Below are positions 1 to 57,762 of a stretch of 57,762 nucleotides of DNA, piece by piece (the stretch's first letter is position 1; every line of letters starts with the position of its first letter). The translations under genes and the position numbers were made by a program. Source of the DNA: Ectocarpus siliculosus (lineage: Eukaryota > Sar > Phaeophyceae > Ectocarpales > Ectocarpaceae); contig FN649727.1 of assembly GCA_000310025.1 (NCBI GenBank), forward strand, positions 6,860,796 through 6,918,557, written 5' to 3'. A model generated the notes under the pieces. It saw nothing but the letters and a program-made list of their open reading frames with translations. It searched no databases and had not been told where the DNA came from.

Positions 1-32
1 CCCCCCCCCCCCCCCCCTCCTCTCTCTCTTAC

Positions 33-310
33 CCCTCTCCTTCCGCCTCCGCCGAAGAACATGCTAAAGATGTCCTCCGGGGTCTGTCCGCCCGCTCCGC
101 CCTCGCTCTCGACACCCTCCTTGCCGTACTTGTCGTACAGCTTGCGCTTCTCGGGGTCGGACAGCACCTCGTAGGCCATGGTGATCTCCTTGAACACCTC
201 GGGGTCTCCGCCCTTGTCCGGGTGGTTCTACGAAGAGAAGAGCGACAAGAGGGGGCAAGGGTTAGGGTTGTGTGGCCATTGGAACAATCTCCACAGCCGT
301 AGGCACGAAC

Positions 311-344
<34 letters not shown>

Positions 345-1967
345 TCAAAAAGAGGGGGGTGGCCTGCGGTGTCCTAAACATAAAAATGGCGTTGAATGGG
401 GTAGACACTCTGCTGCCGTGGATTCCAGAAAAACAGCGTTTTGCGTTTCTTCACAAGGGGGGGTTGATTGAGGTGATTAACTCTGCACACATTTGGAGAG
501 GTATTTAGCCGGGGGGCGCAGGGTTATTTTCAAATCTAAGACCTCTGCTCGGTGGCATACAGCAGCTTAATCTTGTCAGCATGACGCCATCGAATGAGCA
601 AGTCGGTTCGATGATACTTCGTACGCAAAACGCCATTGCGAGACGGAACTTCACCCTCGGCTCCAAGGAAATGTCGAATTCGGGAGAGCGGGGGTGGCTC
701 GTCGCCCTACATACTTCATATTTTCAACACAGGATTTTTGGAAATCACACCTCCTAGGATAAGCCGCCGTTTCTCAAGACTTCCGCACTCATGCGAGGTG
801 GTAATGTTCGGTTTCCCGGCTTTGTTGGTGTAAAGGCAGCTCACAGGGCATTTCCTTGCACTATGCCGTATTACGTACATACGGCCAGCTGTCGTAACAT
901 ATATAGACGACCATTTTGCTTGGTATGTCGAGATGGATACATACAGAGGTGACGCGGGGGCAGTTGAGCGAGACCGCCTGCGACGGTACGGAAGCATTCG
1001 TGCTGCCGGCGGTGGGGGCGGCTGTCCCGCAAGCGGAGAGAATGAAATCTCCGCCGCCGTTTCTGATGATGTACAGCTGTTCCCGTGATACATACGCGCC
1101 TCCCGCATACTGCTGTATGTAACGCCGAAAACTCCGGTTTGAATCCAAAACCGTACGACAACACAAGGCGTGTTCCAACACAATAACCCTGTGGTTGGCT
1201 TGCACGCTGGCTGTTCCAGTGACAGCGCGCTAGCCAGAAGTCGGGAGAGTGAATGGTCGTCACTGATATGTCAACAGCGCGGCATAAATACGAGGAGCCC
1301 CACCTGGTGGGACTACGCTGGGCACAAAATCTACGCCGGTGAAACAGATTTGGTTTTGAAAATCCACCGCACACGCTGCCTTGCTTTGAATACAGCCGTA
1401 CACCCGGGTCACGTTTAGGCACAGAAACGACGGTGGACTTGGTTATCGTGCTCTTGTGTGACATCCTACGCGGAATACCTTCCGGCTCTGTGGACCAAAA
1501 GAGGTGCGGGGGAGGGGAACTGGCACCTCGTTTCGGAACGGACGGTAGAGATTTTCTCGCCAACCTGTGATCACAGACATGATGCAATCATCGGCCCGTC
1601 GTCATCAGCGACACAACACCGCCTGACGAAAAAAGAAGACAAAAATAAAGCACCCGACGTAAAACACAAACCGCAGGGAAAAGACAGGTGGGACAGGGAT
1701 AGAGACAGACAACCAGCGAAGCGTCCGCCGAAACCGTCATTGAAAGCAGTCACAGCCACGCGCGGGTAGAGGACACACCTTGAGTGCGAGTTTCCGGTAG
1801 GCCTTCTTGATCTCGTTCTCCGAGGCATCCTTCTCGATCCCGAGGATCTGGTACAGCTCGGTCGTGTCCACGTCCGCAGGGGGACCTCGACGGCCGCCGC
1901 CGCCGCCGCCCTCACCCCCGGGCATGCCGGCAAATTGCTCGAACGGCGAGCCTCCTCCGAAAAACAT
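33..1967 (-). CDS. Type I DnaJ (Hsp40, DNAJA-like) co-chaperone, 5' part only
   Basis: Two exons are visible on the minus strand: 1779-1967 (from ATG at 1967, ends LALK, donor GTGTGT) and 33-227 (starts NHPDKGG, donor GTAAGA at 32). Both are phase 0 and together give 128 residues. They encode a short Gly-rich leader ([12 protein letters not shown]) and a full J-domain: [27 protein letters not shown], then the HPD motif (about residues 65-67), then [26 protein letters not shown], and the start of a Gly-rich linker. J-domains stimulate Hsp70 ATPase. The HPDKGGDP wording resembles cytosolic class A DnaJs such as plant J3 and Ydj1 (family knowledge); the zinc-finger and substrate-binding domains expected for that class would lie beyond position 1. 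The gene diverges from Argonaute. The intron (228-1778) holds a CAG repeat at about 315-341. J-domain identity is very secure; the subclass is inferred. Confidence 0.9.
315..341. repeat. CAG trinucleotide microsatellite in DnaJ intron
   Basis: An uninterrupted run of about nine CAG (plus strand; CTG on the gene strand) lies in the single visible DnaJ intron. It is not coding in the reconstructed gene. Confidence 0.85.
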
Positions 1968-2527
1968 GGTCGTCCGAAAGCAGCAGAGCCTGGCCGGAAG
2001 CTATTTTTTTCTCGAAGGCCTTGGGTGCGGATGGATGGAAGAGGATGCGTGGCCAGACGACGCGAGGTTCTTCTAGAAAAAGGCCGCGAAGCACACCGCC
2101 TTCGTCTTGGTCGTGGGCTTGATAGTGTGGCGCTTCGACAGCTAAAGCGTCGGCGAAGTACCCGTTAGACGCAAAATACGTATAGGGGTGAGACAAAGAT
2201 GGCTTGTGCGAGATGGTGAAACGTGTCGGCGAGACGCGAGGGTGTGTGTACCACACTGCGCGAGTCGACGGAGAGACCCCCCCCCCCCCCCCCCAAGATA
2301 GATGAAATACCTCAAGTACAAGGTATGTACCAATCTCATGAAAAACGTAAATCTCGCGGAGCCCCCTAGCAAACCCTCCACTTGTTGTGGGCACACACCC
2401 GAGCGAGAGAGCACTGCTGTGAGCACACCTCTCAACAACAAGCGCAGGAAAGAGAGAGAAAAGCCAAACGCCAAGCGTAGAGCGGAGAAATACATAGATA
2501 GAAAGAGAAATAAGCAGAGGTGCTAAG
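1968..2527. promoter_or_regulatory. Shared upstream region of divergent DnaJ and Argonaute
   Basis: These 560 bp separate two head-to-head start codons (DnaJ ATG at 1967 on minus, Argonaute ATG at 2528 on plus). Both 5' UTRs and promoters must lie here unless there are upstream non-coding exons. A run of C (about 2277-2294) lies near the middle and a purine-rich stretch (2440-2520) precedes the Argonaute start. I see no convincing TATA box, so the regulatory call rests on position only. Confidence 0.4.
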
Positions 2528-5500
2528 ATGTCTTCCCGTGGCGGCGGTCGTGGTGGGAGAGGACGAGGAGATTTTAGGGGTGGAGGACGAGGAGGAGGAG
2601 GAGGCGGCCGTGGTGGGGACTCGTACAGGGGTGGCGGGCGCGGCGGAGGGAGAGGAGGAGGTCGAGGAGATTTCCGGGGCGGTGGGCGTGGAGGGGGCAG
2701 AGGCGGTGGAGGGGGGCGGTTCGGCGGAGCGCAAGAGGATGCCCGCTTCCGAAACGTTCCTCGGGTGCACGAGTGAGTTTATCTCGATCGGTTTGACTGT
2801 CTGCCGTCTGCTGTGTGTCCAAGCAACAGACCCAAGATCCAAGCAGAACAAGAAAAAGGTCGTGCGTCCTCTTGCACGCTGTTTTTCTCAGTTGTTTTGG
2901 TACACAGCAGTGCATAGCTGCGACGAAGAGCTTTTCATGTGTTGTATCTTGGTGGCGTGCCGGCTCTCACGGTCGGGTTGCAGACCGTCGACGCTGCTGT
3001 GGCGCCTTCTGAAAGTAATGCACGCACTGCTGTCGTCGCATAGACTATATGAACGAACGTTGGCCCTCTCCCCGCCCTACAGCATTGTATCACACCCACA
3101 GCTGGCTCTTTTTCTCCCACAACTTTCTCTTCGGGTACATCTACCACAAAATGCATATGGTTGCGCAACGCCCAGTGATGACATCAATAACCACCCCACT
3201 GAACGGCATCGCGCTCTCGTGTGCTGCTCGTTCTCTCGCACCGCAATATATACCTGGCGCCTGTGTTTGCACAATCTCAGCTCTGCTGCTGTGTCTGTAA
3301 AAAATCAACATAATTGATGACCCCGTGATCTCATCACAGCAGTGAGAGAGCCTCTCTCCAGTCTGTGACGAGATCGATCGATGATCCGGGAAGCGTGATT
3401 GCCGAACAAGGTTACTGCTCTAGCGAACGCCGCGGACAAATTAAAAGCACCCCCCGCCGCCGTTCCTTGTTCCTGCCTCAGTCAGGGAGGAGCTGCGGCA
3501 TGCGCCCGCAATCCGTCTCGTGATACCATTTTTGTCCGCTACACATGCATCCATGTTACCGTCTACATGTACGTTGCGAAGGAAACAACTGCCAACACAC
3601 GAAAACACCGCCGTGCGGTGGAGTGGGTGGTGTGCGTCCATCCGTTCAACCATCTTTGGTTGTGCCGTTACGTACGACGTGCTGGAAAGCCGTGGTGCCA
3701 ATCTACTGCTGTTGTTGTCCATCATCCTGCCCACCTATATGAATCATACTGTACCCCCCTTTCGTTGCCAACGATGGACAGCAGCTTGCGGGACGTCGCC
3801 CGTCCTTTGTTTTATATTAGTGGCATGACAAAAAAAATGCTCTGATTTTCTCTATAAGGTCAAAGAGGCAAAACGTAAGATTTCCCGTCGTTTCTTTCTC
3901 TCTAGGTACGCATAGCATTCATGCTACCTTTCATCTATGCACCCGTGCATACATTTAAGATACACACACAAAGAGTAAGCTGCTACCGCGAATTTTCATG
4001 TCGCGGCACTTCAACATGAGTGATGACTACACTGGAGGTGGCGCTTACGTGAGTGGACCTCTGCCGGTGCACTGGCACACAATCCTTTCGGGGCGTCGTT
4101 GCAGATGACCTGGGTCGAGTAGACAGCAGTGCGGTGATGTTTTACCTGCGGGCAGGATGAGTGTTGAGAAAGCTTCTCCCGCTCGGAGTATACATCTCCG
4201 CGCTACGTATTGATCTACAGTACCCGAGACCCAAGTGGTCACCTTGGACGCCCCGAAGGGATTGTCACAACAGCGGTAGGAGTGTGCGGAACTGGCAGAG
4301 CTTACGGTGGTTCAGGCACGTATCGTCACCTCCAGCAGCTAGTAACATGAATCATTGCGTCTGCAAGTTTGCAGGTCCCTTTTCCCCCTCCGCGTGCGCG
4401 TGACGTGTCAACTGAAAAACCGTTTCGTTTCGAAATGGTCTTGCTGTACACCGCCACCAGACGCGCAACAGAGCTGAGTGTGCGGGTGCACATCCTCTCA
4501 TACATTTTCCCTCCATGACTACCTGTTGAAATTTGACTGTTGCTCACGCTACCGTTCCCCCTCGTCGCCACTACCACTCTCGGTGTGCCTTCCCCCGAAC
4601 CTGCTGCCGCTGCTGCTGCTGCTGCTGCTGTTTTTCGCCTTCACCAGGATCCCCATCGTGAACGTACCCGGAAAGCCACTCCCCCCCCCAGCGCCCGTCA
4701 GCAGGACCGCCCTCGCGGAAACCCCTGTGAGTCGCGGGCGCTGTGCTATGCTGTTGGCACTTTGATCGGTGTGCGGGGTCGATATCCATCGACAGCTGGT
4801 AGCTTTTCGCTGGTAGTTTCCCTGTTTTTCAGGTGTTCGGTTTCACGTCTGTTTGCCTCTTTCTCTCCCCGCCCCCCTCTTCTCCTTCAAGTTTCGGCGA
4901 AGTCATTCTGGTATTGGGTGCTTGCGCGTGCCGCACGCTTTAGTTCGTGAGGGCCGACTGGACAACTTGGCCGGTTGTTCGCCTTCTGTTTCAACCCGCT
5001 TGTTTTGTTTTTTTTTCCTCCTCCTCCGCCGCCGCGCTTTTTTGCAGGTTGACGACATCATCCTCCCGCACCGGCCGAACTACGGCAAGATGGGCAAGCA
5101 GGTGGTGGTGACGGCCAACCACTACAAGGCGGACTACAACAGCAAGCAGCTGCTGTACCAGTACGACGTCAGCCTCGAGGGCTTCGAGAAGACCGCGCTG
5201 GTGAGTTTAGATTTTATTTGCCTTCTGCTCGTTTCAACACCGCCGTCGTCTTTCTTCGGCGCGAGGGCTTTTTCAAATTGCAGTGACCGTTTTCACCTGA
5301 AACCCCAACACACCCTCGTTTGTTGGCGCCACCGAAGAGGTATTATTCCGTTTCGATCGCGTGACTGCTGTTGCTGCTGTAACTACGAGTCGACCTCCCG
5401 CGTCGAAGGTATCCTATTCCGACGGCAGTGTCGAGCGTTTCCGATGATTTGCGGTCGTGGTGTTGTCTTGAGCGCGCAAGTGGTGTTGATGTAAGGGATT

Positions 5501-8500
5501 GATGCCATCCGAGGTTAAGGTCCTGGTGTACCTTACGGCAGTATTGAAACAGTGCCCAGAGATGTACGTACTGCTACATCGTTGGGGAGGAAAATGCGCC
5601 CGCGAGCTCTGGTGGTGCCGGGCTTTGCGGCGTGCACCGGTCAGCGTTGGCTTGGTTGGCTTCGACCGACTCGAGGTCTTGCAAAATCAAACGAACCGCT
5701 AAACACAAACACCAACACACAGTGAGTACGATAGTGGCATATACCTCTCGTCACATGATGATGCAAAAGCCGACGTCTATGTATCACCGAAACACTTGTC
5801 AAGAATCAACGTTTCAGGTTTGCCCCCCTGTTCACCCCCACGGACTCCTCGCCAACCCCGCTCCTCCAAAAAACAGCCCGCGGCCAAGCTCCGCGCCATC
5901 TTCCAGAAGTTCAAGGAGCAGCACTCCGCCTCTTCCCTCGGAGGCATCGCCTTCACCTACGACGGCCGCTCGGTCATGATCACGGCGAGGCCGCTGCCCT
6001 TCCCCGCAGAGGGCGCGTCTTTCGTGGTGGTATTCGAGCCGGCCACCGAGAAGAGGGAGGCGAACAACTTCACCGTCATCCTCAAGCAGGTGGCGCAGCG
6101 GAGGCTCGCCGACCTGGCCGTCTTCTTCAGCGGGGTGAGTTTTTTTTTTTTTTGTGGCGTTGTGTTGTTTTTGTCCTTAACGACGGTACCTGGTGTCTCT
6201 CTCTCTCTCTCTCTCTCTCTACAACACCCCAACCTCACCCCCAGCCCCTCTCTCTATCCCCTCCTTAACGCTCGTCTTGCACCCCCCCCCCGCCACCGCG
6301 CGCGCGCGCTTATGTTCATCAATACACCAGCAAACGAGCCAGAACGCGTACGACTGCATCACGGCACTGGACATCTCGCTCCGGCACGCCCCCTCGATGA
6401 AGCTCACGTGCGTCGGCCGCAGCTTCTTCACGCCTGACATGCCCTCTCCCATCTCTGGGGGTGCGGAGGTGTGGCTCGGCTACTACCAGTCCCTCAGGGC
6501 CACGCAGGCCGGGCTCACGCTCAACGTGGACATGAGCGCGATGGCCTTCGTGCGGAGCATGCCCATGGTGAGAGGTACAGGGCTGGAGACGTTAGGTGTA
6601 CGCACGCGCCCGGCAAAGCCGTTTCAGAGATGGTCGAGGCGGCATTGAAGGGTATATAAACCTTTGTATCGTTTGTTTTGCTCACGCACGTACTTGTTGG
6701 TTCCCTTACTCCTCAGCATGCATCCGACCTATGCAAAGGAGAATGACCTCGTGTTTGCGGGCTTGAAGTCATGCCCCTTGCCGATGGGTTGCTCTAACGG
6801 GTGTCGTGTTCTTTGATGATTTTTCCAATGAGCGCTTCTCGACCTAGTACTTGGAACGGTGCTTTATGAGGGGTGCGTGGTGGCTTGCGGTCAGACGCCA
6901 CGGAGCCCCCTTAGTTTTCGCTCTCGGCGGTGGTACCATTGCAACGGAAGCATCCTGCGCACTACCCCAACGGCTACCACCGCCGCACACACACACTCAC
7001 TCACTCACCGCACCCGCGCCCCGCTTTTCCGTCTCGCGTTCTTCTCCAGATGGACTTCGTGTGCGAGCTGCTAGGCGTCCGTGACCCCGGTCAACTCAGC
7101 CGCGGCATCCGGCCGTACGACCGCCGCAAGCTGGAGACAGCCCTCAAGGGGGTCAACGTCGAGGTCACGCACCGAAAGTCCAACCGGCAGGTATGGCGGC
7201 GCGTCTGCTACTGCTGTGTCTTTGCTTGTTCGTTGGTTGGTTGTCATGTCCGTGCGCGAGAGTTTGCTCTCTCGTATTTTTTCCCTTATTTTTTGTCGTC
7301 CATGTTGGATACTTTCTTCCACGTCGATTTCTCACGGAAACGGGAATATGCTGTGTTGCCAAAAAGGGTCATGCATGGGTGGCCAACGTCCGAGGTAACA
7401 AGACGAGTAATAATGAGTTTAACGCCCCCCCTACCCCCCCTGTTTATCTTCTCAGTACCGCGTGAGCGCGCTGTCGAAGATCGGGGCGGACCAGCTGACC
7501 TTCCCTGACCAGGAGAGCGGTAGGGACGAGATCGTCGCCAGGTACTTCGGCGAGAAGTACTTCAAGCTCAGGGTGAGGATCAGATGGAAGAACAAGAGAG
7601 AGAGAAAGAGAGAGAGAGAGAGTAGACAAAATATGAAGAGAAAACAATAAGACACTGGTAGGTGGTGGATGGGGAAAGTTGAACACCTCGTATCTGCGTG
7701 CTTGTGTGAGAGAGGGGTACCGACTGCGGCAGGAGTGCGAGACAACGCCGATCTTTTCGCAGGAAGCCGACACCCACACTCACACGGGCGGCCATCAGGT
7801 TTATGTGTGTTGCTTAGCACATATGATGTAGACGCATCATCTTCCTGCTCACATTCATTACTTGCTTCCCTCCCTCCCTCCCGCCCTCCCTCGCATGCTT
7901 CCCTCGCCGGGCCGAAACAGTACCCGTCCCTGCCGTGCGTGCGCATCGGGTCTGCGTCCAAGCACAACTACATCCCCATGGAAGTGTGCCAGGTATGTAC
8001 CACACCCATGTGTCCTGCCGCTGATTTGGGAGAGGCGTGCAGGTTTTAACATGAGTACAATGTAGAGGTACGAGATACCTGCTGTGTTGCACATTCCCGG
8101 GTTCCTTACGTTGCGGTACCTGTGGTGGGGTTTTAACGCAATCGTGATTGTGGTGTCTATTTTCTTGTCGAGGTTCGGGAGGTAGTCCTGCCTACTTGAC
8201 GTGCGATTTCGTTTTGTCGACCAACAAACGCGTTCATCCACACCTTGTTTGCTCGCCTACCTCCATGCCTCTAGGTGGGTAGTTGCTCCGCGATATATTT
8301 TGTTGCTGTGTGTGGAGGCGACCTTGAAAAAACCGGTCCCCATTTCCGCCAGGTCTGCCGTGAATGATTGATTCCCTCCTTTCTCGTAAATGGCGTGTTT
8401 TTTTTTAATTTGCGTGCGTCGTAAGTGTTTGGTCGACGAGTGCATACACCCTCTCCCCTCAACTCCCGCCTTGACTTAATTGCCTCTTGCGCCCCGTCCT

Positions 8501-9302
8501 CTTGCGTACCTATCTGGCTTGCTTGCTTGCTCGCTTGCTTGCTTGCTTGGCGCTTGATTGGCTTTGATATCGTGCAGATCGCCCAGGGACAGAAGGTGGC
8601 CAAGCTCGACGAGAAGCAGACGGCGGACATGATCAAGATCACGTGCCAGAGGCCGGACGTCCGCCAGGGCGCCATCCACCAACAGTTTAACAACATCAAC
8701 GGTACGCGTGCAAACGTTTTTCGTTGCCACCCGGAGTGCTGTGGTGGTACACAGAAGCCGAAATCAAACCATGAGGCTAGCAGCGCTCGCTGCAAACCAT
8801 CGTTGTACCTTCAAAGCCGATACTAATAGGCTCGCCGTGCGCACTGCTAACCCTCTACCTATAGGAGACGATATCAAACCTTGTGTCTCGTCGTCTAATG
8901 GTTTGGTGTCGGCTTCTATAGGTACGGGGGGTTGCAGCGAGCGCTGGGTACGGTAGCGCCTGCGTTGTCTGTTGTAGTATCGTAGCAAGCCCGTTCGGCA
9001 TTCGGCACGTCGATGTGTGCAGTTTAACAACGCCAGAGATTTGTGGAAGCGCGGGGGCGGCGATAGTTTGCAATTGCATACGTGCATCCAATGGCAGCGA
9101 CGGTATGCCCGGCGCTCGCGAGGTAGAGAGAGAGAAAAAGAGAAAGAGAGCTACCAAGCGTGCGAGAAACGAGGTCTTCCGTGTGCGTGACGCAACCCAT
9201 ATATTTTGGAGCTGCTTTGCAGCTGCGCCAGCTGCAAAATAGATAGGTTGCGGCACCCCATTGATTGTCTCATTGCTCGCGCGCAGGGTAGCTCTCTGTC
9301 TC

Positions 9303-9341
<39 letters not shown>

Positions 9342-12300
9342 GCTTGCAGGCACCGAGGGCCATTGGACGCACGCATGTAATTGCAAACTATCGCCGCCAC
9401 CATGCTTCCACAAATCCTGCGTCGCGCCGTGCTGCTGGCGCTAACCTTACCTCATACGTGTTTCGTCCTATTTATCATATACCTCGCGTTAATATTAGAC
9501 GCCAAGCGCGGTACGGGGAAGCTACCGTATGTATTGCGTTTCCCATATCGGTTTATCCCCACAAGCACCCGGTGTTGGGGATCCATGCAGTGGGACTGTG
9601 CGAGATGCTGTAGGGAAGAGCTGTTCATGGACATGTCGGGTATTGTCAACCTTGCTGGGTTTCTTTTTTTGTCCCGCCAAACAACACGCATACCGTACCG
9701 TATACCATTTATTATGGGTATCCACTTATCCCGCACAACATTTGCGTTGACGTTGGCCTGCTGGGTCTGCAGCCGACATGAACAAGAGCTGCGAGCAGTT
9801 CGGGATCCGCATCACCAACAAGCAGATCCAGACCCAGGCTCGGATCCTCCCCCCGCCCTGCATCCAGTACAACAAGGCGAGGGGGCGTTGCGAGCGGTTT
9901 CCCTGCGTGCGTGTTTCAATTTTGTTTTGTCGCGGAAAGATGGGTAAGGATAAGGATGGTGTGATGTTGAGTCTGAAAGGTAGGTGGCGTGAAGATCCCC
10001 CAAAGCAACAGAGAAGCGAAATTGCTCAGACACGTGTTAGCACATGTCGTTTGCATAGATGTTGTTAATTTGCTTTGGTTGGATTCCTATGGTGCTTTCT
10101 GATCGGTGTATGTGTTCCTACAACCGTTTCCTGGTCTTGAATTTTAAGTACTACTGCCTGTTGGGCCAACACATTCATTTGACTCGGGAAAAACTGGTGA
10201 ACTTGTTTCGAACCTCTTGAATGAAAAACAGGCTGGGCGGCAGCAGACCGAGCAGCCGCAGTGCGGCTCCTGGAACCTCCGCGACAAGAAGATGTTCGAC
10301 AACAAGAAGCTGGTCAGCTGGGCGGTTGTCTGCTTCACGCAGGAGCGAGACCTGCAGCTACAGGTGTGCTTGTTTTTTTTTTATTATTATTATTATCAGC
10401 ATCTACCGCGCTAACCTGCAGACCAGTCGAAAAATGTCAGTCTCAGTGCGGTTGAAAACAGGAATGCTTCTGAATGCCATGATCTGGGACCCTCCATGAA
10501 GGGTCCATGGGTGTGTGCTTGTGTGGCATTGGTGCGTTTAACGACCTACCTGGTACTCTGTGTTTGTTGTTGCAATCGTCCAAGGGCTCGTGGCAAGCTT
10601 GGTGTTTGTTTTTGGCTCCACTTGGCCCTCTACTCGATTGCCATACATTTTCTGTCGGTTCCCTCCAAACAGCCGTGTGCCCCTCGGCCTTACCCCCTCC
10701 CCTCTCTGTTGCACATTGGTTGCTGCCGCTCTGCCGTCTGCTGCTGACCCGATCACCCCGCTTCCGTCTCTCACATTGATTGCTGCGCAACTTGGCTTTG
10801 CCATCCTTGCTATTGCTGACCCCATTTGATGACGCTGCCGCAGGGGGCGGAGCACTTCGTGTCGGAGCTAGTGAAGGTCATGGGCACCCACGGGATGGAC
10901 GTCAGCCCCGAAGCGAGGAGGCCGCCGATCCTCATGGCGGACAGCGTGGCGGCCAACAACCAGCGCGTGGACGACGCCACCTACGCCAGGAACGCCCTCA
11001 CGGCCGCCAGGGACGCAGCCAGGTTGGTTTTTTAGGCCGACTAGCCAAGCGTCATCGTCATGTCGTCGCCGCTCGAGTTTTTTTTGGTAGTATTTTTGTG
11101 AAAAAATCTGGGTTTTTTTAGGTCTTGTTTTTGTTGCAAACACGCAACGAATTCACCTCCATCAACAGATGAAAGATTCCAGGATAAACTACAATGGTTG
11201 TTGTGGTCACTCAATGAGTTTGTCCTTGTCTCGTACTCTGGAACAGTGTCGGGTGTCCAGTAGGTGACCGGCCAAACCCCTTGGTGCTATGTGTGCGGCC
11301 TTTTTTCAGGAACCACGTTCGCTGTAGCTTTACTGCTGTTTGTGATGGTGGATTCCTCGAGGAAGTATGGGGTTCTTTTGCTCTTGGTGTGATACCTTTT
11401 TTGCAATTTTCGGAAATTAGTTCGATCACGACCGCCAGCTGATCCCGCTTCTCTCTTTGCTATAAGGTGAACCTTTTGGTGTGGTTAATTTTTTCGTCCA
11501 TTCCAGGAAGAAGTTCAAGGTGGACTGCCAGCTGATCCTGGTGCCGAAGCCCACCCAAGACTCGAAGGACTACGGCGAGATCAAGCTCGCTTCGGACACC
11601 GTGCTCGGTATCCCGAGCCAGGTGTGTTTCATCTTGTTCTTTTTTTTTTCTTCTTGATTTCCTCGTGCTTTTTTTTCATTGGTCCGTGCTTGTTGGTGGG
11701 GTTGATGATTTGAGTCGTTGTTTCGTCAGCTCAAATGTATCTTGGTCGCTTTTGTTTGTTACGGGCGCAGTGCTTGTTGCATCAGGACAGTGCTTGTTGG
11801 AAGCTCCTTATTTGTTACCGTTTTCGTCTACCACCCATTGCGACAGTATTGCCTATTCGTTGACCCCCCTCCCATTCCCTGCTTCGTGTGTGTTGCTGCT
11901 GGCTTCGATGCCGTACTCTCGAAAATATATCGGCAACAACCACAACAACAACAGTGCGTGTTGCTGAAGCACGTCCACACGGCGAAGATCCAGTACCTGG
12001 CGAACCTTTGCCTCAAAATCAACGCCAAGCTCGGCGGCCGCAACGCCGTGCCGAGGGACAAGCTTCCCTTCGTGCAAGACGTGAGTCTTCGTCGGCTTGG
12101 GGGAAAAAGAAGCTATGTACATACTCAACGAACAAGATGGAGGGTTTTAAATTAGCAATGGACCAATGGTAGCTTTCGTTTTTATTTTGGTAAAGACGCC
12201 GATGAGACTTTCCTTGTAAGACACATGCCCAAAATGGCGTGCAATACTGCTGTAGGACGTGTGGGAGGTTTTGTTTGCTCGGAACAATCGGTGGTACGGC

Positions 12301-12544
12301 GGGGGCTGCAGGCCATCGCTTGACACAACTATGCAGCTCCCCCGCGCCCCCTCGAAAGATAAATCTTTTTTTCTGTCTGCATTTGTTAACAGGTCTTCCG
12401 CGTCTCTTGACACATATCCCGGTCCGTTGTCCCCCTCTGACTCCATCTACCTCCCTCCTTCTCACCAATACTGTTGTTGCCCCCTCCTTCTTTCTGGTTC
12501 TCTCTGCCTGTCTCTCTTCCTCTCTCTCTTTCTCTCTCTCTTAT

Positions 12545-12577
<33 letters not shown>

Positions 12578-15500
12578 CTCTCTCCCTCTCTCCCTCCCTT
12601 TGTCCCGTCAACGCTTTGCCTTTGGGGGTCTTGTTCTTCTCTCTCGTGAAAACCAGGCTCCCACGATCGTCTTCGGCGCCGACGTGAACCACCCCGGCGC
12701 CGGGAACGTGTCCAAGCCGTCGATCGCCGCCGTCGTGGCCAGCATGGACCGATGGGTCTCGAGGCACGGGTCGTGCGTCGCGGTGCAGGAGCACCGGAAG
12801 GAGGTTATCCAGGTGAGACGGATGGGTGGGATAGGATGCGGGTGTAGAACAGGATCGTGTGGTCAAAATGGATGGGAGTGTACCGTAGTGCAGAGACACC
12901 GGAAGGGAGTTATCCAGGTGAGATGGAAGAGTGGGATGGGATGGGGTTGTGGAACGGGATGGTGTTGTCGAAACGGACGGGGTCCGGGAAGGTGGGGGTC
13001 AGATGGAAGGGTGGGATGGGATGGGATAGGGTTGTGGAACGGTGAAAGCACACCGGAAGGAGGTTACTTGTCCCCGTGAGATGGAAGATGGGAGTGTGGA
13101 ATGAGGTAGTGCAACGGGATGGTGTCGTCGAAATGGAAGGTTGTACCTTGCAAAGACACCGGAAGGAGGATAGTGGGGTTACCGTAGAGTGTGCAGGATG
13201 GGGCTGTGGAACGAAGAGTGTTGTCGGGATGGATGGGGGATGTACCTCGTGTAGAAACGTCGGAAGGAGGTTAGCCGGGTTGTCGTGGGGTGCGTGGAAA
13301 GGCTTCGTGTTGTGAGATGTGCGGGTGGGGCAGAATTTCGTTGTGCTGGAGACAAGGAAAGGAGAATATCCCGGTCAGATGGAACGATGGAATGTTATGG
13401 TTTTTTTTTGCGGGATGGGGTGGAGTTGTCGAATAGAAGTGAATTGGGATTTTTTGCGTGTAGAAGCACCGGAAGGTGGTTGTCCAGGTCAAAATATGGA
13501 GTGGGACGGGACGATGATGTTGTGGGATGGTCCTCAGATCGCATGAACGTCGGATTACCTTTTTATATCGCCGGATACACAAAGGGCTTTGGCGGTTATG
13601 TTCATGGCTACCATAACAATCGAATCAGGTAATAGCCCTTGCGGGGCGTTGTCAAGAAGTCGTTAGCCAACGAAACAAAACCCCAAGATATCGCAAGTCA
13701 CCAACCGCGATCCCCGGGCGTGTTGATGCCCCAACAAACCATGTCGTGCAGGACCTGGCGTCGATGGTGAAGAACCTGCTGATCTCGTTCTACCGCGTCA
13801 ACAACGCCAAGCCTGCCCGCATCATCTTCTTCCGCGACGGCGTTAGCGAGGGGCAGTTCCGGGAGGTCCTCCGCTACGAGGTGAGGAGATGTTGTTGTTG
13901 TTGTTGTTGTTGTTGTCGTTGCCGTGGTGGTTGTTGGTGAGAAGACTGTTGTTGTGTTCGCGCCTTTTCTGTAAATCTCTGATGTGTGCCGGAGTGAAGT
14001 TCGTGTGCTTTGTTCACCATGTCTCTTTGTGTGTGTTGGATTTGACGTTATTGCTGTGAAAAGTGCCGACCTGCTGAAGTTTCTGGTGCTGGTGCTCCTC
14101 TCGCTGTTGTTCGTGAAGAGTTTACCGGGTTTGATGCTTTTTGGCAATTATCGTCTCCTCTTTGCTTCGGTGGTGTGGTGTGCCGCCCGACCTTTGCTGT
14201 TTGTTCGGTTTTTCTGCGCAAAGAACGCCGTTCCTCCGTGGATATTTCTTTCGTTCGTTATGCCTCGTCCTCGTTAAGTCGACTGACGACGCCCTGAACG
14301 AATTTCTTGTTTTTCGGCGCAATCCAATGCCAATGCCAATGCCAATGCCGTTGTGATTCGCGACGACGACAAAGGTCCGAGCGATCGAGCAGGCGTGCGC
14401 GGCCTTGGAGGTGGGTTACCGTCCTACCATCACCTTCATCGTCGTACAGAAGCGCCACCACACCCGCCTCTTCCAGCCCAACAGGTGGGGTCAGTCAGAA
14501 CGACGGTCGAAAAACGAAAGCTCAGCCAGCGGCTGAGTGCAGCTGTAGGGAAGACACGAATCTGATCACCGAAACGCACTTGTAGGCGTTTTAGTTTTTA
14601 CGCGAGGGTGGTGCGTCGCTGTGGTAGGGCCAGTTAGGACAACCGTCAAAAAATCGAAGACGTAATAAGCGCTCGAGTTCAGCTGTAGGGAAGAAAACGG
14701 ACAAGACAGATGTACGATCACCGACACGTTTTGCGAAAGTGTGGAGGTGGAGGTGGAGGGTCGCCGTGGTTGCGACTGTGGCTACAATGTACAGCTTGCT
14801 GTCGCTGTCGTCGCCTGCTGTCAATCACTCGTATCGGGGGGTGCCCGGATATTGATTCGTTCTCGACATTGTTGTGTCCGTGGGTTTTTCTCCGTTGTGC
14901 AGGGCACATTTTGAGCCCCTCATTTTGACACAGCAGTCAGTCAGTCCCTGATACATTTAATGTATCTCTCTCTTGTCCTTCCTTGCACCCCCCAGTTGTA
15001 GTGAGGAACGATTGGCCACCGGCGATCGGTCCTTTAGGAACAGTGCTCCACCTCCTCGAGGATGCGTGGTCAATAGTCCAACCGCTATGGCATGCTAAAC
15101 ATGAAAGAGCACCCCCCCCTCCCCCCCCCCGTTTTTTTGCTTCCTCTTGCTGCAGGGATGACCAGGACAAGTCCGGCAACGTGTTCCCCGGGACCGTGGT
15201 GGAGACTGGCATCTGCCACCCCATGGAGTGGGACTTCTACCTCATGTCCCACGGAGGCCTGCAGGGAACCTCTCGCCCGGCCAAGTACCACGTGCTCTGG
15301 GACGGTGAGAAGAGCTGGCAGCGGCGGGCCGGCCGCGCTTCATGCATATTTTGTTTGTGTGCAGGACCCCCCCCCTCTGTCTAACTCTTCATTTGAGGGT
15401 GCCCCGCTGTAGTTAGCCTCCTTTATGTTTTGGTTTGGTTTGCTGGTTGGTGACCGCGGGCATAGTCCAAAATTCTAGCGCAAGGTGTCGCAAACATATG

Positions 15501-16848
15501 GTGCTTGACCTACGCTGCTCCCCGCCGCCAGCGATTTTATGAACTGTTGGGGACGATGACAGCACAGAACCGTCTGGCCAAAGGCTCGGTTTTGGAGAAA
15601 TCCTTTGGGTTTGCCGTGTTCATGTGTGGAGTTCCAGTGTTGCCCTTACTGCTGTGCGGCAAAGCGTCAAATAATATCATGTACATGACGTCGCTTCTTC
15701 TACCGAGGGCGACAGCTCGCGAAAGTTGGCCACCAACAGAACCGAGAGACAGGGCTTTCGCAGTAGCAACCGATCGGGATGGCGTCATAAACTTTCGAGT
15801 TGAGAGAATAATCACGGTGTAGTAGCTGCCCTCTTGATGACAGCAGTATTTGATCGACCGCTCTCCACTCGCGTGTATTCTGCTTACCGTACCGTACTGC
15901 CCCCCCGCCCCGCCCCCCTTTCCTCTACCGTGTCAAACTTTTTTTTTCGTTTTTCAGAGAACGCGTTCGACTCGGACTCTCTCCAGCTGCTGTGCTACCA
16001 GTGAGTCCAGTCGACGGGTAGTCGTTGTTTTAGCTTGGTGTAGCGGTGCGGTGTGTTGATATCGTCTCGAACCGAAACATGTACCTGGTGTAACGCTTTG
16101 GATTGTGTTGTTTTTGTGTTTCTTTGTCTTTTGAGTGTTTTCTGCAGCGCGGGTATGTCATGTTGTAGTTGTTGTTGTCCGTTCCAAATGTTTTACAGCC
16201 TTACTCGTTATTCTCCTTGGCGCACAACCGAGTTTTCTGTTCACGATGCCCCCTCTGGCTTGGTTCTAGTACACCACAGCAGTTTTGTTCGACACTCGGT
16301 TCCCCGACGCTTGCCTCGCTTTTCACACCGCCGTCCTCCCCCTCCTGCTCTCCTTCCCTTCCGCTCTGCTGCAGCCTGTGCTTCATGTACTGCCGGTGCA
16401 CCCGCAGCGTGTCCATCCCGCCGGCGGTGTACTACGCCCACCTGGTCGCTTTCCGCGCCCAGTTCTTCGTCAACGTGAGTGTGGCCATATGCGTAGACGA
16501 TCGATCGCGAAGTGATTTCGCCCCCCATTTGGTTTTCCATAATAATGCGGCGTAACATCTAGAGTGAAACGCCCAGCGGGCGTCTGCACACGCCTCCCAG
16601 GTGTTGCTATGTTTTTGTTTTGTGAAGACGTGCCAGGTGGTAATACCGGTGGATGTGATGCAGTGCCGAGCACAACCCCGCCAACTTTTTTTTTATTTTT
16701 ATTTTTCAACGAGCAGGTGGGAGACGACTCCTCCTCCGAGTCGTCCTCAGTCGTGCAAGGCAGGGACGGCGGCGCCAGGGAGATCGACTGGGCCCGCTGC
16801 TTCAGCTCGGTGCACCAGAGCCTGACCAACGTCATGTACTTCGTCTGA
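2528..16848 (+). CDS. AGO: Argonaute (AGO clade), complete, 21 exons, 962 aa
   Basis: Small-RNA-guided silencing endonuclease. Exons: 2528-2772, 4648-4726, 5048-5200, 5877-6134, 6343-6567, 7050-7190, 7456-7572, 7921-7992, 8578-8701, 9773-9876, 10232-10363, 10844-11022, 11507-11621, 11955-12080, 12657-12812, 13752-13880, 14375-14484, 15156-15304, 15958-16000, 16375-16474, 16717-16848. Every junction keeps phase and the sum is 2889 nt. Residues 1-75 are RGG/GRG-rich. N and L1 domains start near [14 protein letters not shown] (about 320-440) has [16 protein letters not shown] and IPMEVCQIAQGQ. MID has the 5'-phosphate pocket Y632, K636, Q648, K669, spaced as in human AGO2. PIWI carries the full tetrad D699 (FGADVNHP), E739 (HRKEVIQ), D771 ([10 protein letters not shown]) and H908 (YYAHLVAF), spaced 40/32/137 against 40/32/138 in AGO2. 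The protein ends NVMYFV, as usual for the family, so it should be slicer-competent. Intron 10 is GC-AG. This is the only Argonaute in the window. Confidence 0.96.
6196..6221. repeat. CT microsatellite, Argonaute intron 4
   Basis: A (CT)n tract upstream of exon 5, part of a pyrimidine-rich intron end. A similar long CT tract lies in intron 14 (about 12500-12600), and a TTGC/CTTG tetranucleotide run at about 8515-8550 lies in intron 8. Confidence 0.7.
8778..8950. repeat. Inverted repeat H1 in Argonaute intron 9
   Basis: The left arm (about 8778-8826) and right arm (about 8902-8950) are imperfect reverse complements. Matching blocks include CAGCGCTCGCTGCAA (left) against TTGCAGCGAGCGCTG (right), GTACCT against AGGTAC, and AAGCCGA against TCGGCTT. 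The loop is about 75 bp. It lies wholly inside intron 9, so the AGO pre-mRNA could fold it into a hairpin. It could be a MITE remnant. Confidence 0.75.
9038..9417. repeat. Long inverted repeat H2 in Argonaute intron 9
   Basis: An imperfect palindrome of about 380 bp. Outer arms 9038-9103 and 9354-9417 share, in reverse complement, GCCATTGGA, AATTGCAAACTATCGCCGCC and GCTTCCACAAATC, with few mismatches, mostly transitions. Inner arms also pair: GGTAGCTCTCT near 9288 with AGAGAGCTACC at 9146-9156, and CAGCTGCAAAATA near 9230 with TATTTTGGAGCTG near 9203. The centre is near 9225. The right arm has gained a (CT)n expansion (9313-9341). The transcript would form a stem of roughly 180 bp. Confidence 0.85.
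12792..13540. repeat. Decayed ~100-bp tandem array in Argonaute intron 15
   Basis: The block CACCGGAAGGAGGTTATCC, which is the last coding part of exon 15 and runs into its 5' splice site, recurs in degraded form at about 12897, 13051, 13157, 13257, 13350 and 13467 after the original at 12792. Each copy is followed by sequence like GGTGAGATGG or GGTCAGATGG and then a G-rich GGGATGGGATG stretch. Spacings are about 105, 154, 106, 100, 93 and 117 bp. The array therefore consists of duplicated exon end plus donor plus early intron. Confidence 0.85.
13889..13915. repeat. TTG trinucleotide microsatellite, Argonaute intron 16
   Basis: A GTT/TTG repeat begins only eight bases after the exon 16 donor (GTGAGG at 13881). 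It is intronic. Confidence 0.8.
14485..14770. repeat. Tandem duplication at the start of Argonaute intron 17
   Basis: Two diverged units of about 139 bp. Unit 1 starts at the exon 17 donor (GTGGGGTCAGTCAGAACGAC, 14485) and unit 2 at 14624 (GTAGGGCCAGTTAGGACAAC). Both then carry GTCGAAAAA/GTCAAAAAA, the shared block CAGCTGTAGGGAAGA (about 14540 and 14684), GATCACCGA/CACG, and end in a GAGGGT-G-CG-CG-TGTGG stretch. Intronic. Confidence 0.75.
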
Positions 16849-18699
16849 GCCCTCACCGTGACCGGCAGTCGTCTGGAAGCAAGGCGTACGTTTTGTTCTC
16901 GGATCGGGTGCACAGCAGCAGCTGCTGTCTTTGTGAGAGTAGGTCTGTTCGGAAGGTCCCCCTGAATGCGGCGTTGTTTTGAAACGGCCCGGGCTGCTGG
17001 AGACTCTGTTGTTGTCATATCGGTCGGTCCCCCCTGTGGAGTGAAGTTGACGGTACCGGACTGCTGTGGCCTGTTTGGTCCAATGTCGGGGTCAACCTGA
17101 TTTGTCTCTTCTGGTCTCTCGCTTGGTATCATGGGATCTGTTGCTGCCTGATCCAAGCGTTTATTCTCTCCGACTCTGACGCGCCGAGCAGTTGGTTGGT
17201 CGACGCGTTGGGGGCTGCTGAGATGCCGCTTGGTCTCGCAAGGAGAGAGCGGGCTTGGTTTTCTTGGCGTCCTTGCGTCCGGTGTGAGCAAGCGATTCAT
17301 GGAGTGTACTACAGCTGTAGGGTAGTGTCACCGTAGGTCATCTTGTACGATCGTAGATCATCTTGTATCACTCAGCCGGGGGAAACATGCAGCAATCAGC
17401 ACTACCGAGAGGAGGAATGGAGGACGGTCGTCACGCCTTGATCCGGATCTGATCCGTGAAAACGCTAGGGCCGTTCACCGGTCGCCGGAGCAATCTTTCG
17501 GCGGCGACCACCCCCTCTCCGTGTTTGTGCGTGTGCTGCCGATGTCTGTCTTGTTTGTTTAGGTTGATTCCGGCCCCGGCGGCTTTGAAATGTTTTTCTG
17601 CACTTGGGTTTCCCATAATCCTTTCATGTCTTCAGAGTGGTGGTGGCAAGACGGCTGAAAACGAACAGGCAGGCTAGACGACACGGTCTTGATGCCGCGG
17701 GTATATATCTATGTAGAAGGTAACCCTTTCTTGCTCGGGGTTTGTTATTTTTTCCTGATCCCGGTCTTCCGCGGATCTGAACACGAAACGACAGAGGTGG
17801 GAGGTTGCGCTGCAGTTGGGAGAGGGAGGTGTGCCACGATGTGTGTTGTAGTGTGTTTTGTCGATGTTGTTGTTGTTGTTCTTCTTCTTCTTCTTCTTCT
17901 TGTTCTTCTTGTTGGAGACAGAAGAGTGTGGTGCACGATGGTACTACAGCAGTGCGCGTTACGCGCAGGGTTTTAGGTCTCGGTCCAAGGTCAAGCCAGA
18001 ATCTCATTTTCTGCTTGACGTTATTCCGATTTTTCGGACGTAAGGTTCTGTCCGGCCTTCTTTCGCAAAAACCTCATGTGCCCCAGACATTCTTGGTGGG
18101 ACTGTGCCATGTTTGTGTAGAAACGACGGTGGGCTTTGGCATAAAATGATGTAGTGGCGGCGCCGAGTTATTGTTTTGTTCTTTTCTCTCGTGTCGTGTG
18201 ACTGGGCGTGTTATCATAGCCCACACGTGACTATTTAGAGAAAGTAAAGCCTGAGTGTGGACAGCAACAAGATTTGAAAACGTTTGTTCCGTGTGTACAT
18301 CGTGTTTTTTTGTTTCCAGCTTTCGTTTGTCCTTGTTTACTTTGGTTTTTGGTAGAAGACAGATGCATGAACACGACCGAGCTGTTAAAAAGGTATGATA
18401 TTTTTCACGGATTTTTTGGTCGGGTACGTATGTGCCCGTGTACCCTCCTCAGGTATTTTGCAAAGGCGACAAAGTACCACCCAAGCTTTGGGTAGAGTAT
18501 GTAAACCCCAACTTACGGTAGGGTACGATTGGCACACGACCCTGCCGGGTATCCTAACCGGCTGGTACCGGTCTTCCGGGTGTCCTCAACTATATGCACG
18601 GCAAGCAATGACTATCCTACGCCCTGAATACGTACAACCTTTGTAACTTGGAGGTTCCTCCTCTTCTCCGCCCTTGTCCATGTCTTTGGCGTCGTGCTC
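16849..18699. other. Convergent intergenic region, no gene seen
   Basis: This lies between the 3' end of Argonaute and the 3' end of the kinase gene. It must hold both 3' UTRs. I see a TTC/GTT microsatellite (about 17868-17900) and a short direct repeat of ATCATCTTGTA (about 17338-17370). The long minus-strand reading frame at 16470-17300 overlaps Argonaute exons antisense and has no recognisable features, so I do not call it. Confidence 0.6.
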
Positions 18700-18871
18700 T
18701 TAGAGCGCGTCCAAGAATTCCTCCCCGTCTTTCGGGGGCGACAGCCGCTTGCTACGCCGGACCGCTGCCGTCGCTCCTTGCTTCGAAGGCCGCGGTGCCG
18801 GCGGCACCTTCGCGGCTGACGCCTCTGTGGCCCCGCCTCGTCCTGCCCCCTTCCTGCGTTTACCCTTCCTG

Positions 18872-21800
18872 TCAGCGACACGCACCTCCACGTCCCGCTC
18901 CTCCTGCCGTGACGCGGCGGCGGTAGTGAATGTTCCGCGGGTCAAAGCGCCACCGGCGGCGGCGGTGGCCTGAGCCTTGGGTGTAACCGCGGCGCGTCCG
19001 CCTCTCGCCCTCCCTGCCTGCTGCTGCCCCGGCGCTCTCCATGGACTTGAGCACAGCGTCGAGCTTGTCGTAGTCGGGAGCCTCCTCGAACTCCATGCCG
19101 CGCACGGCCTTCATGTATTCAAGCATGCCCGCCGGGCATCCTCGGCATAGCGCTTCGAGCGTCGCGGACTTCTTAGCTGCGAGGCCGTCCTTGACGCTCG
19201 AAGACCCGCTCCAGGGCAGGGCTCTGTCACCCTCCTTGAGCATGGACACGATCACGTAGCCGAGAGACTCGAGGTCGTCGCACCTGCGCAGGGAAACGAG
19301 TCAATCAAGTGAAATATCAGCGAAGGCAGGCCGTCATCCGTACATCTTCCGTGCTGCAAAAACGCACACCGCAACTCGGGATACGGGCCAAAAGAGTGTA
19401 ACTCGGGCAGCAAAATAGGTACGTACGGCGTGCGAGACACCATTCATTGTGCAAGCACAAGAGGGGGTGGAAAAGAGCGGGCGGAAAATAGGGGGAAGAA
19501 AAACAAGAGCACGCGAGCGGTACACATCGACAAACTTGAGCCTCAACAAAACCAATTTCCCCGTCAGCCTTCTCCCCGATCCGCGAAGAAATCATTCCTG
19601 CTTCAAGCCTCGATGAATGGCGGTTGGAGCCTCCCCGCTGTCACTCTCACCTTCCAGCGCTGGCACCGCCATGACATTTGAGAGACAGGAACTCCGCGGT
19701 GCCCTGGATCTGTGCGCTTTGGCCTTGGGGTTTGATTCCGCCCCTCGGTGCGACATACCTGTCCAGCACAAATGCAACTGTGTTTTTTGTTTTATCACGC
19801 CCTCTCGGCTGAATCTGTCTTGCTGAGCGAATAACGGCGCCATCTGTTGAGATGCGGGTCGGACTAAGAAAAAACTGATTGCGCATGTACTGTGCCAGGA
19901 GAAACGAATGTGTAGCGGCGGTAGACCGATATTCCCACGGGAGCCTGGAGGTTTATAGAACCACAGGCAACTAAGTACGTTGAAGTGCGCAGAGGTGACT
20001 ACTCTGAGCATGGAGGGTGTGGATTGATAGGATCGAGGTTCCAGATGTGTCACCACCTCTCGATTCCAATCCGGATACCCGCATCGGACTCCTACATCCG
20101 ATGCCTACCTGGTGATTCTGATTACCACCAAGTGTGAGAAAGAGATCTGTGCCATTGCCACTGTGCCTGTGCGCCTAACTGCCACGATACGTGCCTAATG
20201 GTGAACTGCTGAGCTCGCTGACTAACGGAGTGGACATTGGATAGCGATTGCTTGCGGAGTCTTGCTGCGCTAACCTACCTGCTTTGCCTGATCGAACTCA
20301 CAGTAGAGGTAAGCCACATGGTCTGATGACATAGAAGAACATGAGAGAGTGCGTATCTCCGTAGACCAGTCATGAACAGACCGAGTGCCCAACCTTTGCT
20401 GCTACAAATGCCCAATATCGGCCGCGCCAGGACCGTATCGATGGCACGAGAACGGTTTGCTCTCACGAAGAGAAGAGGCAGGCTCCAATTTGTTTGGTGC
20501 ACACATCACACAACCAATGGGGTATTGATTTCTTCGACGTTTGTTTGTCCTGCCGCGACTAACCTGGTGCTGAGCCCGAAGTCGATCAGGAAGATCTTAT
20601 CCTCATCGGCAGAGCCCGGCACCCCGAACATGAAATTTTCTACGGTAGAAAGCGGCAGCAAGGTGGGGGGGGGGGCAACGAGGCGCAGTGTTGGGAGTGA
20701 TGCACTGCCGCTGGGTTCTCTCCGTGTCTCCTTCTTTCTGTCCCCCCACCATCAACTGCACCGCTGTTGAATGAGAATCCTATCCACGGTGCTGGAATGC
20801 CAACACAAGGGCATGCGCTCAAACCGACCAACTCCAGCAACGAAGGGCACCATGCGTGGTGCTCCGACCCAGGCCACCACACCCACGTGCCCCCGCACAG
20901 GTTCACGAAATATGCCACTTAGGTAAACGAAAGGCTAGTCCTGATGCATCGGTGATTTCAATTCCCACCATCTCTTTTATCTTCGTGTGGCTCGACCGTA
21001 GCAATAAAATCCTCTTCCAGTATGCCTACACAACCGCGCCACGCGCTACTCAGTTTCTAACCCCAAATAGCTGCCGTTACCCCCGCAAAACGCTCTTCCC
21101 ATGCTCAACGATCAAACTACGCGTGCATTCGAAGCCGCACAACTTTTCCACCACGGCCATATTGTAGACGCGCATGCTCTCCATGGTTCGTAGAATACCC
21201 CCATCAACAATATGCGCGACTCTCTCGCACCTGGCTTGACGTCGATGAACACCATCTGGCATTTCTCGTGAAGGGCGCGCAGGAGGGCCAGCATCTGTCT
21301 GGCGTAGCCAGTCTTGCGAGCCACCGACCAGCCTTTGCTTGTTTTTAGCGCCGCTTCCACGTCCAGACCAAGCCTGGTCATCACCAGGTAACGCAGGTTC
21401 TGGTCTTCGCCATAGCCGTTGCGTGGGATCTGTATCATGCAAGAATTTTTTTCGCAGAGGGGAATCAAATGCCAAGGACAAGCGCGACCGCGTGAAATCC
21501 CGGCAAGATCGAAAGGTTGTTGTACGTGAGAGAGAAGGCGGTCAAGCCCTCAACGAACGTAGAAAGCGCTGGTACAAGTCTATGTTTTACATTTATTCTC
21601 GCCTCGCCCGCTCTCTTCACCCCTCCTCACCCTCCGTCTTCCCACGACGGTCGCCACCTAACCCCCTATCCCTCACCCTTACCCGAGGCGCAACTGGACA
21701 TACATGTAGACCTCACTTATGTTGTATTCCTTACGAACGGCATGCATGCTCCACACACTCGACCATTGCCGTAAGAGGCGGAGAGAGATAGCACCAAAGC

Positions 21801-22720
21801 ACCCCTCCCCAGATCGACCTTTAAAGCTCGATTGCTTCACAACTAACTAAGGAAGCCTGTGGGAAGAGCCGGATAATTCTACGAAAAGCCCGAACAAGAT
21901 GTTTCTAAAACCACCATTTTGTTGTGTTGGCACGTTGGCACAATGAATCTTGGTTGTGGAGCAATCGAGCTTCAATCGAGTTTTCAAAATCAGTCTACAG
22001 AGGGGTTGCCGTCTCTTCACCTCTTACGGCAAGCCCACCACAACGACGACGACGACGATCTACAGCAGTTACTTTTGAAGGCCCGGAAGCATGCAAAGCT
22101 GCCGTTCTGTTGAAAAAATCTGGGAAATGTAAAAAACCGAATTCGCAGCGGCGGCGCTTCCGGTTTCCGCGTGGTAGTGGGTATGAATGCCATGTGTTGT
22201 GAGTGGCCGAAAACTCACACTTGAGCCTATGTATGTATGTAAAGCCACACGAAATCGTCGGTTGATTGATTGTCAACTCGAGGCCATCAGCACCTCTCGC
22301 ACGCGCCCTACTAGACTAGACTATACAAGAACCATAGAATATTCTGCATGATATTTAGCAGCTTGGTCTTTTACGGCTGGCCATGTGCGACAACAAACAA
22401 ACGTACAGTATTCCTGGGCGCACCTCAACGACCCCAACATGTTTGGCTAGAGAGGCCGTGTACAGCACGTGCTCGTAGTGGATCATATCCGCATGCTTCT
22501 CCTCTTCCGTCTTTCTCTTGTACGCATACCTCCCCTTCTTCGCGGCGAGAGGGAGGGCCACAGGAACAGGCGCGATCTTGGCAACAAATGGCCCATCTGC
22601 GCTTTGTCCCCGAGAGCCTGTGGCTTCTGCTTCGTACACCTCCGCACACCCTCCGGATCCCACTAGAGCCCCCAGCTTCCATTTCTTATTCAGTACGGTA
22701 CCGGTTAGAGGCGAAGCCAT
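18872..22720 (-). CDS. VRK/CK1-like serine/threonine protein kinase
   Basis: Five minus-strand exons with consistent phases: 22424-22720, 21231-21429, 20564-20639, 19651-19758, 18872-19283; 363 aa as read. G-loop VGSGGCAEVYEA (G21-V28), ATP lysine K48 (FVAKIAP), helix-C candidate E83. The catalytic loop is FIDVKPENFMF (D162, N167), the metal-binding motif IDFGLS (D185), and the activation segment GTAEFLSLKCHGGASAGRCDDLESLGY. CK1 and VRK kinases use -SRRDDLESLGY here in place of APE, which places the protein in that group; the VRK family acts in nuclear and cell-cycle phosphorylation (family knowledge). The HRD arginine is isoleucine (FID). The start ATG is followed directly by conserved sequence, so the N-terminus is secure. 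The C-terminus is not: a basic tail in another frame runs to a stop at 18700, and a one-base slip in the C4 run at 19027-19030 would join it. Confidence 0.88.
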
Positions 22721-22821
22721 AGTTTTCTGCTAATTTTCCAACCTCGTAACTCTGCGCGCCGAGAGATGGGACTGCCCAGCACACAGCAGAGCGGAGGGGA
22801 GGTTGCTGTTCGCACATTGAC

Positions 22822-22886
22822 ACAACGAATCCATCTCCATCTATCTATAGAAAAGAGTCAGAGACAGATTAGCAATGAATTCATAG
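22822..22886 (+). repeat. Dispersed 65-bp repeat, copy 1
   Basis: Reverse complement of 54671-54736. Shared blocks are GACAGATTAGCAATGAATTC, AAAAGAGTC and CCATCT. Some 32 kb separates the copies; both are intergenic. Confidence 0.85.
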
Positions 22887-24322
22887 CGTCAGCAAGTACA
22901 CCTGCATTAAGGAATAATAAAAGCACACACAGAAAGACTACCGATTCGAGATATACCCACAGTCGAACGGCATGTGGAGTCTTTTCAAGTGAGTGCCTGT
23001 ATGTCTACGATTTCCCAGACAGCATGTTGTATAGGGACAGCTCCCCTGCGGGTAACAGGCTCAACAAAACAGTTTTTCTTTTTTTTCAAGCTGGCTCGGC
23101 AAGGCCTTTTTCGTCCATCTCGATACAGGTCCTCTCCTGAACTTCAATCAATCAACGTAGTCAGCGGCATATTTGGCCTCCGCTGTGTTTTGCAACGAAT
23201 CAACAATGACAAAGTGGGGGGGGGGGCGCTGTTCCGTGTCGATGTCCATGCGATTCCCATACACAATGTTTGTCGATGACATCGACGGGACTGTCGGATA
23301 CTAAAGATTCGATCCGTTCCGCAGGTTCTTCGGGTTCCCGACTCGAGAATGTCAGGGAGTTCTTCTGGTGCGTTTCCATGCGCACCGAGACTAAACTATT
23401 CCAGATCGAGCGTGATGTTTCAATAGAAGCATTATGTTCGCCCCACCCTAAGTGTAGAGGGAAAAAATGTGCAGTGTGGCGTGCTCTTTGTTGCTGTTGT
23501 TTGGGGCTGGCAAATCAAACTTTTTCCATTGCTCCCCCTGTAGTGCGATACTTTCTGCGATCCCCCCTGCCTCCTTTGCGGCGGGCTCTTTGAGCTACTG
23601 CACACAACAGCAAGAGCAACCAACTGCGCTTGAGTGCCGTATAACAGGTGTGTGAAATGGTTCGCACCAAGGGCAACGTGGTGCTAAGCGCAGTGCGAGA
23701 TCAGATCGATTGCCTGAAGCGTTCTTCTCGGCAAAATGCCTGGGGTATTAAGGTGAGAAGAAATGCTTTGTAGACAAGAAAATGCCACGCGCCGGGCGTT
23801 CGTTTGGAAATACCTTTCTTTGTCCCTGAACAGAGCGAGTTTTCCTCGCCGCTGAGCATTCGTATGATGCCTACCTTCTTCTTGACTTCTTATGATCCAG
23901 TACAACGCACTCGTTTGGGCATAGCCAGTGTTCCTAAAGACGAGAGCATCGGATGCCTGCCGTTTGTACTCACATTTAAATTCCAAACTGAGCGATGTAG
24001 CTAAATAGACTTCAGCAGGAAGTACCAGTTGCTGTGCGTCGCGAAGACAAATACGAGTACACAAGCTGTACTGCCGTCGTGCACAACCGGAAACGTCCGT
24101 GCAACCTTGGAACCTGGCTACACGGCGGTATGCTGCCCACACTTTGACTGATGTTCGATTTTTGGTGATCAGCGGGGAAATGCTACCATTTCATAGAGAT
24201 CGTCATATTCCCATTCCGAAATGAAATGACTGTATGGGGGCATGTCCTACTCTATGCATATACTTTGGTGCTTAGACTGAGACACAAGCACGCGGGGCAC
24301 CTGCGTGTCTCTTTGTTAGTAG

Positions 24323-24350
24323 CATCGACCGCGCCAACCGGCTGGCCGAT
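24323..24350 (+). repeat. Dispersed repeat, copy 1 (ACCGCGC-AACCGGCTG family)
   Basis: Matches 51149-51176 and 52804-52832. The common core is CGACCGCGC(T/C)AACCGGCTG(A/G)CC(A/G)ATG, preceded in all three by a GCGTGT...TTTGTT stretch. Confidence 0.75.
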
Positions 24351-24689
24351 GAAAATACGGCCGATATAGAAAGAGCTTCTCAAGGCCATGGTCTGGGACC
24401 CCGTGAGGGGGGCGTCATGGGAGGACTGTAGGCTATTCTCGGGAATAACAAAGTAGTCTAGTGTAGATGAAGAGATGCACGCCGTTCTACCGAAGGTACA
24501 GTGCTACTTTCTACTGTACTCGTGTTCGTTTCGGCCCCCCTTGGCATGATGTTGCTGCTTCCATCAACCTCCTTGCAATGTGTGTGTGTGTGTTCTTCCG
24601 ATTTATTCTGGCGCCAGCCTCTACACGGTATCTGTTTGACTATTCAGCCGCGGTAACACAGGTGTGCGGGAGATGATCACGACACACGA

Positions 24690-27230
24690 CCATGTTGTCG
24701 TCGTAATATTTTTTGACGATCAGGAGATGATAGGAAAACATCCCCGTGTTTCCTAACGTAACACTTAAGGTTCCCAGTGACCACATGCACGGAAAGAGGG
24801 GCTGCCCTGAGCGATCTGTAAGGCACGCTGCCGCCACCGCGACAGCAGCATCACACCTTTTCGCCTCTCTGCCTGCCCCTTCAGCACCCAAGGCTTCGCA
24901 CCGGAGAGCTGTAGTCGATGAAACCGAGCCCTACTGCTGTCGACCACCCAGCAGATACAACGGCAGAGAACCTAGACACTATTAGACACACAGGACACGA
25001 ACGCCCGGATCCATGGAAAGATAAGCCCCCAAGAAAAAGCTGCACCTACTGGGCGATATTTTGTGAGCTGCGACAGCACGCACAAGCAGTGAAATCAGCA
25101 GCTTCAGCAGCTTCCTTCCTTCGTGTGGAGTCGCCCGCTGCTGCGCTTGGCAAGTTCAGTTCAAGAGTTGTTGACAAGACAGCAGCAGTTGCCGTGGACT
25201 CGATCCCACTCGATCCGGTCGCCTTGACGGCGGCCTCGCAGCGAGTCGAGGGCGTTGTCCGAAAGGGGGACGGCGAAACGGCCAAAGTAAAACTCTCCCC
25301 GCCCCTCACGCCAAGTGAGGGAGAAGCGCGGCGAAGACTTTACAAGAGATAACGCCTTCGTATCAAGAAACGAGGGCGCGAGATCTCCTTGCGATGGCTT
25401 CGCGCCGCTCCCTCACCTGGCGTGAGGGGCGGGGGTAATAAGAGTTTTCGTTTTTCCAGTTCCGCTGTCCCCCTTCTTGAGCGCCCTCGACTGCTGTCAT
25501 GTCCAGCGTCACGGTGGTTGGATCGGAGCAGTGTGGCCGAAGATGTGGCCCGATCGTGCTTGCCAAGTTGAGAGCTACGAGCAAAGTGACCATCTCCGGA
25601 ACAGGTTTACCACAAGCCGAAGACGCGCCAGGGCTTATCGACAACTCGTACCGCCGTCTCGTCAACAAGGAGGCCGTGAAGGATACATATGTGGTGCGAG
25701 AAATACGGCGACGACAATTTGCCTCTCTGCGAGTGCGCACACTTTGTTGTGCCTGCTGATGATGTTGTCGTCTGCCCGACGGGCTCGTTTTGAAGACATG
25801 AGATTTGTTGCTGACTAGCCCTATTGGTCATCGGCGTGTGTGTTGCCTTGCTCCGGATATGTGCACCGATCGATGTCATCGGGGACCGGCAGACGCACGA
25901 GAACAAAAAATATGACGCTACCGTCCTCGAGACGAGGTTGCATGCGAAACCTCACGGAGCTTTGCGCTACATAGGGCCGTTGGCATGTGTACGCGCTGCT
26001 TGCTCACTGCTGGGAGCACGGGTCCTCGTTGGGCTCGTGGACAGTATCGCGCAGCCCAGGAACCCAACACCCGTGCACGATTCAACGCAAGCAATACACG
26101 TTCTTGCACTATCGGCACCGCAACTATGTATGATTGACTACCACGCAGTATTTGCTCCTCTGCCTTGGAGGTTTCCTCCTCTCCCAGTCGGTACGGTGCA
26201 GTCCCTGTGTCTCGTCTGCTCAAAACTCTTGCTATACGCCGCGATGCATCCTTGGGAGCGGTCGTGGAACGAAACAAGAGCTGGGGTGAAAAAGCCTCCG
26301 CCGGCCGTTGTTGTAGGATACGTCAACCGATTGGTCAATGGGTGGCCGCTTCGGGGGGAGGCCTGCAACGGCGCCAACTTAGCCGATTCAGGGGGGCTCC
26401 GCACGTCGTAAGTTACGACGGACGCCCCACCGTGTCGCCTACGTTGCCGCTGCAATCGGACCGTCCCTCGAACTGGCCGCTCGTCGACCAGTCGGTTGAT
26501 GCGTCCTGGAACATCCGCGGGTGATTTTTCGCCGCCGTTCTCGGTGCTTTCCACGATCGCTCCCTAGGATGCGTCGCGCGTCAAGCAAGAGTGCAGTAAG
26601 CAGACTAGACGCAGAGATTGTACTGACCGAGGGAGAGGGCGAGAGGTTGAGTCGGCCTAGCGCAATAGAAAAAGGAAGACGATACGCAGGGATTGTACCG
26701 ACATCGAGAAGGGGAGGAGGAGTATTTACTGAACAGTCACGACAGAATAGTAGCAAATACTGCAGTGCTACAATGTTCTAGCCCCGTCGACATACACAGC
26801 TGCAGTGCCGAGAGTGGCAAGACGTCCGTTGCTTGCATTAGCCGTACGCGGGTGTTGTTCCTGGGCTGCGCGATCCAGGGTACGTCGTTTTCTTGACGTG
26901 CCGCCCGAAGCAGAAGCCCGTACACGTCTGTGTTTCTGCGTGCGTTCCGTTGTATCTGCTGGGTGGTCGACAGCAGGAGTGCATGGTTTCATTGAATACA
27001 GGCTCTCGAGCACCAAGCCTTTGGGTTCTCAAGGCGCGGAGATGGTGAACGGGTGTGATACTGTTGTCTGTGGTGGCGTAGCGTGCCTTGCGTAGCGCTC
27101 AGGGCAGCCTCCCTTTCCGTGCGCATGTGTTCAGTGGGAAGCTTAAGTTCCTACCCAGTTGAAAACCCGGGGATGGTTTAATTTCATCCCCTGGGTGTTA
27201 AATACGGTGTCAGGATCATCTACAACACAC
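24690..27230. mobile_element. Large inverted-repeat (foldback/long-TIR) element with nested insertion
   Basis: Right arm 27230 down to about 26414 matches, in reverse complement, a left arm split into about 24690-24975 and 26043-26410. Shared blocks include GGCTGCCCTGAGCG (24800s and 27100s), CAGCAGATACAACGG (24950s and 26950s), ATCGCGCAGCCCAGGAAC (26046 and 26870s), GGGAGCG-TCGTGGAA (26255 and 26560s) and TCAACCGA-TGGTC (26320 and 26490s). The centre is the perfect palindrome CGTCGTAAGTTACGACG (26404-26420). The left arm is interrupted by about 1.07 kb (24975-26043). The right arm contains a partial internal duplication (two GTACAATC/GTACAATCTCTGCGT blocks). No transposase was recognised, so it would be non-autonomous. 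The right end lies about 50 bp from the 3' end of tRNA-Gly. Ends are approximate and no clear target duplication was found. Confidence 0.75.
25297..25436. repeat. Hairpin inside the nested insertion
   Basis: Arms of about 30 bp: CCCCGCCCCTCACGCCA at 25297-25313 and its reverse complement TGGCGTGAGGGGCGGGG at 25418-25434, extended by AGTGAGGGAG / CTCCCTCACC. The loop is about 80 bp. It sits within the segment that splits the left arm of the foldback element, which suggests a second, smaller element. Confidence 0.75.
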
Positions 27231-27260
27231 GGAAGAAAACCTATCCTTGGAGGCGACAAG

Positions 27261-27267
27261 AAAAAAA
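27261..27267 (-). terminator. RNA polymerase III T-run after tRNA-Gly
   Basis: Seven A on the plus strand are seven T on the tRNA strand, beginning 11 bases past the tRNA 3' end, as expected for Pol III termination. Confidence 0.7.
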
Positions 27268-27277
27268 CGAAACAAAA

Positions 27278-27348
27278 TGCATCATCCGTGAATCGAACAC
27301 GGGTCGCGTGAATGGCAATCACGCATTCTACCACTGAACCAATGATGC
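27278..27348 (-). tRNA. trnG-GCC: tRNA-Gly (anticodon GCC)
   Basis: 71 nt on the minus strand, no intron. The acceptor stem GCATCAT/ATGATGC pairs perfectly, with discriminator A. The D-arm is TGGTTCAGTGGTAGAATGC (A box). The anticodon stem CGTGA/TCACG flanks loop TTGCCAT, with GCC at positions 34-36. The T-arm CCGTG-TTCGATT-CACGG holds the B box. CCA is not encoded, as usual for a nuclear tRNA. A T-run follows. Confidence 0.96.
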
Positions 27349-27975
27349 AACTGTATGGTATTTCAGACCCGGATCCCTGTTTCTGAAGGAAGCAAACTGG
27401 TCGCGATCTTTTCGTACGTTTGAGCGGAGGTATCATAGATATCTAGACGAGGTAGCATTGACAACTGTGACATGTCGAGAATAGACAGAACGACGAGGCT
27501 GCGACCGTTACACGCACGCAAACCACGCTTTTGCAAAGTGCGCTGTGAATCTGGAGACCGAACCCTGTCGTCCATCCTCCTTCTCCTCCTCCTCTTGTGC
27601 CCCCGGGGGCGGGGGGGAGCCCGATGCCTAAAAGGCGGCGTGTTGGCGTTTATTTTCCCGCTACATACCGTAATAGACTGGCGTGTTTTCGATGGCATAG
27701 CCGGCTACAACAACCGCGGTCGATGCTATATATATACTCAAGAATACTTTTTAGGTGAAACGCTCGCCCTACCTCTGATGCAATGCACGCATGGACGTAC
27801 GCATCCCGCTACATATCGCACAAGACTGGCGTGTTTTTTCGATGGGATGTGGTATATAAAATAGTGTAGCCGGCTAAAATCATTCAAAGATGATGCATAC
27901 GCTCGCCCTTTCTTCTGATGCAATGCACGCGTACACACTTGCGCGCGCTGTCGCTTGACGCGCCCCCTACTCCAG
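27349..27975. other. Upstream of BABAM2 first visible exon; contains a tandem duplication
   Basis: No coding exon recognised, although the missing N-terminal exon of BABAM2 may be here. A ~146-bp tandem duplication is visible: unit 1 (about 27676-27796) and unit 2 (about 27822-27935) share AGACTGGCGTGTTTT-CGATGG, ATAGCCGGCTA and CTCTGATGCAATGCACGC. Both contain TATATA-type sequence (27728-27737 and 27853-27859). Confidence 0.5.
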
Positions 27976-30900
27976 GCGAGTTTGCAAGAGCCCGTGACGG
28001 GGGGCTTCGCCCAGAGCGAGGACATCGTGGTGAGCGTGTTCATCCCGTACTGCGAGTCCGGGGCGGAGTGGGAGGTGGTCATCGACGGGGACGCGCCGGA
28101 GAGGTGCCCCGACCTGGTGCCGTTCCCGTCCACCGAAGGCGACGTCAACAGGGTACAGTAGACATACTCTCTGCATGTGGGACGCTTCCTTTCTTTTTTG
28201 TGTGTACAAGTGGAAGTGTGGATACATCGTGGGCGTGTAATTTTGTTTTTTAAGTCGATTGTATTTGCTGGTTTGTGGAAGGGGTGAGGGGTGCGGGCGG
28301 GGGGGCGGGGGGGAGTGTTGCTGGTGTTGTTCTTGTGCCTACAGACGCGTCGTGTGTGTACTCTGCGTACCCCCTCTTCTTCACGGGAAAAAGAGGAAGA
28401 AGGCGTTTTGTCCCACATCACGATTTGTTGCTTTATTGTTTGTCCTCAACTTCCCCTCTTTTTCTCGCGACCTGTACTTCTTGTGTTGCGTCGCTCTCTT
28501 CTTCGTTGCTGCTGCCGCTGCCGCCGCCAGGGGTTTACGCAGGGCATGCACGAAGCGTACAACACGTACCGCTTGGCCTCGCTCGAAAGCCTTAAGAAGT
28601 GGGACCTTTTCAGACGTCCCAGCTCTCTTGCCGCCCTCGCTTTGGACATCAAGCAACTCCGACGGTGGGGTTTTTGTGTGTGTGTTCCATGTATTTGTTT
28701 TTGTTGAGGATTGTTTCCCACTGTCATCAAAATCAACCCCCCGTCAAATGGTCAGCTTTGGCCTGGTTCTTTCGGTCAAGGCGCTGGAGCTGTTGCTTTT
28801 TAGCGAATTAGCGTGGCAACGTACGGTAGTGCTGCCGTATGGGACCGCGGGGGGTAACATCTCTGTGTACAGTCGGGCACCGCTGATGATATCCCCCCCC
28901 CCCCCCCCCGGCCTCGCTTCTTTCCCTCTCTCCCCCTTTCTTCNNNNNNNNNNNNNNNNNNNNNNNNNNNNNNNNNNNNNNNNNNNNNNNNNNNNNNNNN
29001 NNNNNNNNNNNNNNNNNNNNNNNNNNNNNNNNNNNNNNNNNNNNNNNNNNNNNNNNNNNNNNNNNNNNNNNNNNNNNNNNNNNNNNNNNNNNNNNNNNNN
29101 NNNNNNNNNNNNNNNNNNNNNNNNNNNNNNNNNNNNNNNNNNNNNNNNNNNNNNNNNNNNNNNNNNNNNNNNNNNNNNNNNNNNNNNNNNNNNNNNNNNN
29201 NNNNNNNNNNNNNNNNNNNNNNNNNNNNNNNNNNNNNNNNNNNNNNNNNNNNNNNNNNNNNNNNNNNNNNNNNNNNNNNNNNNNNNNNNNNNNNNNNNNN
29301 NNNNNNNNNNNNNNNNNNNNNNNNNNNNNNNNNNNNNNNNNNNNNNNNNNNNNNNNNNNNNNNNNNNNNNNNNNNNNNNNNNNNNNNNNNNNNNNNNNNN
29401 NNNNNNNNNNNNNNNNNNNNNNNNNNNNNNNNNNNNNNNNNNNNNNNNNNNNNNNNNNNNNNNNNNNNNNNNNNNNNNNNNNNNNNNNNNNNNNNNNNNN
29501 NNNNNNNNNNNNNNNNNNNNNNNNNNNNNNNNNNNNNNNNNNNNNAAACCCCCCCCCCCCCCCCCCCCCCTTTCCCCGATTTCCGTCACCTTCGCACCAA
29601 ATCCTCTCTTTCCGAACACAGAAACCACGAAATACAAAAGCTGGAGAATTCGCCGCTCGCGAGGTGAGAAGGAGGAAATTTTCTACGAAGTACCACGTAC
29701 GAGTATTTTTCTACAGAGATAGCAGCAGCCCGCAAGCGTGTCGGGGCGCAAGAAAGGGTCCAACCGGGGTCCCTCTAGACTGTAGAGCGGGCCACATAGG
29801 GTGGGGTGGCCGGTGTAGGGCGGAAAAAAAATCTCTTGGCACAGCAGGTAGTACGATGAAGTTGTGTTGTACTTTGAACAGGGCGGGTACCCGCCATGTC
29901 GTCGGCCTGGCGCATTCCCGACCAATCTAGAGGGACCCCGACTGTACAGAGGGAACAGGGGGCAGGGTAGAAGCTCTGTGTGATGTTGGATGGTTGCGAG
30001 GGTGGTGTTGCTGTTGTTGGGCATGCGAGCGCAACGTTTGGCCGGCTTGTGAAAAGGGCATACGCGTGCGTCGCTGGTTCAGTGCACGACCTGCACCACC
30101 CGCCGGCCTTCCGAAATCAAACACTCGCTCCCTGTTTTCAACCAACATCCTTTTTTTTTATAGCGGCACACGCCTCTGTGTCGTTCTTTTGAATCGTCGA
30201 CCCGGTGGTACCAATCATGGGCCTTCCTTGAGGAAAGTCATCATCCTGAATGCAACGCATGTGTTGCGTTGCTTTTTTCGTTTGTTGCGTGTCCATCGCC
30301 ACGCGTGTTGCCGCCGCCGCCAGCGCTATGAGCTTCCACTTGGGCTACTTGCGTGACCGGCAGGAAGACATAGAGTTGCTCGTTTCGAGGGCAGGGGCGC
30401 GCCTGGCGTTCCCTCTGTGGCCTGATCCGACGGCGGCGGCCGCTACGGCATCGACAGCAGCACAAGCAGGGGCAGAGGCAATAGAGGGAGAGGGCGGGGG
30501 TGTAGATGCTGAGGGCGAAGGGCCGATGTTCGTCTACGGCCGAGCGGGGGTCAGGGTGCGGATGGAGTGGACGCAGGTTGACGGAAACAGACCACCAGGT
30601 ATGCAGTTTTCCAAGGGGGGGGGGGGCGTACTCATTTGTTGCTTGCCGTAGTTATTTGACCATTGACCACGCGTCCCTTTCGAGACGGAGCACCGTTCCT
30701 ACCCCTACTAGAGACACCACCAACGTTTGGGAGCTCTTTACGTTTCTGCCACAAACTACATAAAAATTTCTTCCCATCTTATCCCCGTCCTCTAGGGCCT
30801 CTTGTGCCCACCATCTATCCCCAATTATCGCGATCGTTTTTTCGCTGTTGTCTAATTTACCAAACTTGTCCATGTCACACCCTCTCTGTCTCATTTCCTC

Positions 30901-33900
30901 CTCGAGATCCTCTCTTTCCTTCCTGTACAACTCACACTCCCCAACTATGTGGGGTCTACTCTCCTCCGATTGGCCACATGGACATGTGTGTCTATCCTCC
31001 TCTTCCTCTCTCCTACGGCTGGTATACCTCTTCCTCCGTTCTGGCAAGTCCAGATCGCCTACTCGAAATTGCAATTTCAGCTTTTTCGCGTAGTCCATGG
31101 GGCCGTCCAAGTACGTCTTCATCCCTATCCCTTCTTTCAACTTCCCGTATATCTCCAAGTGGTCTTCGCTTCGTACCTTCTTCCGAAGGGTTGCCTCCTC
31201 CCTACTTTCTAGCATCTCCTTGACTTTCGTCTTGAACCCCCCGAACCCTTCCGTGTCCAACGTCTCCTCCTCGTCTCCTATCTCCTTCCAAACCTTCTCT
31301 ACCACCTTGTCCCATCTGATTCCCTTCTTTCCTGGAGTCGCTTTTCCCCAAGCTGCGTTGTCAACCATGGCTGGTAGTCTATCGTCCGACATTGTACTTA
31401 CCTTGTACTGCCACTTCAACTTCTGCATGTCTCTCTTTGTTTTAAGAGAGTACATTCCCAATTCTGCTCTCAATACAGTGTTGCTCGTTGTACTGAACAT
31501 CCTAGTATTTTCTTGGCCGCTGCCATCTGCACCGTTTCCAGCTGCTTGACGGCCTTTTCGTTACCTTCCCATACCTCTCCTGCATACTCTAGCTTAGGTA
31601 CAATCACATTCAAGAGAATACACCTCTTAATCCTAGTGTCTAGGTGTGGGTCCGTAAGGATCTCGTCCATCTTGCCTATCTGAGCTTTACCCTTCCCAAT
31701 CAACTTCGCTATGTGTGCGTCCCATGAGCACTCCTTCGAAATCTCTACTCCCAGGTACGTATACTTGTCTACTACCGGTAGTTCTTCCTCCCCCCATTTC
31801 CATTTGAATTCTACGGGATTTTTCTTGTCTTCGTTACAGACCACTACTGCGCATTTTCCTACGTTCGCCGACAGTCTCCATTTTCGGGTGTATCCTACCG
31901 CCGCATCTATTTGTTCTTGCAACCCTTCTGGTGTTTCGGATACCCCCACGAAATCATCTGCAAACATCAGTCCGGACACACTCTTTCCCCCTACTTGGAC
32001 TCCCTGTCTTACTGCTTCAACCGCCCTTATCAAATCGTTGATGTAAATCTTAAAAAGAGTGGGTGACATCGTACAGCCCTGTGCGACTCCTTGGAGTATA
32101 TCCACGTACTTCGAAATTTCCCCATCCAACATCACCGCACTTCTTGTGCATTCTGTCATCTTTTTTCAACATCCTCCACATTTTCCCCCGGATGCCGATG
32201 TCCCACATCTTTTTCCACAATCCATTGCGCCATACGGTGTCGTAGGCTTTTTGTACATCTAGGAAGAAACAGTATGTCGTACGCCCGGCGTCTTTCCTAC
32301 CTTGGATGATTTTACTCAACGTATATACATGGTCTACACAACTACGATCTGGTCTAAATCCAGCTTGTCCTTCGCTGATCTTTTGTTTCCCCCTCCAACA
32401 TGTCTCCCATTCTATTGTCTATCATCTTGCCAAACAGTTTCCCCACTGTGCTCAGCAGGGTTATCCCTCTATAATTCCCCGGGCCAGTTTTATCCCCTTT
32501 TTGAACAGGTTCACGACTACTCCTTCTCTCCATCTCTTCGGCGCGTACTCGTGTTTCCATATCCAGTTGAATATCCGGACCAACATGTTAATCATCCCCT
32601 CCCCCCCCAGTTTCAAAAGCTCGTTCACAATTCCATCAGCCCCTGCCGCTTTTCTATTCTTGAGTTTCGCTACGCAGTCCTCTACCTCTTCTCGTGTGAA
32701 CTCTCCCTGCAACCCGTCTACATCACTACATTCCCTCCGAGATCTTTCAACGTTTTCCTCTGCCCACGAGTTGATTTCCTTCTCAAACTCCGAGTCGAAG
32801 TTGTCGTTGGTGGTGGGTGTCCCAAGTTTGCGGTAGTGCTCTACTAGTACTTCCCTCTTTCCTTTAGAACTGCTTGCCATCTTACCCTCGGCAGATCTTA
32901 GTGTCGTTATTTCCGTGTCTCCCCCTCTCTTCTTGCCCACTATCCCTTGAATTCCTACCCACATTTGCTTCATCCCCCCCTCAAAATCTTCGTTAGTCTT
33001 TTGGACTACTTCCTCCCACAACCCTTTCTTCTTCACGACCAACTCCTTCACCCTCTTTCTACTTTCAACATACTCCTTCCATCCTGCATCTGTTTTCCCT
33101 GCCGCATATTTTGCGTGTGACTCTCTACGTACTCGAATTGCTTGCTTGATTTCTTCGTCCCACCACTTCACTGCTCTCTTACAAACTATCAACTTTCTAC
33201 CTAGAACTCTACTTGCTGTTGTGTTTACCAGCTCTTCCCACCCTTCTATGATTCTAGACCCGGCCTGGTCCCGGCCTTCGGCATCCTTCGGTGTACCCAT
33301 TGCCTCTATCAACTCCGAGAGTTTCTTGTCGTTTATAGCCATCTCTTCTTGGAACTCTACCCTCGTTTCTTCTACTTCTAGCTTATCTATTCTCCATCTG
33401 TACATTTTCCTGCGTCGCCTACTCTGTATGACTCTCGTCTGTTGTAGGGCTGTCCACACCAACGCGTGGTCTGTAGTGCCTACATCCGTTGTGCATACTC
33501 GTACTTCCGTCTCTTTCCCCCCATTCTCTACGACTATATAGTCAAGGATGGAGCGTTCTCCTTTTTTGAAACATTGCCTAGTCCATTCCGGTTCTGTCTT
33601 TCGTACTCTACCGTTCAACACCTTCATCTCGCTACTGTCAAGGAACCTCAGCATTTCTTCCCCGTTTTTGTTCGTGGCTCCCTCCCCGTATTGCCCTATG
33701 GCTCCGTGTGGGTTCGTGGTTCGCCCGATTCTTGAATTGAAGTCCCCAACTAGAACTACTTCTCCCTTTCTCTTCAAGTTTTGTACATCCGCTGCTACCT
33801 CCTCGAACCCTATCCTGATGTCATTCACCATATTCTTCGACTCTGGTGGCATATATACATTTCCTACGAACAAGTCCTTCCTTCCCCGTTCCCCTGGTAC

Positions 33901-36082
33901 CCTTATCCACATGCTTTCGTTGAATTTGGTGTCGCTGATCACCTCAATTATGTCGCACATGTGCTCCTTGACAAAGAATCCAACTCCCCCCTCCCCTCTA
34001 CTCTTGATTTTCTGTCCTCTCCTCATTTTACCTATCCATGTGTAGCTTCCCACTTCTTTTCCTATTTCTCCCCCGTCCTTCTCCCACGACTCTTGGACTC
34101 CGACTATGTCCAGGTCAAGGGGGGGGGGGGGGGGGGCTCCGTGGTTTCGTTGCCGTTGTTGCTACAGTAGGGGGGGCAGCCTTGGTTCCTTGCCAGTGAG
34201 GTTTGATGTCCACGCTCGTCGCTCGACCTCGAAACAAACCCTGTCGTGAACAGCAACAGGTTGGGTGTATGTGGTTCATGCGTTGCCGCCGGTACGTACG
34301 CTTTCGCCGCGGCGGCACTATCGGATTGTGCACCATCCTCGCTCCCCCCGTATACTGGGAAGCGCGTCGTTTGTCCCCGGTATCAGTTTACCGTAGCACT
34401 TGCTCAAGTTGCTGTGCGGACGTAACGTGCGGAAGGTGCTTGTTGGCGTCACCGTCATGATATCGTTTGAAATTGTGTGCTGGTTCTTGTTGTTCCAGTA
34501 TTTAGCGTGCTCTGCTGATTGGAGAGCATACGGCTGTGGTCCGGAGATGCAACCAACATAGGAGCCGCATCGCTGCCGCTCCAGCCATCATGCGAGCACG
34601 GTGAAAGATTTCGACCTCGTCAAAATGTTGCCCCTTTTCTTGGTGGAACTTGCCGCCACCGGTGTCGCTTTGCTTCCCTTTCCTTGTACCCCCGGCCATC
34701 CACCTTCTATACTCCACCCTGCCGCCTCAACGACGTTTCTCACCAGCCCCACCCCTGCTCCACCATCCACTTTCCCTCCCCTCCCCCCCCCATGTAACGA
34801 ATATATATTCGACGTCGAAATAACGACATCAACATCGACAACAACGACGGCATCAACATCAACCACAACAACAACAACGCGTCGGCATCGACATCGACGA
34901 CGGAAACGGAAAAAAAAAGACGTCCGAGTCTTGTTTCCGCAGGAGGCCCAAGGCCTCACGATGGGGTTCCGCCAACCGTCGTGGAGCTCGGAGACGACGC
35001 TGGGCGACTACCTGCCCAGGGCTCAGGCGGCGGTGGTGACGCCGTGGTCGGAGCGGAAGAACCTGGTGGCGATGCTCGCCAAGCGGCACAACGTGCTCGA
35101 GTACGACGCGCAGGACTTCACCATGCTCCACCTCTTCATGAAGGTATCATAGATACCTGTTTGGCCTATCTACATACCGACAAGCGCGTTGTTGGCCTGT
35201 TCTATTAACCTGCCAACAAGCGTGTTGCGTCTTGGATTGATTTCTGGGTAGCGTCTTTTTCGGGGACTCGTGAGAACGGTCTTCGGTGTTAGTGCTGTTG
35301 CATCTCGTTGTTGTGTCTGCAGGACTTGGTGGTGTCCTCCACCTCTTTGTGAATGGTTGTGTTGTGTTGTTGTCCAACTCTTATTGTAAGAGAGAATATA
35401 AAACAAGTGCACGTGGTTGTGCCGTGCTTGTATTTTTTTTATCCTGTGCTGTTTTGAGGGTACTGAGTGGTGACTGCGTCTCTCTACCTTTCATACGTTA
35501 TCGATATCTTGTTCGGCTCCTTTTGATTGTCGTCGGGTGATTGTTTTTGCCTCATGCTCCAGTTTCTGGTGCGTTTGCCGTCCCATTTGGTTGAAAAATA
35601 TTCGCTCATTGTTCGATTCGCAGTTGGTGGTGCCTCAAATGCGACAAGGGGAATCTCGCACCTTTACTCCGAGATCAAGGCTAAATATGCCGTTGCGCAG
35701 TGCCGCGATACGACCCGAAAAACATGCACCATTACCTTCGTTACGCTCTTCCTACATCCATCTCTCCTCATCCTCTGTTTATGCCGAACCGCACCCACAC
35801 GCATGCAACCTCTCTCTCTGTTTTTGCCGAATCGCACCCACGCATACCTCAATTGCGTAGGTGAAGGTGGATAACTTGATATTCCTCCGCATCCTCCGGG
35901 TGGACATCGGCCCCGACTTCCCCAATAACCCGCCGCAGCTGACTCTGTGCGACTCCCTCTCCGAAAAGTGTTGGTCCCTGGACAGAAGGAACTACCGCTA
36001 CAGCCCCCGGTGGGACGCGGCCAGGATGGCGACCGAGCTGTACACCCACGCGGTGGACTCTCTCTCGAAGCTGCGCGATTGA
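27976..36082 (+). CDS. BABAM2: BRE/BABAM2 homologue (BRCA1-A and BRISC complex scaffold)
   Basis: Visible exons: 27976-28152, 28531-28664, 30324-30598, 34943-35143, 35861-36082 (TGA). The first two junctions are phase-consistent. The first two exons (IVVSVFIPYCESGAEWEVVI, then ESLKKWDLFRR..LALDIKQL) follow the N-terminal UEV-like part of human BRE (IPYAGETLKWDIIF, NLASWNP..LLVVKEL). Exon 4 (WSERKNLVAMLAKRHNVLEY, AQDFTMLHLFM) matches its [20 protein letters not shown] and AEGFTKLTLLLM. Exon 5 (YRYSPRWDAARMATELYTHA) matches [20 protein letters not shown] near the C-terminus. In animals and plants BRE bridges the BRCC36 deubiquitinase in K63-ubiquitin complexes of DNA repair. No start codon precedes 27976 in frame, so an N-terminal exon is missing. 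Exon 3 ends in phase 1 but exon 4 starts in phase 0, so at least one middle exon was not found. The gene may still be functional, because the retrotransposon and the N gap both fall in introns. Confidence 0.8.
28944..29545. other. Assembly gap (602 N) inside a BABAM2 intron
   Basis: The run of N is bordered by C homopolymers on both sides (about 28902-28916 and 29549-29570), which probably stopped the assembly. The exon on the left ends in phase 2 and the exon at 30324 supplies exactly one base, so no coding exon need be hidden here. Confidence 0.95.
29766..29939. repeat. Short inverted repeat, 14-bp perfect arms
   Basis: GGGGTCCCTCTAGA at 29766-29779 and its exact reverse complement at 29926-29939, with looser pairing beyond (ACTGTA/TGTACAG). 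The 174-bp spacing suggests a small MITE or a chance hairpin in the BABAM2 intron. Confidence 0.6.
30627..34118 (-). mobile_element. Non-LTR (LINE) retrotransposon, 5'-truncated and frameshifted
   Basis: Minus-strand relic of one polyprotein. Order: apurinic-type endonuclease (from about 34117: DIVGVQESW, VGDFNSRIG, SILDYIVV, TDHALVW), a coiled linker, reverse transcriptase (KAAGADGI, NYRGITLLS, AGFRPDRSC, FFLDVQKAYDTV, GVAQGCTMSPTLF, catalytic FADD near 31955) and a C-terminal CPCG..H..C zinc knuckle before a TAA at 30652-30654. Reading frame breaks lie at G/C runs 32494-32497 and 32389-32393 (these two compensate), an A/T run 32161-32166, and near 31498. The 5' end stops inside the first endonuclease strand, typical of LINE 5' truncation. 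Both ends abut G tracts (30615-30626 and 34119-34136), which may be the duplicated target. No poly-A tail. It is antisense to BABAM2, within an intron. I do not assign a clade. Confidence 0.93.
34800..34885. repeat. CAA/CGA trinucleotide-rich tract before BABAM2 exon 4
   Basis: Imperfect ACA/CAT/CGA triplets fill the end of the intron upstream of the 34943 acceptor. Its apparent Thr/Ser-rich translation is an artefact of the repeat. Confidence 0.65.
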
Positions 36083-37872
36083 TCCCCCCATCCATATTAT
36101 CGTCATCGTACATGGAGGGAAACAGTGTACCATCTAGGATTATTGCCGAAGATGCTCCGCCTATTGCACTGCGTGGAGACGCAACGCCAAATAGGGGTTT
36201 TGGATTTGGCGGCGCACCCACCTGGGGTTGGACCTAGGATTAGAATGGCGCAGGCCGAAGTAAAAATGTACCACCACGTTCTTGCATGTTTTTTTGCCGT
36301 GCTGTGTATTTGTTTCATGGCAAACAGTATGCTGCTTCGTTTTGTTAGTCGTTGTCCTCGTTTGGCCTTCAAAATATTTTTCAGTGTCTTGTTGTCTTGT
36401 TGCCGTGGTTCTGTGTTTTTTCGTCGTGTTGGCAATCACCCGGCCTCCGAGCTCGCGAGGCTTGTTTGTGTCTCGGTTGACTTCGGTGAACGTGATTGGA
36501 TACTGGCCATATCCATATGTCGTCGATACTTGTTGGTGCTCCAACGGCCAGAGGAGGATTTGAGACTGTGGGCTTGTGGCACGACACTCGCTCTCGTTTC
36601 CGTCTTACAGGGAGGAATGCTTTTTATGCCGGAGGAAAGAGAGAGAGAGATGGGGCGCTACCGAAAAGAAAGCGGGCCCATTCCTCTCTGGCACGGCTGC
36701 TTCATTGTGCGTTCTCCGTGAAGTGCGGGCGAGCTGAGGAAATGTCGCCCGCCCTGCAACGACCCAGTAATGAAAGCCGTCGTTTTCTAATCTACCTTCT
36801 GCGCCACATTAGTCTAGATGTGCGTCCAAGTGGAGAATCACGTCCAACGACAAGGCGTCCAAGTGACAAGGTGATCGCTAACCACTAAGCACACACCGCC
36901 TGCCGCTTGGCAGCCACTACGTACTACAACGCTGCGTGCAAAGGACCGAAGTCCATCGTGATGCTTTGCTTGGGATGGGGTATCTAACTCTTCACGTTGG
37001 CAACAAAACCCCAAGAGTCACAAGGAAATACGACAGCAGTGCCAAGACTCCTAGAGAAAGGGGAGTCCGAAAAAAACACCGACAGCAGCAGCAGCAGTGC
37101 TTACAGATTCTCCGCGTTCTGCACACACATGCCGTCTTGTCTCTCGATGAACGATTGTTTTTAGAACCACCCAATCGGCGATGTCGCCGGGAGAGGTTCG
37201 GATACAGCAGCTCGCAGTTAGATAGGCACTATGTAGTACAAGAAGGCGTGTTGACTTCGGGGAACACGAGACACCAACTCACCGCTCCGCTAGCCTACAA
37301 TCCGATGAGGCCGGGACCATTATCGCAGAACGCTGCGACTATTATACTGTTTTTAATACGTTACTGCCACTACGGCTGCTACTACTACTGCCAAGGTGCT
37401 TGTAAACAACCCGCGTGTCCTGCTGCTGCTGCAGCACGTGGTGTACCAAACTCGCAAAGAAGGAAGACACGCAGGGGACACAAAGCAAGAGTTATTTCGA
37501 CAAGAAACAAGATTGTTCCCATATGATACTGTACAACACCGGGAAGATACAGCAGCGTACCACCAACAGCAGGTTCTGCGGCACTCCAGCTACATTACAC
37601 CACCACCACCACCCCAAGCAATACACTGTAGTCCGCGCGGTTAGAAAGTTGGTTCTGTCGCGCTCTGTCCCCCCCTCGTCCTTCTTTATACCCTCAACGC
37701 CCGCCTAGTAGGTCGGGGATGGTGGTCGCCCTCCGTAAGATGACTGCACACGGAGACGGTAGAATTGGGGGCACGGGGGCGGCAGTAACTCGTTGAGCGT
37801 GCAACACAGCAGCAGCATCACCCCCGTGGTAGCCAGAAGACAACCACAATACATAGGACCGAGCTAGAATCA
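36083..37872. other. Convergent intergenic region, no gene seen
   Basis: Between the BABAM2 and APC7 3' ends. I see no conserved exon. Open frames (for example 36936-37526 plus) have no domain features and are not supported by splice context. Small CAG and CCA triplet runs occur at about 37083-37097 and 37600-37612. Confidence 0.6.
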
Positions 37873-40800
37873 TCACCAATTCAACAGCAATGACAACAGC
37901 AATGACAACAACAACTGCAAGACGGGCCGGGTGTGAATGTCAGACACAAGCCCAATCACATCCCTCTCATGCGTCCTCACGCTCGTGTTCCCCACGCCGT
38001 CGCCGCCGGCGCTGCTGACCTGATCGCTCACCATAGCGTCATCATCCTCGTCGGGGTCCATCCCCCGCATCACCTTCTCCAGCCGTTCCAAGCCTTGCGA
38101 GGCCTTGACACAGCTGGGGTTCAAGCTGGGCACAGAGGGGATTGCATCGGGTTGGGGTTATGTTGCTAGGGCTGCCAAACTACGTAATATTGGTTGGACG
38201 CTACTAATAGGTTTCGAATAGCCAACATGAACTACGGTACGCCTCACGACGTCACCACCATCACGCTCGACAAGTACCTGTCGAACGATCTGCCGCGAGA
38301 CTTACGCGCGTCCTAGGGTAGGGGGTTGGTTGTGGTTGTGGCGGGAGAACATTTTCATCTTCATTAGGACAGCAGTATGGTGGTCGAGAATTGCAGATTT
38401 TCTGATGAGCGCACACGCGCACCCCGAAGGGGAAAAGCATGCGTGCCCCCCCCCCCCTCACATAATAGGCGACCAATCCCATGCAGCATAAATCGAGCGG
38501 CCCAACAAGTACATCCCATCCCCAATCCTTGTGTAACCTGCCTAACGTCATGGCGAAGGAAGCCGAACGAGCTGGGGGAATGAATGATAACACTTGCACT
38601 GTTGATCGAGAGAGATAAGCTATGGGATCAGAGGATTCGGGCATGTCGATGACGAGGACACAAGACGAAACGTCAGTGCCGTTTGATGTACCGCAACCAT
38701 GGCATAGGACCACCAATACCATGGGGATAGTAGCAGAACCGTGGGATAGGACCAACACCATTGGACAGCAGTTGCAGGAACGATTAACAGCAGACTTGGG
38801 CTGTGTCGGGTCATCAGCAAGGTACCCAAAATAAGTCATTCATCAGGATACAACGAAGGTTACAACACCAACCTCTTGTTGTATTATTTGCTCTCCGGCA
38901 ATGCGACTGCCGTCAACCACAACAAATACGCACCATTCGACACGAGGACATAACACCGAAGTTATCCACAGCGGTAGTAGCACGAATATTACACCTACGC
39001 GCCAGGGGGCGACACAGCAAGACCCAAAGCGAACTTACCGAGGTCGCCGACAAACCCAAAGGCCGTCGATGAACAAAAAAACAAAGCGATTTTGCACTGG
39101 ATCAAACAAGAACCCGCACACTTCCTTAGATAGCAGTGCGTGGGACAGAGATAGATGCCGAATACCTGATGGCGAAGTGAAACGACTCTAGCGCGTCGTC
39201 GAGCTTCCCGTTGAGCATGTACACCTCTGCGAGCTTGGTGTGCAGGGTATCTCTCGTGTGGTGCGGCACTGCCTTCAGCAACCTGAATCAATTTCGTCGC
39301 GTTTTCCGTCGTACGTTGGTTCAATGTCAATGACAAGTTTGAAAAACAATGAGTTTCTCGACCAACACCAGTTGTTTCGGCTAAAAAAACGAAAACGGGC
39401 TCTTGGGGAAGTGTGGCGAGGAAGGACCAAGACTCATTTTTTCACTTTCAACTCCCCCCCCCCCCCCCGTAAAAAAAAAAACTCGCGCTAGCTTTGCATA
39501 CCCCCAACGTTACCTGTACATGCCAAGAAGCACCGCACATCTTCTGACATCTAACGAACAAGGGACGAAAGCCAGTGCTCGCGAACAAACACGACGCCCT
39601 TCTGCACACGTGAACGACGCACCAAATCCACCCCTACACAAACAACATATACAATTGGTCACGCCGCACGGCATGCCGCCGTCGCGATTGAAGGATTCCA
39701 AAACATCTCACACGGGCGTGCTATGTAGACAAAAAAATGAGCACAAGGCTAGAATATCAATTGTCCCTGTCTCAGTCAGTGTCGATGTTTACACTGCTGT
39801 GTCTAACACAGATGATCTGGATAGATTCGGGCGATTGTCAATTGCAATGATGGCTTTGGTTGGTTGTTCTTCTTCATTGTATATCCACGGACCCATTCTG
39901 ACAGCACTTCAGACAGCAGCTGCATGCCCCGAGCTTGTTGTGTACCATACACCATGGTGTTATTTTTGTACAGACAGCACTTCAGACAGCAGTACGCTGT
40001 AGCCGACAAACATTCATTTTGGTGAAGTGCGGGACAAGGGGGGTGATGCCGCTGCTGTAGTCGAACTGTAGTGTGTGGGCGTGTAGTTCAGTTGTGAGCA
40101 CGCAAACGTGCTGCAGGGATTGATTGTAGGTGTACCTCCTCGGGCTTGTGTACCCTTTTCTTGCTAATACTTGTAGTGTGCGTGTTCTTTAGATCTTCTG
40201 ATGGCTCTAGCATTTTTGTGACCACGGGCCGAGTCTTTGCTAGATATTGGGATTAGCAACTGACACGAGTTTAATGTGAAGAAAACAACAACAACAACAA
40301 CAACAACATCCACCCTCTCAAGAGCAAGCCTTCTTGGAACTTTCTTGGAACTTTCTTAGAATTTTCGGCCTCCTCGTGCCGGCAAGTCTGTTGGACCCTC
40401 CGGCCGATTTCACACCTGGGTCGGTCGGACTAAAATTGTGCCACCAGTTAGGGCACCCCCTTGCCCCAACCACACAGAAATACAGCAGTAGTAGTAGTGG
40501 TGCCCATAAGAGGGCCGAATAGTTCCAAGGGAGTTTGGCCTGCCGGGCAACAGGAACTAGTAAGGGCATGGAACAACTTCAATATTCCCTTCTGTGCCAC
40601 GCCACTTCACTGGCCTCAAACCAGGGCGACCGGCCCCAATTATTGCGCAGCGTTATATCAAACAGCGACAACTAACAGCTGCTGTGCTTGGAGGTTAAGG
40701 CGGGGCAGAACGTGTGGGCAGCCATAATTAATGCGCAACTTCGGACCAGCGCAGAGCTGTGGCGATGGGAGAGCACGGTACTCACTGCTTTGCCATCTAC

Positions 40801-43800
40801 CTTCATTGTTTTGCCGCAGGCAGATACTACGCGAAGAACATATCATTGATCTACCAGGAGACTGATCTCTTTCGTGAGCCAAGGAGGCAAAAAAAAACTC
40901 ACTCACAGGTCTATGCAGGTGTCGTACTCCTTGTCCTCCATGTGCAACCCGACGAGGGCAAGGGTAGCGTCGAGGAAGACCGGGTCTATCCTTAGGGCCT
41001 TCTCGTAGGCCCTCTTTGCCTAAGGAAGGAAGGAAGGAAGGAAGGAAGGAAGGAAGGAAGGAAGGAAGGAAGGAAGGAAGGGAGTTGCGTCGACGAGTGG
41101 GAGATGTCGGAGAGCCCGCGAAAAAATGCATGAGAGAGATAATACGAAGCGCGCGCGCGCGCGCGGAGAGGGGTTGAGCCAACTTTTTTTTTCAACATTG
41201 ACGCCCATTTGTATCATCAAAAATTTCTCATGTTAGTCGAAGAGAATATGAGACATCACCCACGGAAGGAAAGACCACCGTTGCAGCAGCGGCAGTAGCA
41301 GCAGCAGCACCACCACCACCACCGCCAGCAACAACAACAAAGGTCTGTGTCTCGTGGCAGCTACCTTGAGTCGGTTGTCCGTCATGCCCCCCTTAATGTG
41401 CTCCCACACGCTCCCCGTCAGGAGGACCGTTCTGGCGTCCCCCGGCATGACCTCGTTGGCCTCCTTCGCCGCGAAACCCGCCTTGCGGAACTTGCCCGCC
41501 TGGAGGTAGGCGTTCACAAGCCCTGCTCACGAGACGGCCGGACCGACGTTGATCATCGTCAACAATCCGACGGCGACAGAAGCAGCAACAACAACAGCAT
41601 CAGCAGCAGCAACGACAACAACGACAGCAGCAACACCAACAGCAGCAACGATAACGATAACGACAACGACAACGATGAAGACAACGACGAAGGCAACGAC
41701 AATGACGACAACGACAACAACAACAACCGGGTTTTAGCCACTAAAGTCAAAAGGTACCACGTGATGGTCCGGAGCGCGGCACACGTGGCTTTCGCTCCTG
41801 GCGTCTCAAAAACTACCACGCGTACTTCCGTAGACAACCGCGAACGGCACCGAACACCAGGAGGGGAGCAGACGTGTACTGCTGTCTCGCACCGGGACAC
41901 AAAGACGAAAGCTCGGCGTTTCCCCATCACATGCCTTTGTAGGAGTATATGTCTTTTCTGATGTGGTTGGCCTGCAGGAACAGCTTGGGAGCCTCCTCGT
42001 GGTTGCCCTCCGCAAGCACCAAGGAGCCCTTCAGGATGAACGCCATCGCGTAGTTGGGCTTGAGCTCCAACGCCTTTTTCCATTATTGAGGGGGGCCGGG
42101 GGGGTGTCAGAGTCAAGTTGGGGTGGTTGGTGTGCGGGAGGGCGTTGCTCAAAGGAACTGTGATTCGATCATCGCTTTTGCCTTCGCTAGGTTTTCGCTG
42201 TGTTGTGCTTGTGGGCGGGGTGCGGGGCTCTTGCTTGTTCTCTGGCAACGTGATTTACAGCTATAATTGAGCCACAGCTGGTGGGAGGGGAAACCTCTTG
42301 TTCCCATTCATATAGAGCCCGTGCTACGTCCCGTTTGTCGCATGCTTCAAACTTCGGTCCGTTCAGGCCGAAGGGTGGGGGGGGGGGGTCATTCTCTACA
42401 TCATCTAGCGAGGAGGGCAATAACCCATACATTCGTACTACATGTATGCAAACAGCGATCAATTTTTAATAACACGACGATACGATAGACATTACAAAAA
42501 AAACACGGACAAAGACAAACGCTGCAGGGCTCGACAACCTTGTCAACGAAGACGGTGGCCTTGTCCTTATCTCCCCGGACCTCGCTGTACAGAGCCATCA
42601 CCACCCACGCCTCGGCTCGCATCGGGTCCGTCGAGAGCAGCTCATTCGCCAACCTGATCGTTTGAAAGAAGGCGGTGTTCCAATATCCGGGGGGGGGGGA
42701 TCGCGACATGACTCAAATTCCAAGACACACTACTACTACTACTACAATAGTTCAAAGTGCAGTCAACAAGAGATCGGAGAGGCAAGGGAAGGTCGGAGGC
42801 GCGCGCGGGGGGGAGGGCGGACGAATCTTCAACACTGCCAAGCGTCAAGCTGTCGGCAAAACAAGGAACAGAGAGCAAAGGGAACGAACGAAGGTCTAGC
42901 CGACATCGAGGGCCACAAAATCAAGCTACATCAGTAGTACTGGCGGTTACACGCGCGACGTACGCACCGGTTGAGGCCGCCGGGCATGGTCTTCTGCCGC
43001 ATCACCACCCCGTAACAGTCCATCAAGTCCACGTTCGCGTCGTCCACCTGGCCTCAATTGTTAAACGAAAAAAAAGGGATCAGGTTCTCGCTGATCCAGT
43101 GCCTGCCAACAACCTACCACTCCCAGAAAAATCAATAGCTAGTGTTGACGGAAATACGAACGAAAATAGGCCATTGCGGGCGCATGGAATCAACGACTTT
43201 TGGTATAATCGATCGAGCGCGTGCGTGCATGCGTAACTGCTCTTGAGGTCCATCCAAACCTGTCTATATAGGGTATGTACAGGCAAAAATGGTGTCGCGC
43301 ACATTCGCTGAAGCTAGCCACTGTGCACACATGTAGCGCTCCAATCACACAGAAAACATACTTAATTCGCTCCGAGTACTCTCTGCAAGATTTACTGTTT
43401 TTCACCTAGACGAGAAAAGGTAAACGTTCATTTTTCTGAATCCAACGGCAAGGGGAACAACACATGCCTCCCCTCCTGTCAAACATCTCTGCAATCACAC
43501 ACACACCAGCCTGGCTTTCTTGAACGCGCTCAGGGCCTCGTCCCACTGGTCAAGGTCCATGTGTGCCTTCGCCACCTGCACCACGCATCACCACACCACA
43601 CCACACGCCACACGTCAGCGGACCACGGGGTACCATAGGCTCAGCACGGCGAAAAGAGCGCAATATATAGAAATGGGATTCGTGTCAACTTTATGGTCGC
43701 TTTTTGGAGTAGCGGCGGCGGCCGCGGCAGCCGCACGGGTAGATGACGGCAAGCAGGACGGGTAAGTAGGCGTAGAACTGGACCAGCACCACCGCTATAG

Positions 43801-46800
43801 GCAGAACAAGACGTTCGTTCCCTCTCTTGGTGTTGGAGCCATTTCCAACACCCTCAGGGCTTCACTGATTTCACACCAAAGCAACTCGACCAACAAGCTT
43901 TATAGGAGCGTGTGCAAGGAGGGGGAGAGCACACAAAAGCACCGCCCGCCTCTCTCGAAATTTCTGACCTGTAGCAACGCCCCCAGATTGTTGGGGTACA
44001 GGTGCTCCAGTCTCGCGAAGTTCGCCAAGGCCTCTGCAGCAAAAACCGACAGATGACCGACGAGAAGAGACGACGGGAAGAGGGGAACCAAACCAGCAGA
44101 GGAGGGCGGTCCAAACCGTTGGGCATAGCCGTTGAGTACAGAGCAAGAATAAGAGCAACAACGAGAACGAGAAGAAGAGGTGGATTGTGCACTACTATGC
44201 CGGAGAAAGGGTTAGGGTTTCCAATTGGAAGGTAGGCCTTGCTTGATGCATGCCATGCCTAGCGGCTCGAGCTACATCATCGTAAGGAGTTCTACAAAGT
44301 AAAGTGATCCTTGGAAGCATCCACACTCCATATCAACCAGCCAACATCTCGCGTCTGCGTGTGGTACTACGGAAAGTTTACGTCACTGCTACTGCCTTCG
44401 CACGCCCCCCCAACTTGAATCTTCAACACAACTTTATGTCCACCAGCCCGTAGAATCCAAGTTTTGAAGTCAAGCTCTCAAAAGACCCGGCAGATGATTC
44501 TTCTCCCCCCACCTTTAGATCTGCAAGCGCACGAGTCTGCGTGGCCCATCACGTACAGGGGTAGCCAAGGCAAGTCGGCCATCGTAACGCCCCCCGGATT
44601 CTTGACACACAGCAGGACCGCAAGCAGGAGAAAAACCCAGCAGCAACACCAGCAGTACCACGCCACCACCACCATCACCACCACCAGCAGCAGTATTAGC
44701 AGCACCAGCAGGGACGATATCAGCACGTGAACAGTGAGAGGATGTACAACAACAACAGCAGCAGGCAAATGATTGATAACAACAAGAAAAAACAAACAGC
44801 GGGAGGACCGTAGGGCAGCACAGACTACTACTCTTTACGGTCGTGAGTGCCACGAGTGACACAGCCAGTAATCACCACGCTCGCGGTGGGACGATTCTTA
44901 ACGTAAAAGACAACAACAACGACGAAGACGACCATGATGATAACAATTACAACAACTACATTAACAACAACAACAACACGTTTACCTGCGAAAAGTGGGA
45001 ATATTCATACCTCTGTTTTTGCGGGGAACATGAAGCATGCACGTTTGTCCTGTGTACTCCGGGGGAAAAACTTGAGATATGAATGCACACCAGATTTTTT
45101 GTATACGTTTTACGGCAGAAAACACTTGTCTTGTGATATGCACAAATAACTATTGTTCGTCGACGGCATACGTGCTGCACAGCAGAAGTTGTATACGTTC
45201 ACGGCAAAAAACAGTTGTCTTGCGATATGCACAAAAAACTATTATAATAATCGTCGACGGCATACGTGCTGCGCAGCAGTAGTGTTTACCCCTTTCAGCG
45301 CGGCGTCGATGATCCCGAGAACCTCTTCCCCGGAACTCCCCATCTCCAACAGCGGAACGATCGTCTCCACCGCCATTGGATTTTCCCTTCAACAACACCG
45401 GATGAGGATAACAAAAAAAAGAAGGAAAGAAGGAAGAGCGTTCGCAAGCAAGACGAAGAGCGGACAAAAACAGAAAAAAGTGTTGGAAAGGGCAAAGAAC
45501 GGATGACAAAAAAAGAAGGAAAGAAGGAAGGGTGTTCGCAAGCAAGACAAAGAGCGAGGTAAGAAGTCGTTTGAGCGTTCAAGCGCCACGAAACGGCAAC
45601 TCGAAAACAGCAGCTGCTCTGTGCCGGAACGTCACCCCAACTGCCCGGGAAAAGAAAGAAACACGTGTTCGAGACCCTCGGTCTCCATTGCCCGAAAAAG
45701 AGAACGATTGGCACTTCGATAGCCGGAATCACCCGCCCGAAAGCGAGCGAGTGACTGGTTTCCTCCTGCCGACATCGAAGACTTTTCAAGCTAAAACGTT
45801 GTTGTAGGTAAAACGTCCTGAAACTCGTGCATTCGGTGTGTCTTCATTTTTGCGCGTCGGGTGTCGACACAAATTCACGGGAGGAAACGGATGCACAAAC
45901 AGGAGGTAAAGCTGCTTGCGTCGTGCCGCTTCCTGCGGAAGAACTTCCTACGAAAGGACTTCCTACGGAAAGACATTTAACGGAAGGTGACAAAACCCCG
46001 TGGCAGCGAACATCCATATGTACTGCCGCAAAATGTTCGTGGCCTGGTGGGTACACCTACTACGTGTGTTCCCCCCTCACGCACATTCTGAAGGGTGTTA
46101 TTTTCTCTTTCTGCCCCCCCCCCTGCCATTCTGCAGGGCATTCTTTCTGCCCCCCCCGCAAGAGGTCGTGCCACGCGGATGCCAAGTCGTGTCGTGTCAT
46201 GTCTACATTTCCGCACAAAAAAAAGACAGCAGTTGCAGTCGTGGCAAAGCAAGCGCGTCACCCAAAACATTGACGAGCTGCGTTTCTGCTTACATCTCCG
46301 TGCAAATACGCAAATCGGCGGAAATAGGCACGGAGATGAAAAAAATCCACCCCAACGCCCCCCCCCTCACACGAGATGTGAGGTAGTTAATGAATAGCAA
46401 GGTGGGGGTGGCTTCTTGGGCAACAAACTCACCTCAAGGTTTTCTTGTACATGCTGCAGGCGTTTCTGGAGAGGGTGGAATGAGATGGTCGTGAGAGAAA
46501 ACGGGACGAAGAAGGCGGTCGGTCGGAAAACGATCGTTATTTTTAGCCTCGGGGACGAGTCTCTAAAAACGGAAACGGTGCTTACGAGAGCGTGCGCCAA
46601 CTTGGCAAAGCCCGCGTTTGCGTTTTGTTCCGGTGGCATTTTCGAGAGATGCGTTACGTTGTCGTTGGAATATGCTCGAAAAGAACACACACCATCAAGA
46701 TGCGATCGAAGCAAGCCTGCTGCTGCTGTGTGGTCTTTCGTGTACTGCATACTACAACGCGTGAGCGCTTCGTTTCTTTCGCGAGGGCAAATACTCCCCG

Positions 46801-49574
46801 TGGGCTCCACAACCAGCCAACCCTGCTGCCGTTGCCGCGCCGCACCGCCCGTTCGCTACATTCCTTCGTGCAATCACTAAAGCGCGTGCGCTCTCGCATG
46901 AACCCATCACGGACACACCTTTCGCTAAACGAATCTCTGGCTATACGCCGGGAGAGAAGGAAGACCGGCTCCTGAAGGCCTGCATACTAACTCTTACAGC
47001 AGTAGTCTACCTCTTGAGGCCAAACCAAAGACCGAAACTCTATTATACCTTTTGAGGCTGCAAAAGCACTTCAAAAAATAAGAACGTCTTTCAGCAGTAG
47101 ACTGTAGATCTACCTTTTTAGTCCTGAGCTCTCGTACACCCTCCCGAGCGTCGCGCTCATCTCCGCCGTCCTCGCGAACTGCAGGATCGCCTCCAGCGCC
47201 GGTATGGCCGTGCCAGGCTCGCCCCCGGCGATGAGGCACTGCGCCTCCATGAACTTCAGCTCCGCCACGGGCAGGTACTCTTTCTGGTGGCTCAGATAGG
47301 GAAACAGCGAGCAGTGTGCGTATTGTGGACGCGGCGTCAGGAGTGGCAACGGAAGAGAACAGCAGCAGCACGGGGCTGTCGGTGTTGAGAGCTATCGAGC
47401 TCTGTCGTAGGAACGCAAAGAAGGCACTGCTGTGTGAGAGAATGGGTACAAAGTCACGGGGAAAATGTCCATGGGTTTAGGAGATGACGAGGAGGTGTTG
47501 GTATCTGCCGATTTTGCTGCTTACCTTGTAGTCATATCCACTTACTAAGCGTGATCGACCACGAATAACTCCTTTCGGGAAGACACACCACCCCCTTCCC
47601 TAACATTATAGACACACCGCCGACACTTGAGGCCCCCTGAAATTTCCTGCCGCTGTCGTGCCCACACCGGGAACTCTTGTTTCTCTTGCACTATCTCCTT
47701 CCCTCTTTACCGCTGCAGTGTCGACACCCACCCCCTTGCCTAGACAGTTTTCCTCCAACTTCTTCATTGCACCGAACTTGTCCGTGTCTGCTTCCTCCTT
47801 CTTATGGGCACCTCCTTCTTTGCCCGTTCATTTCACGTCGCCCAGGTATGAGATTCTATGCTTCGTCCCCCTCGCCGCAGGTGGGGGCGGGAGAGGGGGT
47901 CACGTCAAGTCATCAACTCGACCTCGCCCACGGCTGTGCAAGTTTGGTATGAATCAGCGGGAATCGCCGACCATGTTGCATCTACATGTCGGAGTATAAA
48001 AGTACAAGCTGTGGATACACGCGAACTGGGAGAGGCAGGAACGACCCTATCGAGTTGCAAATGGACCTACGTACGTTAACACGCAAGCGCAGAAGTGAGG
48101 CAACCAGGCCATCACGACACAGCAGCAGCATGAGCGCCTACGCCAAGCAAATCTGGTGCCAGTACCACGCCAAGCACTCACGCCGAAACGCACTGGCTGT
48201 ACACACCTGGGACGGCGTAAGGTTCGCTGTCCGATCCACGCCCGACCCGGCGTCCCCCGCCAGCGCCACCCCTCCTCCTCGCAATCCGCTTCTATCTCTC
48301 CGCCGGTCCGCCCAAGATGTGTACGGTTGTTGTTCTTGTGGTGGTGGTTGCTGCTGCTGCTGTTGCTGCTGCTGCGAGGAGCCGCCCATCTCAGCAGACG
48401 CCGGTCGCGGCGGGGGCGGGGGCGACGTGAATGCTGATCCGGGCGAGGAGGCTATCTCCTTCTGCAGCTGGCGATGCAGCAGAGATTGCTTGCAGTACGC
48501 CTGTGTTTTGCGTTTCATGGGCGTTTTTTTCGCACAAAGTTGTTTGGGTTTACTTCAGAGTTGCTTCAGCATGCCTGTATTTCCAGTCAGAATCTTGTGC
48601 AAGAGAGAGGTTGGGAGAGAGGCGCGCGGGGCTAGGAAAGGAGAGAGGACACGTTGGATTCGTACTAGCTGGAGAGTTCAATTGCGAGTGGCACGAGCAC
48701 GATTTACAATCTACTGCTTGTTGCTGCTGCCCTATGGCTAATGCCTCGCGGCGCTGGATTGTAACACAGTCGTATCCACGTGCCGGAAAATCTATACCAA
48801 ACCATGAACAACAACAGCTTATTGGCAAAATGTAGGCAGTATCTACACGGCCCGTAAGGAGCCTGTGAAGGGCAAAATGAGCCATAACAAATAACTTGCG
48901 GTCAAGAGCTTCTCCTTGGGGGCATGACGTGTTTTCTAACGGGGCGAGATGAATTGGGTCTCTCCATACAACCAACCCCAGTAGGTTTACGTCAGCCGTT
49001 GATACGTTCGAACGTGTGAACCTCTCTCTCTCCCTGCAACAGCACGTAGTTCCCACTACGGCCGTAGATCGCCCGTGCCTACGTATATAGGCTGCAGTTC
49101 ATCGCGTGCAGCACAATCAACGGTATGCACCACAAAAAAACAGAACAAAACAACCACATCCCACTGATCGTGCATAAGTCCCTCCCTCCGGCTCTCTCGC
49201 TTATAATAAGTGCCGTAACCCCCGTACCGGTGTCCCCGATCTCAACACCAACGCCCGTTGAACATTGAACAATGAGCGGCTGTCTTCAGACCATAGGAAC
49301 ATTACGAACTCTGCGTACACCTTACAACACCAACATCCCCCATACTATTGTATGCATGCCCTCTCACCGTGGCTCGCTTGTGTTCACCACGGCCCTTCAA
49401 CGCATCGGCGAACATCGACAGAGCCTCGGCGTGCAGTCCGGCATGTTGGGAAACGCTCGCCCTTGACAGCAAGATACCTCCCACGATCTCCGCCGAGTGG
49501 AACAGCTTCTCTCTCAGCAAACCTTCCACGATATCAAACAGGACCGTAGCATCGTCTTGTGCAACTCTTGCCAT
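37873..49574 (-). CDS. APC7: Anaphase-promoting complex subunit 7 (TPR scaffold)
   Basis: Minus-strand exons with matched phases: 47114-47283, 46433-46465, 45290-45386, 44513-44600, 43969-44033, 43507-43575, 42968-43047, 42539-42653, 41935-42073, 41365-41522, 40907-41019, 39166-39282, 37873-38125. Upstream exons are 49368-49574 (start MARVAQDD, helix LREKLFHSAEIVGG), a tentative 48847-48914 and about 48320-48500 (AYCKQSLLHRQLQ then a poly-Gln linker); their joins are not phase-resolved. The order of TPR helices follows human APC7: RAEAWVVMALYSEVRGD (AEPWVVSGCHSFY), AMAFILKGSLVLAEGN (VQALLLKGAALRNMG), YSYKGLVNAYLQAGKFRKA (DCYEGLIECYL), HTKLAEVYMLNGKLDDA, ISLNPSCVKASQGLERLEK and an acidic DPDEDDD. 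APC7 is a structural arm of the cell-cycle ubiquitin ligase. The intron after 41935 has a GC donor. The last 15 codons are repeat-encoded leucines, so the true end may be a donor at 37980. Confidence 0.85.
39456..39480. repeat. C-run followed by A-run in APC7 intron
   Basis: A homopolymer pair (about 13 C, then about 10 A). Assembly length is likely unreliable here. Confidence 0.6.
40284..40308. repeat. AAC trinucleotide microsatellite in APC7 intron
   Basis: About eight tandem AAC units (GTT on the gene strand), intronic between APC7 exons 39166-39282 and 40907-41019. Confidence 0.85.
41022..41080. repeat. GGAA tetranucleotide array acting as a polypyrimidine tract
   Basis: About fourteen GGAA units on plus are TTCC units on the APC7 strand. 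They run right up to the TTAG acceptor of exon 40907-41019, so the microsatellite supplies the pyrimidine tract of that 3' splice site. Confidence 0.9.
41575..41735. repeat. CAA/CAG/CGA triplet-rich tract in APC7 intron
   Basis: A long imperfect triplet tract (AACAACGACAACGAC and related), intronic. The Asn/Asp/Ser-rich plus-strand frame over it is a repeat artefact. Similar tracts lie at about 44640-44760 (CAC/CAG) and 44908-44980 (AAC/GAC). Confidence 0.75.
45099..45282. repeat. ~91-bp tandem duplication in APC7 intron
   Basis: Two adjacent copies (about 45099-45188 and 45190-45282) share TGTATACGTT, TTGTCTTG, GATATGCACAAA, ACTATT and TCGTCGACGGCATACGTGCT, ending CAGCAG. The right copy abuts the 5' splice site of exon 45290-45386. 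Confidence 0.85.
45409..45558. repeat. ~95-bp direct duplication in APC7 intron
   Basis: Copies at about 45409-45462 and 45504-45558 share ACAAAAAAAGAAGGAAAGAA, GGAAG and GTTCGCAAGCAAGAC. Purine-rich on plus, so pyrimidine-rich on the gene strand, just upstream of the acceptor at 45387. Confidence 0.85.
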
Positions 49575-49898
49575 CACTTCTTGCGCTAGCGCCACCAGCA
49601 CGCCCGTCGCTGGATGCGAAGCAAAGCCCACGCAGCCCACCGCCGCTGCAACAGCAGCAGAGCAGCAGTCACACTGGGTGCTCCGCAGAATCATCTATCG
49701 GGAGTTCAATCAGGTTCTTTGGGCGTTTGGAAGTTCGAAAAGTCCCGCCGCGTATCGAATATCCTAGAGAGTTCAAGGCGTAGGCGCGCGTGTGCTTCCT
49801 CTTCGCCTACATCTGTTACTCCTTTCCTCACACCACGTGCTTATCACCCCACACGCGATACACACATACTTTGTCGCCACCCAGACCTCTCAGTAACC
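49575..49898. promoter_or_regulatory. Short divergent promoter between APC7 and LHC
   Basis: Only 324 bp lie between the two start codons. A CACGTG (G-box core) is at 49834-49839, 60 bp before the LHC ATG. In plants this site binds bZIP/bHLH factors at light-regulated genes; its use here is an inference. No TATA box is obvious. The interval must hold both 5' UTRs. Confidence 0.45.
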
Positions 49899-52800
49899 AT
49901 GAAGACCGCATTTGCCGCTCTCGCCATGTGTGGAACAACCTCTGCATTTGTCACCCCCAACGCTGTGAAGGCGCTGGCGCCCTCGACGAGAGCGTCCTCG
50001 TCGCTGTCGATGGAGTTTGCGGGAGGGTTGCGAGGCGCGGACGGACCGGAGCCGAACTCTAAGAACTTCGACCCTTTTGGATTCTCTGAGGCCCGACCTG
50101 AGAACCTCTTGTTCTTCCGGGAAGCAGAGATCAAGGTGAGACGAAAACCGCATGCATGATCTTTTGGTTTCTAACAACAGCAGCAGCAATGTGGTTTGTT
50201 CTCTCTTTGCTCCGCGCCATAATGCGGAGAGTCGGCTTTCTATGGACTCGCTCCACGCTTCCCGACAAGCTTAGACGTGTTTTGATTCTGTAGAAGAGTA
50301 GCTCACCCGTGCAACATGTGTTGCACGAACGTCTAAACGTTTTTAACTAGCATGCTGTGTGTGATGTATCGGGGGCGTATCCTTCATAAGAACGCGGGGG
50401 TTTTCAGGGTACACGTCACCTCCTCTGAAAAAACGATTTGTTCTGATTGGCGCGTTCATTCACGAGCCCCCCCGGGCGCGCCTCGGCAATGATCTTGCCG
50501 GTTTAGACACTAGTATGACTGTTCCCTGGCTGGGTAGGGGTCACACGTAGGCCTTGTGTGGCAGCGAAGTAGGTTCCGGGATAGTTTCGGTGAGCTGCCC
50601 AATCCCCGAAAACTTGTTCGAAGCAGAGGAGCAGCTGGCCTCCGAAATGTCTTGAAAATATAAAGGTAGGATTCACAGCAACACGTTGAACGTGCACCCT
50701 GATCATACATCCTCACAGGACACGCGCATCTCTGTATTGCGGATTGGAACGCGCGCTAGTCGGCGACCCCTCACCCCGGCATGATGGCGGTGGTATCCGA
50801 GATTACCGTGCTGGAATACGGGTGGGGGGTGCCTGTGTGTTCCGCGCCTCTCATTTGCTAGAGGATCACGCGCATGAATTATTATTCATACGTATACCTA
50901 AGGCTTGGTCCCATCTTGATGCCTTTTTGTTCACTTGAGCCGAAATGACTTGGCCACTAGTATTGCGGGAGTGGGTGGGGGGGGTACGAGGGGAGTGATA
51001 TTGCCACGCTCGTCGTTCTATCCATGCCAATCCTCATTTGCGTGCATTTTCAACTCAAGCTCGCTCTAGCTGCTGAAGGTTAGTGGCCCTGCCTCCCTCT
51101 CCGCGCGACGGCGTGTCTGTACGTTGCGTCTGCGTTTGTTCAAACGGCACCGACCGCGCTAACCGGCTGACCAATGAAACGACGTGTGTGTGTGCCCCAT
51201 TTCATGTGGCCCCGGCTTGCATTACCCTTTCGGAAGTTTTGGACGCACCATCGGGGGGTCAGGGTATGCAGATACCTCGAACAATGGCGTCCATGGGTGA
51301 CGCCCACCTTCAAATTGCAGAATGGATATCTTAACCGCGCTCACACCGTCGACCCGACAATACGCAATTCTGCCCTCCCCTACGAACACAATGTACCTTG
51401 TTGCTGATTTTGATTCTCTGCCTTGCTCTTGCCTATTTGCTCCTTCGTCCCTTACACAGCACGGTCGCATCGCCATGCTTGCCATCTGCGGCCTGATCGC
51501 ACCAGAATTCGTCCGCGTGCCGGGAGAGATCTACCAGGACGTCTCGGTCCTCGACGCTCACAACGTCATGGTAAGTGTGCTGCGTTTTTCTGCTCGCTCG
51601 TGCCAACAGTTGCCTGGTACAGCAGTACCTCGGGAGGACCTCCGTGGCGCGATGTTTATGGGTCTGTCGCCTGGAGTTTTTGTGATGAGATTTTGGCAGG
51701 TGAACGTCTATGTGCTGCCTTGCTGATGCTGTCAGATTGACACGACTAAGCGCGGAGAGTTTGTGTTACGTTCGCGAGTGGTGGCCGGTCACGGGAACGG
51801 GGAAGGGTTCAGGGCGATATTTCAGTAGGGGACGGGCGAACCGGTTGGCAGCGATGGGGTGGAGGAAAATGCGTAGAAATTTCCTCAGCAGAGGGAGGAC
51901 CTGGAACCCATCGAAGTCCTTGTCAGCGGTGTTGTCCTCGACGGTTTATTTTTCTTGTTCTGGTGTAAACTTCCCACGGAGCTGTTGTCGGTACGACCGC
52001 GTCAGAAAACGTGCCCTGGACGGATTGCTGGGAGCCTGGAATCTATAATAGTCGATGTACAGCAACAGCACGGCACAACATTTGCGACCGCTGTCCCGGG
52101 TAGGGAGAAGCAACCACGGCCACACTTGTGGCATGATTCGTGAACAAAACCCACAATATTTCGGTCTTGTTTCGAAGAACGTGTGCCCCGTCGTATGCTT
52201 CTGTGTCGACACCTTCCGCGGCGCCAGTGGTCTATTTTCTCTGCCGTTCAAGTCACCCTTTTGTCGATGCCTTCATCTCCCTCCCGAGCTATTTTTGCAA
52301 GTGTCGTTGCCGTTGGGCTCTTGACAAGACTGGCTGCTGGAGCGCTGCATGGTAAGACGTTGACGTTTGCACCCGCCCGCGTTCCTGAACCCACGACAGG
52401 TGGAGAAGGGCCCCATGTGGCAGCTTCTGTTCTGGATCTCGTTGGCCGAGATCATCCTCTTCCCCACCGTCATCGACATGGACAAGAAGGACCGCGAGCC
52501 AGGAGACTTCGCCCTCGACCCCCTCAACCTCTGCAAGGTGATGATGTTTGGCATGCATACACCCCCCCCCCATGTTTTTGATGTCAACGCTCACGTGTGG
52601 CGATGAGCATGGTTTGGACGTACGCAGGTGTGTCGGTGTGAGCCTTCCGAGTGCTGCTGCTGGCTCGCGTTGTTCGGTGTGTTTTCCCCGCGAGCATTTG
52701 ACTCTGACCTTGCTGCGTCGCACTGAAGATGATGATTTGCGTAGATGTTGACCGAGTCATTGTTCGCAGAGTGCGCGTGTGTTTGTTGTGCGGAAACGCC

Positions 52801-53120
52801 CCCCATCGACCGCGCTAACCGGCTGACCAATGGCAATTCGTCAGTGTCAGCCGGCTATCTATAGTTCGTACCTTGTACTGCAGCTTGCTTGGCGGTGTAC
52901 CACCCGTTCTTGGTTGTTTGGTTTCGCTCATGTCTCGCCTCCTTCTCCCTCGGCCTGCGTGTTTTTTTATTCGTTCGCCTCCGTCGTCGCGCAGACCCCC
53001 GAGAAGACGGAGAAGTACAAGCTCGCGGAGCTTAAGCACGGCCGTTTGGCAATGATGGCGGTATCGGGCGCCCTGACGCAGATGGCAATGTTCGGCCACG
53101 GATACCCGTTCTTGGCTTAG
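49899..53120 (+). CDS. Fucoxanthin-chlorophyll a/c-binding light-harvesting protein
   Basis: Four exons, all phase 0: 49899-50135, 51460-51570, 52400-52537, 52995-53120; 203 aa. Antenna protein of the plastid thylakoid. Residues 1-18 form a signal-peptide-like stretch ending in TSAFV, the ASAFAP-type junction of stramenopile bipartite plastid targeting, followed by a Ser/Arg-rich transit-like segment to about residue 36. The mature part has the first helix motif (FREAEIKHGRIAMLA, chlorophyll ligands E and H with the paired R), the middle helix (WQLLFWISLAEIILFP) and the third helix motif (KLAELKHGRLAMMAVSG), the two-fold LHC signature. Length is normal for the FCP family. The first exon junction falls exactly within the EIK|HGR motif. 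Introns 1 and 3 each contain a copy of one dispersed repeat. The Lhcf/Lhcr subfamily is not assigned. Confidence 0.96.
50309..50328. repeat. Short perfect hairpin in LHC intron 1
   Basis: CGTGCAAC-ATGT-GTTGCACG; an 8-bp stem with a 4-base loop, flanked by weaker inverted homology (TTAGACGT near 50271, ACGTCTAA near 50330). Confidence 0.6.
51149..51176 (+). repeat. Dispersed repeat, copy 2, LHC intron 1
   Basis: CACCGACCGCGCTAACCGGC followed by TGACCAATG; matches 52804-52832 almost exactly and 24323-24350 with a few transitions. Confidence 0.8.
52804..52832 (+). repeat. Dispersed repeat, copy 3, LHC intron 3
   Basis: CATCGACCGCGCTAACCGGC followed by TGACCAATG; same orientation as the copy in intron 1 of the same gene. 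Confidence 0.8.
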
Positions 53121-55156
53121 ACTAATTAACTCAGCCGTTGTTGTTTCGGTTCCTCTTGCTCCGGTGTCGAGAGAACGGAGCCTTGTTTAGTCAGGCGTTT
53201 GGGCAAGGACGGGCGGATTTTATTTTGCCCCCAATCCGCGCCGTTGCTGCCCCTTCCGTCACCTTTTGTTTCCCCGTGTTCTTCCCTCCCTCCCTTTGTT
53301 CGGACGTGGCTGCTGCCGAGACTGGCTCTTGCCGCTCATATTCGCTTTCTTTTGTTGTTTTGCAAGAGAAATTTTGGAGCGTGAGTTGGGTGGGCTTTCG
53401 ATGCGTCTTGCAAGTGTATGTATAAAGATAGCCTTGAGAGGATGCGCGGTATGTAGAGAAAACTAGAGAAATGAGTGGCTTTTAACAGCGGCGACATCAA
53501 GCAGACGACGGCCGACGCTGAATTTGTGTTGCCTCTGGGCAGCTTTATGCTCTTATGGCGCACGTAAGGAAACAGTTGATGGTGTAACCAGTGAGCTCCA
53601 AGACACGCCAAGAGTCATGTAGCCTCGGACTGTGCGTAAGAGGTAGGAGAGAGAGAGAGATTGCGTGGTAGCGAAGGGTTTAGGCAGCCGGCCTGGTCGC
53701 TCCTGCTTTGCACCAAAATTGAATCCAAGCTCATTTGATTCTTGTCTTTTGTCCTTCGTCCTTCGGTGTCGCATTGGACGGATGTACCGTCTCTTGCGAT
53801 ACTTTTTCTTCTTTTGACTGCTGCTGCGGTGACAACATGACATGCTGCGTCGAGTGGAGCACCTCCTATACCCCGCCTAGATAGACCTTGCCGCTTCGGC
53901 GCGCTCGCGGTTATGTAGGATTTGAGGCACTGGCACAGAGCTTTTCGTGTGTCCGGACATGAAAATTGAAACCACATAATTTTTTAAAGCGCTCTGCAGA
54001 GTTCTCGCGAGCAAACTCAAAATACATGGTTGGGTAGCACAAGCGTCCCGCCTTCGTCAAGGCCAAGTGTGCATGACCGTAAGCAAGTGGCGTATCAGAG
54101 AACACGGCACAACTCGCCTCGCCTTTGACGATGGCCACCAGTAAAATTCCCTCGGAAAAAACGTTTACCTCTTGATGATGTCGATCAAAAGATGGACACC
54201 ACACGTTGGAAGCTGCGAGGGAGAGGCCACAGGGCAGCGCTGCGAAATGTAGCCGCCACGCGATAGAAACTCGAAAAAAAAGTGGCCGTTGGGGCAAGTT
54301 GGGGCTTGCATTCGCTGACGGATAGATCGTCCTTGGCAAAAGGAATGCATTCTCCCATTAGACTATATTATGGAGTACATCTTGCAAAGAGAACGGAAGG
54401 TCAAAGCTGAACTCATTACACAAGACAGATAATTCTCCTCGCGTCTGGGACATTCATGTTTCCTGGCAACGCAAACGTGAAGCACCACGGTTGGAAAAGG
54501 CCAAGCAAGCTACACGCACATGTGGATGCGGGCCCCACTTTTTTTTGTATCCCTCGAAGAACTACACGGCTCTGGCCTCCCAACAAGTAACCTCGACGGA
54601 CAGCGAACTAAGTCGTTTTCGAGGCACGTAGACGTACTCTGTACAGGTCGAGAACAAAAAGTTTCAAGAGTATGAATTCATTGCTAATCTGTCTCAGACT
54701 CTTTTCTATGATAGAGATGGATTTGTTATCATACACTAAAAAAAAGAAGAAAAAAAAAAGAGTGTTTGCTGCTGCTTGCTGTTGTTGTGGCACGTCCTTT
54801 TAGAAAACATTTATTTGGGGAAGTAGGTTGCCTCTCTTTCCTGCAAAATATCTCGAACGGGGTAGGTATTATCTTCTAAATAGGTATGCTACACGGCTTG
54901 CTGGTACACACGATCTGCTTGCAAACACACGACAAAAAACACAATGCCTCAGCTCTCGAAAAATCGAAAAAACCGTTACTTTTCAACATCTTGTATCTAC
55001 GACGGAGATTGCATGCGGTGCATCTAATCCTCCCGCAAGCATCGCTCGCGCTCTCTTAGCTCCTGGGTACTGCTGTTGTCTCTCTCTTTCTCTTGATCGC
55101 TGGCACCGCCGTGTTCGATTGACTTGACCCAACAATCTCTGTGGAAAACCGTCGAG
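53121..55156. other. Intergenic, no gene recognised
   Basis: Between LHC and the ankyrin-type gene. It holds the LHC 3' UTR, a dispersed repeat (54671-54736) and an A/T-rich stretch. A tRNA-like D-arm near 54340-54365 does not fold into a full cloverleaf (see rejected). Confidence 0.6.
54671..54736 (-). repeat. Dispersed 65-bp repeat, copy 2
   Basis: Inverted relative to copy 1 (22822-22886). Reads GAATTCATTGCTAATCTGTC, then AGACTCTTTTCTAT and AGATGGAT. Confidence 0.85.
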
Positions 55157-57461
55157 ATGTCTCGGCCTTCGTCGCGAAACGCAGCTCGCCCGAAGACTCC
55201 TGTGAGCCGAAGCTACGAGCGTCCTGAGCCGAAACGGATAATCTCGAAGCATTTAGGGACGGTGCTGGAGGATGGCCTGCCGGCCTGTGAGGTACGAAAG
55301 AGACGAGCACAATCAGCTCTGCTGTCGGTGCTTTCTCTCTTGTGCAACTAGGTGCTTAAGTACGGCAATGGTGATGAGTATGGGCTCTTATTTGACCTCG
55401 AAATTGACAGACAGAAGATGTTCTCTTGCAGGCTGATGATGCAAAACAACACCCCCCCCCCCGCGGGTGCTTTGAATTCCCAAGATTATGCAGACCCGCC
55501 ACCTTTCCAATCTCCACAAGATCAATCTGTCAATTATCGATTGTTGTTCGGGTGTGGTTCCCTGTGCGTTTCAAATAAGACTTGCTTTGAGCACTTCCCA
55601 CGGGAGGGTTTTTGTCAGCCGTGAGTTGCGCCAAGTAAGCACTGCTCGCAGCTTACACGGCTCTTGCGGTTCTCTCTGGCCGAAATGCTTAGAGAGACCA
55701 ATATTTTGCGTGCTGGTGCGTGCGGGCAGGCGGAGCTCAGCGATGACCAATACGAAGCGGCCAGGGCGGCATTCAGGGCCGAGGCAGGAGGGGCGTCACG
55801 GCTCGGACCGCAGGCGGTAAAGCGTGCTCTTCTTAGGTGGGTGTATGTACGGTGCCCAGAGAGATCAGACATCGAAAGTTTTCGTCTTGTGATGCACAAA
55901 CAATTCCTTCGCGAACACGTCTTCGTAGGGTACAGCAAGTCTCTCCGGCGTCTGTCGAGGGTGGTTTCCCTCTTTTTCACGAACCATGCTGCTGAGTAAG
56001 TCGTAGGCGTACATAGGCATGGACGCGATGCGATGTTCGGGCCCCGGTTTGCTGCTGCTTCTCTTGTCCGAGGCAGCAAGGGGTGACAATGGGTCTGTGG
56101 GTAACGAAGAGAATATATGTAGTCTGCTCTCCTCGCGTGCATTCCTTTTGCCTTTGCCATGCGTGCGCACTTCCCGCCAGCTGACCCCTTTTTCTGTCCC
56201 TCCCCTTTGGTCGAAGAAACGCGCTCTTCGTTTATTACCGGGGGGGCGTGTTTCGACTTGTTGTTTTCGCTGTGCATCTGCACAAAAACAAAGAGTCCGC
56301 CATGCCGTCGGCAGTCTCTCGCTCAAATACAATCATATTGTGCCCCCTCTCCTCTGTCAGCAAATCTTGTGTACTGCGCGCGCGATCAACCCCGAATGGC
56401 ACACAAGTTTTGTCGCTCGTCAACGTCGGTTACACCCGCATGCATTGCCTTCCCACAAAGTTGTCTCACAGAAACCTCGTGGCACATCTCGGCTGCGCGC
56501 TACCAACCGCTGTCCTCGGCGCTGTTATCTGTCCCGCATTAAGTCTCAATCTCAGGCTCGACGATGCCCTGTTCCAACGCCTCGTGGAAGACCGATGGCA
56601 TTCCTACACCGACTCCGACGACGCCGACCATGGGCCAGGCGGCGGGGGGAATAGCGTCGACGTGGACGGTTTTGCGCGCGTCTACGGGAGTGTTGCGGCC
56701 CCGGCCATCACGTTCGGACGACACCTCCGGAAGGCAGCGGGGCGAGGGGACGAGGAGCTCGGTGAGGAGCAAAGGAGAAGAACAGAAAATACACGTTTGA
56801 TAATGATGTCAAGGGCGACGGCGAGAACACCCAATATACTCCAGTAATTCCAACCCGGGTCCTTGTGAAGGTCGAACGCGGATGCAGCAAGGCGGGGGGA
56901 GGCACTGCTGCCGTGGTTGTTCGTTGTGACCTTGTTTTGTTTTCTTTGTCTCTTTCGAGAATGTGGACCACTGCTGTTGTTCCATCATCCGCGTTCAGAA
57001 AAAACACGCAGGTCGAGGATGAGAGACGGGGTAGGGTCTTCCTGTGGCCGTGGTAGTGCAATGTGGTTGACCGGAGTATTAAGAGTGTGTCGAGTAACAG
57101 TATTCGATATGTGGAAACTCCTCGATGCTCGCCCGAGCCCGTTCGACCCACCCACCCACCCTCTCTCTCCCCTCTCGTGCGCCAGATATCCGTCGCTGCC
57201 TTCGTTGATCCTTTGCCTCTTTGACACAATGGTGATCCTAGGTGTGGTGTAAAGTGACTCCCTCCCGACATGCACGCAACACGTCCTCCTTAACAACCAC
57301 GTGCAGTTCGACAGCTGATTCTTCGCGGCTGCAATCCCAACACCGGATCGGGCACCGGAGAGACCGCCCTCCACACCATGGCCGCCTTCGGACGCGTGGA
57401 CTGCGCCAAGGCTCTCCGGGCGCTCTGCGGGAAAGATCTCATCATGCAGCCAAGGGACAAG
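55157..57461 (+). CDS. Acidic-loop plus ankyrin-repeat protein, 5' part only
   Basis: Four phase-consistent exons: 55157-55291, 55652-55995, 56556-56761, 57307-57461; 280 codons, then donor GTAAGG and the window end. Residues 1-45 are Ser/Pro/Arg-rich (MSRPSSRNAARPKTPVSRSY). Exon 2 encodes two helical segments (LTRLLRFSLAEMLRETNI; LSDDQYEAARAAFRAEAGG). Exon 3 has an acidic stretch (YTDSDDADH, then Gly-rich, then VDVDGFARVYGS) that resembles a degenerate EF-hand but lacks a clean 12-residue loop. Exon 4 starts an ankyrin repeat (LILRGCNPNTGSGTGETALH, TMAAFGRVDCAKALRALCG). No family was recognised. The ATG choice is the first in a frame that splices cleanly. An open frame at 55352-55624 falls within intron 1 and is not phase-compatible. 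Confidence 0.7.
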
Positions 57462-57465
57462 GTAA

Positions 57466-57762
57466 GGGGGGGGGGGGGGTTACCCGTTTTTTATGTCGGG
57501 GGGGGGGGGGGGGGGGGGGCCCCGGTCCGGCCAACTTTTTTTTTAAACCCTTGGGGGGGGGGGGAAGGGGGGAAACCCCACCCCCCCCCTTCGGGGGGGG
57601 GGGCGGGGCCCCCCTTTTTTCCCGGAAAAAAAACCTAAAAAAAAACCCCCCGGGGGGGGGGGTTTGCCAAAAGTTAAATTTTTCCCCCGGGTTTTCCCCC
57701 CGGGCGGGGGGGGGGGGCCCCCCCCCCCGGGCCCGGGGGGGGGGCCCGGGGGGGTTTTCCTG
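57466..57762. other. Contig-end homopolymer junk
   Basis: Immediately after the exon 4 donor the sequence collapses into long G and C runs broken by short A/T runs, unlike anything else in the window. This looks like an assembly artefact, probably poly-G from two-colour short reads, not biology. The C run at 1-17 may be the same thing. Confidence 0.85.

Follow-up and report, generated by a model that had tools for sequence, protein, structure and literature searches.

The window considered here, a stretch of 57,762 nucleotides of the Ectocarpus siliculosus genome with a G+C content of 53%, carries an Argonaute (AGO) gene with long introns, one of which holds two foldbacks, H1 and H2, that are unrelated to each other (Table 1). 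We read the gene as beginning at the ATG of an RG-rich N-terminus and ending with the last Piwi match; ArgoL1 and ArgoMid also match within it, PAZ matches in joined exon pieces, and Piwi follows downstream. The intron at 8702-9772, which the initial annotation numbers as intron 9, separates an exon ending in QQFNNIN from one beginning with ADMNKSCEQ. ArgoL2 matches the exon on its 3' side (E = 7.7e-10), the exon on its 5' side (8578-8700) on its own matches no Pfam family, and once the exon pieces are joined the ArgoL2 match spans the junction. The GT...AG ends, this match across the junction, and the arms and folds described below thus bear out the initial annotation, which had placed two inverted repeats in an Argonaute intron. 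Upstream of AGO and divergent from it, a minus-strand ORF at about 1737-2000 carries a stretch that we take to be DnaJ-like. Six Piwi (PF02171) matches, the best-scoring candidates, were listed across the 189-Mb genome, and because all six fall inside this gene, it appears to be the sole AGO locus of the genome among the Piwi matches listed; a single AGO is reported for Ectocarpus and for five other named brown algae (PMC12867755). RNase III profile matches are found at two genomic places.

Table 1. Features of the Argonaute gene, its linker-2 intron and related loci. Positions are those of the window unless another locus (L) is named.
Feature	Position	Strand	Basis or remark
Argonaute gene	2528..16468	+	ORFs; Piwi, ArgoL1, PAZ, ArgoL2 and ArgoMid matches; exon borders partly modelled
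AGO intron, linker-2 region	8702..9772	+	GT at 8702, AG at 9771-9772; flanking exon frames
H1 hairpin	about 8753-8946		a ~75-bp palindromic repeat, present as a partial copy and a full, diverged one
H1 repeat copy A	8753..8787	+	left arm and centre; right arm not recognisable; perfect 20-nt half-site
H1 repeat copy B	8859..8921	.	complete diverged palindrome; aligns to the L031 copy with a score of 43
H1 outer arm, 5' side	8781..8803	+	87% complementary to 8924-8946
H1 outer arm, 3' side	8924..8946	+	pairs with 8781-8803
H2 foldback	9038..9416	+	379 nt; self-reverse-complement alignment, fold
H2 outer arm, 5' side	9038..9095	+	90% complementary to 9359-9416
H2 outer arm, 3' side	9359..9416	+	90% complementary to 9038-9095
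H2 inner part	9096..9358	+	GA-rich tract facing CT-rich tract, inner arms, apical loop near 9222
Hypothetical candidate 21-nt small RNA	9378..9398	+	5'-U, all 21 bases paired in predicted fold
Other large foldbacks	L037 237-1171; L058 211-798, 1636-2243; L051 2170-2523; L039 58-311		L037 strongest (score 162)
DNA transposon	L073 (C6:3785800-3791420), 98-5541		DDE_1; Tc5-type DNA-binding match below cut-off; stretch reads N

H2 is the stronger of the two structures. Aligned with its own reverse complement, it is 71% identical over the alignment, and its inverted-repeat score of 73 compares with a best of 14-17 per shuffled window (10 dinucleotide shuffles). The outer arms, 58 nt each, are 90% complementary, just as the initial annotation had estimated, and further in a GA-rich tract at about 9120-9150 lies opposite a CT-rich tract at about 9292-9341. 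Computational folding, which had been put forward as a check, gave -227.9 kcal/mol for 9030-9425 against -138 +/- 5.9 in 100 dinucleotide shuffles (z = -15.2), none of which folded as well. The predicted fold contains 154 base pairs, with a longest uninterrupted helix of 24, and the earlier description of a near-continuous stem of about 180 bp, while right as to a strong foldback, was thus generous.

H1, on the other hand, is a much weaker hairpin, since the score of its core inverted repeat, 17.5, barely exceeds that of shuffled windows (best 14-17). The fold of 8745-8960 reaches -90.0 against -68.1 +/- 4.3 (z = -5.1), and none of 200 shuffles does as well; apart from the outer arms, 8753-8775 can pair with 8895-8917 (87%) and 8851-8880 with 8900-8929 (80%). 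The inverted repeat annotated at 8778-8950 is therefore real, but its repeat content begins earlier, at 8753. As judged from its sequence, H1 is largely the debris of a dispersed palindromic repeat, of which it holds about one and a half copies together with short outer arms. Copy A aligns locally with a copy at locus L031 with a score of 55, and the score of the copy B segment (43) stands against a maximum of 24 in 300 shuffles. The half-site AGAAGCCGAAATCAAACCAT occurs at 499 places in the 189-Mb genome at no more than 2 mismatches (248 forward, 251 reverse), whereas its reversed control occurs at none on either strand. A 236-base H1 query returned three scoring places including H1 itself, probably because that search skips common words. 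The form of the repeat, seen in 30 loci, one of which is the window, is a palindrome of some 75 bp, its ends frequently marked by TATA. Outside the window, 25 loci that do not overlap were examined, 23 of them drawn from the half-site search and two from a 650-nt search. Both orientations of the half-site lie within the central 1 kb (at no more than 4 mismatches) in 18 of these loci, and three or more half-sites are present in five, so that side-by-side copies such as those in H1 are not rare. A palindromic repeat family, with sites in the hundreds, is a further outcome of the analysis.

A flank resembling AAGTTAGTCGTGGG(G)TTCG recurs at several copies of this repeat, and copies are sometimes paired (loci L003, L004, L013-L042); the shared flank suggests that the repeat is part of some larger composite or has a common context of insertion. 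Two half-sites on contig C6 (L041, L042), separated by 5.5 kb, suggested the termini of a full-length element and hence a parent transposon of the repeat. We rejected this candidate: the stretch between them (L073) is a separate element of about 5.4 kb inserted in a repeat copy. It has terminal repeats of its own (CCGTATATGACACAAG...), matches DDE_1 (E = 2e-17) and sits between the GACTA and TAGTC of the palindrome copy with an apparent TA duplication.

The outer arms of H1 have a few bases in common with copy A and are otherwise not derived from the repeat. They were considered as a second repeat family and rejected as such: at no more than 2 mismatches the 18-mer at 8781-8798 matches at 16 places, of which H1 itself accounts for two, and the control matches at 12. 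GGTAC flanks 8751-8946, although a flanking repeat of at least 5 bp arises in 7.4% of 500 random placements, and no direct repeat of 4-12 bp borders copy B. The suggestion that H1 is a MITE insertion therefore holds in so far as H1 contains two copies of a dispersed palindromic repeat, and fails for the outer arms, which stay at the control level of the genome. What H1 shares with MITEs and short palindromic dispersed repeats is its copies of a palindrome of about 75 bp with hundreds of half-sites.

H2 differs from MITEs in having one copy found and no 4-12 bp duplication. Considered as a further copy of the H1 repeat, it was rejected (alignment score 13, where shuffles average 15). A 650-nt query matched its own locus, the reverse complement of that locus and two places corresponding to the H1 part, the H2 part thus finding its own locus and no second copy, although a DNA search of this kind may miss diverged copies, because a query with the foldback at 26178-26638 left its own reverse complement unreported. 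A 24-mer from the outer arm, searched genome-wide at no more than 3 mismatches, found the two H2 arms alone (control 0), and a pattern from the H2 termini found 7 places including both arms, against 10 for the reversed control. A search up to 4 bp from the ends gave no 4-12 bp direct repeat; GA and CT stand immediately outside the exact ends, and the inverted symmetry continues into the flanks (ACGC...GCGT). With one copy found and no such duplication, H2 is not one of many near-identical MITEs, and its annotation as a MITE insertion is not upheld. We infer that H2 probably goes back to an inverted duplication that arose locally long ago and has decayed since; it encloses a GA/CT microsatellite. 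One feature counts against this origin: the outer 58 nt, at 90%, are better kept than the inner part, which a decaying duplication by itself does not predict, the inner part being rich in microsatellite sequence and hard to align. It is very improbable, in our estimate, that H2 instead represents an old MITE family of which no other copy can still be recognised. Such an origin would agree with a compact foldback with matching ends, and with the adjoining repeat copies in H1, which indicate that the AGO intron accepts insertions. It would also agree with a pattern from the inner part of H2, which is found at five places genome-wide (control 1), two of them the arms and the other three at 2 mismatches each, two of these being identical to each other; but these three places are known as pattern matches alone, not as foldbacks. 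The outer sequence without a second copy, the terminal pattern at control level, the lack of a target-site duplication of 4-12 bp, the GA and CT beside the exact ends, and flanks that prolong the inverted symmetry, which is unexpected from an insertion, all speak against it.

Large foldbacks are not confined to this intron. Scored by one scheme throughout (self-comparison by blastn, with spans of at most 1 kb), the window contains three that reach at least 50, namely 26178-26638 (80.5), H2 (73) and 25211-25525 (52). The two others lie about 650 bases apart with self-complementarity of about 70%, and no other copy of 26178-26638 was found in a genome search. Outside the window, 177,837 bases yielded 15 foldbacks scoring at least 30, four at least 50 and two at least 70. 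For these three thresholds the counts were 2, 0 and 0 in 60 kb at fixed places, 4, 2 and 1 in 42 kb around 18-mer matches, and 9, 2 and 1 in 75.6 kb around H1-repeat matches, a group that leaves out seven loci overlapping others or the window. H2 is thus one of a class of large foldbacks that recur in the genome. At the pooled rate, a gene of 13.9 kb is expected to contain about 0.16 foldbacks of the strength of H2 and 0.31 at the threshold of 50, although 118 kb of this background was chosen by repeat or 18-mer matches and is not random. At that rate, the presence of H2 inside the AGO gene is a coincidence and not a remarkable one. The 60 kb without a foldback of at least 50 counts against the reading of H2 as one of a common class, since the true background could fall below the pooled rate.

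Complementarity to AGO itself was assessed with 21-mers from H1 and H2 (533 per strand) against the genomic region 2400-16700 with H1 and H2 masked, a comparison that sites across exon junctions escape. The best complementarity in the AGO region, with penalties of 1.0-2.0, came from CT/GA tracts that are apparently intronic. After removal of 21-mers with at least 18 purines or pyrimidines, which left 483 in the sense orientation, the best sense penalty was 3.5, from the edge of the GA tract, against 4.0 in reversed controls, and the best on the minus strand was 3.0 against 3.0, with the GA/CT tracts again supplying the leading matches. Matches in the AGO region that beat the controls are thus CT/GA-rich only. 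Nor do the arms of H2 show a bias toward changes that preserve pairing: on the transcribed strand their differences comprise 7 G-U against 8 A-C, a small count, alongside 23 transversions and 30 gap positions.

A criterion for miRNA precursors is the pairing of 15 nt or more of the miRNA with the opposite arm; another is that miRNA and miRNA* are both represented by reads, offset by 2 nt and with precisely placed 5' ends (PMC4513859). In the predicted fold H2 provides the pairing: 57 U-first 21-mers have at least 15 paired bases, and two have all 21. The pairing criterion discriminates little, because any long foldback would show as much. The genome-wide target search covered one of the 57 candidates, that at 9378-9398, and returned, at no more than 3 mismatches, the two H2 arms alone; an overlapping 24-mer gave the same outcome. 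A known RNA family was also sought for H2 and rejected. The Rfam matches to MIR533 (31.9 bits on the minus and 30.6 on the plus strand, gathering score 80) and MIR1437 (25.2, gathering score 168) lie far below gathering and are taken to be chance, probably arising from the GA/CT tract.

Taken together, the observed structure of both foldbacks, their copy number as far as the searches reach, the repeat identity of most of H1 and the similar foldbacks elsewhere lead us to a reading that we hold with good, though not full, confidence: one intron contains two unrelated foldbacks, H1 being mostly repeat debris and H2 a passive foldback, found once, of a recurring class. H2 would be transcribed passively with the AGO pre-mRNA and then removed with the intron. 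Were Dicer to reach it first, a mixture of small RNAs would be expected, as for other Ectocarpus palindromes, presumably without any special feedback on AGO. That H2 is diced is plausible by analogy with palindromes in Ectocarpus introns, which are a source of small RNAs. A part of the probability stays, mainly because established work makes such dicing plausible, with a clearly less likely alternative, namely that H2 already functions, or is beginning to function, as a small-RNA locus, a miRNA-like or siRNA hairpin whose products act on other genes via AGO, its location in the AGO gene being coincidental. Tarver et al. (2015) described 64 Ectocarpus miRNA loci, 75% of them in protein-coding genes and principally in introns, reported many loci in extensive palindromic regions that yield several small RNAs, with 65 "weak candidates" (67% of which are inside genes), and suggested genomic hairpins generally, and intronic ones especially, as a source of new miRNAs (PMC4513859). 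Bukhanets et al. (2026) found RISC-bound small RNAs to be enriched for introns (PMC12867755). With these reports, the 57 U-first 21-mers of H2 and a genome that has one AGO locus and two places with RNase III matches are in keeping with a small-RNA locus. Against it stand the 379 nt of H2, which exceed the mean Ectocarpus miRNA foldback of 170 nt (PMC4513859), the lack of another site for the one 21-mer checked genome-wide, arms without strand-specific pairing bias, and Rfam matches far below their gathering scores. The palindromes behind the weak candidates resemble H2 in spanning several hundred bases, often within a gene, in a genome that has a single AGO together with RNase III genes, but they were defined by small-RNA reads (PMC4513859), whereas H2 is described here from its sequence. 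A 21-nt sequence given for esi-MIR11352 finds no match in the genome at no more than 2 mismatches.

A much bolder proposal is that Dicer cutting of H2 (or H1) competes with AGO splicing, or that the small RNAs target AGO mRNA, and that the level of AGO is set in this way; we regard this as highly unlikely. Its appeal lies in the thermodynamic strength of H2, in the single AGO locus among the Piwi matches listed, which makes dosage control plausible, and in plant precedents for the position. The miRNA of the Arabidopsis DCL1 intron is miR838. According to a survey that prints this miRNA as both miR828 and miR838, DCL1 introns contain miRNA precursors in both Arabidopsis and Physcomitrella, and miR168 and, in moss, miR904 act on AGO1 mRNA (PMC3565333). 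The DCL1-intron precursors (Arabidopsis miR838, Physcomitrella miR1047) share with H2 a hairpin in an intron of a core small-RNA gene, but the host of H2 is AGO and not Dicer, no mature miRNA is known from it, and it is a long, imperfect foldback. With the feedback of miR168 on AGO1, or of miR904 in moss, the common point would be the level of AGO; there, however, the miRNA targets AGO1 mRNA (PMC3565333), whereas for H2 complementarity to AGO beats the reversed controls in CT/GA-rich 21-mers only. Such matches, the missing pairing bias and the similar foldbacks elsewhere in the window and the genome leave the miR168- or DCL1-like loop of the initial annotation without support beyond the place of the hairpin, and nothing except the position and strength of H2 favours autoregulation. 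The main text of PMC12867755 contains neither "hairpin" nor "autoregul-", its passage on feedback being concerned with miRNA stability. The available text of a 2025 review of macroalgal miRNAs (PMC12026948) says nothing of the AGO intron, and no report of an AGO feedback loop via an intronic hairpin was found in the openly accessible literature searched, supplements aside. The most specific form of the proposal, to which we give an equally slim chance, is that a Dicer cut in H2 before splicing would destroy the transcript, so that Dicer activity or small-RNA load would set the supply of AGO, as an independent counterpart of the DCL1-intron loop of plants. If dicing of H2 did affect AGO, it would constitute a new feedback loop, in a lineage that reportedly relies on a single AGO (PMC12867755). 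A foldback in an AGO gene is, in a genome with many foldbacks, weak evidence for feedback, and calls for caution.

A last observation concerns the 3' arm of H2, in which the CT tract is followed by GCTTGCAG (9292-9349) and resembles a 3' splice site. When folded, this stretch would partly pair with the GA tract. A cryptic exon is conceivable here, and under autoregulation the folded state could also serve as a splicing switch.
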